Part shown: positions 1-64,000 of the stretch, in pieces
Numbering within the stretch: the first letter of the stretch is position 1
Layout of the letters: each line of letters opens with the position of its first letter
Source: Spirosoma sordidisoli
GTDB taxonomy: Bacteria > Bacteroidota > Bacteroidia > Cytophagales > Spirosomataceae
Direction: 5' to 3'
NCBI RefSeq assembly: GCF_004138325.1
Contig: NZ_SBLB01000008.1
Coordinates: forward strand, 1 to 64,000
Length of the DNA stretch: 64,000 bases
Translations under genes and position numbers: made by a program
The notes under the pieces: generated by a model
Told to the model about the DNA's origin: nothing
What the model saw: only the letters and a program-made list of their open reading frames with translations
The model's database searches: none

Positions 1-18
1 TTTTTTTGTGAGCATGTC

Positions 19-99
19 GTTGACATAAAAAGACCTCCTTTCTGGCTTTGGCGTTGTGGTGATGCTCAAAGCTAAGAAAGGAGGTTCCTTTTTGTCAAC
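19..99. repeat. Long imperfect inverted repeat (hairpin) at left edge
   Basis: A 25-base arm at 19-43 (GTTGACATAAAAAGACCTCC then TTTCT) is matched by its near reverse complement at 75-99 (AGAAAGGAGG, TTCCTTTTT, GTCAAC). The pairing continues inward through GGCTTTG / CAAAGCT, leaving a loop of about 15 bases. The element could be a transcript end, a MITE-like element or the remnant of paired insertion-sequence ends. No transposase or target-site duplication is visible. Confidence 0.6.
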
Positions 100-549
100 T
101 CCCTAAAATTCGGGATGACTCATGTTTGGCATTTAGTGTCCCATGCACACCGGCATTATTTAATATATACCGGGGCCGGGTCGCGTACCTACGGCACGCC
201 ATCTACACCCGCCCCTCTTCGGCTACCAACGTTTCGTGCTTACGGCACGGCACGTTGGCGACCCGGCGCCTTCTCCGGCCTACCATCCCATTCCCATGGC
301 ATACCTGCGGTCAAACCCCCACCGCATCGAAACCCCTTGTGGCGACATGTCCATGGCCCGGAGGTACATCCGACCGTAGCGCCCCCCCGTGAGAGTGGCA
401 TGTTAAAGCCAAACTATGCTCGCTCCTGCAGCGCAAACCCCGTAGGGGTGATATGTCCATAGCAAAACCACCAGGCCCGCACCGCAAACCCCGTTGGGGG
501 GCATGTTATGCCCTCTACCGGGCTTCATCGTCAACAAACAGAAATAAAG
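100..549. repeat. Non-coding region with CCCC-GTN-GGGG hairpin repeats
   Basis: No convincing gene lies here; the open frames are short and have no domain-like composition. From about 325 to 515 a degenerate unit recurs: AAACCCC, a short loop, then GGGG followed by a word like ATGTCCAT. Examples are AACCCCTTGTGGCGACATGT near 332-351, AACCCCGTAGGGGTGATATG near 437-456 and AACCCCGTTGGGGGGCATGT near 487-506. A GGCATGTTA word near 391-400 probably belongs to another decayed copy. The unit resembles the 56-bp array near 56.7 kb in having a short stem-loop followed or preceded by a TATGTCC-like word. Confidence 0.5.
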
Positions 550-1986
550 CTAGAGCGCCTGGCGGTAGGCTTTGATCTCGGAGAAGGGCAGTTTGTAGGC
601 CAGCGTCAGGGCCAGATACACCGCCCCGCCCAGCGCAATCTCGGCACCGGCATTTAGCCAGCCTTCATGGCCAACGGTCACTTTGTACAGCGTAACCACG
701 CCAATCATAAGCCCGCAGAACAGCACCGGCTTAGCTATATTTTGTAGAAAAACGCCCAGAAAGCTGCCGACCAGGTAATGTACAATGGCGAAGTTGGCCA
801 GCATATTCAGGAAGGTCGTAATCAGAAACGCGTAAGCCACGCCCGTAACCCCAAAATACCGGCCTCCCACGTAAACCAGTGGAATTTTCACGAGCAGCGT
901 GGCCAGATTCAGGTAAAACAACAGATTAGGCTTGCCCTTGGTGAAGGCCAGGGTAAAGAGCGGGTGGCTCAGCGAGAAGAAAACGCTGACGAACACGAAA
1001 ATCCGGATCAGCTGAATGGTTTCTTCCCAGCCCGGCCCGTAAAACAGCGGCACCACCGTTTCGGCCGTGATAAACAGACCCGCCAGCAGCGGCAGGTTGC
1101 AGTAGCTGATGAAATCCAGAATTTTCAGGTACGACTTCTTCAGGTCGGCCGCACTGTCTTTCATCTTTGCCAGAATCGGATACGCTACCTGCAAAATAAT
1201 GGGGTTGAGCTTGATGACGGGGAAAATGGCCAGCTGGTAGGCCATCGTGTAAAACCCGAGTTTCTCCACCCCCAGCAGGCCCCCGATAAAGATGTTGTCG
1301 GAGTTTGACTGGATGAAGCCCAGAAACCCATCGCCCATGTTGTATATGCCAAACCGCAGGTGTTCTTTGGCATCGTGTAGACTGAAGGCCAGCATCGGTC
1401 GAAAAAACGGCCGGCCCAGCGCAACCTGGAGGGCACTGCGCACCGCCTGCCCCACCAATGACCCGATGATGAGCGACAACTCCTGATACTGGTTGAACGC
1501 GAGCGACAGCGTTACTCCTGTCGACACAACGCTGCCTATGATATCGATGATGGCCACTGACTTGAACCGCAGCTCTTTCTCAAGCAGGAAGAGGTACAGC
1601 TGCCCGAAATAAACGATCAGGAAATAGAACGACGCCAGCCGGACCACCCGCCCCAGCCGGGGTTCTTCGTAGAACGCAACGATGGGCGGTGTGCTGATGT
1701 AAATGATCGCGAAGAGCAGCACTCCAACCGCCAGGTTCAGCCAGTACAGCGTCGACAGAACGCGCCGGTCGCTTTCCTGCTTGTAAATGATCGAGTTAGA
1801 AAAACCCAGGTTGGCAAACACCCCGAAAAAAGCAATGATCAGGTTGCTGACGCTCACAACGCCAAAGTCGGCGGGAGCCAGCAGCCGGGCCAGAACGGCT
1901 ACCTGCGCAAACTGAAACACGGTAGAAATGGCCGTGGCAATCGTGATCCACTTGCCGCCATTCATGGCCTTACGGGTGTTACTCAT
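550..1986 (-). CDS. Wzx-type lipopolysaccharide/polysaccharide flippase
   Basis: This 478-residue polytopic inner-membrane protein belongs to the MOP/Polysacc_synt superfamily. Proteins of this family flip lipid-linked repeat units across the cytoplasmic membrane. The N-terminus (MSNTRKAMNGGKWITIATAI) leads into about 12-14 hydrophobic segments, including VLARLLAPADFGVVSVSNLI, the typical early-helix motif of this family. The length is normal for Wzx. It is the last gene on the minus strand before the left-edge repeats and lies directly downstream of a T9SS cargo gene. The glycosyltransferases further right make an exopolysaccharide or O-antigen substrate likely. The family is clear; the exact glycan is not known. 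Confidence 0.88.
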   Translation of the reverse strand: MSNTRKAMNGGKWITIATAISTVFQFAQVAVLARLLAPADFGVVSVSNLIIAFFGVFANLGFSNSIIYKQESDRRVLSTLYWLNLAVGVLLFAIIYISTPPIVAFYEEPRLGRVVRLASFYFLIVYFGQLYLFLLEKELRFKSVAIIDIIGSVVSTGVTLSLAFNQYQELSLIIGSLVGQAVRSALQVALGRPFFRPMLAFSLHDAKEHLRFGIYNMGDGFLGFIQSNSDNIFIGGLLGVEKLGFYTMAYQLAIFPVIKLNPIILQVAYPILAKMKDSAADLKKSYLKILDFISYCNLPLLAGLFITAETVVPLFYGPGWEETIQLIRIFVFVSVFFSLSHPLFTLAFTKGKPNLLFYLNLATLLVKIPLVYVGGRYFGVTGVAYAFLITTFLNMLANFAIVHYLVGSFLGVFLQNIAKPVLFCGLMIGVVTLYKVTVGHEGWLNAGAEIALGGAVYLALTLAYKLPFSEIKAYRQAL

Positions 1987-2000
1987 TACGGTGATGACGG

Positions 2001-2942
2001 TTAGCGCAGCAGCAAAACTCGGCCGGTCTGCACGTAAGGTTTATCGGGGCTGTTGACCCCACTAAGTCGATAAGCAATCTGGTACGTATAAGCACCCGCC
2101 GGACAATGCTGCCCGGCATAGGTGCCATCCCACCGGCGAGACTGTGTGTTGCTGGTGAAAACGACCGTACCCCAGCGGTCAAAAATAGACAGATCGTAGG
2201 AGATCATGGTGTCGAGATAGACGGCCAGATCATCATTTATACCGTCGCCGTTCGGCGTAAACACATCCGGAATCTGAACCGGGTTGGTGGCGCAGACGCT
2301 GCATTGCCTGAGTTGAATATCGTCCAGGGCCATATCGTTACCGCAACCCCGCAGGCCCTGGTTGTTGATAAACCGGATCACAACGGTAGCCGAGGTTTTA
2401 GGGACGCTGAAGACGGTAGCGTACCGGCGCCAGTCGGGTCGTTCGGTCTCTATGATCTCGCCCAGATCGATCAGCTGCAGCACCTCCCCGTCGGCCGATT
2501 CGACGCGCATCGTCAGGTTGGGCCTGATGCTGTTTTCGCAGATGCCCGCCCGCAGCAGGTTCAGCGCCCAGACCGACACCTCGTAGGTCGTATTCGGACA
2601 AAGCCCCGTTACCGACTGCTGATAAAACTCGCCCGGTTCGAAATTACCGTTGATGATCAGCATATTACCACCGGTCGAGCCCGGCGTATGATCGCGCGGA
2701 ATAACGTGCCAGGTGTTGCTGAAACAGGCACTGTCGAGCGCCGTGGTACGGGTGTACTCGCCATCGTCGGGGCAGGTTCGGTCTACATACCGGTACGAGG
2801 TCTGATTATCGGGCAGCGGGCCGGCCGTACGACCGAACGTTTCGCTGACAATCAACGGTCCTCCCGACTCCGGGCAGGTCTGCGCCATGGTTCCGGCCAT
2901 ACTCAGCCAGCCAACGACCAGCGCCCTTATCATTCGCCCCAT
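2001..2942 (-). CDS. T9SS type B (gliding motility-associated C-terminal domain) secreted protein
   Basis: A secreted protein of about 313 residues. The start is placed at the ATG at 2942 because GGAGGG lies just upstream and the product then begins with a clean signal peptide (MGRMIRALVVGWLSMAGTMA, then Q). Longer starts exist, up to 3047. The middle is a jelly-roll-like domain with paired cysteines. The C-terminal 85 residues start at VFTPNGDGINDDL and contain IFDRWGTVVF and WDGTYAGQHCPAGAYTYQI, the hallmark of the CHU_C or type B sorting domain recognised by the type IX secretion system. It lies between the flippase gene and a divergent phosphopantetheinyl transferase. A surface-attached role with the glycan is an inference. 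Confidence 0.85.
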   Translation of the reverse strand: MGRMIRALVVGWLSMAGTMAQTCPESGGPLIVSETFGRTAGPLPDNQTSYRYVDRTCPDDGEYTRTTALDSACFSNTWHVIPRDHTPGSTGGNMLIINGNFEPGEFYQQSVTGLCPNTTYEVSVWALNLLRAGICENSIRPNLTMRVESADGEVLQLIDLGEIIETERPDWRRYATVFSVPKTSATVVIRFINNQGLRGCGNDMALDDIQLRQCSVCATNPVQIPDVFTPNGDGINDDLAVYLDTMISYDLSIFDRWGTVVFTSNTQSRRWDGTYAGQHCPAGAYTYQIAYRLSGVNSPDKPYVQTGRVLLLR

Positions 2943-3126
2943 CCGGCATACCCTCCAACCAACCTGACAAGCTATTGCACTGACCATGAACGACCACCGC
3001 GACCAAACGCAGAAAGATTTTTTCTTCTTAATTATGACTAATCGCACTAAATGACGTCACTACTATAGAGATCAAAAAGACTACTGGTGACCAACAAGCG
3101 TAGTAAGCCTCGTACCGGTGTCATCT

Positions 3127-3945
3127 ATGTCACTTTTTGAGAAGGTCTTTCTTTGTTTTTATATGCCTGCTGCGTTCGTTTCGTGTGCGTCGTGGCTGCC
3201 CCCAGACTGGCAGCCTATCCGACCTGGCTCCCTGGCGGGGCCGCTGGCGGTGTTTCGGGTATTCCTGCCCGACCATACGACCTGCCTGCCCCGGCTACGC
3301 AGCTGGCTCAGCCCCGACGAACTGGATCGGGCCAGCCGCTACCGGCAGGCCGCCGACCAGCACCGCTTCAGCTGCGCGCGCGGCTGGCTTCGTTTGCTGG
3401 TCAGTGCCTATACGGGTCAGCAGCCCGGCCAGGTGCGCATCACTATAGGCCCGAACCAGAAACCCGAACTGGACCCGGCTACGGGCTGGCATGTCAACGT
3501 ATCGCACGCAGGCAGCTGGGTGCTGATCGGCATAGCGCGTCGGCCTATCGGGGTCGATGTGGAAGAAATCAGGCCGGACTTTCCGGCTGCCGACCTGCTC
3601 CCATCGACCTTCAGCCCTTCGGAGCAGCAGTACATTACCAGTGTCACCGAGCCGCAACGCCGGTTCTACCAGCTCTGGACGCGTAAGGAAGCGCTGGTCA
3701 AAGCCACCGGCCAGGGGCTGGGCAACGACCCGGCGGCCATTCCCTGTCTCGATGGCCAGCACCGGGCATCGGCGTCGGCCATCGGACAGCCAGGTTACTG
3801 GGCAGTCCGCAGCTTCGACCTGGCCGGGTCGTACAGCGCGGCCGTGGCCAGCAACGACCTTTCTGACAGGCCGGAATTCTATACCCTAACCCCCGATTCT
3901 CTCTGCCGGCTTGCGTCGGCTACTCAATATACGCTCTCATGTTAG
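3127..3945 (+). CDS. 4'-phosphopantetheinyl transferase superfamily protein (Sfp type)
   Basis: Enzymes of this family move the phosphopantetheine arm of coenzyme A onto a serine of carrier proteins. Family motifs are visible: IGVDVEEI, the Mg-binding GVD-x-E, and FYQLWTRKEALVKATGQGL, the W-x-x-KEA motif, with a PNQKPEL-like segment and NVSHAG between. The product is about 272 residues with this ATG. A GTG at 3118 and an ATG at 3160 are alternatives, and the first 14 residues do not look conserved. It opens a plus-strand block with two glycosyltransferase-like genes. No polyketide or peptide synthetase is near, so its partner may be a carrier protein elsewhere or the housekeeping AcpP. Confidence 0.85.
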   Translation: MSLFEKVFLCFYMPAAFVSCASWLPPDWQPIRPGSLAGPLAVFRVFLPDHTTCLPRLRSWLSPDELDRASRYRQAADQHRFSCARGWLRLLVSAYTGQQPGQVRITIGPNQKPELDPATGWHVNVSHAGSWVLIGIARRPIGVDVEEIRPDFPAADLLPSTFSPSEQQYITSVTEPQRRFYQLWTRKEALVKATGQGLGNDPAAIPCLDGQHRASASAIGQPGYWAVRSFDLAGSYSAAVASNDLSDRPEFYTLTPDSLCRLASATQYTLSC

Positions 3946-3967
3946 GCTTAACAGACTCCTGCAACTT

Positions 3968-5143
3968 ATGAAAATCGGCATCGAAGCACAGCGCCTACTC
4001 CGCCCCCACAAGCACGGTATGGACATCGTAGCGCAGGAAACCATACAGGCGCTGGTGAATAACCCGGAGCACGAATACGTAGTCTTCGTGAAGCCCGACA
4101 CCGCGCCCGATAGTCTGCCCAGTGCGCCCAACCTGACCGTTGTTGAGCTACCAGGTGGCCCTTATCCGGCCTGGGAGCAGTATACGCTCCCCAAAGCCGT
4201 CAGCCAGTACGGCATCGACATACTGCACTGCACCGCCAATACCGCGCCCCTCCGCCGACCGGTACCGCTGGTGGTAACGCTACACGACATCATTTTTCTG
4301 GAAAACCGGTTCCTGACGGGCGGTAACTGGTACCAGCGGATCGGCAACCTGTACCGGCGCTGGAACGTTCCGCGGGTCGTAGCCAGCTGCGAACGCATCG
4401 TTACCGTTTCGGACTACGAACGGCAGCGCATTATCGAACATCTGCGCCTGGAGCCCGAACGGGTCGTTACCGTGCATAATGCCGTAAGCAGCCAATTCCG
4501 GGTTATCGACAATCCCGACCGGCTGGCCCAGGTGCGCGCCCAGTACGGCCTGCCCGACGAGTTCATGTTCTTCCTGGGCAATACCGACCCCAAGAAAAAC
4601 GTGCGGAACGTACTGAAAACCCTGCTGTTACTGCAACGACGCAAGCAACTCTCGCTGCCGCTGGTGATGCTGAACGTATCGCCTTCGTACGTCAACGAAC
4701 TGCTGAGCGAAATGGGCGGCCATACCCTGGCCGATCACATCATCCTGCCCGGCTACATCCCGAACGCCACCTTACCCCTGATATACAATGCAGCCACGAT
4801 CTTTCTGTGCCCGTCTCTGCGCGAAAGTTTCGGGTTGCCCATCCTCGAAGCCATGGCCTGCGGTACCCCCGTGCTGACGGCCAGCAGTTCGGCCATGCCC
4901 GAAGTGGCCGGCGACGCAGCCCTGCTGGCCGATCCGACTTCGGTCGAAGACATGGCTACCCAGCTCTACCGGCTGCTCACCCAGCCCGCTTTGCGCGAGA
5001 CATTACGGCTGAAAGGGCTGGCGCGGGCCGCTCTGTTCTCCTGGCAGCATACCGCCAACCGCCTGCTAAACGTCTATCAGCAGGTCAGCGCCCAGGCGAC
5101 CCAACGGTCGTTTCCCGATGTATTCATTGATCAGCCTGCATGA
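3968..5143 (+). CDS. Glycosyltransferase family 4 (GT-B fold)
   Basis: A 391-residue cytoplasmic GT-B glycosyltransferase. The ATG at 3968 gives MKIGIEAQRLLRPHKHGMD, the usual GT4 N-terminal strand-loop, so the longer frame from 3911 is not used. The donor-binding half carries FFLGNTDPKKNVRNVLKTL and LRESFGLPILEAMACGTPV, the conserved E-x7-E region. The gene lies 22 bases after the phosphopantetheinyl transferase gene and overlaps the next gene by ATGA, so the three are probably co-transcribed. The acceptor and donor sugars cannot be told from sequence; mannosyl or glucosyl transfer is usual for the family. Confidence 0.9.
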   Translation: MKIGIEAQRLLRPHKHGMDIVAQETIQALVNNPEHEYVVFVKPDTAPDSLPSAPNLTVVELPGGPYPAWEQYTLPKAVSQYGIDILHCTANTAPLRRPVPLVVTLHDIIFLENRFLTGGNWYQRIGNLYRRWNVPRVVASCERIVTVSDYERQRIIEHLRLEPERVVTVHNAVSSQFRVIDNPDRLAQVRAQYGLPDEFMFFLGNTDPKKNVRNVLKTLLLLQRRKQLSLPLVMLNVSPSYVNELLSEMGGHTLADHIILPGYIPNATLPLIYNAATIFLCPSLRESFGLPILEAMACGTPVLTASSSAMPEVAGDAALLADPTSVEDMATQLYRLLTQPALRETLRLKGLARAALFSWQHTANRLLNVYQQVSAQATQRSFPDVFIDQPA

Positions 5144-6093
5144 AACGCTTCTTTCTCAAAGCACTTTACGTTGTAGCCACCCTGAACTACCCCCGGCTCC
5201 GACGCGATCTGCGGTATTTCGTACGCGACAATTACTTTGCCCGTCTGAACCAGCTTCGGTTTATCCGGCAGGATTTTGTCAGCAAAAAGCCCTACAAAGT
5301 CATTGATTACCACGGCGAATTTGACCAGGAGCTACGCTACGTGCTACCCTTTGCGTACTGGCACTACTGCAACGGAACCCTGAAACAAACCATTGGCTGT
5401 TCCAACACGAAGGCGTTTTACTTCTTCAGCCCCGATCACGTAGAGCGGTATGAAAAGCGGGTGTGGCAGGCCGGTTACGGGTATTACGACGTTCCGAACA
5501 TGACCCACAGCCCTACCTTCGATTTTTCGAAATGGGCGCGCGTGCCGTTTAAAACCCACTATCAGAATACCCGCTTCCGCTACAGCAAGCCAACGCTCGT
5601 CATAGCCAATAAATACAACATCGAGTGGGACCAGCCGCCCATTAACTTTCTCGACATCCCGGCGCTGGATCGGATCGTTACGGCCTGCAAAGACAAGTAC
5701 CAGATTATCTACAACCGCCCGCTGGCGACCCAGATCGTAGGCGACAACAGCGAAACGCTGGATCTACACGAACACGCCTGGCTCCGCGAACACCACCCCG
5801 ACGTATTGCTGATGAACGATCTGTACGAGCAAAACCGCTCGTCGGTCGATAACTACAATCACTTTCAGCTGCTGGTATACGCCAACTGCGACCGCTTCAT
5901 CTCGATGCACGGTGGTACGGCTGCGCTGGCCAGCTATTTTGGCGGGATCAACATTATTCTGTCGCAGCCCGGTGGTGGCAAAGAGCACGATTTCAACGAA
6001 TACGAAACGATTTTTCCGGCCCTGTCGGGCGCCAGCATCCGGCACGCCCGCACTGTTGAGGAGGTATTCGGGTTCGTAGACAGCCTGTTTTAG
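5140..6093 (+). CDS. Glycosyltransferase-like protein of unassigned family
   Basis: A 317-residue protein translationally coupled to the preceding GT4 gene through the ATGA overlap at 5140-5143. It has no signal peptide or membrane segment and is rich in Tyr, His and Phe. A C-terminal segment, DRFISMHGGTAALASYFGG, followed by SQPGGGKEHDFNEYE, recalls the nucleotide-sugar-binding loop of GT-B enzymes of the fucosyltransferase and GT9 type, where a His or Ser near a glycine pair contacts the donor. No confident family name can be given. Context supports a role in glycan assembly or modification. Confidence 0.6.
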   Translation: MKRFFLKALYVVATLNYPRLRRDLRYFVRDNYFARLNQLRFIRQDFVSKKPYKVIDYHGEFDQELRYVLPFAYWHYCNGTLKQTIGCSNTKAFYFFSPDHVERYEKRVWQAGYGYYDVPNMTHSPTFDFSKWARVPFKTHYQNTRFRYSKPTLVIANKYNIEWDQPPINFLDIPALDRIVTACKDKYQIIYNRPLATQIVGDNSETLDLHEHAWLREHHPDVLLMNDLYEQNRSSVDNYNHFQLLVYANCDRFISMHGGTAALASYFGGINIILSQPGGGKEHDFNEYETIFPALSGASIRHARTVEEVFGFVDSLF

Positions 6094-6097
6094 GCCC

Positions 6098-6955
6098 TTA
6101 GTTCTTCGACGTTTTCGTATCGTGGGGCGGGTGGGGCTTCAGGTAAGATAAGGGCCGCTGCAATTCGGTGAGCACGCGTTTGCCCAGCGCCTGCCAGAAA
6201 TTTCCGTCGCGCAGCAGGCTCCGGGGGCCGGTCCAGACGCGGGCCGCGTTATTTTTCATGGCTGCCACCCGGCCGTACTGCATCAGATCGAAACACATCC
6301 GCCCGTCTTCACCCCGGATGTTCTGCATCACAAACCCCGCTTTCAGGCCAGCTTCCCGGTTGTAGCCCATGCTCATACCGAAGGCGTTCAGGTAGGGCCG
6401 GTTAACGTGCCGCACTTCGGCAATCATGTCGCGCAGGGTTTCGTGCAGCGCCAGTTGCCAGCGCGGCATGTCATCCTGAGCAATGAACGAGTAGCGGCCA
6501 TAGACGCAGGATACGCCCGGCTTGCGGAGTTTTTTGGTCATCTCATCGAGCCAGACAGGGGGGTACAGACAGTCGGCATCGGCCAGCAGCACGTAATCGC
6601 CCAGCGCCAGCTCCTGCCCCATCTGCCGGGCTGGGCCGCAGCCCTGTATGGGTTGCAAAGCCGACCGGACATGCAGCCGATCCAGAGTTTCTGCCGTCTG
6701 GTCTGTAGAATTGTTGTTAACGACAATGATCTCGAACGGGATACCGGTTTCGAGAGCAGCCAGCGAACTAATGCAGCGAATCAGGTTAACTTCCTCATTA
6801 TAAGCCGCAATAACAATAGATACAACGGGTTTTCCGGTGGGCTGTTTATCCAGCCGGGCATTGATTGCCTCAAACACTGACCCGGGTACGTCGGCCAGCC
6901 GTTCATAGGGGTAGGCGTGTTGGCTGATCCAGTCAGGGTTCTTAAACCAATTCAT
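6098..6955 (-). CDS. Glycosyltransferase family 2 (GT-A fold)
   Basis: A 285-residue GT2 enzyme. It shows the standard start of the catalytic domain, VSIVIAAYNEEVNLIRCISSL, at about residues 45-65. EIIVVNNNSTDQT follows, then the metal-binding D-x-D in YVLLADADCLYPP near residue 122. The domain is preceded by about 45 residues without clear homology. The gene converges on the preceding plus-strand gene with only four bases between the stops. About 125 bases separate it from the next minus-strand gene upstream. It probably adds one sugar of the repeat unit. Confidence 0.88.
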   Translation of the reverse strand: MNWFKNPDWISQHAYPYERLADVPGSVFEAINARLDKQPTGKPVVSIVIAAYNEEVNLIRCISSLAALETGIPFEIIVVNNNSTDQTAETLDRLHVRSALQPIQGCGPARQMGQELALGDYVLLADADCLYPPVWLDEMTKKLRKPGVSCVYGRYSFIAQDDMPRWQLALHETLRDMIAEVRHVNRPYLNAFGMSMGYNREAGLKAGFVMQNIRGEDGRMCFDLMQYGRVAAMKNNAARVWTGPRSLLRDGNFWQALGKRVLTELQRPLSYLKPHPPHDTKTSKN

Positions 6956-7082
6956 TGCGGATGCTTCTTGCTGAATGAAAGGTTTAAGTTACGCCATTTT
7001 TACGAAGCCGTAACCGCACAAAACGGAGATCTATTAATTGGTAGAATTAATAGGCAAACTAAAGAAGATGGCGCTTACCCGG

Positions 7083-8294
7083 TCAGGCGGGCTGCAGCTG
7101 TCTGATAACGGCTTCAAATTCTTCGGAGCGGTGTGACCAGGAATTGGCCCTGGCCAGCGCGATTCGCTGATCGAGCCGCTGCCGACTGGTATCGGCCAGC
7201 GCCCGCCGAAGGGCCGCCACAAAGGCGTCGGGCGTGTCGGCCAGCTCGACGATACCGGCAAAATCGTCCAGCAGGGAGAACGGGGTTGACACCACCGGTA
7301 ACCCGGCCGCCAGGTATTCGTTGATCTTCAGCGGGTAGATGGTATAGGTGTGCTCGTTACAGACAAACGGAATCATGGCTGCGCTCATCCGGGCCAGGAG
7401 TGGAGGTAACTCGGCTGGCTGGTGGGGCGGAACAAATTTTACGTTGGGATACGGAGCCAGCTGAACCCGGATCGTGGGTTCGTTTACTTCGCCCACAAAC
7501 ATAAAATCAAGGTCGGGCATTGTCCGAACGCAGTGCTCTACCAGCGGCAGATTGATCCGATCATCAGCGGTACCGAGGTAACCGACAACCGGTCGGTCCG
7601 GCACGGTCTGGTCGGTAAACGAGCGGGCTTTGTTAAACAGCTCAAAGTTGACCCCATTCTTGACGCAGAAGGTGCGGGGCTGCAGCAGCGACTTCGACTG
7701 CCGGAGCGTTTCGGAGGTTGTCACGACGGCATCGACGCCCTGCAGGTACAACGGTTCATAGCGCCCCCCGTGGCGGCTCATCCAGCGCGACATGGTAATC
7801 TCGTCGAAGCAGTAGTAGATAGTGGCCCATTCGTTCAGCTGCCTCAGCATGGGCAGACCAAACACCGGATTGAAGGCGTTGATGACCAGCGGACGGCTGA
7901 TACCCAGCTGTTTCATCACAGTCCGGAGTCCGGCCGTCAGGCGGTTCACATTCCAGCGCACCACCCGATCATGCGACCGCGCCGACAGCCAGTTGATGGG
8001 CAACATAACGGGCGGATGCCAGATATACGCTTCGGTGCCGTTGTCGAACAGTTTGCGGTTGAGCGAGGGGGCCAGCCCCAGCATAGGCCGTACGGGTATG
8101 TCGGTACGGCCGGTCAGCCCTTTGGCCAGGTCTTTAAGTGTGTACTGATAATCGACAAACACCACCCGGTGCCGGGCCGAGAGTTCGGTCATCAGCTGCA
8201 CGACTGCCTTCTGAAAATTGCCCTCCCACGACGTCTGGCCTATGCAGACAATACCGTCAAAAGGAGTGTTGTCTGTGAAGAGGTTGGGGTTCAT
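7083..8294 (-). CDS. Glycosyltransferase, GT-B fold (group 1-like)
   Basis: A protein of about 403 residues. The ATG at 8294 (MNPNLFTDNTPFDGIVCIGQ) is preferred because the 20 residues encoded upstream, up to 8354, lie deeper inside the preceding gene and look unconserved. Recognisable are VVTTSETLRQSK, then VGYLGTADDRINLPLVEHCV at the start of the second Rossmann domain, and PLKINEYLAAGLPVVSTPF, the donor-sugar loop with the conserved Glu. It overlaps the O-antigen ligase gene by 38 bases on the same strand, which suggests translational coupling. It is probably one of the sugar-adding enzymes of this locus; donor and acceptor are unknown. Confidence 0.85.
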   Translation of the reverse strand: MNPNLFTDNTPFDGIVCIGQTSWEGNFQKAVVQLMTELSARHRVVFVDYQYTLKDLAKGLTGRTDIPVRPMLGLAPSLNRKLFDNGTEAYIWHPPVMLPINWLSARSHDRVVRWNVNRLTAGLRTVMKQLGISRPLVINAFNPVFGLPMLRQLNEWATIYYCFDEITMSRWMSRHGGRYEPLYLQGVDAVVTTSETLRQSKSLLQPRTFCVKNGVNFELFNKARSFTDQTVPDRPVVGYLGTADDRINLPLVEHCVRTMPDLDFMFVGEVNEPTIRVQLAPYPNVKFVPPHQPAELPPLLARMSAAMIPFVCNEHTYTIYPLKINEYLAAGLPVVSTPFSLLDDFAGIVELADTPDAFVAALRRALADTSRQRLDQRIALARANSWSHRSEEFEAVIRQLQPA

Positions 8295-9753
8295 AGCGGT
8301 GAAGAGGAGGTTTCTTGGGGAGGGTGGGAATGTCCCAGCGTTCGCCGGTGGCAAACAGGACAGAATTGATGAATAGCATGGTACTGGTAGGAAACTGACC
8401 CAGAATCGGGTTCGAGTAACTCACTAAGGCAATCCCGATGAACTCGGCCAGCAGCGCAATCATGATAATCCGTAATCGATCGTCCCGAATCTGCCAGACC
8501 TTGTATACGCCCGTCAGGATAATGCCGGCCAGTACGAACAGATACAGCGACAGCCCAACCCGGCCCGTCTCGATCCAGATCTGAACATACCAGCTATCGG
8601 TCGGAATCTGCGACGCAAAATGGTTCGGAGAGAAGCGCTGCCCGGCCCCCGACGACGACCCGATACCGGCTCCGAACGGCAGGTCTTTCAGGTAGGCCCG
8701 CAGTTTAGCCTGGTTCTCGAGCCGCACGATGAACGACGCATCCTTGGTAGGACGCAGGGCCGTGCGTATGCGGTAGATCTGGTAAATAGAATCACCGAAG
8801 TTTGTAAACACCAGCACCAGCAGCACCGGCGTTGCCACCGCAATACCGCGCAGAATTGGCTTCAGCTGCCGCATCAGAAACAGGTAGGCCGGGTAACCAG
8901 CCAGCAGCCCAAACAAGGCGCTGCGGGTACCCGACACCGCAAACCCCCAGAACATAATCAGCGCCAGAATCAGGTAGCCAATTTTGTTGAGCCAGCGTTT
9001 ACTCTCGAAAAAGAAGATCAGACAGATCAGCGTAACGCCGGCCATCTCGGACCCGAACTGCCCGGCATCCGAATAAAAGGAGAAGCTTCGTAGCTGCCCC
9101 CAGAGAATGTGGGTGCGCTCGGCTCCCTCGGCCAGCCACCGCTGTTCAGCAGCCGCCAGCCCGATGTATTGCTGTTTGAACGCCCAGAAAGCCGCCAGCA
9201 CCGACCAGCCTACCCATACTCTGATCAGCGTATGAATGTCGCTGCGGGTAATGGGAGCCACGAAGACGATAATGGCCAGAAAGAACCAGTTGATCGAAAA
9301 CGACCGGATGTGGTAGAACCAGGCCTGCCGGGCGGGCGCATCGGGGTTATAATACTCCAGCAGCGTATACGTGAGCCAGAGAATGAGCAGGTAAAAAACC
9401 GGATTTTTGAGCCGCGACCAGGCCATACGTTTCCCGTTCAGAAACACACTGACCAGGGTCAGCGACAGAATAGCATCCAGCGACATACCCAGCGGGGCTT
9501 CGGTTTGCAGAAAGCGGGTGAAGCCCAGGATGAAGCTCAGGTTGATGTAAATCAGCAGGCCCAGGCGGGGTTCGAGCAGTATGCCCACCAGCGTCAGCAG
9601 CCCTACCGGTACTCCAACGGCCATCAGCGCCCCCATTATCCCGTAAGCGCCCAGGAGCGAGCCGGCTATCAGCGCACAGACAACCCCGATCAGGCCATAC
9701 ACCCAGCGGCTGTCGCGGAACAGGTTTTCCAGAGAAAGCGATTGATCGAACAT
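8257..9753 (-). CDS. O-antigen ligase/Wzy-type polysaccharide polymerase
   Basis: A 498-residue inner-membrane protein with about 11-13 hydrophobic helices. The family signature region is the long periplasmic loop with GAGIGSSSGAGQRFSPNHFA, followed by TDSWYVQIWIETGRVGLSLY, as in Wzy_C/WaaL proteins. These enzymes either polymerise repeat units or ligate glycan to its acceptor on the periplasmic face. The neighbours, glycosyltransferases on both sides and a flippase at the far end, suit a Wzx/Wzy pathway. Which of the two reactions it catalyses cannot be told from sequence. Confidence 0.85.
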   Translation of the reverse strand: MFDQSLSLENLFRDSRWVYGLIGVVCALIAGSLLGAYGIMGALMAVGVPVGLLTLVGILLEPRLGLLIYINLSFILGFTRFLQTEAPLGMSLDAILSLTLVSVFLNGKRMAWSRLKNPVFYLLILWLTYTLLEYYNPDAPARQAWFYHIRSFSINWFFLAIIVFVAPITRSDIHTLIRVWVGWSVLAAFWAFKQQYIGLAAAEQRWLAEGAERTHILWGQLRSFSFYSDAGQFGSEMAGVTLICLIFFFESKRWLNKIGYLILALIMFWGFAVSGTRSALFGLLAGYPAYLFLMRQLKPILRGIAVATPVLLVLVFTNFGDSIYQIYRIRTALRPTKDASFIVRLENQAKLRAYLKDLPFGAGIGSSSGAGQRFSPNHFASQIPTDSWYVQIWIETGRVGLSLYLFVLAGIILTGVYKVWQIRDDRLRIIMIALLAEFIGIALVSYSNPILGQFPTSTMLFINSVLFATGERWDIPTLPKKPPLHRYEPQPLHRQHSF

Positions 9754-9767
9754 ACAAAGTCAAAAAA

Positions 9768-10985
9768 TTAGGCGGCCCGACGTGCTTTTTCCCAAACACC
9801 CGAAATCGAGCCGTTGCCATAACGCCAGAAACCGAGCAGTACGCACCAGTTCATAAACACGAAGTAAAACGGTACAAACGTGAGTTTCCAGCGCGTTTGC
9901 CGATTCTCCAGCACGTAGCCAAGCATGGCTGCTGCGTAGAAAACAAGCTGTATCCCAAACAGTAACCACCAGAACCGGGTCGAAGCCGGGTCGGGCCGGG
10001 TCAGCATGATGACGTTGAGCAGCAGCAGCAATGGCAGACAAAACGGTGTAACGGCCCAGCGCAGCACCCGGTGCGATACGTACTGAAAGCTGAGCCAGCC
10101 GTACCGAAACACGTTCAGCAGATAAGCCAGTCGTTTCATGGCCTGGAAGCCCCCCGTAGCAATGCGAACCTTGCGTTTCATCTCCTCGCCAACCGAAAAT
10201 GAAGGCGACTCCAGCGCGTAGGCATCCGGCGCGTAGGCCACCCGATAGCCCCGGCCCGCAATGCGCAGGGAAATCATAAAATCGTCGAGCAGCGTATCCG
10301 TCTCAACGGGTTCGTACAGTTCCGTTCGGATGGCAAACAGCTCTCCCGCAGCCCCAACAATGGTATACAGTTCGGCGTCGAGCTTTTTGAGGAACGACTC
10401 ATACCGCCAGTAAAGCCCCTCTCCACTGCCCGCTGCCGCTTCGAAGCCCGCCTGCCGGATCCGTTTTTCACCCGTTACGGCCCCTACCGTTGGCGCGTTG
10501 AACCGACGTACCAGCCGACTAATCGCTTCCAGGTTGAGATGTGTATTGGCATCGGTGAAAATGGTGATCGGCGTCGTGATCTGCTGCATAGCCCGGTTCA
10601 TGGCCGCTACCTTCCCCAACCGTTCGGATCCCGACAGTATGGTCAGATTCGGCAGATCGGCCCGGCGCTGCTCCAGGTACTCCGCCGACCCATCGGTTGA
10701 TCCTTCTACCACGAAAAGCAGGTTAAGCTGGCTGGAAGGATAATCCTGGGCCAGGCAGTTCTGGAGCTTTTCGGGCAGGTAAGCCCGTTCGTTATAGGCA
10801 GGTACCACCAGCGTCACCAGCGGCAGCGACCCGGCCGGACCGGGCAAATCGGCCGACTTGCCCAGCCGCGCCTTCAGGCTCACCAGTATCCACGCCAGTA
10901 CTCCATAGCCCATGTATGTATATAGAACCACAAAAACCAGTAGAAAAAAGGCGTAGGCCGTCAGGTCGTAGAGGGTACTGATCAT
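9768..10985 (-). CDS. Membrane glycosyltransferase family 2 (synthase-like)
   Basis: A protein of about 405 residues. The ATG at 10985 (MISTLYDLTAYAFFLLVFVV) opens directly with a membrane helix, so the 18 codons upstream are left out. The GT2 core shows VTLVVPAYNERAYLPEKLQN, then FVVEGSTDGSAEYL, IFTDANTHLN (D-x-N/D) and ETDTLLDDFMISLRIAGRGY with the catalytic DD. Two to four C-terminal membrane segments follow, the layout of processive or membrane-tethered GT2 synthases. It starts 17 bases after the stop of the next GT2 gene, so the two are in one operon. Confidence 0.87.
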   Translation of the reverse strand: MISTLYDLTAYAFFLLVFVVLYTYMGYGVLAWILVSLKARLGKSADLPGPAGSLPLVTLVVPAYNERAYLPEKLQNCLAQDYPSSQLNLLFVVEGSTDGSAEYLEQRRADLPNLTILSGSERLGKVAAMNRAMQQITTPITIFTDANTHLNLEAISRLVRRFNAPTVGAVTGEKRIRQAGFEAAAGSGEGLYWRYESFLKKLDAELYTIVGAAGELFAIRTELYEPVETDTLLDDFMISLRIAGRGYRVAYAPDAYALESPSFSVGEEMKRKVRIATGGFQAMKRLAYLLNVFRYGWLSFQYVSHRVLRWAVTPFCLPLLLLLNVIMLTRPDPASTRFWWLLFGIQLVFYAAAMLGYVLENRQTRWKLTFVPFYFVFMNWCVLLGFWRYGNGSISGVWEKARRAA

Positions 10986-11002
10986 GGGGGGAGATGAAGG
11001 GG

Positions 11003-11947
11003 CTAAACCGGGGAGACACTGGCCGATCGGACGTTCCACAGCACGCCGTTCAGGAAGGCACGGGCATGGGTAAACTGCCCCCTTGCAAGATACGAAATCA
11101 CGTGCTTCGGTAACACTAATGCCGCAAAGAAGCTATAAAAAACCAAACGTTGAAACAACGAACAGTGACGGCGCATATACAGAATCCGGTTGCGCGTCAG
11201 GTAATAGGTGCGCAGCGGACTTTCCCGACCAACCGAGACCGACTCTTTGTGCAGAATCGTAACCTCCGGCTGGTAATAAATCAGAAAACCGGCATTGCGT
11301 ATGCGCTGCGACCAGTCCAGTTCTTCGTAATACAGAAAGAACCGATCGGCAAACCGGCCTACCCGCTCAACTACTTTCCGGCTCACGAGCATGGCACAGC
11401 CGTGGGCAAAGTTGGTCGGGCCGGGCCGATCGTAGCGTCCGTCGTCGGTTTGATTGTAACCAATTATAGTCGCCGTGCCCGTATACATATTCATCGGATT
11501 GTAGCCGGCATACTGCACCAGCCGGGGCGAATCGTAGAAGCGGATTTTTGGGCAGGTAACACCAACCTGACTATTCAGGTCGAAAGGTGCCAGCAAGGCT
11601 TCCAGGACAGACGGATCCAGCTCGGTATCGTTATTGACGATAAAGAAATAGTCGCCCCGCGCGTGGTCCATGCCCAGGTTGTTGCCCCCCGTAAAGCCCA
11701 GGTTCGTATCGCTCCGCACGACCTTCAGATTCGGGTACCGGGCAGGGTCGATCTGGGTAAGTAAAGCGGGTTCAGATGCGTTGTCTACCACCACGATTTC
11801 AACATTCGGGTAGGTTAGCATACGGGCTGACTCCAGAAACTCGCGGGTCGTTTCGGCCTGGTTATAATTGATGGTGACAATAGAAACGCAGGCAGACGCG
11901 GGGGTTAGACGTTCTCCTTCTGCCATAAGCTGAAAAAGGTTCGCCAT
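11003..11947 (-). CDS. Glycosyltransferase family 2 (rhamnosyltransferase-like)
   Basis: A 314-residue GT2 enzyme. Motifs are VSIVTINYNQAETTREFLES, VEIVVVDNAS, LGFTGGNNLGMDHA and YFFIVNNDTELDP (D-x-D equivalent NND-x-E), followed by a downstream FFLYYEELDWSQRIRNAGF. This set is typical of the rhamnosyltransferase-like branch. The frame overlaps the sugar transferase gene by 43 bases; an ATG seven codons in, at 11926, would shorten the overlap to 22 bases. It is part of the same minus-strand operon as the neighbouring GT2 and the initiating transferase. Confidence 0.88.
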   Translation of the reverse strand: MANLFQLMAEGERLTPASACVSIVTINYNQAETTREFLESARMLTYPNVEIVVVDNASEPALLTQIDPARYPNLKVVRSDTNLGFTGGNNLGMDHARGDYFFIVNNDTELDPSVLEALLAPFDLNSQVGVTCPKIRFYDSPRLVQYAGYNPMNMYTGTATIIGYNQTDDGRYDRPGPTNFAHGCAMLVSRKVVERVGRFADRFFLYYEELDWSQRIRNAGFLIYYQPEVTILHKESVSVGRESPLRTYYLTRNRILYMRRHCSLFQRLVFYSFFAALVLPKHVISYLARGQFTHARAFLNGVLWNVRSASVSPV

Positions 11948-13155
11948 ATAATATACGCGTCCGTTCGGAACGAGAAACTGCTGGCATAATCAATATCGAG
12001 CAGGGTTCGCTCCCGATCCGACATGGGCCCCTGCCCCTTGGCCCGTTTTTTTATCTGCCATAAACCCGTCAGGCCCGCCGGTCCGGCAAACCGTTGTGCA
12101 AACTCGTCGGAGGTTAGCTTTTCGGCTTCGTACAGCGGCAGCGGCCTGTTCCCCACCAGCGACATGTCGCCCAGCAGCACATTTACCAACTGCGGCAGCT
12201 CATCAATACTACTGTTCCGCAGAAACGTGCCCAGCCGGGTAATGCGTGGGTCGTTGCGGAACTTCATGAACTTAGCCGATTCATTACTTTGCCGCAGGTA
12301 CTGCTTCTCGCAGATGGTCTGGTTGTGATCGATCAGCAGTCGCTGGCAACTGGTTCCTTGCTGCTGGCAATCGGTGCACAGCCGTTCTCCGCCCGCCGAC
12401 AAATCTCTTAGCGCTGGCGATTCCTCCGAAATACTGGCATAAATATTGCTAGCGGCCATGCTGTTCAATTGTTGGTCGGCCTGCACCTTCATCGTCCTGA
12501 ATTTATACATATTGAACACCCGGAAATTTGTTCCCGCGCGTTTTGACATATAAAAAGCGGGGCCTTTACTGTCGATAACAATAGCGATCGCTACCAGCAG
12601 CAGCAAAGGCGATAGAATCAGTAAGGCAATTGACGAAACGGCAATATCAATCAGGCGTTTCCACCAGGGTAACCGAAAATGCTGAAACGGTGCTGTGCGT
12701 TCAACGTGCTGATTCGTCTGAATCCGTTTTTTCAGATCGATGTAATATTGAACTTTAGTGATGAGCCGGCCATCTCCTTCACTAAGTAACAGAATATCAG
12801 TTACTCCGCTCGAAAAAAGGGCTGACGATAGCCGGGGTTCGGCTGAGTACGACATCACCAGAACCGGCACCAGTCGATGTCGGGCGTGGGTACGGATCAG
12901 GTTGGCTACGTCTTTTTCGTAGCTTATATCCACGATGATAAGGCTAAGGGCTACCGCTTCCGATAGCCCTTTTTCGAACTCACCTATGCTCTCACAACGC
13001 TCAACCGGACCGTACTTTCCGACGATTGAGGTTATCCTATGCGTTGCAGCGGTGCCATTTTCCGATAGTATCAGACACAAATCGGACGATTTACTCACGG
13101 AATTGACCTGAGTCACTACATTTTTCAATTCCGAGTTCAACACTTTGGCACACAT
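11905..13155 (-). CDS. Polyprenyl-phosphate sugar-1-phosphate transferase with N-terminal receiver-like domain
   Basis: A 416-residue protein that probably starts repeat-unit synthesis by moving a sugar-1-phosphate to undecaprenyl phosphate. The bacterial sugar transferase domain begins near residue 165 (WWKRLIDIAVSSIALLILSP, a membrane hairpin). It contains NMYKFRTMK, SSIDELPQLVNVLLGDMSLV and GLTGLWQ. Two features are unusual. Residues 25-140 resemble a response-regulator receiver: SLIIVDISYE keeps the acceptor Asp near 76, but the acidic pair and the conserved Lys are lost. Between KFRTM and the DELPQ motif there is a roughly 60-residue insert with cysteines at about 260, 263, 270 and 282, which could bind a metal. 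The gene lies 95 bases downstream of a separate receiver gene. Confidence 0.88.
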   Translation of the reverse strand: MCAKVLNSELKNVVTQVNSVSKSSDLCLILSENGTAATHRITSIVGKYGPVERCESIGEFEKGLSEAVALSLIIVDISYEKDVANLIRTHARHRLVPVLVMSYSAEPRLSSALFSSGVTDILLLSEGDGRLITKVQYYIDLKKRIQTNQHVERTAPFQHFRLPWWKRLIDIAVSSIALLILSPLLLLVAIAIVIDSKGPAFYMSKRAGTNFRVFNMYKFRTMKVQADQQLNSMAASNIYASISEESPALRDLSAGGERLCTDCQQQGTSCQRLLIDHNQTICEKQYLRQSNESAKFMKFRNDPRITRLGTFLRNSSIDELPQLVNVLLGDMSLVGNRPLPLYEAEKLTSDEFAQRFAGPAGLTGLWQIKKRAKGQGPMSDRERTLLDIDYASSFSFRTDAYIIWRTFFSLWQKENV

Positions 13156-13250
13156 TTTGCAAGTTATTGGGTGAGTATATCAGGTAATAGTGCTGCAAAA
13201 CCGTTTAATTAATAATCAGGAAGAATGGCATTGAGCAACCGCGTTTTCTT

Positions 13251-13733
13251 TCAGAGTATGAGAGACATCACGCGTGATCTCAGTTGCCGGAGCAAATTGG
13301 TCCGTGGCTGCATCCGGGCTAGAACGGGTCGCTTAAGACCTTCTTCAGCCGGGAATACGGTTCTCCGTAGCAGAGCATGAAGTTTTGCTTTTACTTCCAG
13401 TGGATTGAATGGTTTCAGAATGACGTTGTCAACTCCTTCTTCAAGACTACGAATACGTGTATTGCTGTCATGAGCGTCGGAGAGGGCAACAACCGGAATG
13501 TGACTCATTAGCCGGTTGGTACGAATAAGCCGAGTTAGTTCAAGCCCACCCAGCGAGGGCAGGTTCAGTTCGGTAAGTACGCAATCAAAGCGGCAGCCCT
13601 GCACAATCAGCTGGGCAGCCTCCTGTCCAGATTTTGCTACGGTAATAGCAAAATCCTGGCGGAGCGTTTGTACAAGAATATCGGCTACGTACGGATTTTG
13701 GTCCACGATGAGTAGTCGGTGTTTACGGTCCAT
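13251..13733 (-). CDS. Stand-alone response-regulator receiver with Glu at the acceptor site
   Basis: A 160-residue receiver domain with a short C-terminal tail and no output domain. The fold markers are RLLIVDQNPY (usual Asp-Asp pair here D11-Q12), CVLTELNLPSLGGLEL (the acceptor Asp replaced by E55), VVALSDA (Ser85) and ILKPFNPLE (Lys107). Glu at the acceptor position often mimics the phosphorylated state, so this may be a constitutively active or phosphate-independent signalling protein. It is encoded immediately upstream of the initiating sugar transferase, which has its own receiver-like domain. Control of exopolysaccharide initiation by contact between the two is a plausible inference. 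Confidence 0.85.
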   Translation of the reverse strand: MDRKHRLLIVDQNPYVADILVQTLRQDFAITVAKSGQEAAQLIVQGCRFDCVLTELNLPSLGGLELTRLIRTNRLMSHIPVVALSDAHDSNTRIRSLEEGVDNVILKPFNPLEVKAKLHALLRRTVFPAEEGLKRPVLARMQPRTNLLRQLRSRVMSLIL

Positions 13734-13773
13734 ATATTGAGCGTTTTGAAAGTTTAGACTGTATCTATTTCTA

Positions 13774-13823
13774 TCGGTTACCGGATTAATAAAAAAACCA
13801 CAACTTTTAATCCGGCTAACCGA
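13774..13823 (-). promoter_or_regulatory. 5' leader hairpin upstream of receiver gene
   Basis: The arm TCGGTTACCGGATTAA at 13774-13789 pairs with TTAATCCGGCTAACCGA at 13807-13823, with one bulged base. The loop is A-rich on the plus strand and U-rich in the minus transcript. It lies about 40 bases before the receiver start codon. It could be an mRNA stability or attenuation element. Confidence 0.4.
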
Positions 13824-13951
13824 ACCTACTTATGGCTTGAATCCCAGCTTAATTTGGTGGGTTGAGGGGACTCTTGTGCCCTAAATTTATTAGACGGTCC
13901 GTAAAGCCAGTGAAGTCGGCCATCGGCCTCTCCCATACTTTACCAAATGTT

Positions 13952-13975
13952 AGCCCCCTGATTTATCAGGGGGCT
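13952..13975. terminator. Perfect 10-bp stem-loop downstream of peptide exporter
   Basis: AGCCCCCTGA, loop TTTA, TCAGGGGGCT forms a perfect stem. It lies 126 bases past the stop of the C39 ABC exporter gene. Neither strand shows a proper U tract, so it may be a transcript-end stabiliser or a Rho-assisted end rather than a classic intrinsic terminator. Confidence 0.45.
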
Positions 13976-14100
13976 TATAATCAATACGTAAGCCGCATAT
14001 TGTATACAAACTCAATTCTTTTATTTACTTAAGCCATAGCGCGAATTACCCATATACCAGAAAGGGCTAGTATACTTATATATTTTAATCACTTTTTAAT

Positions 14101-16335
14101 CTACACCGACTCCGTTTGTTGCTGCCAGAACTGCGAATACGCCTTTCCATTGCGCAATAATTCTGTGTGTTTCCCTTCCTCGATAACCCGCCCCTGCTCC
14201 AGTACGATAATCTTATCAGCCTTACGAACGGTGCTCAGTCGGTGAGCGATAATGATAATGGTCTTTCCTGCTTTCCGGAGCAGCTGCACCGTCTGCTGAA
14301 CGTAGTTTTCAGAGGCTGAATCAAGAGCCGAAGTAGCTTCGTCCAGAATAAGAATCTGCGGGTCGCGATAGAGTGCACGGGCAATGGCCATACGTTGCTT
14401 CTGCCCGCCCGACAGGGTAGCTCCGTTCTCTCCCAGATAAGTTGTAAACCCATTCGGCATTCGCTCAATAAAGTTGGTAATGCCGAGCTGGCCACATATG
14501 GTCAGGATCCGCTGCATGTCCGGGTCTTCTTCGCCGACGGCTATGTTCTCTATTACGTTGCCAGCAAACAGATCGATCTTTTGCGGCACTACGCTCACCA
14601 CCCGGCGGAGGCTATCGGCGTGCAGGTGCCGGATGTCGTACTCCCCTATGAAAATGTTGCCACTCTGCAGCGGGTACAGCCCCTGTACCAGCGACAGCAG
14701 GGTCGACTTACCCGAGCCACTCTCGCCCACTACGGCCGTAATTTTTCCTTTTGGCATAACCAGACTCAGGTCGTCGAAAACGGGCGCCCGGGTGCCGTAC
14801 CGAAAGGTGACATTCTTGAAGCGGATATCCCCCACCATGTCGGGCTTGAGCTGCACTTTGTTCTCGTTCGACTCCCGATCGAGGTCCATAATTTCGAATA
14901 GCCGGTCGGCCGCGATAAGCGCTTCCTGAATGCTGCGGTTAGCGCCAATCAGACTGGCGGCTGGCCCGGTGAAATAACCTATCAGCGCGTAAAAAGACAG
15001 CAACTCGCCCGGAGTCAGGTCGTTGCTGAGTACGTACCCCGCCCCAACCCAGAGGAGCACGATCGTGAACAGACGGGTAATGAACTCCGATGCATTACCG
15101 GCGTAGATCCCCATGCTGCCGGTCTGGAAAATCGTTTGCAACAACCTGACGAACCGATCTTCGGTTTTCTGGCTGGCAAACTGTTCGAGCCCGAATCGTT
15201 TGATGGTTGGCATAGCGTTCAGCGATTCGACCAGCTGCGCTTCGAGGTCGGCCGCGTTTTCCATCTGCTGCCGCTGGTTACGCTGGTTGAACCGGTTCAC
15301 CACCCAGTAGATGCCCGCGTAGAACGGAACGATGAGTACCAGAATCAGCGCCAGCTTCCAGTAGTACGTGAACATGAGTCCGAACGAGAACAGTACGATC
15401 AGCACGTTCACGATCAGCCCAAGCGCTACGTCGTTGATAAACGTTCGGATTTTGACCGCGTCGTTGATTCGCGAGATGACCTCCCCTACCCGCATGGTGT
15501 CGAAGAACGACTGCGGCAGGGTCATCAGGTGTTTATAATACCCCAGAATCAGCGCGGCATCCATCCGCTGGCCGGTTTTTAAGTTGAAAAAACTCTTGGT
15601 TGCGTTGATGAACACCTGAAGAACCAGCAACCCGATCATCACCACACTCAGCAGGTTCAGCAGGTTGCGGTTTCCGTTGACGAGCACGTTATCAACGATC
15701 TTCTGAATGTAAATAGCCGACGACAATCCCAGGATGGTGTATACCAGCGCGCCGAACAGGGCCTGGAGCATAACCGACCGATGCGGCTGCAGCAGTTGCC
15801 AGAACCGTTGCAGAACCGGCACCTGCTCGTTACCTACCCGAAACGTCTCATCCGGAATAAGCAACACCAGCAACCCGGTCCAGACCTGCGCAAACGCCTG
15901 GGGCGATAGCTGGTGCAGCAGCCCATCGGCCGGGTCCATGACGGTAATCTGTTCGGCGGTAATCCGGTAAATGACCACGTAATGGTGCAGTGCGCCGTCG
16001 CGGATGGCTACGTGGGCGATGGCAGGCAGTGGAATTTTGGACAGGCTTTCTACCGTAGCTTTAACCCCCTTGGCCTGAAAACCCATCTTCTGGGCAGCCT
16101 CCACCATACCCAGCACGTTGGTACCTTTCTGGTCGGTAGCGGCCATCTGCCGAATGCGGGCAACGGGCAGCAACAGCCGGTAATGGGCCGCTACAGAAGC
16201 CAGACAGGCCGCCCCGCAGTCGGTTACGTCGCGTTGTTTGACCTTTACGCGGGCGCTGATCGTGTCAGTTGTCAGCCCTTTGAGCCGCGCCAGCCAGGCC
16301 GACGCGCGGGTTTTGAGTGGGGTGAGTTGGCTCAT
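14101..16335 (-). CDS. C39-peptidase-containing ABC peptide exporter (PCAT)
   Basis: A 744-residue bifunctional transporter that removes a double-glycine leader and exports the cargo peptide. The N-terminal C39 peptidase has Cys40 in RDVTDCGAACLAS, His118 in ALHHYVVIY and Asp134 in VMDPADG, so the catalytic triad is complete. Six transmembrane helices follow at about residues 185-460. The ATPase domain has Walker A GESGSGKST near 536, the signature LSGGQKQRMAIARAL near 641, Walker B ILILDEATSALD near 664 and an H-loop AHRLSTV. It overlaps the adaptor gene by four bases (ATGA). The two leader peptides encoded just upstream are the obvious substrates. Confidence 0.95.
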   Translation of the reverse strand: MSQLTPLKTRASAWLARLKGLTTDTISARVKVKQRDVTDCGAACLASVAAHYRLLLPVARIRQMAATDQKGTNVLGMVEAAQKMGFQAKGVKATVESLSKIPLPAIAHVAIRDGALHHYVVIYRITAEQITVMDPADGLLHQLSPQAFAQVWTGLLVLLIPDETFRVGNEQVPVLQRFWQLLQPHRSVMLQALFGALVYTILGLSSAIYIQKIVDNVLVNGNRNLLNLLSVVMIGLLVLQVFINATKSFFNLKTGQRMDAALILGYYKHLMTLPQSFFDTMRVGEVISRINDAVKIRTFINDVALGLIVNVLIVLFSFGLMFTYYWKLALILVLIVPFYAGIYWVVNRFNQRNQRQQMENAADLEAQLVESLNAMPTIKRFGLEQFASQKTEDRFVRLLQTIFQTGSMGIYAGNASEFITRLFTIVLLWVGAGYVLSNDLTPGELLSFYALIGYFTGPAASLIGANRSIQEALIAADRLFEIMDLDRESNENKVQLKPDMVGDIRFKNVTFRYGTRAPVFDDLSLVMPKGKITAVVGESGSGKSTLLSLVQGLYPLQSGNIFIGEYDIRHLHADSLRRVVSVVPQKIDLFAGNVIENIAVGEEDPDMQRILTICGQLGITNFIERMPNGFTTYLGENGATLSGGQKQRMAIARALYRDPQILILDEATSALDSASENYVQQTVQLLRKAGKTIIIIAHRLSTVRKADKIIVLEQGRVIEEGKHTELLRNGKAYSQFWQQQTESV

Positions 16336-17522
16336 GCTGCTTTACCGCCCTCCTGCTGCGCCAGATCTTTCGTGGATGATGACTTCGGATTGACAGCCGG
16401 GTTCAGCCAGTCGTCGGCTTTGTCGTACAGGAGCTGAAACAGTGACCGGCGGGCTACCTGAAAACGGGTCTGTACCGTCATGCCTTTTTTGAGCTGGCCC
16501 CGGTACCCATTGGCAAGCGACAGATACGACCGGTCCAGCTGGCAGCGGACTTTAAAGACAGGCTCGCCATTGGTTACGGTAAAGTCGTTGGCTACGTCGA
16601 TCACACGGCCGGTGAGTAAGCCCCACTGGTTGTAGTTGAACGCATCGACCTGCAGGCGAACGGGCTGGCCGGGCTGGATCAGGCCAATATCCTTAGACGG
16701 CACGTACGTTTCGACGATGAGGGTAGAATCGGGCGAAATCACGGCCATCACGTCGCCGGGCTGTACGTAGCTGCCGGCATAACGCCCTCCCAGCTGGCTG
16801 GCAGTTCCGCCGACGGGGGCCTTCAGGATGTAAAGTTCTTCCTGCTCGGCCAGCTGCTTAGCCTCCGATTCGAGGTTGTTCAGATCGCGCCGTACCTGCG
16901 TCAGATCGGTTTGCCAGTCACTCCGTTGTTGCTCGACCAGCGTGTTGTAGCGGGCCAGAGCCGCTTTGTGCGCGTAGAGCGCGTCTTCGTATTCGAGCCG
17001 GGCAATGACTTTCTGGCCGTATAACTGGCGGGCCGTCTCGTACTCCCGACGGCGTTTCTCCTGCAGATTCCAGCTCTCTTCCACCACCGACCGAAACTGG
17101 TTGTACTGCTGCCGGTAAAGCGGAGCCGACAGGCCGGCAATCTGTTTCCAGGAGCGGGTGGTGAGCTGGCTGAGGTCGCGTACAAACGCCTGTTTCTCGG
17201 TTCGTTGCTGATCGAGCAACTGCTGGCGCGTCTGAAGCTGCTCGGACCGGAGCCGGAACAGGGGCTGGCCTTTTCGGACAGTCTGCCACTCCCGAACCAG
17301 CACCGCTTCGACAACCGCTCCGGCGGTAGCCTTCACGTCGCTGCGTTCGGAGACGGGCCGCACCAGTCCGTTTGCCTGTACCGTTACGTCGACATAGATA
17401 AACGGCAGGGCCAGTAAGGTGAGCACGATGGCGCCGAGTACCGTAGTATAGATTATCTGGCTGCGTACGCTGACCCGGGGCAGGTAGGTGACGAGGCCAT
17501 AGGAAAAATCGGTTTCGTTCAT
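16332..17522 (-). CDS. HlyD-family periplasmic adaptor of the peptide exporter
   Basis: A protein of about 396 residues starting MNETDFSYGLVTYLP; an ATG five codons upstream at 17537 is an alternative. One membrane helix lies near residues 25-50 (IIYTTVLGAIVLTLLALPFI). Then comes a lipoyl/biotinyl-like half motif, a long coiled-coil hairpin at about 90-235 (many Gln, Arg and Glu, with QQLLDQQRTEKQAFVRDLSQ), the second half motif and a beta-barrel domain (VETYVPSKDIGLIQPGQPVR). This is the membrane-fusion partner that links a C39 ABC exporter to an outer-membrane TolC. No TolC is encoded in the cassette; the nearest is at 32.6 kb. It is separated from the peptide genes by an intrinsic terminator. 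Confidence 0.92.
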   Translation of the reverse strand: MNETDFSYGLVTYLPRVSVRSQIIYTTVLGAIVLTLLALPFIYVDVTVQANGLVRPVSERSDVKATAGAVVEAVLVREWQTVRKGQPLFRLRSEQLQTRQQLLDQQRTEKQAFVRDLSQLTTRSWKQIAGLSAPLYRQQYNQFRSVVEESWNLQEKRRREYETARQLYGQKVIARLEYEDALYAHKAALARYNTLVEQQRSDWQTDLTQVRRDLNNLESEAKQLAEQEELYILKAPVGGTASQLGGRYAGSYVQPGDVMAVISPDSTLIVETYVPSKDIGLIQPGQPVRLQVDAFNYNQWGLLTGRVIDVANDFTVTNGEPVFKVRCQLDRSYLSLANGYRGQLKKGMTVQTRFQVARRSLFQLLYDKADDWLNPAVNPKSSSTKDLAQQEGGKAA

Positions 17523-17560
17523 GGTCGCGTTGAGCAAATTCCTGGTGTGTACCTACGGGA

Positions 17561-17636
17561 AAACAAAAAGCAGGGATTTTGCCCATGAGCGGAAACGAGG
17601 GAACGGGTTCCTGTATTTCCGGGCGAAATCCCTGCT
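17561..17636 (-). terminator. Intrinsic terminator between leader-peptide genes and exporter genes
   Basis: In the minus-strand transcript AGCAGGGATTTCGCCC (17636-17621) pairs with GGGCAAAATCCCTGCT (17584-17569), 15 of 16 matched. GGAAA/TTTCC and GGAAC/GTTCC pairs lie inside. A TTTTGTTTT run follows at once. This has the form of a Rho-independent terminator, and it sits between peptide A and the adaptor gene. It would let most transcripts stop after the peptide genes and a minority read into the transporter genes. Confidence 0.75.
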
Positions 17637-17680
17637 GAAACATTACTATGGCGGGCTTATACGGGGCCCGATCCGCTTAC

Positions 17681-17923
17681 CTACGACCGGCTGAACAGAA
17701 AGCCGAAGCTACTGCTCGTACTGGTGTCGGCGCTGGTACTGTTGCCGCTGAACAGGGCGTTGTCGCCACTCAGGAGGCTGTTACCACTTATATTGACCAG
17801 GTCAGCTACCAGCAGCGAGCCGATAGTACCGATGCTCGTGCTGTCGCCACCACCGTGGTTATTAATCATTTCGCTGTTGGTCAGTTCTTCGATACCAAAC
17901 TGGGTTGTTTCTAGCGTTTTCAT
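17681..17923 (-). CDS. Double-glycine leader peptide A (putative secreted peptide)
   Basis: An 80-residue peptide. The leader (MKTLETTQFGIEELTNSEMI, then NNHGGG) fits the bacteriocin-type double-glycine pattern. With cleavage after Gly25, Leu14 sits at -12, Glu18 at -8 and Met19 at -7. The predicted mature peptide has about 55 residues (GDSTSIGTIGSLLVADLVNI onward), is rich in Ser, Gly, Asn and Thr, has no cysteine and ends in RS. The segment LSGDNALFSGNSTS is identical in peptide B. No modifying enzyme is encoded nearby. It may be an unmodified bacteriocin, a signalling peptide or a self-assembling matrix peptide. Export by the adjacent C39 transporter is strongly supported; function is unknown. 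Confidence 0.85.
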   Translation of the reverse strand: MKTLETTQFGIEELTNSEMINNHGGGDSTSIGTIGSLLVADLVNISGNSLLSGDNALFSGNSTSADTSTSSSFGFLFSRS

Positions 17924-17989
17924 ACCGATACAGTTTATGGTGAAAAGAATGAATACCCCCGACCACCCGGCCAGGATACGCGCCGTCGC

Positions 17990-18232
17990 TTATGAGCGGC
18001 CCGACACAAAACTGAACAGGGTGTCGGTTACGGTGCTGAGGCTGGTGCTGTTGCCGCTAAACAGGGCGTTATCCCCACTCAGTACGTTGTTGCCACTTAC
18101 ATCTACCAAATCGCCGATGGCAATGGAGCCGATATTCAGCAGGCTGGTACTGTCGCCACCGCCGTGGTTGTTGATCATTTCTCCGTTGGTCAGTTCTTCG
18201 ATTCCGAATTGTGCTACTTCAAGCGTTTTCAT
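17990..18232 (-). CDS. Double-glycine leader peptide B (paralogue of peptide A)
   Basis: An 80-residue paralogue of peptide A, 56 of 80 residues identical by direct alignment. The leader differs at only three positions (MKTLEVAQFGIEELTNGEMI, then NNHGGG). After the cleavage site, DSTS, IGS, DLV, SGN and the whole block LSGDNALFSGNSTS are kept, while the remaining hydrophobic positions vary. It is the first gene of the predicted transcript and lies 66 bases upstream of peptide A. Equal length and a shared core suggest either a two-peptide bacteriocin or gene amplification of one secreted product. There is no immunity-like gene between or next to the two. Confidence 0.85.
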   Translation of the reverse strand: MKTLEVAQFGIEELTNGEMINNHGGGDSTSLLNIGSIAIGDLVDVSGNNVLSGDNALFSGNSTSLSTVTDTLFSFVSGRS

Positions 18233-18401
18233 AACGATATAGATTTACTGAGAAAAGTGCCTACTCTATCAGCTTTTCGGCTTCCGCTGGACTCCTGACG
18301 ACCCGACCCGGCTGACTGCGCGCATCGGACTGCCGTTTGCCTGTGACAAAGGTGGGGGATGAATGGACAGGCTCTGATAACGGTTTTTTATAGTTTCATA
18401 G

Positions 18402-18435
18402 CCATCGGTTATAATTTTATAACCCATCGGTATAA
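18402..18435. promoter_or_regulatory. Candidate operator: direct repeats plus palindrome
   Basis: CCATCGGTTATAA at 18402-18414 and CCATCGGTATAA at 18424-18435 are direct repeats 22 bases apart, about two helical turns. Between them the sequence GGTTATAA-TT-TTATAACC (18407-18424) is an inverted repeat. This is a natural binding site for a dimeric helix-turn-helix protein. It lies between the peptide genes and the divergent XRE regulator gene. Confidence 0.45.
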
Positions 18436-18459
18436 GCACCCTCTGGCTCAGAAAGTCAA
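18429..18459 (-). promoter_or_regulatory. Possible promoter of the peptide operon
   Basis: On the minus strand TTTGACT (-33/-35-like; TTGACT spans 18459-18454) is followed after 19 bases by TATACC (18434-18429), inside the right direct repeat. The second half lacks the TTTG of the Bacteroidota consensus, so the call is weak. If it is right, the repeat cluster would cover the promoter. Confidence 0.25.
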
Positions 18460-18670
18460 AAAAAATGATCGGCAACCCCGACCATCTAACCAACCCGTTT
18501 ACAAGCAGTTACTCCCACTCCAGCGCCGGGTATAGGCTGGACTGGTTTAGGCAGCCTATTATATAAGGAATCTGAACGCCCGTTTTCTGTCGTATAAATA
18601 GCCTACAAACATGATCTAGATTACATCATATGGACTGATCGGCTACGTTTCGTTATAAACCGCTTGTTTT

Positions 18671-18940
18671 ATGCACGTGCTATCGGAAAAGCTTCGTCGG
18701 CTGCGCCAGTTGTTTGGTTACTCGCAGGAATACGTGGCCTTCACTATCGGTATGACCCAGCCCGCCTACTGCAAATGGGAAAGTGGCCAGACCCAGCCGT
18801 CTATTGCTAAACTGCAGGACCTGGCCACTCTGTATCAACTGACCATTGGCGATCTGCTGAACGACGATGACGTCGACATTATCAGGAAGCTGCTGGCCGA
18901 CGAGCACTTTGCCGAGAAGCTCCTGGGCCGACCCAACTGA
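18671..18940 (+). CDS. XRE-family helix-turn-helix regulator
   Basis: An 89-residue DNA-binding protein. The Cro/CI-type HTH occupies residues 4-60 (LRRLRQLFGYSQEYVAFTIG, then MTQPAYCKWESGQTQPS) and is followed by LQDLATLYQLTIGDLL and a 25-residue acidic tail. There is no ligand-binding or peptidase domain. It is divergent from the leader-peptide operon and is the best candidate for its regulator and for binding the repeats at 18402-18435. It converges on the acetoacetyl-CoA synthetase gene with only four bases between stops. Confidence 0.88.
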   Translation: MHVLSEKLRRLRQLFGYSQEYVAFTIGMTQPAYCKWESGQTQPSIAKLQDLATLYQLTIGDLLNDDDVDIIRKLLADEHFAEKLLGRPN

Positions 18941-18944
18941 CGCT

Positions 18945-20933
18945 TTAGTTCCGTTTCAGCACGATTTCGGCGAACTGATCGAGCGAGGCCGGGTTCCGCA
19001 GCGTGTCTTTGCTGGTAGCCAGGGTAGCGTCCATACCCGACAGCATCTTCTTGACGGGGGTTTCGAGCTTTTTACCGCTGATGGTATACGGCACATCGCT
19101 GATCTGGTAGACGGCATCGGGCACGTGCCGGGGGCTGAACTGGCTGCGCAGGGTTTGTTTGATGCGTTTGGTCAGCTCGTCGGTCAGTTCGACACCGTCG
19201 TGCAGCACAACGAAGAGCGGCATAAAATACTGCCCGCCCGGCTGCTCGACTCCTACGACCAGGCTATCGGCTATTTCGGGCAGGCTCTCTACGGCACTGT
19301 AAATTTCGGCGGTTCCGATCCGGACGCCGTCGCGGTTAAGAGTCGCGTCGGAACGGCCGTAGATGATAACCCCGTTCCGCTCGGTGATCCGGATGTAGTC
19401 GCCATGTCGCCAGATACCGGGGTAATCGGCAAAGTAGCTTTTACGGTATCGGTCGTTGCCGGGGTCGTTCCAGAAATAGATCGGCATCGACGGCATCGGC
19501 TCCAGAATTACCATTTCGCCCAGTTCGCCCCGCACCGGCCTGGCCTGCTCGTCGAACGCTTCTACCTTGCAGCCCAGCAACCGGCACTGAATTTCGCCTT
19601 CGTAAACAGGCAGCATGGGGTTACCGCCCACAAACCCGCTACAGACATCGGTACCTCCGCTGAACGAGATCAGCCAGACATCTTTCTTGATCGATTCATA
19701 GATCCACCGAAATCCTTCTGCTGGCAGGGGCGAGCCCGTTGAGCCGATGGTCCGCAGATAAGGGAAGCGGTGCGTAGCGGCCGGATTCAGGCCAGCGCGC
19801 AGGCAGGCCAGGTAATAAGCCGCCCCGCCCCCAAAGTGCGTAATGCGGGCCTGCTCGGCCAGACTCCACAGAATATCCATATCCGGATACCCCGGCGCCC
19901 CATCGTACAGCACCAGCGTAGCTCCCACCAGCATGGACCCGACGGCGAAGTTCCACATCATCCAGCCCGTTGTCGAATACCAGAAATAACGTTCGCCAAC
20001 GCGTACGTCCTGGTGCAGACCGAGGGCTTTGAGGTGTTCGAGCAGGCAGCCGCCCACGCTATGGGTAATCGCCTTCGGTTTACCCGTCGTCCCTGACGAA
20101 TAGAGTACCCAGATCGGGTGGTTGAACGGTACCGGCTCGAAGGTCAGCCCGTCGGGGGCGGGCGTTTGCAGGACGTCTTCCCAGAGGTCGGCCCGTTCGA
20201 GCTGGCTGGTTTCGTCCAGGTAGGGCATCCAGACCACCTGCCGGAGCGATGGCAGACTCCGGCGCAGCTCACGCATGGCCTCGGTTTTATCGATGGCTTT
20301 GCCGCCATACAGGTAGCCATCGACGGCGATCAGCACCTTGGGCGCAATCTGGCGAAACCGATCAACGATGCTGGCTGTCCCGAAATCGGGCGAGCAGCTC
20401 GACCAAACGGCTCCGATGGCGTTGGTAGCCAGAAAAGCAACCACCGCTTCGGGGCAGTTGGGCAACACCGCCACCACCCGATCGCCCACCCCAACGCCCT
20501 GCTGCCGCAGATACGCAGCCACAGCCGCAACCTGGTACTCCAGATCGGCCCACGACAGGGCCAGCAACCGCTGCCGGCGCGACTCGGGCCCTTCGGCTGC
20601 GTAGAGGATAGCGGGCTGGTTGCTCTTATGCCGGAAAATATGTTCGGCGTAGTTGAGGGTAGCGCCGGTAAACCAGTCGGTGCCGATCATGTCGGCATCG
20701 GTCGGTCGATACACCACCTGGGTATAAGGCGTTCGGGATTGCACATCGAAAAACTGCCAGATGCTTTCCCAGAAATCTTCGAGATCCGTAACTGACCAGT
20801 CCCACAAATCGTCGTAGTCGCGGAAGTAGAGGCCTTTTTTGACGAATAGCCAGTCGATGTATTTCTTCATTAGTGACTGACTGGCCGTACGCGAGTCGGG
20901 TATGTAGAGCGGGGTGAGTGTCGGGCGGGACAT
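18945..20933 (-). CDS. aacS: Acetoacetyl-CoA synthetase (acetoacetate--CoA ligase)
   Basis: A 662-residue ANL-superfamily adenylate-forming ligase that activates acetoacetate with ATP and CoA. The length and domain pattern match the acetoacetate ligase branch rather than acetyl-CoA synthetase. Visible motifs are WVLYSSGTTGKPKAITHSVG (P-loop-like A3), GWMMWNFAVGSMLVGATLVL, ISFSGGTDVCSGFVGGNPML, IYGRSDATLNRDGVRIGTAE (A8 hinge) and YTISGKKLETPVKK with the catalytic Lys. The N-terminal ACAS_N-like part is present. It stands alone on the minus strand. It probably serves ketone-body or storage-polymer carbon use, or lipid and amino-acid breakdown. Confidence 0.92.
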   Translation of the reverse strand: MSRPTLTPLYIPDSRTASQSLMKKYIDWLFVKKGLYFRDYDDLWDWSVTDLEDFWESIWQFFDVQSRTPYTQVVYRPTDADMIGTDWFTGATLNYAEHIFRHKSNQPAILYAAEGPESRRQRLLALSWADLEYQVAAVAAYLRQQGVGVGDRVVAVLPNCPEAVVAFLATNAIGAVWSSCSPDFGTASIVDRFRQIAPKVLIAVDGYLYGGKAIDKTEAMRELRRSLPSLRQVVWMPYLDETSQLERADLWEDVLQTPAPDGLTFEPVPFNHPIWVLYSSGTTGKPKAITHSVGGCLLEHLKALGLHQDVRVGERYFWYSTTGWMMWNFAVGSMLVGATLVLYDGAPGYPDMDILWSLAEQARITHFGGGAAYYLACLRAGLNPAATHRFPYLRTIGSTGSPLPAEGFRWIYESIKKDVWLISFSGGTDVCSGFVGGNPMLPVYEGEIQCRLLGCKVEAFDEQARPVRGELGEMVILEPMPSMPIYFWNDPGNDRYRKSYFADYPGIWRHGDYIRITERNGVIIYGRSDATLNRDGVRIGTAEIYSAVESLPEIADSLVVGVEQPGGQYFMPLFVVLHDGVELTDELTKRIKQTLRSQFSPRHVPDAVYQISDVPYTISGKKLETPVKKMLSGMDATLATSKDTLRNPASLDQFAEIVLKRN

Positions 20934-21079
20934 AAAAAGCGTGCTAAGGAATACGTTGTTGACAGAAGTTTTCGGGTGTAGCGGCTAATCGACTAACGAC
21001 TAACGGCTCTTCTGGATTGTTTTTGTCATAAAATGCGTTTCTCTTCAGACGGCTTCGCAGGGGTTGTGGCGAAAAGCCG

Positions 21080-21087
21080 TAACTTTG
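21080..21087 (+). promoter_or_regulatory. TAnnTTTG -7 box upstream of rluB-like gene
   Basis: TAACTTTG matches the Bacteroidota -7 consensus and lies 86 bases before the chosen start codon. A good -33 TTTG at the usual distance is not seen, so the call is tentative. If it is right, transcription would begin near 21095 and exclude the upstream ATG at 21033. Confidence 0.3.
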
Positions 21088-21173
21088 CACTCCTTTTTTC
21101 TCCGTACAAACAATACAGCCTGATTATCAGCGCTTTTTACTTAGCAAAACAGTACACTTTACTGTATTTTTCC

Positions 21174-23072
21174 ATGGACCAGGATTTTGATCAGAACAGA
21201 GCCGGCGGCCAAAAGCCGCGCCGTGATGGTGAGCAACGTTCATTCGGTCGTCGGGATGACGACCGGCCCCGCTTTTCCCGCGGCAGCGGCAGTGATGACG
21301 CATCACGCCCCCGCTTCAACCGGGATAGCAACCCTACAGATCGGCCCCGCTTTGAGCGGAACGACGAACGCCGGTCAGCCGACCGCGCCAATGACAGAGG
21401 AAATGACCGGCCTCGCCCGGCCCGACGCACAGACAATACCAGCGACCGGCCCCGCTTTTCGGACCGCAGTGGCGACTCGCGGAACAACGACTCCCGGAGT
21501 GGAGACTCCCGGGGTGGAGACCCCCGGGGTGGCCGCTCGTACGCCAATAAAACCGACCGGTTCGGTAACGAACGCCGGTTCAACGACCGCCCCGACAGTA
21601 CCCGTACCGACCGCGACAGCCGCCCCGAGCGGTTTGATCGGAACGACCGGAGCCGCGATGACCGCAATACCGACCGGCCCCGCTTCGAGCGCAGCCGCGA
21701 CGACCGCCCGGAACGGCCGTTTTCTGACCGGCGCAACCAGCCTGCCGGCGACCGGCCCCGCTTCGACCGCCGGAACGATGATTCGCGCAGCAACGACCGC
21801 CCTGGCGATCGGCCCCGTGTTGACCGCGGCCGCGATGACCGCAACACCGACCGGCCCCGGCCTTTTTCGGATCGGCGGAGTCGGTCTGACGAAGGGGCAT
21901 CCGAGCGCCCGCGCTTCGATCGCGGCCGAAACGACCGGCCCGACCGCGCCGACAAACCAGCTTTCAAACGCGTAGGCGGCTTCAACCGCGACGCCGACGA
22001 GCGTAACCGTTCGTTCGAGCGGGGCAACGACGATCGGCCGCGTTTTGACCGCAGCCGCGATGAAGATACCCGCAGCACCCGCCGGAACGATGATTCGCGC
22101 AGCAACGACCGCGACCGGACCGATGGACCGTATAAATTTACGCCGGAGCAACGCAAGGAATCGGGCGAACGGCGCACCGGCCGCTACGAAAAAGCGCCCA
22201 ACTACAATATCGACCAGCGGCCCTACGAACGCCGGTCGCGCCGGGAAGACAGCGAACCATCGCGCCCATCGGCAGACCGTTCTGCCAAAGCCGACCGTAC
22301 CGACCGCAAAGCCCCGGCGCGCCCCGTCGACGATCGGTCGCGCACCAGCGAACCGGGCGATCCGAACACGACCCGGCTGAACCGCTACATCGCGAACTCG
22401 GGCGTTTGCTCGCGTCGGGAAGCCGATGAGCTGATCAGCAAAGGCGACATTACGGTAAACGGCAAAGTCGTAACCGAGATGGGTTTCCGCGTAAAAGACG
22501 GCGATACCGTGAAGTACGGCACCAAGGTGCTGAACCCCGAGCGCTTCGTTTATGTGCTGCTGAACAAGCCCAAAGATTATATCACCACCACCGACGATCC
22601 GGAAGAACGCAAAACGGTGATGGAGCTGGTAGCCGACGCCGGTAATTTCCGGCTGTATCCGGTGGGGCGGCTCGACCGTAAAACGACCGGTTTGCTGCTG
22701 CTGACCAACGATGGCGAACTGGCCGACAAGCTGACACACCCCTCGAACAACGTCCGCAAAATCTACCAGGTCGAAATTGACAAACCCATTACCGAAGCGG
22801 ATTTCGAAACGCTGCTCAAAGGGATTGAGCTGGAAGACGGCCCCATCAAGCCCGATTCGATGAGCATCATCACCCCCGACGCGCAGGTCGTTGGCATCGA
22901 GATTCACTCGGGCCGCAACCGCATCGTACGCCGGATGTTCGAGCACCTGGGCTACGAGGTTACCAAGCTGGACCGGACCACCTTTGCGGGGCTGACCAAG
23001 AAAGAACTCCCCCGCGGCAAGTGGCGCTTCCTCGACCCGAAAGAGGTAGTGAAGCTGAAATACCTGAATTAG
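21174..23072 (+). CDS. rluB: RsuA/RluB-family 23S rRNA pseudouridine synthase with long Arg/Asp-rich N-terminal tail
   Basis: A protein of about 632 residues starting MDQDFDQNRAGGQKPRRDGE. The longer frame from 21033 adds 47 unlikely residues. Residues 10 to about 395 are low-complexity, built from repeated DRPRF-, RDDR- and NDR-type units (many Arg, Asp, Asn, Ser). Then come an S4 RNA-binding domain (TRLNRYIANSGVCSRREADE, then LISKGDITVNGKVV) and the catalytic domain with PVGRLDRKTTGLLLLTNDGE, where Asp501 is the catalytic aspartate. The last segment HSGRNRIVRRMFEHLGYEV is typical of RluB. The catalytic half modifies a uridine in 23S rRNA. The tail resembles RNA-binding or phase-separating tracts; its use here is an inference. 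Confidence 0.9.
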   Translation: MDQDFDQNRAGGQKPRRDGEQRSFGRRDDDRPRFSRGSGSDDASRPRFNRDSNPTDRPRFERNDERRSADRANDRGNDRPRPARRTDNTSDRPRFSDRSGDSRNNDSRSGDSRGGDPRGGRSYANKTDRFGNERRFNDRPDSTRTDRDSRPERFDRNDRSRDDRNTDRPRFERSRDDRPERPFSDRRNQPAGDRPRFDRRNDDSRSNDRPGDRPRVDRGRDDRNTDRPRPFSDRRSRSDEGASERPRFDRGRNDRPDRADKPAFKRVGGFNRDADERNRSFERGNDDRPRFDRSRDEDTRSTRRNDDSRSNDRDRTDGPYKFTPEQRKESGERRTGRYEKAPNYNIDQRPYERRSRREDSEPSRPSADRSAKADRTDRKAPARPVDDRSRTSEPGDPNTTRLNRYIANSGVCSRREADELISKGDITVNGKVVTEMGFRVKDGDTVKYGTKVLNPERFVYVLLNKPKDYITTTDDPEERKTVMELVADAGNFRLYPVGRLDRKTTGLLLLTNDGELADKLTHPSNNVRKIYQVEIDKPITEADFETLLKGIELEDGPIKPDSMSIITPDAQVVGIEIHSGRNRIVRRMFEHLGYEVTKLDRTTFAGLTKKELPRGKWRFLDPKEVVKLKYLN

Positions 23073-23082
23073 CGATTGAGAT

Positions 23083-23135
23083 GAATGAACGATTGAGTGG
23101 AGGCATCTACCGTTTTTCCACTCAATCGCTCATTC
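23083..23135. repeat. Inverted repeat of GATTGAG-type words between rluB and deoC
   Basis: GAATGAACGATTGAGTGGA at 23083-23101 pairs with TCCACTCAATCGCTCATTC at 23117-23135, 18 of 19 matched. The loop contains GTTTTT. It lies just after the rluB stop and may act as a terminator. It belongs by composition to the GATGAGT-word family also seen at 32.5 and 37.4 kb. Confidence 0.65.
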
Positions 23136-23154
23136 AACCAATCACTCACTAGCT

Positions 23155-23796
23155 ATGAATCACCTCTTCCCGTACATAGAGCGGACGCTGGTACACGCCA
23201 GCGTGACGATCAATGAACAGTACGAAGCGATGGACGATGTTACCCAGCTTGGCCTGGCGGGTCTGACCGTGGCGCCGTTCTGGGTAAAAAAAATCCGGCG
23301 GGAACTCGGCGACGATCATCCGGCGGTACTGTCGGCGGTGGTTGGCTACCCGTTCGGGTACCAGCGGACGGAGGTCAAGCAGCTGGAAGTTGAGCTCGCC
23401 CTCAAGGATGGCGCTACCGAGATTGAGGTGGTCATGAACACATCAGCGCTCTTCTCGCCGGCTTCGGTCTGGCTCAAAATCGAGGTAGCCAAGCTGGTAG
23501 CCATGGTTCACGCGCAGGAACGCCTGCTAACGGTTGTGCTGGACTCGGCCCTGCTGACCGATGACCAGCGCCAGCAGATGATCAAACTCGCAGCCGACGC
23601 CGGTGCTGATTTCCTCAAAGACCGGACCGGCGCTTTTCCATCGACTTTCTCGCTTGATGCCGCCCTTCGGTTTCGGCAGGAGGTCTCCCGCTCGGTCGGC
23701 GTCAAGATCGCGGCCGACGGAGCTACCCTCTCCGAGCTGGAAGCGCTGGTAGCGGCCGGGGTTGATCGGCTGGCCATCCGGTCGGTTCCGGATTAA
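23155..23796 (+). CDS. deoC: Deoxyribose-phosphate aldolase
   Basis: A 213-residue TIM-barrel aldolase that cleaves 2-deoxyribose-5-phosphate to glyceraldehyde-3-phosphate and acetaldehyde. Features are a core VDVVF-like strand (ATEIEVVMNTSAL), ADFLKDRTGAFPSTFSLDAA with the Schiff-base Lys155, and VGVKIAADGATLSELEALV with the second active-site Lys184. Two positions differ from textbook DeoC: DRTG replaces TSTG, and AADG replaces AGGG. The start follows the inverted repeat closely. The family assignment is good. Because of those changes, a related class I aldolase activity is possible. Confidence 0.85.
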   Translation: MNHLFPYIERTLVHASVTINEQYEAMDDVTQLGLAGLTVAPFWVKKIRRELGDDHPAVLSAVVGYPFGYQRTEVKQLEVELALKDGATEIEVVMNTSALFSPASVWLKIEVAKLVAMVHAQERLLTVVLDSALLTDDQRQQMIKLAADAGADFLKDRTGAFPSTFSLDAALRFRQEVSRSVGVKIAADGATLSELEALVAAGVDRLAIRSVPD

Positions 23797-23834
23797 TATA
23801 ACCGGCACATTAAGCCCCCCGATTCATTCTTAAA

Positions 23835-23855
23835 ATACTGATAATCTGTCAGTAT
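23835..23855. promoter_or_regulatory. Short palindrome upstream of choice-of-anchor I gene
   Basis: ATACTGA-TAATCTG-TCAGTAT is a perfect 7-bp inverted repeat in the 106-base gap between deoC and the next gene. It could be an operator or a small hairpin in the leader. Confidence 0.3.
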
Positions 23856-23902
23856 TGAACTTTGCGTCAGTTCTAACCGACTACTAATCTGACCCAAAGT
23901 TC

Positions 23903-26900
23903 ATGAAAAAACTTTACCTGTGCCTTCTGCTGCTTTTGCCCCTTCTATCGTTTGGGCAGCTCTCGCCGGGCAGTATCGCCTTTACGGGTGTCAACGCTGA
24001 CGGAACCGACAACTTCAACATTGTGGCCCTGGACGCCCTGCCGGCCAACACCACTATCTTTTTCCGCGACGACGAGTGGCAGAACCCGGGCTTCAATATC
24101 GGCGAAAGCATTCTGGTCTGGAACACGGGCGGAACCGTTATTCCGGCCGGTACGGTAGTGGCGTTCTCGAATATCAACCCCAGTCCGGCTTCGCCCGTGG
24201 TGGTGAGCGTCGGCTCGGCCACCATCAGCGGCAACCGGGGCCTCTCGAACGAGAACGATGCGCTGTTTGCCTACCTGGGCACCGATGCCGATACCCCGAC
24301 CACGTTTCTGGGCGCCATCTCGAACAACGGCGTGGCGGCCAATACCTTCGGCACGCTGGCCGGAACCGGACTGACGCTGGGCGGCACAGCCCTGGCGCTA
24401 ACCGGCGAAATTGCGGTGGGTATCTACACCGGTCCGCGTACGGCCATCAGCCGCAGCTGTTATCCGGTAGTCCTGAACAACCCGGTAAACTGGCAGGTAC
24501 AGCCCAACAGTAGTGGCGATCAGTCTACCGATGGTATTGCCCCTGATCTGCCATTCAGCACGACGGCCTTTACGTTTGGCTCCGGTTGCCCGCTGCCAAC
24601 GGTAGCCTTCAGCGCAGCCAGCCGGAGCGTCGGCGAAGCGTCGGGTACGCTTTCGGTAACCCTCGCCGTAACCAGCCCCGGCAGCTCGACCGGATCGGTA
24701 CAACTGGCGCTCGGCTCCGCATCGGCCCAGAACGGTCAGGATTTTGTGCTGGCCACGGCGCCCGTGACCGTTACCATTCCGGCCAATACCAGCGCCGTCA
24801 CGTACCGGATTCCGCTCATTAACGATGGCCTGCCCGAAGCCGACGAATACCTGACACTACGGCTACAGAACGGCAGTGGCGTACAGCTTGGCTCGGTCAG
24901 CTCACAGCTTGTTTTTATCCTCGATGACGACAAACAGGCACCGGCGCCCGGCTCGGCGCTCAGCCTGCAACTGCTGACCAGCTACCGCAACCCAACGGCC
25001 GGCTCGTCGGAGATTGTGGCCTACGAGAAAACCAGTAAACGGCTGTTTATCGCCAACTCGGTAGCCAACCGCATCGACATTGTCAACTTCGCCAACCCAT
25101 CGGCCCCCGTAGCGCTCACGTCGATCAACGTAGCTGCGCTGGGTGGTAGCATCAACAGCGTTGCCACCCGCGACGGCCTTGTTGCAGCAGCCATCGAAAA
25201 CACGAATAAAGTGCTGCCCGGGAAAGTGTTTTTTTTTGACCCGAACGGCCAGATTCTGAAGGAAGTAATAACCGGCTCACTACCCGACATGGTTGCGTTC
25301 TCGCCCGATGGCCGCTATGTAGTAACCGCCGACGAAGGCGAACCCAACGACGATTACAGCGTCGACCCCGACGGATCGGTTACGGTAATCGACCTGGCGG
25401 GTGGCATAGCCTCACTGACCCAGAGCCAGGTGACCACCGTCCGGTTCACCGCGTTTAACGATCAGAAAGCGGCTCTCCGCAGCGCGGGCGTCCGGCTCTA
25501 CGGGCGAAAAGGCAATGTGGATAACGGGAGCAGCGTAGCCGAAGATCTCGAGCCCGAATACGTAACGTTCTCACCCGACTCACGCACGGTTTACGTAACC
25601 CTTCAGGAAAACAACGCGCTGGCCGTCATCAGCCTGACCAGCAAAACGGTATCGGCCATCAAGCCGCTGGGACTCAAGAACCACAACCTCGACAGCAACG
25701 CCCTTGACCCGACCGACCAGGGTGGCATACCGGCGCTGCAGAAACTGCCCGTGTTCGGCGTATATCAGCCCGATGCAATTGCTACGTTTACCTCGGGGGG
25801 CCAGTCGTACCTGATTACGGCCAACGAAGGCGATGCCCGCGAATACAGCGCCCTGAGCGAAGTGGTGCGGGCCGGAGCGGGTGGCTATGTACTCGACCCA
25901 ACGGTTTTTCCGAACGCGGCCGACCTGAAAAACAATCTGCTGCTGGGACGCCTAAACGTGACGAACCAATCGGGCGATCTCGATGGCGACGGCGACTTCG
26001 ACCAGATTCACGCGTTCGGGGCCCGGTCGTTCTCGATCTGGGATCTTAGCGGTAACCTCGTCTGGGACAGTGGCGATCAGCTCGAACGCATCACCCGCGC
26101 CCAGACACCCCTGCTCTTCAACGCCAGCAATACCGATGGCAACCCGGCCGTCAAAAATCGCAGCGACGACAAAGGCCCCGAGCCCGAAGGCGTTACAACG
26201 GCTATCATCAACGGGCGGGCCTATGCTTTCATTGCGCTCGAACGCATTGGTGGGGTCATGGTCTACGACGTGACGATACCCACCGCTCCGCAGTTCATCA
26301 CCTATTCGGTAAACCGCACCGCACCTACGGCTACGGCCGCCACCGACGACCGGGGTGCCGAAGGCATCGTCTACATCGCGGCCGCCGACAGCCCTACCGG
26401 CAAAGGGCTGGTGCTGCTGGCCAATGAGGTCAGCAACTCGGTTTCGGTCTATCAGATCAGCAGCCCGGCCAGCAGCCTGTCGCTGGCGCAACCCGCCTAC
26501 AACTGCGCTACGGGCCTGATCACGTACACGCCGGTGGGGGGCGATGGCTCACCGATTACCTTCCAGACGCCCGGTATCCGCAGTTCGGGGCCAACCAGCC
26601 TGACCGGTATTGTCGAAGCCGAACTACGAAACGACCCGAAACCCATTACCATCACCGCTACCCAGAGCGGCCGGTCAGTCAGCGTTACCTTCGATTTTGC
26701 CGCCTACTGCGCCGGTCAGAACCCGGGCAACGACCTGACGCTGCTGACACCCACGTACGACTGCTCGACCGGAGCCATCACGTTCGTAACGGCCGGGGGC
26801 GACGGCTCACCGATTACATTCTTTGCGCCCGGTATTCGTCGGGCGTCGGTAACGAGTCCGATCGGTACAGTTGAAGCCGAATTGCGGGGCGATCCGAAGC

Positions 26901-27259
26901 CGTTGTTCATTCAGGCTACGCAGGGTAACCGTACCGTCAGCACTACCTTCGACTTCGCGTCTTTCTGCGTGAGCCGCGCCCGGAAAGCCGCTGCGGAAGC
27001 CGAACTGGCCTTTACCGTCACGGTAGCAGGCAACCCCACCTCCGCAGATCAGGTGCTCGTTCGTGTGCGTGGAGCGGAGGGGCAGCCCCTGCGGCTGACC
27101 GTTCGCGATGTACAGGGCCGTACGGTAAGCGACCTGGCGGTAAAGCAGGCCGAAGCCATTGAGCAGCAGACCGTTGAACTGGGCCGCTCGTCAGGTCTGT
27201 ACCTGCTGCAGGTCCAAACCCCCACCATGACCCGAACCGTGAAGGTAGTACGGCAGTAA
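23903..27259 (+). CDS. Choice-of-anchor I family secreted protein with Calx-beta domain and T9SS type A signal
   Basis: An 1118-residue secreted protein. A signal peptide (MKKLYLCLLLLLPLLSFG, Q) is followed by a lamin-tail-like beta domain at about 20-225. A Calx-beta domain spans about 230-345 (VAFSAASRSVGEASGTLSVT, with DGLPEADEYLTLRL). The choice-of-anchor I beta-propeller is at about 353-850; it includes VAFSPDGRYVVTADEGEPND, DLDGDGDFDQIHAFGARSFS and DDKGPEPEGVT. Two similar roughly 85-residue repeats start near 867 and 953. A type A sorting domain follows (VTVAGNPTSADQVLVRVRGA to VKVVRQ). Family members are thought to act at the cell surface, possibly in phosphate or ion handling. A terminator follows. 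Confidence 0.88.
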   Translation: MKKLYLCLLLLLPLLSFGQLSPGSIAFTGVNADGTDNFNIVALDALPANTTIFFRDDEWQNPGFNIGESILVWNTGGTVIPAGTVVAFSNINPSPASPVVVSVGSATISGNRGLSNENDALFAYLGTDADTPTTFLGAISNNGVAANTFGTLAGTGLTLGGTALALTGEIAVGIYTGPRTAISRSCYPVVLNNPVNWQVQPNSSGDQSTDGIAPDLPFSTTAFTFGSGCPLPTVAFSAASRSVGEASGTLSVTLAVTSPGSSTGSVQLALGSASAQNGQDFVLATAPVTVTIPANTSAVTYRIPLINDGLPEADEYLTLRLQNGSGVQLGSVSSQLVFILDDDKQAPAPGSALSLQLLTSYRNPTAGSSEIVAYEKTSKRLFIANSVANRIDIVNFANPSAPVALTSINVAALGGSINSVATRDGLVAAAIENTNKVLPGKVFFFDPNGQILKEVITGSLPDMVAFSPDGRYVVTADEGEPNDDYSVDPDGSVTVIDLAGGIASLTQSQVTTVRFTAFNDQKAALRSAGVRLYGRKGNVDNGSSVAEDLEPEYVTFSPDSRTVYVTLQENNALAVISLTSKTVSAIKPLGLKNHNLDSNALDPTDQGGIPALQKLPVFGVYQPDAIATFTSGGQSYLITANEGDAREYSALSEVVRAGAGGYVLDPTVFPNAADLKNNLLLGRLNVTNQSGDLDGDGDFDQIHAFGARSFSIWDLSGNLVWDSGDQLERITRAQTPLLFNASNTDGNPAVKNRSDDKGPEPEGVTTAIINGRAYAFIALERIGGVMVYDVTIPTAPQFITYSVNRTAPTATAATDDRGAEGIVYIAAADSPTGKGLVLLANEVSNSVSVYQISSPASSLSLAQPAYNCATGLITYTPVGGDGSPITFQTPGIRSSGPTSLTGIVEAELRNDPKPITITATQSGRSVSVTFDFAAYCAGQNPGNDLTLLTPTYDCSTGAITFVTAGGDGSPITFFAPGIRRASVTSPIGTVEAELRGDPKPLFIQATQGNRTVSTTFDFASFCVSRARKAAAEAELAFTVTVAGNPTSADQVLVRVRGAEGQPLRLTVRDVQGRTVSDLAVKQAEAIEQQTVELGRSSGLYLLQVQTPTMTRTVKVVRQ

Positions 27260-27279
27260 ATAGAATCGATACATACCCC

Positions 27280-27329
27280 GTCCCGATGACCGTTCGCTAT
27301 CATGAATGATCATCGGGACATCTTTTTTT
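27280..27329 (+). terminator. Intrinsic terminator after choice-of-anchor I gene
   Basis: GTCCCGATGA at 27280-27289 pairs perfectly with TCATCGGGAC at 27310-27319. A run of seven T follows at 27323-27329. It is correctly placed 20 bases after the stop codon. Confidence 0.8.
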
Positions 27330-27383
27330 GGCTGAAAAGAACGTTTGGCTTATTTTAACCCTTGTTTACACCGCCTTCATCCT

Positions 27384-28841
27384 ATGAAACTCTTTCCTTT
27401 TATCCTTCTTTTCCTAGCGACCATCTCCTCATTCGCTCAACCTGTTGTTTACCAAAGCTTTGAGACCGACAGCGCAGCTGAGCCCCGGGGCGGTATGCCC
27501 TCGCTGAGTACCTTTCTGCAAACGAATCTGCGTAAACCCATCGAAGCCGAGGCTCAGGGCATTGGCGGTCGCGTGGTTCTCTCGGGTATCGTGGAACCCG
27601 ACGGACGACTGTCTGACATCAACGTCGTACAATCGCTGCGGCCCGATTGCGACCGGGAAGCGCTGCGGGTCTTCAGCCGGTTTCAGGCCTGGCGACCGGC
27701 CTATAAGAACGGCAAAGCGGTACGGCAGTTCGTCTCGATTCCGGTTACGTTCAAAGCCAGCAAGCCCTTCCCCTACGTAAATGGCAACCGGATCAGCTAT
27801 TACGACGCCAATCAGAACCTGCTGCCCGACAGCAGCGACCTGGCCCGGTACAAACAGCTCACCCCGACCGACTCCAACGGGCTTCCCAACGGCAACATCC
27901 TTGTGTATCAGCTGAAACGGCAGGTCTGGAAAGAACAGGCAACCCTGCCGTTTGTCCGGAAACGGAGCGACCTATACAGCCGCTACGGAAAAGCGATTTA
28001 TAGGATTGGGGTCGTACAACAGAACAACCAGTGGCAAGGCCGCGTAGCCGATGTCGACGAAACGGGCGCGCTGGTCAGACAGTCCTTCTACAACAATGGC
28101 GAACGGGTTGGCTATCAGCTCGACTACTACAGCAACGGCCTGGTAGCCCAGCGCTCCGACGATGCCAATGGCCTGTATGTCTTCAACGCCTGGCACCCCA
28201 ACGGGCAGATCAAACAGATCTGGACCGCAGACAAACCCAAACCCGGAACCCCAAAAAGTCCGGATCAGGTTATGGCCTACTGGGACAGCACCGGCCGCCA
28301 GCTCGTCACCGAAGGCAACGGCAGCGGCTCCTTCACCGAGCTGGTACAGTCGAAGCTTGACTCTACCCGGCAGACGTTGTTCATCGAAGAAGGCACCTAC
28401 GCGGGCGGGCTGCGGGAGGGTCGCTGGACCGGGCGCTACGCCGATGGGTCTTACGTTTACGAAGAGCAGTACGAGAAAGGTATTTGCCAAACAGGTAAAG
28501 CCAGGACGGCCGGGCAGGATACGGTCCGGTATACCCAACGCGAGCAGCAACCCGAATTTGCAGGCGGGATGCAGGGGCTGGGCCAGTTTCTGGCCAGTAC
28601 GTTACGCTATCCGCCCGATGCGCAACGGGCGCACGTGCAGGGCCAGGTCATGATTAGTTTCGTGGTCTGCACCGACGGCACGCTCTGTGATTACGAAGTT
28701 GTCAAGCCACTACATCCCGCCATCGACCAGGAAGCCCTGCGCGTTGTCAAAGCCATGAATGGTCGCTGGAAACCAGGGGCTCAGCGCGGCCAGAACGTGC
28801 GGGTTCAGTATCGTATGCCCATCAATTTTGCGCTGGAGTAA
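27384..28841 (+). CDS. Secreted protein with N- and C-terminal TonB_C-like domains and central MORN-like repeats (copy 1)
   Basis: A protein of about 485 residues starting MKLFPFILLFLATISSFAQ, a signal peptide; the frame upstream to 27345 is not used. The first TonB_C-like domain, at about 40-125, has GRVVLSGIVEPDGRLSDINV and DREALRVFSRFQAWRPAYKN. The second, at about 395-483, has GQVMISFVVCTDGTLCDYEV and DQEALRVVKAMNGRWKPG. Between lie MORN-like repeats such as YYSNGLVAQ, WHPNGQIKQIW and GLREGRWTGRYADGSYVYEE. There is no Pro-rich spacer or N-terminal anchor as in a true TonB, so an energy-transducing role is doubtful. A tandem paralogue follows. Confidence 0.82.
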   Translation: MKLFPFILLFLATISSFAQPVVYQSFETDSAAEPRGGMPSLSTFLQTNLRKPIEAEAQGIGGRVVLSGIVEPDGRLSDINVVQSLRPDCDREALRVFSRFQAWRPAYKNGKAVRQFVSIPVTFKASKPFPYVNGNRISYYDANQNLLPDSSDLARYKQLTPTDSNGLPNGNILVYQLKRQVWKEQATLPFVRKRSDLYSRYGKAIYRIGVVQQNNQWQGRVADVDETGALVRQSFYNNGERVGYQLDYYSNGLVAQRSDDANGLYVFNAWHPNGQIKQIWTADKPKPGTPKSPDQVMAYWDSTGRQLVTEGNGSGSFTELVQSKLDSTRQTLFIEEGTYAGGLREGRWTGRYADGSYVYEEQYEKGICQTGKARTAGQDTVRYTQREQQPEFAGGMQGLGQFLASTLRYPPDAQRAHVQGQVMISFVVCTDGTLCDYEVVKPLHPAIDQEALRVVKAMNGRWKPGAQRGQNVRVQYRMPINFALE

Positions 28842-28975
28842 GATTACTGCGAGTAGCCTCCCCACTACGCTTATTTGTCGGTCGTATCCATAGAGCGATG
28901 GCTAAGTTACAGCCGAATCTACTCCTGACATATCAAATTTTTAACGAGAGGTCGACTGTGAAGATGCAAGACCAT

Positions 28976-29004
28976 TAGTATACAATTTTTTAATTTGTGT
29001 ACTA
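28976..29004. promoter_or_regulatory. Small inverted repeat upstream of second TonB_C/MORN gene
   Basis: TAGTATACAA at 28976-28985 pairs with TTGTGTACTA at 28995-29004, one G-T mismatch, 40 bases before the start codon. The 203-base gap is AT-rich and probably contains the promoter of the second copy, so the two paralogues may be transcribed separately. Confidence 0.35.
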
Positions 29005-29044
29005 ATACAGTAATTTGACATTCTTCATACTATCCGCCTTTCTT

Positions 29045-30517
29045 ATGAAATTGGTACGCTTTTTTATACTGCTGCTGATACCAGCATGCGGATTTTGCCA
29101 GTGGCCGGTTTACAAGTCTTTTGAGGTCGACACTGCGGCCCGGCCCCAGGGTGGCCCCGAAGCACTTCATTCCTTCCTGCTCACTAATTTTCGGATGCCA
29201 CTGGCAGCCGGAGCGGCTGGCCTTAGCGGTCGTATCATCCTGGGTGGTATTGCGGAACCAGATGGTCAGATCAGCAACGCAATTATCATACGCGGTCTGC
29301 GGCCCGACTGCGACCGGGAAGCGCTGCGGGTCTTCAGGTTGTTCAATGCCTGGAAACCGGCCTTGAAAGCAGGACAGCCGGTACGTCAGGAGGTTGTTTT
29401 TCCGCTCATCATCAAGGCAGGCCCCCCGCTCTACGAGTATGCCGACGGTCAGTGTACTACCTATCTCGACGAGCAATTCAGTCCTGTCCAGCCTGGTAGT
29501 AGTCTAGCCCGGTACAAAGAAGTATCGCACCCGGACAGTACGGGCTTACCAACGGGCGATGCCGTTATTTATGAGCGCCATGGCAAACGCTGGGCTGAAA
29601 AACTAACGCTTAAGCTGGTTCGGGAGGAGCAGTCCGACACATCGCCTGACGGGCAGTTGATATACCGCATCGGCCTTAAAGCCCCGAATCACCAATGGCA
29701 GGGTCAGGTCTATGATTATACAGAGACCGGTCGCCGGATCGCTATCCGCAGCTTCACCAATGGTAACCAAACCTCCATTAATCGATTTGATCAGCATGGG
29801 ATGCTGGTTGAGTCGGAACAGGATATAGCCCAGTCCAACAGTCAGGAGCCAGTGCAACAGACGCGGTGGCGATGGTACAGCAACGGCCAGCAGGAATCCA
29901 TCGCTACCATCAATCGCTATAATCAATCGCGCGCCAAAGCCGAAAAATTCGAATCGATCTGGGATGCGTCGGGAAAGCAGATGGTGGCGGAGGGCAACGG
30001 ACGGGCCATAATTCGCTCCCGCGTCGTTTCGAGAGCACCTCGTAAGCCTCCCATTGACATTATGGAAGAAGGTTCTTTTACCGATGGTTTCCGTGATGGC
30101 GTCTGGACGGGGCGTTATGCCGATGGGTCATTTTTTTACGAAGACCGTTACGATAAAGGCGAAGACCTGGGCGGCAAAGCGGTGGTTGGCACGCGAGATA
30201 CCCTGCGCTATGCCAAAATTTACCAGCCTCCTTCTTTCAAAGGCGGTATGGCCGCACTGGGCGACTTCCTGAACAACACGTTACGCTACCCGGCCGAAGC
30301 ACAGCGACGCGGAGTACAGGGCCGCGTTGTTATCGGTTTTGTGATCAGCGAAGAAGGGGCTGTAGACGACATAACAGTAATTCGGGGACTGGGCTACGGT
30401 ACCGATGAAGAAGCGGCACGGGTGGTCAAATGGAGCAGTAGCCGCTGGACACCGGGTTATCAGCGCGGTCAGCCTGTGCGGGTGACGTATGTTCTGCCCA
30501 TCAACTTTAGCCTGTAA
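29045..30517 (+). CDS. Secreted protein with N- and C-terminal TonB_C-like domains and central MORN-like repeats (copy 2)
   Basis: A protein of about 490 residues, a tandem paralogue of the preceding gene. It starts MKLVRFFILLLIPACGFCQW, a signal peptide. The same order is seen: a TonB_C-like domain (GRIILGGIAEPDGQISNAII, with RPDCDREALRVFRLFNAWKP), a middle part with WYSNGQQESIATINRY and GFRDGVWTGRYADGSFFYED, and a second TonB_C-like domain (GRVVIGFVISEEGAVDDITV, ending RVTYVLPINFSL). The segment RPDCDREALRVF is identical in both copies, while the middle regions have diverged strongly. It shares the doubt about true TonB function. Confidence 0.82.
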   Translation: MKLVRFFILLLIPACGFCQWPVYKSFEVDTAARPQGGPEALHSFLLTNFRMPLAAGAAGLSGRIILGGIAEPDGQISNAIIIRGLRPDCDREALRVFRLFNAWKPALKAGQPVRQEVVFPLIIKAGPPLYEYADGQCTTYLDEQFSPVQPGSSLARYKEVSHPDSTGLPTGDAVIYERHGKRWAEKLTLKLVREEQSDTSPDGQLIYRIGLKAPNHQWQGQVYDYTETGRRIAIRSFTNGNQTSINRFDQHGMLVESEQDIAQSNSQEPVQQTRWRWYSNGQQESIATINRYNQSRAKAEKFESIWDASGKQMVAEGNGRAIIRSRVVSRAPRKPPIDIMEEGSFTDGFRDGVWTGRYADGSFFYEDRYDKGEDLGGKAVVGTRDTLRYAKIYQPPSFKGGMAALGDFLNNTLRYPAEAQRRGVQGRVVIGFVISEEGAVDDITVIRGLGYGTDEEAARVVKWSSSRWTPGYQRGQPVRVTYVLPINFSL

Positions 30518-30585
30518 GTTCCGATAAATACCCGGCGGTTATTGTGGTCACAAACATCCGGCGTGGAAAGCCGACCATCTGTTCG

Positions 30586-30593
30586 TAAATTTG
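30586..30593 (+). promoter_or_regulatory. TAnnTTTG -7 box upstream of gcvT
   Basis: TAAATTTG fits the -7 consensus and ends 21 bases before the chosen ATG at 30615. It makes the earlier in-frame TTG at 30591 unlikely as a start. No clear -33 element was found. Confidence 0.35.
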
Positions 30594-30614
30594 CCCGATA
30601 ACCTCCGGCACGAG

Positions 30615-31706
30615 ATGTCCCTCAAGCAAGTTCCCCTTCATCATATTCATCAGCAACTAGGCGCGAAGATCGTGCCGTTTGCGGGCTTCGAGATGCCCGT
30701 TCGCTACTCGTCCGACCTCGATGAGCACCATACCGTCCGTAACGGCGTTGGCGTATTCGACGTATCGCACATGGGCGAGTTCATCGTCAAAGGCGATGAC
30801 GCGCTGGCCCTGATTCAGCGGGTGTCGGCCAATGACGCCAGTACGCTCTTCGATGGCAAGGTGCAATACAGCTACCTGCCCAACGGCCGGGGCGGTATCG
30901 TAGACGATCTGCTCGTTTACCGGATCAGCGAAATAGAGTACATGCTCGTTGTCAACGCGTCGAACATCGAAAAAGACTGGAACTGGATCAACCAGTACGT
31001 GCGCGACACCGATAACCTGACGCTCGTGAACGTATCGGACGATATGTGCCTCTTTGCGGTACAGGGTCCGATGGCGGCCAAAGCGCTGGAGTCGCTGACC
31101 CCCGCCGATCTGGAAATGACGTATTACACCTTCGAGAAAACGGATTTTGCGGGCATGGCCAACGTCATCGTGTCGGCAACGGGCTATACCGGCGCGGGTG
31201 GTTTCGAGATTTACGTGTCCAACCACCAGGCCGAAACCGTCTGGAACGCGATCATGGAAGCCGGAGCACCCTATGGAATCAAACCCATCGGCCTCGGCGC
31301 CCGCGATACCCTCCGGCTCGAAATGGGCTATAACCTCTACGGCAACGACATTACCGACGACACCTCGCCTATTGAAGCCGGGCTGGGCTGGGTCACCAAA
31401 TTCACCCACGAATTTGTAGATGCCGATGTGCTGAAACAGCAGAAAGAGCAGGGCGTTCCGCGCAAGCTGGTTGGCTTTACCATGATTGACCGGGGTATTC
31501 CGCGCGGCCACTATGCACTCTGCGATGCCGACGGCAATACCATTGGCGAAGTAACGTCCGGCACGCAGTCGCCCACGCTCGGCAAAGGCGTAGGCCTGGG
31601 CTACGTACCTACCGCCCTGAGCAAACCCGGTACCGAAATCTTCGTAAACGTGCGCGACAGACTCCTGAAGGCCGAAGTCGTAAAGCCCCCCTTTGTCCGG
31701 CGCTGA
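30615..31706 (+). CDS. gcvT: Aminomethyltransferase, glycine cleavage system T protein
   Basis: A 363-residue protein starting MSLKQVPLHHIHQQLGAKIV. It takes the aminomethyl group from lipoylated H protein, releasing ammonia and forming methylene-tetrahydrofolate. Typical motifs are PFAGFEMPVRYSSDLDEHHT, GVFDVSHMGEF, NGRGGIVDDLLVYRI with the folate-binding Asp, TGYTGAGGFEIYV, GLGARDTLRLEMGYNLYGND and GEVTSGTQSPTLGKGVGLGY. The length is normal. The other gcv genes are not adjacent. A 105-base gap separates it from comB, and the two may be co-transcribed. Confidence 0.95.
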   Translation: MSLKQVPLHHIHQQLGAKIVPFAGFEMPVRYSSDLDEHHTVRNGVGVFDVSHMGEFIVKGDDALALIQRVSANDASTLFDGKVQYSYLPNGRGGIVDDLLVYRISEIEYMLVVNASNIEKDWNWINQYVRDTDNLTLVNVSDDMCLFAVQGPMAAKALESLTPADLEMTYYTFEKTDFAGMANVIVSATGYTGAGGFEIYVSNHQAETVWNAIMEAGAPYGIKPIGLGARDTLRLEMGYNLYGNDITDDTSPIEAGLGWVTKFTHEFVDADVLKQQKEQGVPRKLVGFTMIDRGIPRGHYALCDADGNTIGEVTSGTQSPTLGKGVGLGYVPTALSKPGTEIFVNVRDRLLKAEVVKPPFVRR

Positions 31707-31811
31707 GACCTCACGGCCCGGCCGCCAGCCAATCGATTCATCTAAACACGGTCTAACTCATACCGATGGGCGGTAGTGACACTACCTGCCGCCTATCGGC
31801 CAGCGACATAC

Positions 31812-32522
31812 ATGAAACACATTGACGTTTGTTTAACCCCGGATCTGCTGCATCTACACACGGTTGAAAACACCATCGTAGTCGTTGCCGACGTTTTCCG
31901 GGCTACTTCCTGCATGGTGACGGCGTTTGCCTATGGAGTGAAAACCATTGTACCGGTAGCGACCATCGAAGAATGTCAGCAGTGGCAGGAGCGTGGGTAT
32001 CTGGCCGCGGCCGAGCGTAACGCGCACCGGGTCGACGGTTTCGAACTCGACAATTCGCCGTTCACGTATATGGACGAGCAGATTCGGGGGGCCAACGTGG
32101 CCATGACAACTACCAACGGTACGCTGGCCATCACCAAATCGCGGTCGGCGGTAAAAGTGCTGGTCGGCTCGTTCCTGAACCTCGACGCGGTGGCCCGTTT
32201 CCTGAAAACCGAGCCTTACGACGTCATGGTGCTGTGCGCGGGCTGGAAAGGCCGCGTCAACCTGGAAGACACCCTCTTCGCCGGCGCCCTCATCGACCGG
32301 CTCAAAGACAGCTACGCCCTGGCCGAAGACAGCGCTATTGTAGCGCACCGGCTCTACTGCGACGGGAAAGAAAACCTGGTCGGCTACATGGCCAATGCCT
32401 CACACATCCGCCGACTCCAGCGGCTCGGCATCCAGAAAGACATCACCTACTGCCTCCAGCATGACCTCTACGACGTCGTCCCCGTCCTCCGCGGCAACGC
32501 ACTCGTAGCCATGGAAATGTAA
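31812..32522 (+). CDS. comB: 2-phosphosulfolactate phosphatase family protein
   Basis: A protein of about 236 residues starting MKHIDVCLTPDLLHLHTVEN. The ComB family hydrolyses 2-phosphosulfolactate to sulfolactate, a step of coenzyme M synthesis in methanogens. Family motifs are VVVADVFRATSCMVTAFAYG, AAERNAHRVDGFELDNSPF, VAMTTTNGTLAI and VLCAGWKGRVNLEDTLFAGA. No phosphosulfolactate synthase (ComA) or sulfolactate dehydrogenase gene is near, so the true substrate here is open; a sulfonate product or another phosphate ester is possible. A perfect 30-bp inverted repeat lies directly after the stop. Confidence 0.88.
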   Translation: MKHIDVCLTPDLLHLHTVENTIVVVADVFRATSCMVTAFAYGVKTIVPVATIEECQQWQERGYLAAAERNAHRVDGFELDNSPFTYMDEQIRGANVAMTTTNGTLAITKSRSAVKVLVGSFLNLDAVARFLKTEPYDVMVLCAGWKGRVNLEDTLFAGALIDRLKDSYALAEDSAIVAHRLYCDGKENLVGYMANASHIRRLQRLGIQKDITYCLQHDLYDVVPVLRGNALVAMEM

Positions 32523-32526
32523 AGGG

Positions 32527-32606
32527 AGTGATGAGTTAGTAGTGATGAGCGATGAGCGGGTGCCGGTCGCGTCCCACTCATCGCTCATCACTACTAACTC
32601 ATCACT
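32527..32606. repeat. Perfect 30-bp inverted repeat between convergent genes
   Basis: The arm at 32527-32556 (AGTGATGAGTTAGTAGTGAT, then GAGCGATGAG) is the exact reverse complement of 32577-32606. The loop is 20 bases (CGGGTGCCGGTCGCGTCCCA). It fills the whole gap between comB and the TolC-like gene and overlaps the first base of the TolC stop triplet. It would form a very stable hairpin on both strands and probably ends both transcripts. Confidence 0.85.
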
Positions 32607-33937
32607 TATAACCCTTCTCCCAGCAGTCGTTTCAGTTCGAGCTGGTTGAGCAGGAGCTGGTATTTGAAGTTGAGTCGGCCCAGTTCGGCTTCTTCGACGC
32701 CGGTTTCGGCGCTTTGTAGCTCTACGTTCGTGATCACTCCGTTGCGCAGCCGGGCATTGGCGATGGTGAGCGCCTGACGCGCCTGCTGCACCTGCGTTTC
32801 GAGGTTGGCCAGGCGGGTCTGGTTGCTGCGGATGTCGGCGTTGAGCTGGGCGAGGTTCTGCCGAAGCTGCGCATTGGCGGTTTCTACGGCGTAGCGGCTG
32901 GCGTTCAGATTCAGCTGGGCGGCCTGGTTCTGTAACTGATAGCGCTTACCGGCGTAGAGAGGAACCACCACCGCAACACCGGCCGCCAGATTGGCACGCG
33001 GCTGCTCTACGTTGAGCGGATAGCCGTTTTTGAACCCCGCATTCCCGCTGAACCCGATGCTCGGCTTACCCGCCCGGCTGTTGACCAGAATTTCGGTTTC
33101 GGCCGCGCGGAGCCGGTCCTGCGCCAGCTGCACATCTTTGTTAGTCGCCAGCACCGGAGCCAGGTCGCCGTCGAGGTTGTAGGGCTGGGTGGCGCTGCTG
33201 GCCGCATCGGTCAGGTCGAACTGGGTAATGGCCTGGCTCACGTCCGGACTGGGATTGCCAGTCAGGAAGGTCAGCGCAGCCAGTTGCCGCTCCAGCAGGT
33301 TCTGAATCTCGATCCGGCGGTTTTGCGCGGCTTTTACCCGAACCGTCTGCGTCAATACGTCGTATTGCAGCGCATCGCCATTCTGCAGCCGCGTTGCCAG
33401 GAGCCGCACGTTGGCCCCGGCAGTCCGGATTACCGAATCCTGCACAACCAGGCTCCGCTGCAGAAAGCCCACCCCATAATAGGCTGCCGCTACCTGAAAG
33501 GCCAGGTTCTGCTGCGTAATCTCCAGCCCCCGACGCAACACCTGCACGTTGTCGGCAGCCTGCCGGACCGACGCGTCCGTTCGGCCAAAGTCGTAGATGG
33601 TTTGCCCGATCGATACGTTGCCGTTGAGGTTGTTGTTGGGCGCCAGCTTTAGCGTAGCATCCTGCCCGTTGACCGGAAAAGTCACCTGCGGAACGGGGGT
33701 CAGGTAGGTATAGCTACCGTTCAGGTTAACGGTGGGGCGTAATGCCGTACGGGCAATATCGACCCGCAGCTCGCCCGCCCGAATCAGCTCCTGCTGCTGC
33801 CGGAGCACGGGGTAGTTCGTGTTGGCCTGCTGAAGCAGCGCCCGCAGGTCGGCAGGCACCGGAACCGGCTGAGGCTGCTGCGCCCGAACGCCACTGGCCG
33901 TTAGTAAGGCTATACAGACAAGGTAATTTAACTGCAT
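32606..33937 (-). CDS. TolC-family outer-membrane efflux protein
   Basis: A 443-residue outer-membrane factor with a signal peptide (MQLNYLVCIALLTASGVRAQ). Two OEP repeats form the alpha-barrel. Long helical stretches are seen, such as VRQAADNVQVLRRGLEITQQ and LRQNLAQLNADIRSNQTRLA, with the GQTIYDFGRTDA and VVVPLYAGKRYQLQ turn motifs of each half. It is the last gene of the operon with the DHA2 permease and HlyD-type adaptor, and it would give the exit duct of a tripartite drug pump. It may also serve the peptide exporter at 14-17.5 kb, which lacks its own TolC. Confidence 0.92.
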   Translation of the reverse strand: MQLNYLVCIALLTASGVRAQQPQPVPVPADLRALLQQANTNYPVLRQQQELIRAGELRVDIARTALRPTVNLNGSYTYLTPVPQVTFPVNGQDATLKLAPNNNLNGNVSIGQTIYDFGRTDASVRQAADNVQVLRRGLEITQQNLAFQVAAAYYGVGFLQRSLVVQDSVIRTAGANVRLLATRLQNGDALQYDVLTQTVRVKAAQNRRIEIQNLLERQLAALTFLTGNPSPDVSQAITQFDLTDAASSATQPYNLDGDLAPVLATNKDVQLAQDRLRAAETEILVNSRAGKPSIGFSGNAGFKNGYPLNVEQPRANLAAGVAVVVPLYAGKRYQLQNQAAQLNLNASRYAVETANAQLRQNLAQLNADIRSNQTRLANLETQVQQARQALTIANARLRNGVITNVELQSAETGVEEAELGRLNFKYQLLLNQLELKRLLGEGL

Positions 33938-34054
33938 ACGAATACGTGTTTGTCAGCCCCGGCGGGTTGCGGCATTATGAGGATATGCGGTCGGCAGTAC
34001 TGACTATCTGTGTGGGCATATCCGGCCATGCATACCGCTCCCGGGAGCCAGGTA

Positions 34055-35635
34055 CTAGTGAGCGGCATCGGCTACTGCTTTGGCAGCGGCCGGGTCCATT
34101 TTTTTGTTTTTCAGTAAGAACAGCAGCGGAAACGACACCACGAAGAACAGCCCCGCCAGCCGGAATGTGTCCAGGTACGAGACCATCAGCGCCTGCTTCT
34201 GAATAATCAGATCGAGGTTTCGGTATGCCCCCGTCGTGGCATCGAACGCATTGACGCCCCGCGCAATCAACCCCTGCGTGAGCGCGTTGAGCCGTTCGGT
34301 CAGGAGCGGGTCGCCGGGTTGCAGGTTCGACACCAGGTCGCCCCGGTGAACGGCGCTGCGCTGGGTGACGTAGGTATTTGTGATGGCTACTCCGAAGGCC
34401 CCACCCAGCTGCCGCATCATGTTCACGATGGCGATACCCGTGGGCAACTGCCGCGGCTCGAGCGTCGATACCGACTGGTTGATAAGCGGCACATTGACCA
34501 GCGCCAGCCCGATGCCCCGAATGATCAGCGCCCCGATGAAATCGCCATTCGACGCGTCCATGTTATAGGTCGACATCGTAAAGCAGAACGCAGCGAAGGC
34601 AATGTAGCCAAAGACCACGATCAGCCGGGGTGAGGTTCCTTTGGCCAGCAGCCGCCCCGTCAGCGCAAACATCGGCAGGGTAATAAGCCCGCCCGGAATC
34701 AGGAGTTTGCCGGTCTGGGTCGCCGTCATGCCGATAATTCGTTGCGCAAACAGCGGATACAGCAATACCGACGTAAACAGCCCGTAGCCAACCACAACGA
34801 TCAGCAGTGAGCCAACCACCAGGTTTCGGTTCTTGAGCGTGCGCAGATCCACTACCGGCTCGCGGGTGCCCCGCAGCTCCCACCAGACAAACAGCGGCAG
34901 CGTCACCGCAGCGGCAAAGGTCAGGCCCGTAATCAGCGAACTATCGAACCAGTCGTCGGCTTCGCCCCGCTCCAGCACATACTGCAAACTACCTACCCCA
35001 ACGGCCAGTAGCAGAATACCGAACTGGTCAATTTTGATAGCAGCGCGGTTAATATTCAGCTCTTCTTCTTTTTTGTCGATGAAGGCCGAGCTGAGCATGA
35101 CGGCCACAATCCCGATCGGCACGTTGATGTAGAACATCCAGCTCCAGTGGTAATTATCGATGATGTAGCCCCCGAGCGTAGGACCGAGCGTGGGGCCCAG
35201 CACAATACCCATCCCGAACAGGGCCGACGCCGTGGCCCGCTGCGAAGGCGGAAACGCATCATACATCAGCCCTTGCGAGGTCGACAGCAACGCCCCCCCG
35301 CCAACGCCCTGCAGGAACCGGAAAAACACCAGCATCCACAAATTGTCGGACAGGCCACAGCCGTACGAGGCCAGCGTAAACAGGAAGATAGAGCCGATGT
35401 AGTAGTTTTTGCGGCCGAAGTACCGCTGCAAAAAACTCGTCATCGGAATGACGATCACGTTGGCGATGGCATAGGACGTCACCACCCACGATACATCTTC
35501 GATCGTAACGCCCAGATTACCGGCAATGTCGGTCAGACCCACGTTTACGATCGAGATGTCGATCAGTTCGATTATAGCTGCCGAAATGGCCGTGATCACC
35601 ACGATCCACCGACGAAACCCGGTTGGTTGATTCAT
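34055..35635 (-). CDS. DHA2-family MFS multidrug efflux permease (EmrB type)
   Basis: A 526-residue inner-membrane protein with 14 predicted helices. Motifs include IIELIDISIVNVGLTDIAGN (helix 1, motif D1), WVVTSYAIANVIVIPMTSFL, RYFGRKNYYIGSIFLFTLAS (motif A) and GMGIVLGPTLGPTLGGYIID (motif C, the antiporter signature). This is the proton-driven pump of an EmrAB-TolC system. It lies 74 bases downstream of the adaptor gene and 117 bases upstream of the TolC-like gene. The substrate is unknown. Confidence 0.93.
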   Translation of the reverse strand: MNQPTGFRRWIVVITAISAAIIELIDISIVNVGLTDIAGNLGVTIEDVSWVVTSYAIANVIVIPMTSFLQRYFGRKNYYIGSIFLFTLASYGCGLSDNLWMLVFFRFLQGVGGGALLSTSQGLMYDAFPPSQRATASALFGMGIVLGPTLGPTLGGYIIDNYHWSWMFYINVPIGIVAVMLSSAFIDKKEEELNINRAAIKIDQFGILLLAVGVGSLQYVLERGEADDWFDSSLITGLTFAAAVTLPLFVWWELRGTREPVVDLRTLKNRNLVVGSLLIVVVGYGLFTSVLLYPLFAQRIIGMTATQTGKLLIPGGLITLPMFALTGRLLAKGTSPRLIVVFGYIAFAAFCFTMSTYNMDASNGDFIGALIIRGIGLALVNVPLINQSVSTLEPRQLPTGIAIVNMMRQLGGAFGVAITNTYVTQRSAVHRGDLVSNLQPGDPLLTERLNALTQGLIARGVNAFDATTGAYRNLDLIIQKQALMVSYLDTFRLAGLFFVVSFPLLFLLKNKKMDPAAAKAVADAAH

Positions 35636-35709
35636 GTTCTAGGCCTGAAACAGGTAGCATGTCTTGTCCCGGGCACCGGCCTCACGGACAAACCCGTACA
35701 TAGTATTCA

Positions 35710-36828
35710 TTAGTCATCGACGCGCACGTCGGCCTCTACACTGAGCCCTGCCCGCAGCTGATTCCGATACTTTTCGGGGTTCACGATCTCGATCTTGACC
35801 GGCACGCGCTGGGTGATCTTGACGAAGTTACCCGAGGCATTGTCGGGCGGCAGCAGCGCGAAACGAGCACCTGTTGCATCAGACAGCGAGGCTACCCGGC
35901 CTTTGATAGCGAGGTTGGGATACGCATCGAGTTTTACATCGACCTCCTGCCCGATTTTCATTTTTTCGAGCTGGGTTTCCTTGAAGTTGGCAACGACCCA
36001 GAACGTAGAATCGGCCACGATGGTGAACAGGTTCTGGCCGGGCTGTACGTACTGACCCGCAACTACGTTCTTGCGGCCTATTTTCCCGTCGATAGGAGCC
36101 GTTAGCCGGGCGTAGCCAACGCGCAGTCTGGCGTTATCGATGGCGGCCTGTTTGACCTTCAGTACGGCTTCGATCTTCTGGATGTTGGCCTGCGCTTTGG
36201 CAATACCCGCCTGCGCTACCCCCTGCGACGTACGCGCCAGGTTGATCTGCTCTACGTTAGCCTCGTACTGGCGGCTCTGCACCTCAACGTTGTTCTGGCT
36301 GTCTTCGAGCTGTTTGCGCGTCAGCGATTGCTCTTTGTACAGATTCTGATCGCGCTGCAAATCACGCTGGGCCTTGCTCCGCCGGGACTCCTGCACCGCT
36401 GCGTTTGACTGAGCTACCCGGGCGTTCTGCACCACGTTACGGGCGTTGGCCTGCGCGTTCTGCAGATCGGCGCGGGCGTTTTGCAGATCGGCCAGCGACT
36501 GCTGATAATCGGCTTCGGCCTGCGCCAGCGCCACATCGTACTCCTGCGGATCGATCGTGACCAGCAGCTGCCCCTTTTTCACGTTGGTATAGTCGGCCAC
36601 GTTGACAGCCTGCACATAGCCCGCTACCCGAGCCAGTACCGGCGCCGAGTTGCCCTCGATCTGCGCGTTATCCGTCGATTCGTACTGCCGGCCGTGTACG
36701 TAGGCCCTGTACCCGAAATAGCCCCCAATCAGCAGCACGAGAACAAGAATGATACGGGGTAAATAAGCCCGTACGCCATTATTTTGAGCAATATCCGGGC
36801 TGCTGTTTGTTGTAGTAGAAATAGCCAT
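35710..36828 (-). CDS. HlyD/EmrA-type membrane-fusion adaptor
   Basis: A 372-residue adaptor with one N-terminal membrane helix (YLPRIILVLVLLIGGYFGYR). It has biotinyl-lipoyl halves (DYTNVKKGQLLVTIDPQEYD and RLTAPIDGKIGRKNVVAGQY), a long Ala/Gln/Asn-rich coiled-coil hairpin at about 100-220 and a beta-barrel part (VVANFKETQLEKMKIGQEVD). It is the first gene of the efflux operon. The promoter and operator upstream point to control by the divergent MarR protein. Confidence 0.93.
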   Translation of the reverse strand: MAISTTTNSSPDIAQNNGVRAYLPRIILVLVLLIGGYFGYRAYVHGRQYESTDNAQIEGNSAPVLARVAGYVQAVNVADYTNVKKGQLLVTIDPQEYDVALAQAEADYQQSLADLQNARADLQNAQANARNVVQNARVAQSNAAVQESRRSKAQRDLQRDQNLYKEQSLTRKQLEDSQNNVEVQSRQYEANVEQINLARTSQGVAQAGIAKAQANIQKIEAVLKVKQAAIDNARLRVGYARLTAPIDGKIGRKNVVAGQYVQPGQNLFTIVADSTFWVVANFKETQLEKMKIGQEVDVKLDAYPNLAIKGRVASLSDATGARFALLPPDNASGNFVKITQRVPVKIEIVNPEKYRNQLRAGLSVEADVRVDD

Positions 36829-36861
36829 GAAACAGTTAATAAGTGTTGGCTTTTATGGGTA

Positions 36862-36893
36862 CAAAAGTAAACCAGGTTGACTATAAAGTCAAA
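36862..36893 (-). promoter_or_regulatory. Promoter of the emrAB-tolC-like operon
   Basis: On the minus strand TTTG (36893-36890), 20 bases, then TACTTTTG (36869-36862) matches the Bacteroidota TTTG-N19/20-TAnnTTTG promoter closely. It is 34 bases from the adaptor start codon. Confidence 0.6.
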
Positions 36894-36906
36894 CAAGTTG
36901 ACTATA
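36877..36906. promoter_or_regulatory. Candidate MarR operator between efflux operon and regulator
   Basis: TTGACT-ATAA-AGTCAA at 36877-36892 is a perfect palindrome lying between the -33 and -7 boxes of the efflux promoter. A third half-site, TTGACTATA, repeats at 36898-36906. TATATTTG at 36903-36910 is a possible -7 box for the regulator gene, so a bound MarR dimer could block both directions. Confidence 0.6.
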
Positions 36907-36956
36907 TTTGTTTATGTACCCCACTTTGATTGATTGAAAAGATTATTTTTGTGTCT

Positions 36957-37448
36957 ATGACCACGGAAACAGATAAAAATTCCTTTGATTTTGAACAATA
37001 CCGCATCATGCGCGAACGGTCTATTGGCCGGTTGCTCTGGCGGATGAAGCGGTACATGGAAAGCTTCGTTGAGCCCCGTCTGCACCAGCAGGGCTTCACC
37101 GACTTTAAAATGAGTTACCTGATGTTCCTGGCTAACATCGGCGAACGGGGAACGACCAATAACGAACTGGCCAAACGGGCCTGCGTTACCAAGCAGATGA
37201 TGAGCAAGATTGTCGGCCTGCTCGAAGCCGACGGCTATATATACACCCAGAAAAACCCCGCGGACTCGCGCTCCAGCGTCATTTTCCTGAACGATCGGGG
37301 CAAAGAGCTATTCATGGCGCTCAAGGACAGCATGCAGGAGGCCCGCGACCAGTTCGACTCCATCGTGGGACACGACCGCATGGATCAGGTCATCGACACC
37401 CTGCTGGAACTTGTCACCGTCCTCGAAGCCGACAACCCAACGAGCGGA

Positions 37449-37454
<6 letters not shown>
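36957..37454 (+). CDS. MarR-family transcriptional regulator
   Basis: A protein of about 165 residues starting MTTETDKNSFDFEQYRIMRE. The winged-helix core is visible as NNELAKRACVTKQMMSKIVG, LLEADGYIYTQKNPADSRSS and VIFLNDRGKELF, the usual recognition helix and wing with the DxRS motif. It is divergent from the efflux operon and very probably represses it until a toxic ligand binds. An in-frame TTG at 36930 is not used. The gene is followed by a 319-base repeat-rich gap. Confidence 0.92.
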
Positions 37455-37773
<319 letters not shown>

Positions 37774-39129
37774 ATGTTTGCCTCCATCAACCCCTACAAT
37801 CAGCGTCGGCTGAAGACGTACCGGGCCGACAGTTCGGCCGCTATCGAACGAAAACTCAAACAAGCCGACCGGGCCTTTGCCGACTGGTCGGTTTTGTCGC
37901 TTCAGGAGCGGACTGACTTTATGCGCCGGGTCGGCTCTCAGCTGGTAAGTCGCCGGTCAGAACTGGCCGAACTGATTACGGCCGAAATGGGCAAAATTCG
38001 GCAGGAAGCCGAAGGAGAAATTCAGAAATGCGCCGATGCCTGCGCGTTTTATGCCGACCAGGCCGGGTCGTTCCTGGCTGATCAGGTTATAGAAAGTCCC
38101 GCCCGCCGGAGCTATGTCACGTACCAGCCGCTGGGAACGGTACTGGCCATTATGCCCTGGAATTTCCCGTTCTGGCAGGTATTCCGCTTCGCCATTCCGG
38201 GGCTGCTGGCGGGCAATGTTGGCGTACTGAAACACGCGCCCAATGTATTCGGCTGCGCGCTGGCCATTGAACAGGTTTTCCGGGATGCTGGCCTGCCCGA
38301 CGGCGTTTTTCAGTCGCTGCTGATCGATGTGGGACCCGTTGAAACGCTGCTAAACGATCAGCGCGTCAAGGCCGTCACACTGACAGGCAGCGGACGGGCG
38401 GGGGCATCGGTAGCGGCCCTGGCCGGCAAAGCTATCAAGAAATCGGTACTGGAGCTGGGCGGTTCCGATGCGCTTATCGTGCTGGCCGACGCTGACCTCG
38501 ATCAGGCCGCTAAAACAGCCGTGCAGTCGCGGATGCAGAACGCAGGCCAGAGCTGCATTGCCGCCAAACGGTTCATTGTGGAGAAGTCCGTGAAAAAGGC
38601 CTTTACCGAACGGGTAGTTGAACACATCAGCCAGATCCGGCAGGGCGACCCGACCCATGACACCACGACCATGGGACCGATGGCCCGGCTCGACCTGGCC
38701 GACTCGATCGAACGGCAGTATCATCAATCACTGAAACAGGGGGCCAAATCGCTGACGGGTGCCCTGAAACGCGACGGCTGCAACGTTCAGCCCATGCTGC
38801 TCGACAAAGTCAGAACCGGCATGGCGGCTTTCGACGAAGAAACCTTCGGACCGCTGGCCGTACTGATCGATGCCAAAGACGAAGCGGAAGCCATCCGGCT
38901 CGCCAATCGGTCGAACTTCGGCCTTGGCTCCGCCATCTGGACCCGGGACCTCGACCGCGCCAACCGGCTGGCGCGGCAGATCGAAGCCGGCTCGGTGTTC
39001 ATCAACGGCCTGATGCGGTCCGACGTTCGGGTTCCCTTCGGCGGGATCAAACAGTCGGGCTTTGGTCGCGAACTGTCCGACGTTGGCATCCGGGAATTCG
39101 TGAACATCAAGACCGTCTGGGTCGAGTAA
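37774..39129 (+). CDS. NAD(P)-dependent succinate-semialdehyde dehydrogenase-like aldehyde dehydrogenase
   Basis: A 451-residue ALDH-superfamily enzyme that oxidises an aldehyde to its acid. Motifs are [34 protein letters not shown] (NAD-binding), [20 protein letters not shown] with the catalytic Glu, and [14 protein letters not shown] with the nucleophilic Cys; [20 protein letters not shown] lies near the C-terminus. The length and lack of an N-terminal extension fit the Sad/YneI-like branch. The substrate assignment is by resemblance only. The gene converges on the M4 protease gene with 19 bases between stops. Confidence 0.9.
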
Positions 39130-39148
39130 CCCAGGCTGGAGGTCTGGA

Positions 39149-42100
39149 TCAGTCCTTCATCACCTTCCGGTGAGCCGTGCCACTGGGCGTCTGAACGTGC
39201 AGAAAATACAAGCCTTTGGGCAGGTGTTGCAGATCGAGCGTGGCGGTTCGCTGACGACCCCGAATAGCAGGCTGCGTAACAATAGCCCCGCTTACGGACC
39301 GGAGCGATATGGCCTCCAGCGTTTCGGAAGCAGGCAGGTCGACGGTCAGCGTGGCGCGGGTCGGGTTTGGGTATACCGACATGGCCTCGGACCAGGCCGG
39401 CTCCGTACCCGTAACGGCCAGCACCGTAAACGTACGTTCAACAGGTGTGGCGGCATAAAACAGCGTGTTCCCTTCCTGATAGGCCCGCACCTTAACGGCC
39501 CCAGCCGCGTTGATTTTCAATATATTGGCACTGGTCAGAACCGCCGGACCACCTATCACCTGAAACCCAACCGACAACCCGGCCGACGAAGTAGCCCGTA
39601 GCGTCATATCGCCCTGATCCGTATATCGGTCGGGAATAGCGTCGAACGTTATCGTCTGGGTAGTTTTGGTTGGCAGCACCCGCGTAGCCTGCGTATACCA
39701 GACGGGCCATTTGGCACCAGTATACAACACCTGGGCCGTGCCGGAGGGCGTAAGCTTATCGGCTGCCAGACTGATGCCGGCCACATCTTCGCTGGTGCCT
39801 GACTCGGTGCTGAACACGATCCGGTTGTCGAGCCGCGAGTAGCTCGGGAAACCGAGGGTGTTATTGCGGTAAATACCCCGCAGGTTATCGGCGTTCCTGC
39901 TCAGGTCAACGGCCACCACGTAGTAGATGTCATTCGCTTCCTGCACGTAGTCGAACGCGATGATGCCGGGCGAGTTTTTAGAGAAAGACGGGTTACCAAT
40001 GCTTTCGCCCTCGTCCAGATCACTAAACAGTTTTTCGATGGTACCGGTAGCAAAATCGTTCGCCTTGTTGTCCCAGACGTTGATAAAGCCCACATCCCAG
40101 TAGTCGATGTTTTCACCGCTGGCGTTCTGCAGCTCGTTGAAGGCGTCGTATACGATAAACTCGCCCGTAAAGTCCCACTCAAACGAGTCGGCATAGCGTA
40201 CATCGCCGGTTTCAACGCCCTCTGTATACGTAGGGTTGTACAGTTTAAATTCGGCCCACTTCTTTTTAGCGTAGCTGTAGACATAGATCGAGCCATCGCG
40301 GTCGGCGGTCAGGGCCGCCAGCTTGGTACCGTCTTTCGAGATAGCCACGTTATCCCAGATCGGCTCGTCGGAAATAATGGTTTCGACGGGAGTACCGGTC
40401 AGGTTCACCGACCGAATCCGCTTGTCGGACGACACGTAAAACGCCACTTTGCCATCGTCCGTTACGCTGGGGCGGTGGAGCAGCGACGAGCTGGTTTTCT
40501 GGTCGAACTTGGCCGTTGAGGTACCTACCGTTGTCGAGTACAGCCGGCTGCTTTCGGCATCGGACAGCAGCAGCAGATCCTGACCAGCGGCTATCGGCAC
40601 GTCGGGCTGGGTTGGTGTCGTGGGCGCACTGTCCAGAATACCAACGGCCGTAAACGCGTTCTGGGCCGCTGTTACCTCAGCGCCGGGCGTTCCGTACAGG
40701 TCGGCAGCGGCTTTGATGACGGCCAGCCGCAGATCAACGAACTGCGAGCTGCGGGTCAGGTAGGTCGTCAGCGCCCGATAATAGACTTTCTCGGCTTTTT
40801 CGCGCCCAACGGCCGTCGCAAACTTATAGAAGGCAAAATTCGGAATACCGCTGTTGATATGCACCCCGCCGTTGTCTTCGGTCGTGTTATCATACTGAAG
40901 CATGGTAGCGGGCTGGTAGCCGTTGGGGTCGGCCGTGGGGCCGCCCTGGTTCGGGTTCGACAGGTCGCGCAGGGCACCGGACGGCAGCACGTTGGGTTGC
41001 GCCACATCTTCACCCAGCCGCCAGTCGTCCCGATCGATCAGCACCGCAAACACATCGGCCATCGACTCGTTGATGGCGCCCGACTGGTTTTTGTATTGCA
41101 GGTTAGCCGTATTCTGGATAACGCCGTGCGTCATTTCGTGGCCCGCCACGTCGAGGGCACCGGCCAGGGGTTTCAGCAGCTTTCCGTTACCGTATGCCAT
41201 GATCTTACCGTTCCAGTAGGCATTATCCAGCGCAGCACCGTCATCGTCGACTACGTTAATGAGCGAAATCATCGTGCCGCCACTGCCGTTCAGGCCGCTA
41301 CGGCCAAAGGTGGTTCGGTAATAGTCGTAGGCGATACCGGCATTGTAATGGGCCGATACGGCCGTTGGCGACCAGTCGGTATTGTTGGCCGAGGTGATCT
41401 GGTACACCTTCTGATTATCGCCATAGGTTTTCTGCGCGTCAACTGTCCAGATTGCCCCTACCGGCTCGTTGGGCATGGTCGATGCCTGCGCGTTGAACAT
41501 GGGGCGCGATGTATCGATCAGAAAATAAGTCCCGCCCTGCTGATAGGTCTGGAACGTGCGGTTGGTCCCGTTGAGGTCGCGCCCCGAAGCCGCCACCAGC
41601 AGCGGAGCAGCTGCCGGGCGTTCGGCAGTGGCTGCGTCCGTACCGGCCGATACCGGAACCAGCGGCCGGGTGATGGAGCAGGTATGATTGTATTTGTCCA
41701 GCACCTCGCCCGTCTGCGCATCGATGACGTACTCCCAGCGGTCGAGCAGGTTGGGCCGAACGGTCAGCTGATAGGCCAGCCGCGCCCCTCCCGCCATCGG
41801 ATACACGCATAGCGAGCCTTCGATTGGTTGTACGTTCAGGATATTGTCGCCAAACGAGCGAACGCGCACGGCCTGGCGTACATCGGTGAGGGCCCGTTTG
41901 GTGGCTTCGGCCAGGGCCAGCTTCGGCTGGGTCGACAGCTCGTTGGGTATGGGCTGGTAACGGCCGTTGAGCACCGTCACGTCGGTACCGGTCAGGTGGG
42001 CCACCAGTTCTGACCCCACCACAGGAACGCCCCGGTGCAGCTGCGTCAGCCGAACGTGGGTCTGGCCCAGTTCATCGGCCCGGGTGCTGGCCACGGTGAA

Positions 42101-42502
42101 GCTGGCTTCCGGTGCGTCGATCTGCAACAGGCCCCGGATCTGGCCCATAAACTGAAACGCAGCCGACGAAGCCGCGGCCGCCGACAGCCGGGCGCCTGCG
42201 TTCTGGTTGAGCTTCTGTCGTTTGCTCAGGGTTCGTTCAATGAATACCGGCAGTCCGGTACTGGTGTCGCGGATGACCCGCAGCCGCAGCGGTTCGGCCG
42301 ATGGGCGGCTGAGTCCGGTAGCCAGGAGCGTCTGCTGCCCCAGCCGGTTCTTAGGCGTCGGTATAACCTGTGCCGCCAGCCGCTGAGCTACGTTTACCGA
42401 CGGGACCGTTGTTTTGGTTTTACGGCTGAAACCTGTTTTGGGTGGCTGAGCCAGCGCGACCGATGCCGTGAGCAGGGTCAGAAAAAGTACAGGTGCTTTC
42501 AT
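39149..42502 (-). CDS. M4-family (thermolysin-like) metalloprotease with beta-propeller and T9SS type A signal
   Basis: An 1117-residue secreted zinc protease. A signal peptide (MKAPVLFLTLLTASVALAQ) is followed by a propeptide with FTP/PepSY-like parts at about 90-250. The M4 catalytic domain at about 310-630 has GHEMTHGVIQ (zinc ligands His455 and His459, catalytic Glu456) and AINESMADVFAVLID with the third ligand Glu. GGVHINSGIPNFAFY carries the transition-state His. From about 640 to 940 a TolB-like propeller follows (SSLLHRPSVTDDGKVAFYVS). A C-terminal SVYPNPTRATLTVDLPASET type A sorting domain ends the protein. It probably digests proteins outside the cell. The added propeller is less usual and may bind substrate or surface. 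Confidence 0.92.
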   Translation of the reverse strand: MKAPVLFLTLLTASVALAQPPKTGFSRKTKTTVPSVNVAQRLAAQVIPTPKNRLGQQTLLATGLSRPSAEPLRLRVIRDTSTGLPVFIERTLSKRQKLNQNAGARLSAAAASSAAFQFMGQIRGLLQIDAPEASFTVASTRADELGQTHVRLTQLHRGVPVVGSELVAHLTGTDVTVLNGRYQPIPNELSTQPKLALAEATKRALTDVRQAVRVRSFGDNILNVQPIEGSLCVYPMAGGARLAYQLTVRPNLLDRWEYVIDAQTGEVLDKYNHTCSITRPLVPVSAGTDAATAERPAAAPLLVAASGRDLNGTNRTFQTYQQGGTYFLIDTSRPMFNAQASTMPNEPVGAIWTVDAQKTYGDNQKVYQITSANNTDWSPTAVSAHYNAGIAYDYYRTTFGRSGLNGSGGTMISLINVVDDDGAALDNAYWNGKIMAYGNGKLLKPLAGALDVAGHEMTHGVIQNTANLQYKNQSGAINESMADVFAVLIDRDDWRLGEDVAQPNVLPSGALRDLSNPNQGGPTADPNGYQPATMLQYDNTTEDNGGVHINSGIPNFAFYKFATAVGREKAEKVYYRALTTYLTRSSQFVDLRLAVIKAAADLYGTPGAEVTAAQNAFTAVGILDSAPTTPTQPDVPIAAGQDLLLLSDAESSRLYSTTVGTSTAKFDQKTSSSLLHRPSVTDDGKVAFYVSSDKRIRSVNLTGTPVETIISDEPIWDNVAISKDGTKLAALTADRDGSIYVYSYAKKKWAEFKLYNPTYTEGVETGDVRYADSFEWDFTGEFIVYDAFNELQNASGENIDYWDVGFINVWDNKANDFATGTIEKLFSDLDEGESIGNPSFSKNSPGIIAFDYVQEANDIYYVVAVDLSRNADNLRGIYRNNTLGFPSYSRLDNRIVFSTESGTSEDVAGISLAADKLTPSGTAQVLYTGAKWPVWYTQATRVLPTKTTQTITFDAIPDRYTDQGDMTLRATSSAGLSVGFQVIGGPAVLTSANILKINAAGAVKVRAYQEGNTLFYAATPVERTFTVLAVTGTEPAWSEAMSVYPNPTRATLTVDLPASETLEAISLRSVSGAIVTQPAIRGRQRTATLDLQHLPKGLYFLHVQTPSGTAHRKVMKD

Positions 42503-42511
42503 GGATAAGCG

Positions 42512-42967
42512 TTAGTTGAGCCGGACCGAATCCGGAATCATGGCCATAAATGCGTTATACAAGGCAGGATAGGCGGCCGGTACGGCTGTGTCGGCTACGG
42601 ACCAGGTCACCCGATACGTTTGTTCACCCTGTTGCCAGCCCACAAACCGCGACCGGTTGCCGGGCTGGTCGTAGCGGGTCGTTTTGATCTGGCAGGTATC
42701 CTCCGCAGCGGTGAAGAACCGCCTGACCAGCGCGCGTTTCTGCTTTCCAAGTGGCAGATAGGTCGTATCCCCATGGTGCTTCCGGAAAAGTTGTCCGTTG
42801 TCGAGCAGGATATAGGTGGTTGTAAAGCCCGTAAACCCGCCCCCGCTACCGGCCAGCAGCTGCCGCCCGGCATAGCTGTCGGGTCGGGTTACCAGCCGCT
42901 TCGTACAGCTCTGTGCAGCCAACAGACCTACCCCCAAAGCAGCAATCAGTAAAGCAAGGCGTTGCAT
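42512..42967 (-). CDS. Small lipoprotein of unknown function
   Basis: A 151-residue protein starting MQRLALLIAALGVGLLAAQS, then CTKR: a lipoprotein-type signal with Cys21 as the likely lipidated residue. The box AAQSC is loose. The mature part has no family I recognise. It contains GFTTTYILLDNGQLFRKHHG and ends AFMAMIPDSVRLN. It ends nine bases before the protease start codon, so the two are probably in one operon. A role in protease secretion or as an inhibitor is possible but unproven. Confidence 0.7.
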   Translation of the reverse strand: MQRLALLIAALGVGLLAAQSCTKRLVTRPDSYAGRQLLAGSGGGFTGFTTTYILLDNGQLFRKHHGDTTYLPLGKQKRALVRRFFTAAEDTCQIKTTRYDQPGNRSRFVGWQQGEQTYRVTWSVADTAVPAAYPALYNAFMAMIPDSVRLN

Positions 42968-43101
42968 ACGAGTGAATCAGGAAGTTATCGACAAATGTAT
43001 ATATAGGGTCAGCCTTCGCCAATACGTACCCGGATGAATCGACTGAATAATCGGGGGAACCGTACTTCAGCGGCTATGAATTGGCCCGGTGGTATCAGCC
43101 G

Positions 43102-43608
43102 TCAGGGGGGTGTCGGTACGCCGTACGTTTTTTCGGTCAGGCTCACCGACGGCCCGAAGAGTCCGCGCCGGATGCGAACCTGAAACAGGTTGTCGTAATC
43201 GCCCGACGCAATTTTAGCGGCCCTTGGCTGCGCACCCAGCGCCTGCGTAATCTCCAGAATGGTGTTGCTATGCCCCACTACCAGCACCGACTGCCGCCGG
43301 ATGCGTTTAACCCGCCCCGCCACATCGCTGATGGACTTGGTCGAATAGCTGACGATCGGGAGCCGGAGCCGGGTGGCCAGCGGTTCGGCCGTCTGGCGGG
43401 TGCGCCGGTAGGGCGTCGTAAAAATAGAGTCGATTCCCGCGCGGGCCAGGGTGTCGGCCAGGGCCAGCGCGCGCTGGCGCCCGGCCGGGCTCAGATCGGT
43501 CGAGTCGGTTTCGTCCACTTTCTCGGCATGGCGCACCACATAAACTGTAGTTGTCGAGCAACCCGTAGCCAGCCAGCAGCCGATCAGTAATCCGTAGATA
43601 AAGCGCAT
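43102..43608 (-). CDS. Histidine phosphatase family lipoprotein
   Basis: A protein of about 168 residues starting MRFIYGLLIGCWLATGC, a lipoprotein signal with LATGC as lipobox. The catalytic motif is VVRHAEKVDE (phosphorylated His). IFTTPYRRTRQTAEPLATRL follows, with the second Arg, then VLVVGHSNTILEITQAL with the second His. It is of the small SixA/phosphoglycerate-mutase-like type, here placed outside the cytoplasm. The substrate is unknown. Upstream GTG codons up to 43632 are less likely starts. Confidence 0.85.
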   Translation of the reverse strand: MRFIYGLLIGCWLATGCSTTTVYVVRHAEKVDETDSTDLSPAGRQRALALADTLARAGIDSIFTTPYRRTRQTAEPLATRLRLPIVSYSTKSISDVAGRVKRIRRQSVLVVGHSNTILEITQALGAQPRAAKIASGDYDNLFQVRIRRGLFGPSVSLTEKTYGVPTPP

Positions 43609-43640
43609 CGTTCTTTTACTATTTTGTCTCACAATGATAC

Positions 43641-43672
43641 AAAAAAAAGTCCCCGGCTGTAAACCAGGGACT
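43641..43672 (-). terminator. Intrinsic terminator after DUF1080 gene
   Basis: On the minus strand AGTCCCTGG pairs with CCGGGGACT (one mismatch) around a TTTACAG loop. A run of eight T follows. It lies 27 bases past the stop of the minus-strand DUF1080 gene. Confidence 0.75.
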
Positions 43673-43698
43673 CTTACTTGACAGACTATAGACTGGGG

Positions 43699-44487
43699 TT
43701 ACAGTTCGCGCACCCAGATGTTGCGGAAACCAACGGGGTTGCCGTGATCCTGCAGGATGAGGGGGCCTTTGCCGTGTGCCTGCACTTTGGGGTAGCCGAT
43801 ATATTCGGTAGTGCCGCGGATGGCTACGTGGTTCTGCACCAGTACGCCGTTCAGCAGTACAGTTACGAAAGCAGGCTCCAGCATGAGTCCGGCTTTGTTG
43901 AAGCGCGGAGCCGTATAAATGATATCATAGCTCTGCCACTCGCCGGGCTTACGGCTGGGGTTAGCCAGCGGAATAGCCTGCTTATAGATCGAGCCAACCA
44001 TCCCGTTTACGTAGGTTGGGTTGTTGTAGTTATCCAGTACCTGCAGTTCATAGCGGCCCTGCAGAAAGATTCCGCTGTTGCCCCGGCCCTGGCCGTTGCC
44101 TTCTACTTTGGCGGGCGTCTGGAACTCGATGTGCAGCTGCATGTCGCCGAACTCCTGCTTGGTTTTGGCCGACGATGCGGTAGACGAGTACAGGACACCA
44201 TCGCGCACCGGCCACTTCAGCGGATCCGTGCTATTAGTTGGGTTATAGCCTTTGTTAGCGACCCACTGATCGGCATTGCGACCGTCGAACAGGATAATCG
44301 CGTCGGAGGGCGGGGTGGTACCGGCCGTACTGCCCGAGTAGGTGCCGGGTGTCACAACGGGCGGAACGGGTTCCCAGATTTCGGTCGACTCGGGCGTTTG
44401 TTTTTTAGGTTCGGTCTGGGCAGAAGCCTGGTTCATTACGAATAAGCTGGCTACACCAAAAACCAGCCATGTGGGCACATTTCTCAT
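43699..44487 (-). CDS. DUF1080 (3-keto-disaccharide hydrolase type) secreted protein
   Basis: A protein of about 262 residues starting MRNVPTWLVFGVASLFVMNQ ASA, a signal peptide. The single DUF1080 jelly-roll shows AIILFDGRNADQWVA, FGDMQLHIEFQTPAKVEGNG, GNSGIFLQGRYELQVLDNYN, NPSRKPGEWQSYDIIYTAPR and AFVTVLLNGVLVQNHVAIRG. Family members cleave 3-keto-glycosides or bind related sugars in the periplasm. It is divergent from a second, longer DUF1080 gene, sharing a 111-base promoter region. Confidence 0.88.
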   Translation of the reverse strand: MRNVPTWLVFGVASLFVMNQASAQTEPKKQTPESTEIWEPVPPVVTPGTYSGSTAGTTPPSDAIILFDGRNADQWVANKGYNPTNSTDPLKWPVRDGVLYSSTASSAKTKQEFGDMQLHIEFQTPAKVEGNGQGRGNSGIFLQGRYELQVLDNYNNPTYVNGMVGSIYKQAIPLANPSRKPGEWQSYDIIYTAPRFNKAGLMLEPAFVTVLLNGVLVQNHVAIRGTTEYIGYPKVQAHGKGPLILQDHGNPVGFRNIWVREL

Positions 44488-44558
44488 GGAAAAAGAAAGG
44501 GGGTTAATTGACATTCAAAGATAGGGTAAAAGGCACATTACGGCTTTTTTTCCTCAAA

Positions 44559-44593
44559 AATTGGTAAATTTCAGCCCCCAAATTTTTCCAATT
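44559..44593. promoter_or_regulatory. Inverted repeat in the shared DUF1080 promoter region
   Basis: AATTGG (44559-44564) pairs with CCAATT (44588-44593), and AAATTT (44566-44571) with AAATTT (44580-44585), around CAGCCCCC. It lies five bases before the start codon of the plus-strand gene and could be an operator or a leader hairpin. Confidence 0.35.
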
Positions 44594-44598
44594 GCTAC

Positions 44599-46482
44599 AT
44601 GATCAAACTTTCACGAATGGCTCGCTTCGGCGGGCTGATGGGTATCGGCTGGACGCTGAGCACGGGGCTTCTTACGGCTCAGCCCGCCCCCACACCCGGT
44701 ATTCCGCTCACGCTCAACGACCTCAGTGCGTTTAAACCCGCAGCCGCTCACTGGCGAGTGGTGGGTGCCGTTCGCGCGGACCTGAACAAACCCAATACGC
44801 TCATTATCGACAAGGGAACCGGTATTGTGGTGGCTCAGCCAACCCCCGCCAAACCCGGTCAGCCAACCGACCCGAAGGCCAGCCTGTTTACCACCTTCGA
44901 CCACGGCGACGTTGATGTCGAACTCGATTACCTGCTGGCGTCCAAATCCAACTCGGGCGTTTATCTGCAGGGCCGCTACGAAGTACAGCTGTTTGACAGC
45001 TGGGATATCCGTACCCCCAAAACCATCGACAACGGTTCGATCTACGAACGCTGGGATCCCAAACGGGGCGAAGGTCGCTATGGCTACGACGGCCACCCCG
45101 CCCGCCAGAACGCCAGCCGCGCACCAGGGCTGTGGCAGCATCTGAAAATATCGTTCCAGGCTCCGCGCTTCAACGCCAACGGCCAGAAAACCCAGAACGC
45201 CCGCATGGTTCGGGTCGAACTGAACGGGGTTGTCATTCACGAAGATGTTGAACTGACCGGCCCTACCCGCGCAGCCGCTTTCGACGACGAGAAACCGACC
45301 GGCCCGCTGATGCTCCAGGGTGATCACGGCCCCGTGGCGTTCCGCAACATCCGGTACGTCAGTTACGATAAACCCCGGCCCGAACTGCGTGACCTGAAAT
45401 ACGCGGTTTACAAAGGCAAGTATGAAAAGGAACCCCAGTACGACAAAACCGCCCCCGAGTCGGAGGGCACCTCAACCATACTGTCATCGTCGGTAAGCCG
45501 GATTCCGAACGAGTTCCTGATTCGCTATACGGGCACCCTGCGCGTGAGCGAACCCGGCGAGTACCGCTTCAACCTGGGCGTACCAGGGGGTGGGGGTCTG
45601 CTGAAAATCAACAATCAGCAGCTCATTGGGCCCGGCCAGTGGAACGGCAGCGGAAAAGCTACCCTGCCTAAAGGCGATCTGCCGTTTGAACTGATGTATA
45701 CCAAGTTCGTCGACTGGACCAAGCCCGCGCTGGGCCTGACCGTTGCGGGTCCCGGCATTCGGGAGTACGTCATCAGCGACCAAAACGGGGGCGACGGCGA
45801 AGAAACCGACCCGATCGTAGTCGATGCACCGACCAGCACCGTCCTGCGTAGCTTCATGGATATGCCGGGCGAGAAAAACGCCCAGGGCGGCACCCTGCGC
45901 ATTACCCATGCCGTATCGGTAGGCAGCCCGGATATTGTACACTATACCTACGATCTGGACAAAGGCGCCCTGGCCCAGGTATGGCGGGGGGCGTTTCTCG
46001 ATGCCACGCCCATGTGGCACGACCGGGGCGACGGTTCGTCGCGGCCCCGTGGTATGGTACAGCGCCTGGGAGCACCGGTGCTGTTTCTGACCCAGCTGGC
46101 ATCGACCCAGATGGCCTGGCCAACCGACACGACCGGTTCGGGTTTCCGGCCCAAAGGCTACGCCCTCGACGCCAGCGATCTGCCGACCTTCCGTTACCAG
46201 AGTTTCGGCGCATCGGTCGATGATAAGATTCGGGTGCTGCCCGAAGGACAGGGCGTTCGGCGGGAGGTGACCATTACCAATCCGGCCAGCAACCTCTACG
46301 CCCGGCTGGCCAGCGGCATGCGCATCAGCGCCCTGGAAAACGGCCTGTACGTTATTGACGACCAGCACTACGTCCGCATCGATGACCTCGGCGGTGCCAA
46401 ACCGACCGTCCGCGAAAGCAATGGCCGACAGGAGCTGATTGTACCGGTAAAAGGCAAAGTGGTTTATTCGATCCTGTTCTAA
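44599..46482 (+). CDS. DUF1080 protein with additional C-terminal PA14-like and beta domains
   Basis: A 627-residue secreted protein with a signal peptide (MARFGGLMGIGWTLSTGLLTA region). The DUF1080 domain at about 25-255 has VDVELDYLLASKSNSGVYLQ and GRYEVQLFDSWD, then RAPGLWQHLKISFQAPRFNA and LMLQGDHGPVAFRNIRY. A PA14-like segment at about 265-390 contains RVSEPGEYRFNLGVPGGGG and LPFELMYTKFVDWTKPALGL. The rest is a beta-rich region of unknown fold. It lies 26 bases upstream of the cytochrome c/propeller gene, so the two act together, probably in processing of oxidised sugars. Confidence 0.85.
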   Translation: MIKLSRMARFGGLMGIGWTLSTGLLTAQPAPTPGIPLTLNDLSAFKPAAAHWRVVGAVRADLNKPNTLIIDKGTGIVVAQPTPAKPGQPTDPKASLFTTFDHGDVDVELDYLLASKSNSGVYLQGRYEVQLFDSWDIRTPKTIDNGSIYERWDPKRGEGRYGYDGHPARQNASRAPGLWQHLKISFQAPRFNANGQKTQNARMVRVELNGVVIHEDVELTGPTRAAAFDDEKPTGPLMLQGDHGPVAFRNIRYVSYDKPRPELRDLKYAVYKGKYEKEPQYDKTAPESEGTSTILSSSVSRIPNEFLIRYTGTLRVSEPGEYRFNLGVPGGGGLLKINNQQLIGPGQWNGSGKATLPKGDLPFELMYTKFVDWTKPALGLTVAGPGIREYVISDQNGGDGEETDPIVVDAPTSTVLRSFMDMPGEKNAQGGTLRITHAVSVGSPDIVHYTYDLDKGALAQVWRGAFLDATPMWHDRGDGSSRPRGMVQRLGAPVLFLTQLASTQMAWPTDTTGSGFRPKGYALDASDLPTFRYQSFGASVDDKIRVLPEGQGVRREVTITNPASNLYARLASGMRISALENGLYVIDDQHYVRIDDLGGAKPTVRESNGRQELIVPVKGKVVYSILF

Positions 46483-46508
46483 ACCACTCCTCCCCCATCT
46501 TACGTACC

Positions 46509-48548
46509 ATGAAAAAATTACTCACAACCTTCCTGGCCGTTGCCAGTCTGGCAGCCGTTCGGGCGCAGGAGTCGCCCAAGGAAGAGGATTTCTTTAAAAT
46601 TCTTAAGGTTACGGCCCCCGAAGGCACCCTGCTCGAAGTAGGTGGACTGGCCACCCTGCCCGACGGGAGTCTGGGCGTGGCGACGCGCCGGGGCGACGTC
46701 TGGATCGTTGAAAACCCGACGAGCCGCAAACCCTATTTCCGCAAGTTTGCATCGGGTCTGCACGAGATTCTGGGGCTTACCTATAAAGATGGGGCGCTCT
46801 ACTGCGCCCAGCGGGGCGAACTGACCCGGCTGGTCGATACCGATCAGAACGGGAAAGCCGACCTCTTCGAGACCGTTTATGCCTGGCCGCTCTCGGGCCA
46901 TTACCACGAGTATAGCTTCGGCCCCAAGGTGGCACCCGACGGGCAGTTCTTCGTAACGGGTAACGTAGCCTTCGGTGACGAAGAGTGGTGGCGGGGCGAA
47001 AGCCGGGTTCCCTGGCGCGGCTGGACGATGAAGATCAGCGAAAACGGCAGCATGCAGCCCTGGGCAACCGGGATGCGCTCTCCCTGCGGGCTGGGCATCT
47101 ACGACGGTGAGCTTTTCTACGCCGACAACCAGGGCGACTGGATGGGATCGGGCGGTATTGTTCACGTGAAGCGGGGCTCGTTTGTGGGCCACCCTGCCGG
47201 TCTGCGCTGGACCGGTGCCGCCAACTCACCCGTGAAACTCACCGCCGAGCAGTTCAACGCCAAGATCGACGAGCGTCGGCGCCGGGACGAAAATGGCCGG
47301 GCCATCAAACCCGAAAACGTAGTGAACGAAACGCCCACCCTTCTCTATACGATGAAGGATCAGTTTCCGAACGCCGACATCCAAACGCCATCGGTCTGGT
47401 TACCGCACGGTATTCTGGGCATTTCGAACTCGGAGATTCTGGAGATTCCGGAGGGTACGTTCGGGCCGTTTGCGGGTCAGCTGCTGGTGGGCGATCAGGG
47501 CATGAGCAAGATCTCCCGCGTGTTTATGGAGAAGGTAAACGGCGAGTACCAGGGCGGTGCCATCGAGTTCCGCAACGGGTTCCGGTCGGGCGTACTGCGC
47601 ATGGCCTGGGGTAAAGACGGCTCGCTGTTTGTGGGCGAAACCAACCGGGGCTGGGGATCGGCCGGCGAAGCCAACGAGGGTCTGCAGCGACTCGTCTGGA
47701 ACAACGCCCTGCCGTTCGAAATGCGCACAGTGAAGGCCATGCCCGACGGGTTCGAAGTGGAGTTCACCTCGCCCGTTGACCGCAAGTCGGCCGAGGATCT
47801 GGCATCGTACCGGGTAGAGAGTTTCATCTATAAATACCATTCTGTATACGGTAGCCCGACCATCAACAAGGAAGCACTGCCGCTGAAAGGGGTAAAAGTA
47901 TCGGCCGACGGCATGAAGGCCCGGCTGATCGTGGGCGACCTGCGTCGGTACTACATCCACCAGCTGACGCTCGATGGCGTTCGGGGCGCCCAGGGTTCCT
48001 ATTCGCTCGTTCATCCGATTGCGTACTACACGCTCAACAACATTCCCGACGGTCAGAAACTGGCCCTGAGCGAAGTGAGTACGACCAACTCGGCCGCTGC
48101 TCCGGCAGCTGCCCCCGCGACTGCGGCACCAGCCGGCCGGAAAGCCACCCCGGCCAAAGCAGGAACTCCTGCCAAACCAGGCACCAAAGCTGACCCCACG
48201 CGTGGAGCTAAACCCAAACTGGTAGAAGGACAGGCCGTTACGATGGCCAAAGCGCCTACCTACGATGAGGTAAAAGGCCTCCTGACCCGCCATACCTGCC
48301 TGGCCTGCCACCAGACCAACAAACGGCAGGTCGGTCCGGCCTATGTCGACGTGGCTAAACGGAAATACACCAATGATCAGATCGTTGACCTGATCTACAA
48401 CCCCAAGCCACAAAACTGGCCGGATTACGCTACCGAAATGCCGCCTATGCCGCAGGTACCGAAAGCCGATGCGCTCAAGATTGCGGCCTGGATCAACTCG
48501 CTGTCAACGACTGGCAGCAGCTCATCAGCCGGAGCCCCCAAGCCCTGA
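46509..48548 (+). CDS. Beta-propeller (sorbosone dehydrogenase-like) protein with C-terminal cytochrome c
   Basis: A 679-residue periplasmic protein. After the signal peptide (MKKLLTTFLAVASLAAVRAQ) comes a propeller at about 30-420, as in glucose/sorbosone dehydrogenases, with GGLATLPDGSLGVATRRGDV and HEYSFGPKVAPDGQFFVTGN. A beta domain and an Ala/Pro/Lys-rich linker at about 515-575 follow. A class I cytochrome c has HTCLACHQ (Cys597, Cys600, His601) and a likely axial Met in TEMPPMPQ. The heme suggests electron transfer from sugar oxidation to the respiratory chain. A strong terminator follows. Confidence 0.88.
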   Translation: MKKLLTTFLAVASLAAVRAQESPKEEDFFKILKVTAPEGTLLEVGGLATLPDGSLGVATRRGDVWIVENPTSRKPYFRKFASGLHEILGLTYKDGALYCAQRGELTRLVDTDQNGKADLFETVYAWPLSGHYHEYSFGPKVAPDGQFFVTGNVAFGDEEWWRGESRVPWRGWTMKISENGSMQPWATGMRSPCGLGIYDGELFYADNQGDWMGSGGIVHVKRGSFVGHPAGLRWTGAANSPVKLTAEQFNAKIDERRRRDENGRAIKPENVVNETPTLLYTMKDQFPNADIQTPSVWLPHGILGISNSEILEIPEGTFGPFAGQLLVGDQGMSKISRVFMEKVNGEYQGGAIEFRNGFRSGVLRMAWGKDGSLFVGETNRGWGSAGEANEGLQRLVWNNALPFEMRTVKAMPDGFEVEFTSPVDRKSAEDLASYRVESFIYKYHSVYGSPTINKEALPLKGVKVSADGMKARLIVGDLRRYYIHQLTLDGVRGAQGSYSLVHPIAYYTLNNIPDGQKLALSEVSTTNSAAAPAAAPATAAPAGRKATPAKAGTPAKPGTKADPTRGAKPKLVEGQAVTMAKAPTYDEVKGLLTRHTCLACHQTNKRQVGPAYVDVAKRKYTNDQIVDLIYNPKPQNWPDYATEMPPMPQVPKADALKIAAWINSLSTTGSSSSAGAPKP

Positions 48549-48593
48549 ACGGTCGTGGCTACAGCCCGCTTGTAAAAAACGATACTATGCGGC

Positions 48594-48628
48594 AAAAACG
48601 CCCGGACCTGTAGGTTCGGGCGTTTTTT
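48594..48628 (+). terminator. Intrinsic terminator after cytochrome c gene
   Basis: AAAAACGCCCGGACC (48594-48608) pairs with GGTTCGGGCGTTTTT (48613-48627) with one G-T pair. T-rich on both sides, so it may work in both directions. It lies 46 bases after the stop. Confidence 0.85.
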
Positions 48629-48793
48629 GGTAACAGGCTTGTCATCAGGTGAGCTATACGCAGCTTTTTCCTGAAATTACTCATCGAACTATAGTAGAAA
48701 ATACGTGCACAGGGGCTTTATCTGGCTTGGTAATCTACCAAGAAATAGTTGCGTTATTCAAACAAGAGAACAGTAACTTATAAATAACCCTGT

Positions 48794-51700
48794 ATGAAAT
48801 ACCATTTACTAACCCAATCAACAGGCACGTTGCGTGCGCTGCTGTGGGCGCTGCTTCTGCTCACCACCGCTGTTACGCACGCACAGGACCGCCGGATAAC
48901 AGGCCGCATAACCTCCGGAAAAGATCAGACGCCTATTCCGGGCGTTAACGTGTTGATCAAAAACACCCAGACGGGTACTACCTCCGATGCAGACGGCAAC
49001 TACGCGCTGAGCGTCTCGCCAAATGCTACGCTGGTCTTCAGTGCCATCGGATACGTGGGCCGGGAGGTAGCCGTCGGTAACCAGTCGCAAGTGAATGTCA
49101 GCCTGCAGGAAGGGGAACAGAACCTGAACGAGGTCGTTGTAACGGCACTCGGTATCAAGAAAGAAGCCAAACGCCTGGGCTACGCCACCGCTACGGTGAG
49201 CCCGGAACAGGTAACGACCAACCGGACGGTGAACTTCATGAACGCCCTGCAGGGCAAAATTGCCGGGGTTAACATCAGCAGCCTGGGTACCGGCGCTGCG
49301 GGCACCAGCAAGATCCGGATTCGGGGTCAGTCGTCATTTTCGGGGCAGAACAGCCCGCTCATCGTAGTGAACGGCGTACCGATCGATAATACGAACTTTG
49401 GCCAGAACAACGGCAACACCGGCGGTGACAACTCCATCGGCAACCGCGACCGCAACTACTCCGACGGGGGCGATGGCCTGTCGTCGATCAACCCGGACGA
49501 TATTCAGGAGATGACCGTGCTGAAAGGTGGTACCGCAGCGGCCCTGTACGGCTCGCGGGCCAAGGACGGCGCTATCCTGATTACCACCAAAACAAAAGCC
49601 AGCGGCCAGGGTATCGGCGTTACCTATAACACCAACTTCACCACCGATACGCCCCTCGACTTTACAGATTATCAGTACGAATACGGCCAGGGTGAATACG
49701 GCGTACGGCCAACGGCACCTAACCCAACATCGGGCGTGTGGAGCTTCGGCGAAAAGTTTGCGGGGCAGACCCAGGTGCTGTTTGGGGGCGTTACCGTTCC
49801 TTACGAGCCAGTTCGGGATCGGATCGCCAAGTTCTACCGCACCGGCTCTACCTGGACCAACTCGGTAGCGGTTTCGTCGGGCAGCGAGAAAGGCGGGTTC
49901 AACCTATCCGTTTCCAATACCGACAACAAGGGTATTGTGCGCAACAACACCTTCAACCGGAAAACCATCAACCTGGGCTTCAACTATAATATCGCGCCCA
50001 AGCTGAACGTGTCGGGAACGTTGAACTACTCCAACGAGTACAACAAAAACCCGCCCCAGATCGCCCAGCAGGATAACAGTACCCCTACGGTTATCTACAC
50101 CCTGGCCAACTCGATGCCGCTCGACGTGCTGGAAGCCAACCAGATCAACCCGGCTACGGGCAATGAATTTATCTACTCGCGCTTCCAGAACCGAACCAAC
50201 CCGTACTTCGTGCTGAACCGGAAATTCGAGACCATCCGGCGCGACCGCCTGTTCGGCAACCTGACCGCCCGCTATAACTTCACCGACTGGCTCTACGCGC
50301 AGGTTCGGGTTGGTCAGGATTACTGGTCGCGGGATCAGGACTACAACTTCCCGACCGGACAGGCATCGCTCTCTGCCGCACCCGCCGGGTTTGTTAACGG
50401 GGCTTACGTGCAGGAGGCCCGCCGGTTCCGCGAACTCAACAGCGACTTCCTGATTGGGGCCAACCGGACCTTCGGCAAATTTGGTGTTGACCTGACAGCG
50501 GGCGGCAACCAGCTCTACCGCCGGAGCGACCTGAACAGCGTACAGGTAACCGACTTCATTATCCGGGATCTGTATACCCCCCAGAACGGCCGTCTGAAAG
50601 ACCCCACCTTCGGGCTGAGCGAGCGGAAAGTTAACTCCCTCTATGGAGCCGCCGAATTCTCTTATAACGACTACCTGTTCCTTGGCGTTACGGGCCGCAA
50701 CGACTGGTTCTCGACCCTGGCTCCGGCTAACCGCAGTATTCTGTACACGTCGGTAACGGGTAGCTTCGTGTTCTCGCAGGCGTTCAACAACCTGCCTTCC
50801 TGGCTGAACTTCGGAAAGCTCCGGGGCGCCTATGCCGAGGTGGGTAGCGACGGGGACGTAGCGCCCTATTCCAACAACCTGTTCTACGGCGTCAATGCCA
50901 ACCTGTTTCAGGGACAGCCGCTGGCGTTCGTTACCTCCAATACCATTCCCAGCGCCAGCCTGAGACCAAGCCGGACCACCGAGACCGAATTAGGCCTTGA
51001 GTTACGGATGTTCAACCGGCGCGTTGGCCTCGACCTGGCCGTTTACAACAAAATAACGAGCGATCAGATTGTTGCCGCTCAGTCGTCTGACGCATCGGGC
51101 TATACCAGCACCCTGATCAACAGCGGGCAGAGCCGCAACCGGGGTATCGAAGTATTGCTGAACCTGACTCCGATCCAGAGCACCAATTTCAAGTGGGACA
51201 TAACCCTGAACGGTTCGTATAACGAGACCAAACTCCTCAAGCTGCTGACCGACGACGACGGTAGCCCCGAAAAAGACTACAACAAGGACAAGCAGGCCGA
51301 ACAGATCGTGGTCGGTAACGGCATCTATGTTGGTGAGCTGCGCCACGTGGTAGGCCAGCCGCTGGGTCAGCTTTATACCTTCGGCTACCTCCGCGATGCG
51401 CAGGGCCGGATTGTGCACGATGGCAGCGGACTACCCGCCCGTACGGCAACGCCCATCTCGTTTGGTTCAGCCCTGCCCAAGTACGTAGGCGGTATCACGA
51501 ACGCGTTCACTTACAAAGGCCTTAACCTGTCTGTCCTGATCGACTTCAAGCTGGGTGGAAAAATGATTTCGGGCACCAACCTGAATGCGTACCGGCATGG
51601 CCTTCATAAAGAGTCGCTGGTTGGTCGGGGCGACGCCGACAACAAGATGGTGGGCGTCGGCGTGAACGACAAAGGCGAAACCAACGCGGTTCGTGCCTTC

Positions 51701-52006
51701 GTGCAGGATTACTATTCGGTGGGCCGGTCGAGAAGTCTGGGCGAGCAGGTAGTTTACGACGCCGGTTTCTGGAAACTGCGCCAGATCTCGCTCGGGTACG
51801 ACTTCACCCGGTTCTTACCCAAAAACCTGTTTATCAAAGGTGTCCGGCTCAACGTGGTATCGAACAACGTAGCCGTGCTGAAGAAGTGGGTCCCCAATAT
51901 CGACCCGGAGCAATTCGGCTTTAGCTCAGACAACCTGATCGGTCTGGAATCGACAGGCCTACCCATAACCCGGAGCACCGGTTTCAACCTCAATGTCAGA
52001 TTCTAA
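48794..52006 (+). CDS. SusC/RagA-family TonB-dependent outer-membrane transporter
   Basis: A 1070-residue protein. A signal peptide is followed by a carboxypeptidase D regulatory-like domain at about 33-115 (RRITGRITSGKDQTPIPGVN). The SusC motif LNEVVVTALGIKKEAKRLGY comes next. The plug domain has ALQGKIAGVNISSLGTGAAG, IRIRGQSSFSGQNSPLIVVN and MTVLKGGTAAALYGSRAKDG, and a 22-strand barrel ends in STGFNLNVRF. It imports a large ligand, usually an oligosaccharide, using TonB energy. It is paired with the SusD gene 16 bases downstream. The DUF1080/cytochrome operon just upstream suggests a glycoside as ligand. Confidence 0.95.
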   Translation: MKYHLLTQSTGTLRALLWALLLLTTAVTHAQDRRITGRITSGKDQTPIPGVNVLIKNTQTGTTSDADGNYALSVSPNATLVFSAIGYVGREVAVGNQSQVNVSLQEGEQNLNEVVVTALGIKKEAKRLGYATATVSPEQVTTNRTVNFMNALQGKIAGVNISSLGTGAAGTSKIRIRGQSSFSGQNSPLIVVNGVPIDNTNFGQNNGNTGGDNSIGNRDRNYSDGGDGLSSINPDDIQEMTVLKGGTAAALYGSRAKDGAILITTKTKASGQGIGVTYNTNFTTDTPLDFTDYQYEYGQGEYGVRPTAPNPTSGVWSFGEKFAGQTQVLFGGVTVPYEPVRDRIAKFYRTGSTWTNSVAVSSGSEKGGFNLSVSNTDNKGIVRNNTFNRKTINLGFNYNIAPKLNVSGTLNYSNEYNKNPPQIAQQDNSTPTVIYTLANSMPLDVLEANQINPATGNEFIYSRFQNRTNPYFVLNRKFETIRRDRLFGNLTARYNFTDWLYAQVRVGQDYWSRDQDYNFPTGQASLSAAPAGFVNGAYVQEARRFRELNSDFLIGANRTFGKFGVDLTAGGNQLYRRSDLNSVQVTDFIIRDLYTPQNGRLKDPTFGLSERKVNSLYGAAEFSYNDYLFLGVTGRNDWFSTLAPANRSILYTSVTGSFVFSQAFNNLPSWLNFGKLRGAYAEVGSDGDVAPYSNNLFYGVNANLFQGQPLAFVTSNTIPSASLRPSRTTETELGLELRMFNRRVGLDLAVYNKITSDQIVAAQSSDASGYTSTLINSGQSRNRGIEVLLNLTPIQSTNFKWDITLNGSYNETKLLKLLTDDDGSPEKDYNKDKQAEQIVVGNGIYVGELRHVVGQPLGQLYTFGYLRDAQGRIVHDGSGLPARTATPISFGSALPKYVGGITNAFTYKGLNLSVLIDFKLGGKMISGTNLNAYRHGLHKESLVGRGDADNKMVGVGVNDKGETNAVRAFVQDYYSVGRSRSLGEQVVYDAGFWKLRQISLGYDFTRFLPKNLFIKGVRLNVVSNNVAVLKKWVPNIDPEQFGFSSDNLIGLESTGLPITRSTGFNLNVRF

Positions 52007-52022
52007 TTCTCAGACAGCATCC

Positions 52023-53555
52023 ATGAAAAAAATAAGCCTTACGCTCACGCTGGTTGCCCTCCTGACCTGGATGAGCAGTTGCGAAGAAGGATTCGACACG
52101 CTAAACGTGAACCCTACGGCGGCTACCACGATTAACCCGGTTTTTGTCTTCAACAATGCCGTTGTCAACACGTCGTTCCCGACGTCGACCCTGGTTTTTG
52201 AACATGCCATTGTGCAGTACATGTACTCACCGAACTCGGGCGTACTGGCCGGCGGCAACTTCAACGTTGGGAACCCCGGCCCCACCGGCCAAAACGCGGG
52301 CATGTGGCAACGGTATTACCGCGACGTGATCCGGTACGTGGTCGATGTGATTTCTAAAACGAAGGATGATGCCAACCGGAGCAACCTGTACCACATGGCC
52401 CGCATCTGGAAAGCCTACGCGTTCATGGTCCTGACCGATACCTATGGCGATGTGCCGTATAAAGAGGCTGGACTAGGGTATCTGAGCGGAAACATCAGAC
52501 CCAAATACGACGCTCAGCAGGCTATCTATGAGGATATCATCAAAGAACTCACCGAGGCCACAGCGGCTCTGGACGCCAGCAAACCAACCGAAGCCGGTGA
52601 GGTCATGTTCGGCGGTAACATTCCCCGCTGGAAACGGTTCGGCAACTCGGTACTGTTTCGGGCCGGTATGCGTCTGACGAAAGTCAACCCGACGCTGGCG
52701 CAGTCGACGGCCCAGAAGGCCATTGCCGGCGGACTCATGCAGTCTAATGCCGACAACGGTATTGTTCGTAACAACGCTACCTTCAACAACCTGGTAGGAT
52801 CGCTGCTGAACTCGACCGAAGCGGCTAACTTTTACCTGACCCGCTATTTTGTCGATTACCTCCGCACAACCGGCGATCCCCGCCTGGCGTCGATTGCGGC
52901 TCGGTATGTAGGGGCCCGGAGCGGATCGGAGCAAACAGCGGCCCGCATCAACCGCGATCCGGCGGTGCAGATCGGTATGCCGCTCGGCTTCGACAACGGC
53001 ACCGTAGCCACGCAGGTAGCCGCCGACAAGCTGGCGAGCTTCTACGACTACTCACAGCTGGACCGCACGCGCCTGGGCAAGCTGGATGCACCAACCTTCC
53101 TGGTCACCTATGCCCAAACCCAGCTGTTGCTGGCCGAAGCGGCCCAACGGGGCTGGACAACCGGCAGCGCAGCCGACTACTACAAAGCGGGTGTTACGGC
53201 CCACATGCAGCAACTTGCCGATGCAGACGCTACCGCAGCAGTCCCGGCCGCAGCCATCACCGCTTATCTGGAGAAGAATCCGTACGATGCCGCCCGGGGT
53301 CTGGAGCTGATCAACACCCAGTACTGGCTCGCTTCGTTCCTGAACGGTCCCGAAGCATTTGCCAACTTCCGGCGCAGTGGTTTCCCCAAACTGACGCCCA
53401 ACCCGTATCCGGGCAAGGAAATCAAAGGCAGTTTCATCAACCGGATTCCGTATCCCGATTCCGAGATCGCCGTCAACCAGGCCAACGTAAGCGAAGCTTC
53501 GGCACGGCAGGGTGCCGACAACCTCGACACCCGTGTCTGGTGGGATAAACAGTAA
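52023..53555 (+). CDS. SusD/RagB-family nutrient-binding outer-membrane lipoprotein
   Basis: A protein of about 510 residues starting MKKISLTLTLVALLTWMSSC, with Cys20 the likely lipidated residue. After it, EEGFDTLNVNPTAATTINPV matches the N-terminus of the SusD-like_2 branch. TPR-like helices are seen with YHMARIWKAYAFMVLTDTYG and DVPYKEAGLG. FLVTYAQTQLLLAEAAQRGW and YWLASFLNGPEAFANFRRSG are typical C-terminal motifs. It caps the SusC barrel and captures its ligand. Confidence 0.94.
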   Translation: MKKISLTLTLVALLTWMSSCEEGFDTLNVNPTAATTINPVFVFNNAVVNTSFPTSTLVFEHAIVQYMYSPNSGVLAGGNFNVGNPGPTGQNAGMWQRYYRDVIRYVVDVISKTKDDANRSNLYHMARIWKAYAFMVLTDTYGDVPYKEAGLGYLSGNIRPKYDAQQAIYEDIIKELTEATAALDASKPTEAGEVMFGGNIPRWKRFGNSVLFRAGMRLTKVNPTLAQSTAQKAIAGGLMQSNADNGIVRNNATFNNLVGSLLNSTEAANFYLTRYFVDYLRTTGDPRLASIAARYVGARSGSEQTAARINRDPAVQIGMPLGFDNGTVATQVAADKLASFYDYSQLDRTRLGKLDAPTFLVTYAQTQLLLAEAAQRGWTTGSAADYYKAGVTAHMQQLADADATAAVPAAAITAYLEKNPYDAARGLELINTQYWLASFLNGPEAFANFRRSGFPKLTPNPYPGKEIKGSFINRIPYPDSEIAVNQANVSEASARQGADNLDTRVWWDKQ

Positions 53556-53574
53556 GGGCCCCAACTATCCGAAT

Positions 53575-53737
53575 CCGGGGTCCGTGGGGACACGGACCCC
53601 GGGCGCGGCTGCAAAAACCATCCGGCCAGAAGACGCCCCACCCCACCGCGGTCCGTGTCCCCACGGACCACTCGTGCGACAGCAAAAACCATCCGGTCAG
53701 GAGACGCAAGGGCCGGGCCGCCGGGCGGTTGCGTCTC
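53575..53737. repeat. Cluster of CCGTG-GGGA-CACGG hairpins after the SusCD operon
   Basis: A 12-bp stem CCGGGGTCCGTG-GGGA-CACGGACCCCGG lies at 53575-53602. GGTCCGTG-TCCC-CACGGACC lies at 53650-53669, with the following bases to 53678 identical to 37566-37594. GAGACGCAA (53701-53709) pairs with TTGCGTCTC (53729-53737). The phrase AAAACCATCCGG occurs twice. No gene is present. Confidence 0.75.
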
Positions 53738-53748
53738 TACGTGCAAAA

Positions 53749-53781
53749 CCCCGATCCGGTGGATCGGGGTTTTGTTATTTT
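53749..53781. terminator. Bidirectional intrinsic terminator
   Basis: CCCCGATCC-GGT-GGATCGGGG (53749-53769) is followed by TTTTGTTATTTT on the plus strand and preceded by AAAA, giving a short U tract on the minus strand. It serves the convergent SusD and small membrane protein genes. Confidence 0.85.
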
Positions 53782-53804
53782 GGATAATTCTGGGCGGTCC
53801 GGTT

Positions 53805-54176
53805 TTATTCGGCGCGGGGGTCAGATGGGGGGCTGCTCCACCGGCCACGTCCGGAACAGCGGTCACGCCAGCGGGCTTTCATCTGTTCGCGTTCTTCGGG
53901 GGTTATCTGCTGCCAGCGCTCGGCCATCTTTTCTTTCCAGGCTCTGCGGCCTTTCCAGCCACCCTCCCAGCCCCGGCCCCGAACACCATACCCACCGAAC
54001 AGGATGCGGCTGAGGAGTAACAGGCCCAGCGCCTGCCAGAAACCAATGGCCGATACCCCCAGGATAGAGGGCAGCAGCGCGTTCCAGAGCGTCATAACGG
54101 TCAGGCCAGCCAATCCGGCCAGTACGATAGCAAAGCCAAGAAAGCGGGCCGCCCGGCGAATCCAGAATCGTTTCAT
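53805..54176 (-). CDS. Small membrane protein with charged C-terminal helix
   Basis: A 123-residue protein with two hydrophobic helices at about 12-35 and 38-60 (FLGFAIVLAGLAGLTVMTLW and FWQALGLLLLSRILF). A Gly/Arg/Trp-rich segment and an amphipathic stretch AERWQQITPEEREQMKARWR follow. The latter resembles the LTxxQ-like helices of CpxP/Spy-type periplasmic sensors but is short. It lies 59 bases downstream of the ECF sigma factor gene and is probably co-transcribed. It could be a simple anti-sigma or sensor partner, but no anti-sigma domain is recognised. Confidence 0.7.
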   Translation of the reverse strand: MKRFWIRRAARFLGFAIVLAGLAGLTVMTLWNALLPSILGVSAIGFWQALGLLLLSRILFGGYGVRGRGWEGGWKGRRAWKEKMAERWQQITPEEREQMKARWRDRCSGRGRWSSPPSDPRAE

Positions 54177-54235
54177 TTGTCGATAGATGCGGTTACCCGC
54201 AGGGTGTTATAGTTCGTTACGGACACCAGACGTGA

Positions 54236-55045
54236 TTACTCGTTGAAAAAATCGTCGTACCAGTCGCGCAGGCGCTTGCGCAGGTGCAGCACCGCATAAC
54301 GCTTGCGCGACAGAAGCGTGTTGAGCGGCACCTGACCAGCGGCTGCTATATCGTTAAAACTGCGCCCTTCCAGCTCATGCTGCACAAAAACATCGCGCTG
54401 TTCGGCTGGTAGCTCGGCCAGCGCATCGGCCAGGGCTTCCATGAGCGTTTCGCGGAAGAACTCGCTTTCGGGTCCGGCCTCGTCGGTCATGGCGAGCCAT
54501 TCTCCCAGGATTGGCTGGTCGGGGTCGTCGTCGGCATAGGGCGGCTCGCTGAGCGAAATGGTTGGGGTTCGGTTCCGGCCACGATACCAGTCGCTGATTT
54601 TATTACGTGCCACGGCAAACAACCACGACGCCACTCGCCCAATGGGTTTGGCGGCCTGATACGCTTCGGTCAACTCCACGAAGACATCCTGCACTATATC
54701 TTCGGCATCGTCGGGGTCGGGCAGTCGCCGGCGTATGAAGGCCAGCAGCCGGGCCCGCTCCTGCCGAACGGTCTCGCTCAGCGGGCGTGTCGGCCCCAAC
54801 TCCTCATTACCGCCCAATCCTGCACTGGTCAGGGTCAGGGCATATTGCGGAGACAGGGCGTCGATAAACTGACTACTACGGGCTGGATTCACATTCGGTT
54901 TCGTTCGTACATACAGGTAGTCGGAAACAGAAGGAAAATATTGTCTGGCAAGTGCCCGCAGCCCGATCCTTATCGGAAGAGCGGAACGTACCGGGGACAA
55001 ACGGCGGGTTACCGGGCTAATAGCCAGCCATCTGCTCATCGGCAT
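54236..55045 (-). CDS. ECF-type RNA polymerase sigma factor
   Basis: Up to 269 residues. Sigma region 2 has RLPDPDDAEDIVQDVFVELT and ASWLFAVARNKISDWYRGRN. Region 4 has LAELPAEQRDVFVQHELEGR and SFNDIAAAGQVPLNTLLSRK with the HTH. The start is uncertain: the frame opens at 55045, overlapping the upstream gene by 29 bases, but the first 80-90 residues are atypical and an in-frame GTG at 54892 would give 218 residues, nearer the usual size. An acidic insert between regions 2 and 4 (PPYADDDPDQPILGEWL) is longer than usual. The target genes are unknown. Confidence 0.85.
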   Translation of the reverse strand: MPMSRWLAISPVTRRLSPVRSALPIRIGLRALARQYFPSVSDYLYVRTKPNVNPARSSQFIDALSPQYALTLTSAGLGGNEELGPTRPLSETVRQERARLLAFIRRRLPDPDDAEDIVQDVFVELTEAYQAAKPIGRVASWLFAVARNKISDWYRGRNRTPTISLSEPPYADDDPDQPILGEWLAMTDEAGPESEFFRETLMEALADALAELPAEQRDVFVQHELEGRSFNDIAAAGQVPLNTLLSRKRYAVLHLRKRLRDWYDDFFNE

Positions 55046-55292
55046 AGCACCACAGCCAGCGTTCGCCCGGCTCAGCCGAGGCTACGACCGGATGCTGGCT
55101 GGTATGATAATGCCGGGTGGCGTGTCTGTTGGGTGATGAGTCGCAGCAGAGGGTCGTGCCGCAGGTCTGGCACGTTCGGAGATGGACCCAGGAGTCGCCG
55201 GTTTTTATGCACTCCTCGCAGACATATTCCTGAGCCGAACGAACGTCGGTCAGCGCCGACAGATGGGTACAGAGTTGAGTTTGTTTTAGCAT
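55017..55292 (-). CDS. UBP-type zinc finger protein
   Basis: A 91-residue protein that is almost entirely one ZnF-UBP domain. The Cys/His pattern is CTHL near residue 8, YVCEECIKTGDSWVHLRTCQ, TCGTTLCCDSSPNRHATRHY and HTSQHPV, ending WLWCYADE. This binds several zinc ions. In eukaryotes the domain binds the free C-terminus of ubiquitin; in bacteria its ligand is not known. The gene is divergent from nhaA (67-base gap) and slightly overlaps the sigma factor frame downstream, so it may share that operon. Confidence 0.88.
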   Translation of the reverse strand: MLKQTQLCTHLSALTDVRSAQEYVCEECIKTGDSWVHLRTCQTCGTTLCCDSSPNRHATRHYHTSQHPVVASAEPGERWLWCYADEQMAGY

Positions 55293-55359
55293 CTCTAGCG
55301 GATTTACAGGTTGAACTTACGTTTATTTGCGTGAATTTTCCATGACTACATAGCCGCTT

Positions 55360-56664
55360 ATGAGCAACAGTTCTTTACTCCGGCGACTAGGGAAGCCGCT
55401 GATACAGCCCTTTGCCGAGTTTTTCCAGCGGGAGGCTTCCAGCGGCATTATCCTGCTTCTGAGCAGCATCGTAGCGCTTCTTCTGGCCAATACTGACGTC
55501 GGCATCGGCCGCTATTTCCCGGCCATCTGGGAAAACCATTTTTCGATAGCGGTGGGTAGCTTTCAGCTCGAAAAAAGCCTGTCGCACTGGGTCAACGACG
55601 GGCTCATGGCGCTGTTTTTCCTGATTGTCGGCCTCGAGATCAAGCGCGAGGTGCTGGAGGGGGAGCTGGCGTCGGTGCAGCAGGCCGTTCTGCCCATGGT
55701 TGGAGCGCTGGGCGGCATGTTGCTTCCCGCCGGGCTGTTCTGGCTCGTCAACCAGGGCACCCCCACGGCGGGCGGCTGGGGCATTCCGATGGCGACTGAT
55801 ATTGCCTTCGCGCTGGCCATCGTGAACCTGCTGGGCAACCGGGTTCCGCTCTCGCTGAAAGTGTTTCTGACGGCCCTGGCCATTGTCGACGACCTCGGCG
55901 CCGTACTCGTCATAGCCGTTTTTTACACCCAGTCTATCGCGGTTGATTATCTGGTCGGGGCCGGACTGGTCTGGGCTGGCCTGCTGTTGCTCAACCGGCT
56001 GGGCGTACGGGTCCTGAACGTCTATCTGCTGCTGGGGCTGGTATTGTGGTATCTGACGCTTAAGTCGGGCATACACGCTACCATAGCCGGGGTACTGCTG
56101 GCCATGGCGATTCCTTTCCGGACCCGCCTGACCGACCGCGCTGCCGTACAGCAACGGCTGAATACCATCCAGACGATGGTAGGTACCCAAAGCTGTATAG
56201 CCCGCGATGTCAGCGAAGAGCTGGAGTCGCTTTCAGAAGAGATCAGCTCACCCTCGCAGCGACTCGAACAGGTTCTGCACAGCCCGGTGGCATTTTTTAT
56301 CATTCCTTTCTTTGCGTTCTGTAACACGAGCATCACCATCGATCTGTCTACGCTGGGCCAGCTTACCGAACCGCTGGCACTGGGGGTTATGGCGGGGCTG
56401 CTCGTGGGAAAACCGGCGGGGGTTTTTCTGCTTTGCTACGGTACCGTACGGCTGGGCTGGGCGGCCCTTCCCGCCGATGTACGCTGGTCTCAGCTCCTGG
56501 GAGTTTCGGTACTGGCCGGTATTGGCTTCACGATGTCGATTTTCATCACCCTGCTTGCCTTCGACGGACAGCCCGCTCTTCAGGATTCGGCGAAGATTGC
56601 TATCCTGCTGGCGTCTCTGGTAGCCGGTCTGGCGGGCTATGGCCTGCTGCGTCGGGTATCGTAA
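55360..56664 (+). CDS. nhaA: Na+/H+ antiporter NhaA
   Basis: A 434-residue inner-membrane antiporter with about 12 helices. Signature elements are SSGIILLLSSIVALLLANTD, NDGLMALFFLIVGLEIKREV, GWGIPMATDIAFALAIVNLL and TALAIVDDLGAVLVIAVFYT, the last with the paired ion-binding Asp residues. KSGIHATIAGVLLAMAIP and VSVLAGIGFTMSIFITLLAF follow. It exports sodium using the proton gradient and keeps pH. The length is slightly above the E. coli protein because of a polar insert near residue 280. It is a single gene followed by a repeat array. Confidence 0.95.
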   Translation: MSNSSLLRRLGKPLIQPFAEFFQREASSGIILLLSSIVALLLANTDVGIGRYFPAIWENHFSIAVGSFQLEKSLSHWVNDGLMALFFLIVGLEIKREVLEGELASVQQAVLPMVGALGGMLLPAGLFWLVNQGTPTAGGWGIPMATDIAFALAIVNLLGNRVPLSLKVFLTALAIVDDLGAVLVIAVFYTQSIAVDYLVGAGLVWAGLLLLNRLGVRVLNVYLLLGLVLWYLTLKSGIHATIAGVLLAMAIPFRTRLTDRAAVQQRLNTIQTMVGTQSCIARDVSEELESLSEEISSPSQRLEQVLHSPVAFFIIPFFAFCNTSITIDLSTLGQLTEPLALGVMAGLLVGKPAGVFLLCYGTVRLGWAALPADVRWSQLLGVSVLAGIGFTMSIFITLLAFDGQPALQDSAKIAILLASLVAGLAGYGLLRRVS

Positions 56665-56720
56665 AAACGGGTATCGTTTATTGACGATGGGGTATTAATG
56701 GCACCGGTGGTTACGTGTTG

Positions 56721-57010
56721 CTACCGACGCTACGCTGTTATGTCCCTACGGGACGGTGGACGGGGTGTGATGGGTACCTACCGACGCTGCGCTGTGAAGG
56801 TCCTATGGACCTGTGGATGATCCTGAACGTTTGCTACCTGCGCTACCGACGCTGCGCTGTTATGTCCCTACGGGACGATGGATGGGGGTGATGGGTACCT
56901 ACCGACGCTGCGCTGTTGTGTCCCTACGGGACGATGGATGGGGGTGATGGGTACCTACCGACGCTGCGCTGTTGTGTCCCTACGGGACGGTGGACGGGGG
57001 TATGGGTGAT
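56721..57010. repeat. Five-copy tandem array of a 56-bp hairpin repeat
   Basis: Units start at 56721, 56778, 56843, 56899 and 56955 with CTACCGACGCTGCGCTGT (first copy CTACCGACGCTACGCTGT). The last three are spaced exactly 56 bases and differ at only a few positions. Each unit holds a stem GTCCC-TAC-GGGAC, except unit 2, which has AGGTCC-TAT-GGACCT, a change on both sides that keeps pairing. The array ends about 20 bases before the stop of the convergent histidine kinase gene. No gene is supported; small frames across it are repeat artefacts. Confidence 0.85.
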
Positions 57011-57031
57011 GCGATGGGTATCGACGTTACC

Positions 57032-58378
57032 CTATTGGCCTGGGGTTGGGGGCAAGAGTGGCAGGGATACGACGAAGGTGTTGTTTGTTTCTTCGACACG
57101 GGGGGTACGCTGGCCCAGCAGCTGGTATTTGTTCAGGATATTGAGCAACCCTTTCTGGGTGGAGCTGACCCGGTTGGCGGGCTTGCGCTGGAGGGTGTTA
57201 CTGATCGTTAGCCAACCGTCGGGCGTGGTCGACAGGCGGATAATCAGCGGCTGATCGGCCGAGACGATGTTGTGTTTGATCGCGTTTTCGAGCAGCAGGT
57301 GGAGGGTCAGTGGCGGAAGTCGATAGGCCAGCAACGAAGCGTCGATGTCCCTGATCAGGTCGATCCCACTGCCGTAGCGGGTTTTCAGCAGGTGGTAGTA
57401 GGAGTCGACAAACGTCAGCTCCGTTTGCAGGGTTGTCAGCTCGATATCGTTGGTTCGGAGCAGGTATCGATACACACTCGACATCTCATCGACGAACCGT
57501 TCGGCTTTGGCAGGCTCATCGGCAATCAGCGACGAGAGCGAGTTGAGGCTATTAAACAGAAAATGGGGGTTCAGCTGCGCCTGCAGGGCCATCATCTGTA
57601 CCGTAGCCATCTGCTGCTGAAGCTTTTCCGTAACCAGCTCGGCCTCTACCCGTTTCCGCTGCAGGTATTCGTGTTCGCGGGCAATTCGCTGCTCGACAAT
57701 GGCACTCCTGATGGCCCCCCGACGCTGCCGGTACCCCAGCACCAGCGTGAAACAAAGCAACTCGGCCAGAATCCCGAATTCCATATAAGTCAGCGGAGCC
57801 TGCAAAAACAGCAGGGGCGTATCGGCGGGTAGCCCGGTCATGGTCAGCACCATAGCTATAATACCACCGATCAGCAACAGCCCCGATCCCGTCGATACGT
57901 AGCGCGGCACCACGCCCCTCAGCCCACGAATCTGAACAATACCGAACGTGGCCAGGACAACAATCAGCAGCCGCATACTGGTATGAGCCGTATCATACGC
58001 GGCTGCGTACCAGGTGTCGAGGCCGAAACACAGCACGCCGATCAGGATGGCATAGAGTATGATAACGAGCCGGGCCAGCCGAAACAACCGAAACAGAACC
58101 GGCAGCCGTGCCTGTAGCTGAATCAGCGCATCGGCAAAATCGAAATAGATTAGGTAAGCCAGCATGGGCGCCACAGCCCGGACAAAATACAGAACCGAAC
58201 CCGGCACGTAAGCATTGATCTCGTCGACACGCAGGCCGAAATAAACGAGCCAGGCCAGCATGTACAGCGTATAAAGCCCATAAATACGCTCGCGGTAGAT
58301 AATCCACTGCACCACGTTCAGCAATAGAATAGAGCTGATCATGCCGGTAAACAGCAGATTCCAGGTGGCAAACGTCAT
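57032..58378 (-). CDS. LytS-type sensor histidine kinase with multi-helix membrane sensor
   Basis: A 448-residue kinase. Seven or so hydrophobic helices fill residues 5-220, like a 7TM-type sensor. A coiled linker (REHEYLQRKRVEAELVTEKL) leads to the His_kinase domain with QLNPHFLFNSLNSLSSLIAD (His272 the likely phosphorylated residue). The ATP-binding part has LLLENAIKHNIVSADQPLII and GLLNILNKYQLLG. It is encoded on the opposite strand from two similar kinases and the LytTR regulator and could feed that regulator. Confidence 0.9.
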   Translation of the reverse strand: MTFATWNLLFTGMISSILLLNVVQWIIYRERIYGLYTLYMLAWLVYFGLRVDEINAYVPGSVLYFVRAVAPMLAYLIYFDFADALIQLQARLPVLFRLFRLARLVIILYAILIGVLCFGLDTWYAAAYDTAHTSMRLLIVVLATFGIVQIRGLRGVVPRYVSTGSGLLLIGGIIAMVLTMTGLPADTPLLFLQAPLTYMEFGILAELLCFTLVLGYRQRRGAIRSAIVEQRIAREHEYLQRKRVEAELVTEKLQQQMATVQMMALQAQLNPHFLFNSLNSLSSLIADEPAKAERFVDEMSSVYRYLLRTNDIELTTLQTELTFVDSYYHLLKTRYGSGIDLIRDIDASLLAYRLPPLTLHLLLENAIKHNIVSADQPLIIRLSTTPDGWLTISNTLQRKPANRVSSTQKGLLNILNKYQLLGQRTPRVEETNNTFVVSLPLLPPTPGQ

Positions 58379-58463
58379 GATGGCGAACTTCTCTTAGTCA
58401 GGCGAAATAGAGCAAAATTTGCCAATAATGGTAGGTGAACGCAACGGCAGGCCTGATGAACCG

Positions 58464-58499
58464 GAAAAAGCCCCCGATGAACCGTCACACCAGGGGGCT
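58464..58499 (-). terminator. Intrinsic terminator after lipocalin-like gene
   Basis: On the minus strand AGCCCCC (58499-58493) pairs with GGGGGCT (58475-58469) around a 17-base loop and is followed by TTTTT. It lies 47 bases past the stop and separates this gene from the kinase gene downstream. Confidence 0.75.
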
Positions 58500-58545
58500 G
58501 AACCGAACGGGTCGGCTCGGCGGGTTTAGGAAGACTACGAGCCGG

Positions 58546-59049
58546 CTAGGGAACAGCTTTCCAGACTATGGTAGTCCGGAGCGGTTTGCCTTCTTCGGTA
58601 ACGGTTGCGTGGATTGTCAGGGTCTGGCTGGTCAGGTCGGCCACCTCCCAGGTCGTTACACTGCCGGCAGAGCCGTGGGTAATGGTAATGGTTCGGGTGG
58701 CGTAGTTGTACGTCCAGCTGCCGCCCCGCACGGCTTCCGTTTCGGGGGTGTCGCAGGTGATCTGGCCGTCGGTCGTAATCAGCTTCCCGGCCGGGTCGAA
58801 CACCAGCGCATTGTCGCGGTCGCAGGCGGGCATGAACGAGAGCAGGTCGGTATCCAGCTTCCCATCGCCATCGAAATCGGTTTGCGGATCGAGTCGAAAA
58901 GCCGTCATCTGCCAGCGGGGTCCAACAAAAGCCGGAGCGGCTACGGATGCGCTGCCGGGTGCCGGGCTGGCCTTATCCTGTTTACAGGCTACCGTTCCGA
59001 GCAGAACGCCCAGCAGAACACCGGGCAATAAAATTATCATGCGTTTCAT
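58546..59049 (-). CDS. Lipocalin-like lipoprotein
   Basis: A protein of about 167 residues starting MKRMIILLPGVLLGVLLGTV, then AC: a lipoprotein signal. The mature domain resembles small lipocalin-like proteins of Bacteroidota, with GPRWQMTAFRLDPQTDFDGD, DLLSFMPACDRDNALVFDPA and GKLITTDGQ, then WTYNYATRTITITHGSAGSV and TSQTLTIHATV. The order is the start strand, C-D/N motif and repeating beta strands typical of this group. Ligand and role are unknown. The frame upstream to 59100 is not used. Confidence 0.75.
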   Translation of the reverse strand: MKRMIILLPGVLLGVLLGTVACKQDKASPAPGSASVAAPAFVGPRWQMTAFRLDPQTDFDGDGKLDTDLLSFMPACDRDNALVFDPAGKLITTDGQITCDTPETEAVRGGSWTYNYATRTITITHGSAGSVTTWEVADLTSQTLTIHATVTEEGKPLRTTIVWKAVP

Positions 59050-59286
59050 CGTATTGTTGTTGATTTTTAGAGGAAAGAGTGCTGTCGTTTGACAGGGCAA
59101 AGGTGGCCTCCCCCGGGCGGGTTGCCAGTGCTGTTCCGGATCAGAGCGCAGAGTCGGCCCTTAGACCGGAATAAATTGCATTTCAACCGCCAATCCTGCG
59201 TATTCATCGGCGTTCCAATTGGGGGTTCGTACAAAATGGATCAAGTTTGAGCAAGAATTAGTTAGCAACCGTTTCCTTTATTTTTT

Positions 59287-60333
59287 GTGGAGCGCCCCAA
59301 CGACAAATGGTTCAGACGCCTGGGTATACCCGCCCTGATTATGCTGGTGAACCTGTTTTACCTGCGTGACTATCAGTACAATCTGGTAACGTATTTCAGC
59401 TGGGTAGCCGTGGGGGTCGTATACCTGATTCCGGTCTGGGCGCTGGTGGTTCAGTGGCTGATGTTCGTTCGTCGGCGTTACCACCGGATTCGGCAGACGC
59501 ACCGCCGGATCGTGGTCACCTTCATCGGCTATGTGCTGATCACGCTGGTGTCGCAGCTGCTGTTCACCACCGCCATCGACCATTCGGGTCTGGCTGCTAA
59601 ACCGCTGACTATCCGCTCCTACGTCGTCAATGTGCTGGTTGGCTTTTTCGCGACGGTTCTGGTGGGGGCTATCTATGAAATCATCTACTACCTCCGGCTT
59701 TATCGGCTGGCCGTTGCCGAGAGTCAGGCCGTACAGCAGGCCAGCCTGCAAAGCCAGCTCGACAGCCTCAGGAGCCAGGTCAATCCCCATTTTCTGTTCA
59801 ACAGCCTCAACGCCCTGTCGGCCCTGATCAGCGAAGACCGAACCCGCGCTAACGATTTTCTCGATGAGCTGGCCACCGTGTATCGCTACCTGCTCCAGAC
59901 CGAGAAACAGCAGCTGGTGCCGCTAAAGACCGAGCTTACCTTTATCCGGTCGTTTCTCTACCTGTTCAAAACCCGCTACGGGGCCGCGTTCACGTATCGG
60001 ATCGACGTTGACGACGCCCTGCTCGACCGGCTTCTGCCCCCGCTGACGCTCCAGACGCTGGTCGAAAACGCCACTCGGCACAACATCATCGAGGCAGCCA
60101 AACCGCTCTGCATCCGTATCTACACCCAAGATAACGCGCTGTTGGTCAGCAACACCCTCCAGCGCCGAACCCGCCTGCTCGATACCCAGCCCGGCGGCCT
60201 GGATCGGCTCATCAGCCGATACCTTGTGCTGCATCTGCCCCCACCCCAGATCGTCGACGATGGCTCTCTGTTCAGCGTTCGGCTGCCGCTCGTTGCCAAG
60301 AGTGTAGAGAGTGCGGTGCTGCTGAAAGTCTGA
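59287..60333 (+). CDS. LytS-type sensor histidine kinase (first of tandem pair)
   Basis: A 348-residue kinase with a GTG start (MERPNDKWFRRLGIPALIML). Four membrane helices span residues 12-140. The catalytic part has QVNPHFLFNSLNALSALISE (His168) and LVENATRHNII. The glycine-rich ATP lid is weak (PGGLDRLISRYLVLHL instead of a G-x-G-L pattern), so kinase activity may be reduced. It is followed after 18 bases by a second kinase of the same design and then by a LytTR response regulator. Confidence 0.88.
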   Translation: MERPNDKWFRRLGIPALIMLVNLFYLRDYQYNLVTYFSWVAVGVVYLIPVWALVVQWLMFVRRRYHRIRQTHRRIVVTFIGYVLITLVSQLLFTTAIDHSGLAAKPLTIRSYVVNVLVGFFATVLVGAIYEIIYYLRLYRLAVAESQAVQQASLQSQLDSLRSQVNPHFLFNSLNALSALISEDRTRANDFLDELATVYRYLLQTEKQQLVPLKTELTFIRSFLYLFKTRYGAAFTYRIDVDDALLDRLLPPLTLQTLVENATRHNIIEAAKPLCIRIYTQDNALLVSNTLQRRTRLLDTQPGGLDRLISRYLVLHLPPPQIVDDGSLFSVRLPLVAKSVESAVLLKV

Positions 60334-60351
60334 CCTAACCTGCTCCCGACC

Positions 60352-61422
60352 ATGAAGACGACGGCCTATACCAGACGAGACAATCTGATTGCGTTAGGCG
60401 TGCTGCCTTGTTACTACCTGCTCTTCAACTACCTGTTGTTCGGCGCGACCTATGTCCGGCGGCTCGATGTGTTCGTCTACGCCACGCTCAGCATCGTACT
60501 GGTTCTGACACCCCTTTACTTTCTGCACGCGATACCGGCTCTCTACTTCCGCCAGCGGCTCCCAGCCATTCGCCAAACCTGGCAACGGATGCTGCTGTCG
60601 CTGCTGGCTCATGTGGTGATGAGCTGGCTTGTTGTCCTGTTGTTCTTTTACGGCTACGACTGGATCGGATTTCCGGGTTATACGTTCGATGCGGGGCGGC
60701 TCCAACGGGCGCTGCTGCTGAGCGTGGTTGGCAACGTGATCGTGAACGTTATCCATGAGAGCGTCTATACCTTCGAGCGCTGGTCGCAGGCGCTGAACGA
60801 AACCGAGAAACTGAAAAAAGCCAACCTGCAAAGCCAGCTCGACGGACTAAAGCAGCAGGTCAGCCCGCATTTTCTGTTCAACAGCCTCAACTCGCTCTCG
60901 TCGCTAATCGACGAAGACCCCGGGCGGGCCGAAGAATTCGTAGCGGAGCTGGCCAGCGTATACCGCTATCTGCTCCAGAACAACACCGACGAGCTGACCA
61001 CCCTGGCTACCGAACTGCGATTTATCCGGTCGTATTTCCATCTGCAGCGCACCCGCTACGGCAACGGCCTGACCATGCAGATCGACGTGGCCGATACCTG
61101 GCTGGACGCCCGCATACCGCCCCTGACGCTGCAACTGCTGGTCGAGAATGCCATCAAGCATAATATTGTCTCGGCCGATCAGCCGCTGCACATCCGCCTG
61201 GCCACCAATTCGGCCGGTTGCCTGGTCGTTAGCAACAACCTGCAGCGCAAGCCGGCCCGCACCGACCGCCAAACCGTCTTGTCGAACGGCGTCGGGCTGG
61301 CTAACATTACCACTAAATACCGATTGCTGAGCCGATCAGCCGTGCATATTGAAGAAACCAACGGGCAGTTTACGGTAACGCTGCCCCTGCTCGGCCAAAC
61401 CACCCTGCTCAGCGAAGCCTGA
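60352..61422 (+). CDS. LytS-type sensor histidine kinase (second of tandem pair)
   Basis: A 356-residue kinase with four membrane helices at about 12-150 and a His_kinase domain. The box reads QVSPHFLFNSLNSLSSLIDE (His173), with Ser in place of the usual Asn before Pro. LLVENAIKHNIVSADQPLHI and GVGLANITTKYRLLS form a complete ATP-binding site, unlike the preceding kinase. ADQPLHIRLATNSAGCLVVS closely matches the kinase at 57.0 kb, which points to gene duplication. It lies 127 bases upstream of the response regulator. Confidence 0.9.
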   Translation: MKTTAYTRRDNLIALGVLPCYYLLFNYLLFGATYVRRLDVFVYATLSIVLVLTPLYFLHAIPALYFRQRLPAIRQTWQRMLLSLLAHVVMSWLVVLLFFYGYDWIGFPGYTFDAGRLQRALLLSVVGNVIVNVIHESVYTFERWSQALNETEKLKKANLQSQLDGLKQQVSPHFLFNSLNSLSSLIDEDPGRAEEFVAELASVYRYLLQNNTDELTTLATELRFIRSYFHLQRTRYGNGLTMQIDVADTWLDARIPPLTLQLLVENAIKHNIVSADQPLHIRLATNSAGCLVVSNNLQRKPARTDRQTVLSNGVGLANITTKYRLLSRSAVHIEETNGQFTVTLPLLGQTTLLSEA

Positions 61423-61549
61423 CGGCTGATGCTGCGTTTGGGTGGGTTCAGTGCCTGTTTCTGCGGGTTGGCCGCGAGTCAGGTTGCTCCGGCATTGGCC
61501 CGTACTGTATTTTTAATCTTTACCTCTTTTGCGTAAACCCTCGCTGACC

Positions 61550-62341
61550 ATGAATGTACTTATTATCGAAGACGAAGAATTAGCCGTCCGCAAGCTGACC
61601 AAACTGCTACAGGACGTTGACCCTACCCTGCATGTTGTGGGCACAGCCGCCAGCGTACGAGCTTCGGTCAGCTGGCTCGAGGCCAACGCACCCGGTCAGC
61701 CCTCGGCGCCGGATCTGATTCTGATGGATATTGAACTGGCCGATGGGCAGAGCTTCGAAATCTTCGAGCAGACGACCGTTACGGCGCCGGTCATTTTTAC
61801 AACCTCCTACGACGAATACGCGCTGCGGGCTTTTAAAGTCAACAGCATCGATTACCTGCTGAAACCCATCAAACGGCAGGAGCTGGAAGCCAGCCTCGAA
61901 AAACACCGCCGGCTCAGCAGCGGAGCCGCCACCGACCCCACCCCGCAGGTATCCATCGACGCCCTGGTGCAGCAGCTCCGCAAACAGGTAGCCCCCACCG
62001 AACACCGGCGCCGGTTTCTGGTCCGGCATCTGTCGCAGTGGGTACCCATCGAAGTGAGCGATATCGCTTATTTCTATTCCGAAGAAGGCGTAAGCCTGTT
62101 TCGTACGCGCAGCAACCAGAAATTCTCCGTCGACTATACCCTCGATGAGCTGGAGTCGATGCTCGATCCCGGCCAGTTTTTCCGGGCCAACCGTCAGTTT
62201 ATTGTCGATATCAACTCTGTACAGCAAATCCACCCCTACTTCAACAACAAACTGAAACTGACCCTGAAACCCAGCCCCGACGACGAAGTTCTGGTCAGCC
62301 GCGAACGGGCCACTGATTTTAAGAAATGGATGGGCAAGTAA
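61550..62341 (+). CDS. LytTR-family response regulator
   Basis: A 263-residue regulator starting MNVLIIEDEELAVRKLTKLL. The receiver has the acidic pair Glu-Asp-Glu near residues 7-9, Asp60 in LILMDIELADGQ and the Lys in SIDYLLKPIKRQELEASLEK. A linker leads to the LytTR DNA-binding domain (RRFLVRHLSQWVPIEVSDIA, YFYSEEGVSLFRTRS and FFRANRQFIVDINSVQQIHP). It is the output partner of the kinases just upstream. An in-frame TTG at 61529 is a less likely start. Confidence 0.92.
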   Translation: MNVLIIEDEELAVRKLTKLLQDVDPTLHVVGTAASVRASVSWLEANAPGQPSAPDLILMDIELADGQSFEIFEQTTVTAPVIFTTSYDEYALRAFKVNSIDYLLKPIKRQELEASLEKHRRLSSGAATDPTPQVSIDALVQQLRKQVAPTEHRRRFLVRHLSQWVPIEVSDIAYFYSEEGVSLFRTRSNQKFSVDYTLDELESMLDPGQFFRANRQFIVDINSVQQIHPYFNNKLKLTLKPSPDDEVLVSRERATDFKKWMGK

Positions 62342-62363
62342 GTGTACCTGTACACTCACTTGC
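62334..62363. terminator. Strong hairpin between convergent genes
   Basis: GCAAGT-A-AGTGTAC, loop CT, GTACACT-C-ACTTGC pairs over 13 base pairs with one A-C mismatch. It overlaps the response regulator stop codon and lies two bases before the end of the convergent VOC gene. It has no U tract. Confidence 0.6.
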
Positions 62364-62365
62364 GC

Positions 62366-63064
62366 TTACAACGCCGACACGACTTTACCGATCGGCAGCT
62401 GGTTCACCTCGTACGACGTCATTTCATGCACCACCCCACCCGGCTCATTCACGAACCGGACCCGGCAGTAGTTGAGCCCCGCCGGTGTATTGGTAAACAA
62501 CCAGTTGCGCCCCACTTTTGACAGAATGAACAGTCCGTTATCGTCGCCCAGCGCCGTGAAATCGGCCGTGGGTGCCGACCGGCTGAAAGGCGGTACCCCA
62601 AACCGGCGCTGGAGCTGACAGGCGGTACTGGCTACGTCTTCGGTGCCGATGCCGATCTCGCTCACGCCCTGAAACAGGTCATTGATGGTCAGGTTCGGAT
62701 CGTCGAGCGGCAGGTCCGTACGGGCAATAAACTCCAGCAGATTGCCCGTACCATCGTAGAAGTAGCAGGCTTTAGCGCGCCAGTCCGGCAAATCGGCGAT
62801 GATGTTGTCCGGTCTGTCGGTATCCAGATAATCCAGATCGAAATAATACATGACCACATCGAGCGAGCTACGGGGTACGTTGATCGCCAGGTGGTACGGC
62901 GCTACGGGTCGATTGGTCAAGTGAAAGGTCAGTCGGGTCCAGCCGATCATCAGGGTCAGGTGGTCATACGAGCGCGACAGAACGGGCAGGCCCAGCCGAC
63001 GAACGTAAAAGTGCCGGGTGGCGGTCAGATCGGTTGTGTACAGATCAAGATCAAGGAGTTTCAT
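62366..63064 (-). CDS. VOC-family (glyoxalase-like) protein
   Basis: A 232-residue protein with two VOC beta-alpha-beta-beta-beta modules. It starts MKLLDLDLYTTDLTATRHFY, VRRLGLPVL, the usual first strand and helix. SYDHLTLMIGWTRLTFHLT and NLLEFIARTDLP with a likely metal ligand Glu follow. The second module is seen at VSEIGIGTEDVASTACQLQR, FG. It could be a dioxygenase, glyoxalase or resistance-type binding protein. The substrate cannot be told. It is transcribed alone and converges on the response regulator gene. Confidence 0.85.
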   Translation of the reverse strand: MKLLDLDLYTTDLTATRHFYVRRLGLPVLSRSYDHLTLMIGWTRLTFHLTNRPVAPYHLAINVPRSSLDVVMYYFDLDYLDTDRPDNIIADLPDWRAKACYFYDGTGNLLEFIARTDLPLDDPNLTINDLFQGVSEIGIGTEDVASTACQLQRRFGVPPFSRSAPTADFTALGDDNGLFILSKVGRNWLFTNTPAGLNYCRVRFVNEPGGVVHEMTSYEVNQLPIGKVVSAL

Positions 63065-63539
63065 AAGGGAAGAGGCAGCCTGCGCGACAGCCTGTTTAGG
63101 AGTTGTTTACTATAGTAAAGATCAGCCTTTGGGCGCCAGCTATCAATGAGTTACCGGATGAAGCGCCGAAAACCACGGATGAAGTGAAGTCTCCTCTCCA
63201 CACCCGTCGCGGTGTCCCCACCGGGACGCGTAGTCCGCGACCTGACCGGAGGGGTTTTCCGGCTGACGCATAGGTGTCCGTGGGGACACGGACACGGGTG
63301 GCGGGACACGGGCACGGGTGAGTGAAGTCTCCTCTCCACACCCGTCGCGGTGTCCTCACCGGGACGCGTAGTCCGCGACCTGACCGGAGGGTTTGTCTAG
63401 CTGACGCATAGGTGTCCGTGGGGACACGGACACGGGTGACGACACGGACATGGGTGGCGGGACACGGGCACGGGTGGCGGAAATAAAGAGGCCAGGAACC
63501 ACCCGTTAGGGCAGCGCCTGGCCTGTTTCGTTGATCCGG
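63065..63539. other. Repeat-filled gap without genes
   Basis: These 475 bases hold the two-copy 138-bp repeat (63185-63475) described separately. The first 120 bases show nothing recognisable apart from likely promoter sequence of the VOC gene. The frames visible across the repeats are not genes. Confidence 0.6.
63185..63475. repeat. Two direct copies of a 138-bp repeat with GTGTCCGTG hairpins
   Basis: Copies start at 63185 and 63323 with TGAAGTCTCCTCTCCACACC and run with few differences through GTAGTCCGCGACCTGACCGG and CTGACGCATAGGTGTCCGTG. Each has the hairpin GTGTCCGTG-GGGA-CACGGACAC (63274-63295 and 63412-63433) and ends in short GGGACACGGGCACGGGTG repeats. The hairpin core is the one found near 37.57 and 53.6 kb. 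Confidence 0.8.
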
Positions 63540-64000
63540 TTATTTTTCGATCAGGACGTTGGTCTGGGCGTTGGTTTCGAAGGTATTGACCGTCATCAGG
63601 TCGGTGTTGGCCGATGCGCCGTAGCTCACGAAGACGCCGTAGCCACCGCTGCCGCTGATGCGGGTGTTGCGGATCGTCATGGCCGCTTTTGTGCCGTAGA
63701 TGGCCACATTCGCCTTTTTACCCGACACAATGATGCCACTGCCGGCATTGGTTACTTCGGCGTTTTCGAGTACGTTTTTCGAATCCTGCGAGTAGCAGAT
63801 GAGGCCCCGCCAGTACCCGGCCGTGCGCTCGGCACCCGTCAGCACGACTTTCTCAGTAGCCGTTCCTTTGGCACTCAGGTACCCACTGCTGTTGACCCGA
63901 ATAACGGCGTCGCGGTTCATTTCCATCGTAACCCCCGGACTCAGCCGGAAGCCCGTATTGATCGTGAACTCCCCATTGATGCGGTAAGGCGTTTTGTCGG
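63540..64000 (-). CDS. Parallel beta-helix protein, 5' part beyond the window
   Basis: The reading frame is open from 63540 to the window end with no stop, so the ATG at 63926 is probably internal. At least 153 residues are present. The sequence has the repeating pattern of right-handed beta-helix repeats: LSPGVTMEMNRDAVIRVN, SSGYLSAKGTATEKVVLTGA, NVLENAEVTNAGSGIIVSGK and MTIRNTRISGSGGYGVFVSY, ending TNVLIEK. Such proteins are usually exported and bind or cleave polysaccharides. The part seen has no secretion signal and cannot tell an enzyme from a structural protein. Confidence 0.8.
   Translation of the reverse strand, partial: DKTPYRINGEFTINTGFRLSPGVTMEMNRDAVIRVNSSGYLSAKGTATEKVVLTGAERTAGYWRGLICYSQDSKNVLENAEVTNAGSGIIVSGKKANVAIYGTKAAMTIRNTRISGSGGYGVFVSYGASANTDLMTVNTFETNAQTNVLIEK

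What the first reader, a model, noticed from the sequence alone, without database searches (positions are those of the whole stretch)
14101..18940. Complete double-glycine peptide export cassette with two paralogous peptides and no known maturation or immunity gene
Two 80-residue peptides with matching leaders lie directly upstream of an HlyD adaptor and a C39-ABC exporter with an intact Cys-His-Asp triad, and a small XRE regulator is divergent. The mature parts contain no Cys and are rich in Ser, Gly, Asn and Thr, unlike typical disulfide-type class II bacteriocins. No lanthipeptide, radical-SAM or other modifying enzyme and no immunity protein is seen in the neighbourhood. It could be a two-peptide bacteriocin, an autoinducing peptide system or an exported matrix/amyloid-like peptide tied to the nearby exopolysaccharide locus.
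Basis: partly seen in the sequence, partly recalled or inferred. Interest (0 to 1): 0.85.

Follow-up and report, generated by a model that had tools for sequence, protein, structure and literature searches.

The report
RNA-led cassette exporting paralogous small peptides
A Spirosoma bacterium carries a compact, conserved gene set that makes two sister peptides, is built to trim them and ship them out of the cell, and has its own regulator and a structured RNA of unknown function in front of the peptide genes; the peptides more likely build or coat something outside the cell than act as a classical antibiotic, but this is unproven.

Summary
Window 14101-18940 encodes two 80-aa double-glycine (GG) peptides (70% identical), an HlyD adaptor, a C39-ABC exporter with Cys40/His118/Asp134, and a divergent XRE regulator. 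The same layout, with 1-4 peptides, was found in 10 of 222 genomes of the family, in four genera. No further gene recurred in all ten loci, so no immunity or modification gene was seen to travel with it. The exopolysaccharide locus is not a conserved neighbour.

DUF805b is more than the printed 4-bp stem: a loop/downstream pairing covaries in two sets (50 and 40 sequences), making it a pseudoknot. In this family it also precedes other GG peptides near other C39 exporters.

Best explanation: XRE- and RNA-controlled export of acidic Ser/Gly/Asn-rich peptides that act outside the cell, most likely as self-assembling surface or matrix material (works like cyanobacterial EbfG/PteB). A Cdz-like contact toxin is the main rival. 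The export anatomy is well supported; the function is inferred.

The parts
17990..18232 (-). pepA, 80-aa double-glycine precursor; predicted cut after Gly25 gives a 55-aa mature peptide
17681..17923 (-). pepB, 80-aa paralogue of pepA (70% identical); its core is closest to the last peptide of other loci
16332..17519 (-). HlyD-type membrane fusion protein (395 aa from ATG; a TTG start lies at 17537)
14101..16335 (-). C39 peptidase-containing ABC exporter, Cys40/His118/Asp134
18671..18940 (+). divergent 89-aa XRE regulator; orthologues (E<=1e-18) in 10 of 222 family genomes, each of which has the cassette
18370..18424 (-). operator-like array: palindrome GGTTATAAAATTATAACC (18407-18424), a degenerate copy (18386-18403) and a half-site (18370-18383), 21-22 bp apart; first site and half-site found in 10 of 10 loci
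18331..18355 (-). conserved CCACCTTTGTCACAGGCAAACGGCA block; promoter-like (inference)
18258..18290 (-). DUF805b RNA (RF02914, 44.8 bits, gathering score 35.6) in the presumed 5' UTR of pepA, 25 nt before its ATG; stem plus proposed pseudoknot
17562..17635 (-). terminator-like hairpin (17570-17635, -31.2 kcal/mol) and T-run between pepB and HlyD; similar in 9 of 10 loci

Best explanation
This is a self-contained type I secretion cassette. XRE binds the tandem sites in front of the peptide genes and controls their transcription. The DUF805b pseudoknot in the leader RNA tunes expression in response to an unknown cue. A leaky terminator after the peptides keeps peptide output well above exporter output. 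The C39 domain cuts both precursors after Gly-Gly, and the ABC/HlyD pair plus an unlinked TolC-type channel exports them. Outside, the acidic Ser/Gly/Asn-rich peptides, built of Gly-Asn/Asp steps between short hydrophobic stretches, act as self-assembling surface or matrix material. Shown by sequence: the parts, their conservation, and the RNA structure by covariation. Inferred: binding by XRE, regulation, termination, cleavage, export and function.
For: Cassette found in 10 of 222 family genomes, four genera, with nothing else seen in all ten. Leader residues L14, G24, G25 invariant in 21 of 21 peptides; exporter triad present. Operators 10/10; DUF805b at 11 sites in 10 cassettes, 7 over the gathering score; hairpin 9/10. 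60 OEP (TolC-type) domain hits in the own genome. G[ND] steps enriched over shuffled cores in both window peptides (P=0.0009 and 0.006). At least one aggregation-prone stretch in each of 25 mature peptides by a recalled scale, with no control. Mature part under purifying selection. Precedent: EbfG1-4 of Synechococcus, GG proteins that need the C39 peptidase PteB for efficient secretion and biofilm, EbfG1-3 amyloid (PMC4997328 and PMC9981879, passages).
Against: No direct evidence of assembly; AlphaFold gave no confident fold (mean pLDDT 50.5). Of the three EbfG fragments quoted in PMC4997328 two are Tyr/Pro-rich, and none visibly resembles these peptides. Cargo differs strongly between genera (G083, G220), which would also suit a toxin. 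Patchy presence (7 of 36 genus genomes) suits an accessory weapon as well as a matrix. Mature dN/dS rests on 26 of 120 pairs. The hairpins were chosen as the best fold in each spacer.
Confidence: 0.45

Rival explanations
1. Contact-dependent or diffusible antibacterial system: two or more peptides act together on competitors, as Caulobacter CdzC/CdzD do, with immunity encoded elsewhere or intrinsic to the producer.
For: Two to four peptides at 8 of 10 loci; alpha-type and beta-type cores recur across species (modest support). Same kind of export route and similar size as CdzC/CdzD (86 and 84 aa), of which CdzC forms insoluble surface aggregates (PMC5380434; abstract, passages and section 13). 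Cargo exchanged between genera.
Against: No immunity candidate recurs, whereas cdzI could not be deleted alone in a producer. The glycine zipper GxxxGxxxG is absent from 17 of 21 peptides, both window copies included. Mature parts are acidic.
Confidence: 0.27
2. Peptide signalling: the exported peptides are sensed by the population, and XRE or a nearby LytTR/histidine kinase pair responds.
For: Dedicated XRE and operators; a LytTR regulator and histidine kinase lie next to the exporter in 5 of 10 loci (domains confirmed in one).
Against: Those 5 loci share one genomic context and the pair was not seen at the other five. XRE is 89 aa with an HTH and no peptide-binding domain found. Mature peptides of 55 aa in up to four versions are unusual for a pheromone (general knowledge).
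Confidence: 0.12
3. Precursors of modified peptides (RiPPs) whose modifying enzyme lies elsewhere in the genome.
For: 7 of 21 members hit Pfam Mersacidin weakly (best E=1.7e-4). Spirosoma has GG-peptide loci with lantibiotic dehydratases.
Against: No enzyme recurs with the cassette. No Cys in 20 of 21 mature parts, so no lanthionine there. Where a dehydratase was confirmed (L079, L082) it sits beside other GG peptides.
Confidence: 0.08

Closest known systems
EbfG1-4 / PteB, Synechococcus elongatus (PMC4997328, PMC9981879; passages read)
   Same: Operon of several small GG proteins and a C39 transporter needed for their efficient secretion; biofilm role; EbfG1-3 form amyloid
   Different: Quoted fragments not similar; no XRE, operator array or DUF805b in the passages I saw; other phylum
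CdzABCDI, Caulobacter crescentus (PMC5380434; abstract, outline, passages, section 13)
   Same: Two 84-86 aa proteins with a secretion leader, type I exporter; CdzC forms insoluble surface aggregates
   Different: Has the CdzI immunity protein and glycine zippers; neither is a conserved feature here
Class II microcins (PMC9746304; passages)
   Same: GG leader, C39-ABC, membrane fusion protein, TolC-type channel
   Different: Described as having a cognate immunity protein; none recurs here. No search with the ten verified microcins themselves was run
rtg locus of pneumococcus (PMC7018657; passages)
   Same: Divergent regulator, several GG peptides, dedicated C39 exporter
   Different: Rgg regulator with its own pheromone; Gram-positive
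DUF805b RNA, RF02914
   Same: The window site and 6 more of 11 cassette sites pass the gathering score
   Different: The structure printed by cmscan shows only the stem; the pseudoknot and the link to GG-peptide/C39 loci are added here (the original description was not available to me)

Membership tests
C39 (GG-peptide) type I export cassette | C39-ABC with Cys/His/Asp triad and HlyD adaptor | tested here: met
C39 (GG-peptide) type I export cassette | small precursors with a conserved double-Gly leader | tested here: met
   G24 and G25 invariant in 21 of 21 rows
C39 (GG-peptide) type I export cassette | cleavage after Gly-Gly and export | not testable with these tools
   needs mass spectrometry
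Class II microcin / class II bacteriocin | cognate immunity gene near the peptide | tested here: not met
   no recurring candidate in 10 loci; a far or overlapping gene is not excluded
Class II microcin / class II bacteriocin | antibacterial activity | not testable with these tools
   assay needed
Cdz-like contact-dependent bacteriocin | glycine zipper GxxxGxxxG | tested here: not met
   0 in both window peptides; present in 4 of 21 A2 peptides, in one of the two G220 cassette peptides and in the G083 peptide
Cdz-like contact-dependent bacteriocin | immunity protein CdzI | tested here: inconclusive
   no recurring candidate, but no search with CdzI itself was run
EbfG-type biofilm matrix peptides | several small GG proteins with a C39 exporter | tested here: met
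EbfG-type biofilm matrix peptides | amyloid formation and biofilm requirement | not testable with these tools
   only composition and a recalled aggregation scale
DUF805b RNA (RF02914) | covariance-model score over the gathering score | tested here: met
   window 44.8 vs 35.6 bits; 7 of 11 sites in the ten cassettes over it
Lanthipeptide | Cys in the core and a Lan synthetase | tested here: not met
   no Cys in either window peptide; no enzyme recurring with the cassette

The most novel reading that the evidence does not exclude
DUF805b is a pseudoknotted sensor RNA that gates production of GG-leader peptides in Cytophagales, and this cassette is its most elaborate client: a peptide-fibre system of Bacteroidota in which one conserved chassis (XRE, operators, RNA, exporter) is loaded with genus-specific self-assembling Ser/Gly/Asn-rich peptides.
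Probability: 0.25. Interest if true: 0.78.

Novelty: new variant of a known kind. Interest (0 to 1): 0.6.

Why it matters
GG-peptide exporters are often filed as bacteriocin genes. Here a whole, repeatedly conserved cassette lacks a recognisable immunity or modification gene, so it is a clean test of non-antibiotic GG peptides in Bacteroidota. It also gives an orphan cis-regulatory RNA (DUF805b) a genetic context, peptide-export loci, and a better structure, so a search for its ligand or trigger can start from a defined reporter.

Tried and rejected
Rejected: link to exopolysaccharide (not seen in relatives); conserved immunity ORF, since the recurring small frames are readings of the leader/operator region, antisense to peptides, or parts of one shared flank; glycine zipper; wide XRE regulon, since in the own genome the 17-base operator pattern occurs without mismatch only as this palindrome (read on both strands) and at one other place, with no GG peptide in the 3 kb around it.

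A crude signal-peptide rule for DUF805b clients could not be told from background (21 of 40 outside the family and 18 of 39 non-cassette sites inside it, against 317 of 724 long ORFs), so I do not claim that DUF805b marks secreted proteins in general; my notebook entry said more than that and is withdrawn. Two other notebook slips: entry gives zipper-free peptides as 15 of 21 (it is 17), entry gives 7 of 10 over the gathering score (it is 7 of 11 sites).

Against my reading: the full-length tree pairs window A with window B weakly (81/75), while the core tree (39 columns, G003 dropped, bootstrap unsettled) puts window B with beta-type copies (82/87), so the two-subtype reading is tentative. 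The GG count for DUF805b clients depends on the rule: 16 of 39, 9 of 39 when a signal-like stretch takes precedence.
Full report
Observation. Both precursors are 80 aa, 70% identical. The leader reads L14-xxx-E18-xxxxx-G24-G25; L14, G24, G25, G26 and D27 are invariant in 21 of 21 family members, position 18 is Glu or Asp. The triad is Cys40, His118, Asp134. No Pfam or NCBIfam family describes the peptides; 7 of 21 members hit Mersacidin weakly, best E=1.7e-4, and 8 of 21 DIP2311-like_C, best E=0.012.

Distribution. The genome belongs to Spirosoma, judging from relatives named (S. terrae, S. panaciterrae, S. arboris, Spirosoma sp. 48-14) that equal the unnamed G033, G015, G003, G021 in contig length; NCBI lineage Bacteroidota, Cytophagales, Cytophagaceae (GTDB's family name Spirosomataceae is recalled). 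Peptide matches: 7 of 36 genus genomes and 9 of 222 family genomes. In an even sample of 390 genomes of the order 4 matched: the own genome over the full length and three others weakly, inside long frames. XRE orthologues at E<=1e-18 occur in 10 of 222 family genomes and each of the ten has the cassette; in the order sample 1 of 390, the own genome. Numbers of peptides: window 2, G008 3, G021 3, G022 2, G015 3, G033 3, G003 1, G145 4, G220 2, G083 1. G083 and G220 keep XRE, HlyD and C39 but carry mature parts that do not look like the Spirosoma core, mostly again rich in Ser, Gly, Asn and Thr (60%, 64%, but 39% in the second G220 peptide). So chassis and leader are conserved and the cargo is exchanged between genera.

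What travels together. Clustering ORFs of at least 100 aa within 5 kb of the ten cassettes, C39 and HlyD recur in 10 of 10; next come an S41 peptidase in 6 and flank genes, including a LytTR/histidine kinase pair, in 5 loci of one shared context. XRE and the peptides, being shorter, were followed. Among ORFs of 40-220 aa within 1.5 kb that do not overlap known genes by more than half, the recurring frames are readings of the leader/operator region, antisense to peptides, or that shared flank. Immunity or modification encoded far away, or inside another gene, is not excluded.

Paralogues. Within the window the leaders are 88% identical. The pepB core (residues 26-64) is closer to the last peptide of G033 and G022 (82%) than to pepA (72%). 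The core tree supports an alpha clade (88/98) and a beta clade that holds window B (82/87), on 39 columns with an unsettled bootstrap. The full-length tree pairs window A with window B at 81/75. I take this as a hint, not proof, of complementary partners.

Transcription control. Aligning the ten XRE-peptide intergenic regions shows GGTTATnAnnnTATAAC, a degenerate copy and a half-site GTTATC 21-22 bp apart, then a CTTTGT...CAAACGG block, then the leader element; the first site, half-site and CTTTGT are in 10 of 10. In the window the first site is a perfect 18-bp palindrome. With up to one mismatch the genome has 14 strand-hits against 5 for the reversed control pattern; the three without mismatch are this palindrome read on both strands and one other place, with no GG peptide in the 3 kb around it. 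A local, dedicated regulator is the simple reading.

Leader RNA. Window 18258-18290(-) matches RF02914 DUF805b at 44.8 bits, gathering score 35.6. The search covered 35 genomes: the ten with a cassette and 25 of the 29 other genus genomes. In the ten cassettes there are 11 sites at 33.5-44.8 bits, 7 over the gathering score; G220 has one before each peptide, and a further one (31.8 bits) before an orphan GG peptide elsewhere. The structure printed by cmscan has one 4-bp stem. From the sequences I proposed that loop bases GCC pair with GGC downstream. On 50 sites (all listed with E up to 1.2e-5, less one duplicate at the other end of the G008 contig; 24 genomes) the seven pairs form in 93.7% of cells, covariation score 0.505 against 0.183 in shuffles, 0 of 500 reaching it; sliding the partners by 1-3 columns leaves at most 0.110. 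On 40 further sites, the best listed site of each of the 40 top-ranked genomes outside the family, not used to propose it: 97.4%, 0.483 against 0.129, 0 of 500, slid at most 0.087; of the weaker measures, 6 and 8 of 500 shuffles reach the numbers of pairs and of types. The outer pseudoknot pair is GC 17, AU 8, UA 8, GU 5, unpaired 2. The shuffles do not correct for relatedness. The pseudoknot is well supported; whether its describers already drew it I could not check.

Link of DUF805b to peptide export. Of the 50 sites, 11 precede cassette peptides. Of the other 39, 16 have a first downstream ORF that fits a loose GG rule, 14 of these 16 with a C39 exporter in the fetched locus. The rule fits 868 of 7094 random-position ORFs and 14 of 548 starts of long ORFs. 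Counting loci instead of sites, 11 of 34 non-cassette loci hold a C39 gene (tallied by hand), against about 1.6% expected per 17 kb from the 7 C39 matches of the own genome. Outside the family the link is weaker: 9 of 40 by the rule (L217 and L221 look false on inspection) and 6 of 40 with C39, 11 of those 40 loci being under 15 kb because a contig ended. DUF805b itself occurs in 166 of 390 genomes of the order at E<=1e-7. In L222, from another family, two nearly identical 77-aa GG peptides, each with its own DUF805b, sit before HlyD (36% identical) and C39 (56%): a similar layout outside the family, without XRE beside it.

Attenuator. Between the last peptide and HlyD, 9 of 10 loci have a hairpin with a T-rich tail (-20.9 to -36.8 kcal/mol). 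Eight folded alone have z-scores -3.6 to -6.9 (stretches chosen as the best fold, so z is inflated; the ninth, G021, was not folded alone). The alignment of nine shows 20 pairs, 6 with changes on both sides, covariation term only -1.5. The simple terminator scan did not list this site; it allows loops of 3-8 and found 7 others against 4.4 expected. G083 gave none.

Function. Composition (49-59% Ser+Gly+Asn+Thr in 20 of 21 peptides, 40% in G003; net charge -2 to -4), G[ND] steps, tandem paralogues, high peptide-to-exporter output (inferred from the hairpin) and no immunity gene fit exported building material best. The precedents are EbfG/PteB, where GG proteins need a C39 peptidase for efficient secretion and three of them form amyloid, and, with toxicity and immunity, Cdz. 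Literature: among the titles and abstract starts listed by searches (29 and 62 list 15 of 320 and 12 of 362 papers) I saw no paper on this cassette; Spirosoma with double-glycine gave 0 papers; DUF805 gave 8 papers, none on the RNA by title or abstract start.

Noticed in passing
G000:C26 about 107-112.5 kb (L054:3186-8443): Second XRE - GG peptides - HlyD - C39 cassette on the same contig (C39 73% identical, HlyD 54%), with different GG peptides; no DUF805b match listed there.
   Followed up: partly
G000:C1:1615200-1615235 (L058:7201): DUF805b at 52.0 bits directly before a 73-aa GG peptide, 2.4 kb before another C39 exporter.
   Followed up: partly
L079 to L086: Spirosoma loci with up to seven short GG peptides, HlyD, C39 and a gene that looks like TolC (not tested); in L079 and L082 a lantibiotic dehydratase confirmed by Pfam, similar large frames in several others.
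   Followed up: partly
L222:7232-11787: Two 77-aa GG peptides, nearly identical, each behind its own DUF805b RNA, then HlyD and C39, in another family of the order.
   Followed up: partly
L061:10087-10338: Orphan GG peptide (83 aa, Cys-containing, alternating Leu/polar stretch) with DUF805b in front and no C39 found in the 20 kb fetched.
   Followed up: partly
L045:11273-13514: C39 gene of G008 is split into two overlapping frames; the locus appears twice, near both ends of the single contig, which looks like an unclosed assembly.
   Followed up: no
window 17724-18242 (+): Long open frame antisense to both peptide genes, probably a by-product of Ser-rich codons.
   Followed up: partly
window 7083-13155 (-): Polysaccharide genes (sugar transferase, two family 2 and one group 1 glycosyltransferases, Wzy_C ligase) downstream of the cassette, not seen beside it in relatives.
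   Followed up: partly
G000:C21 about 519.9 kb (L057:15894-16115): 73-aa Cys/Gly-rich GG peptide 3.7 kb from another C39 exporter.
   Followed up: no
window 18132-18146 (-), pepA residues 30-34 or so: The LLNIG stretch of pepA resembles the amyloid hot spot LAFNIG quoted for EbfG2 (PMC9981879); five letters, possibly chance, and absent from pepB.
   Followed up: no
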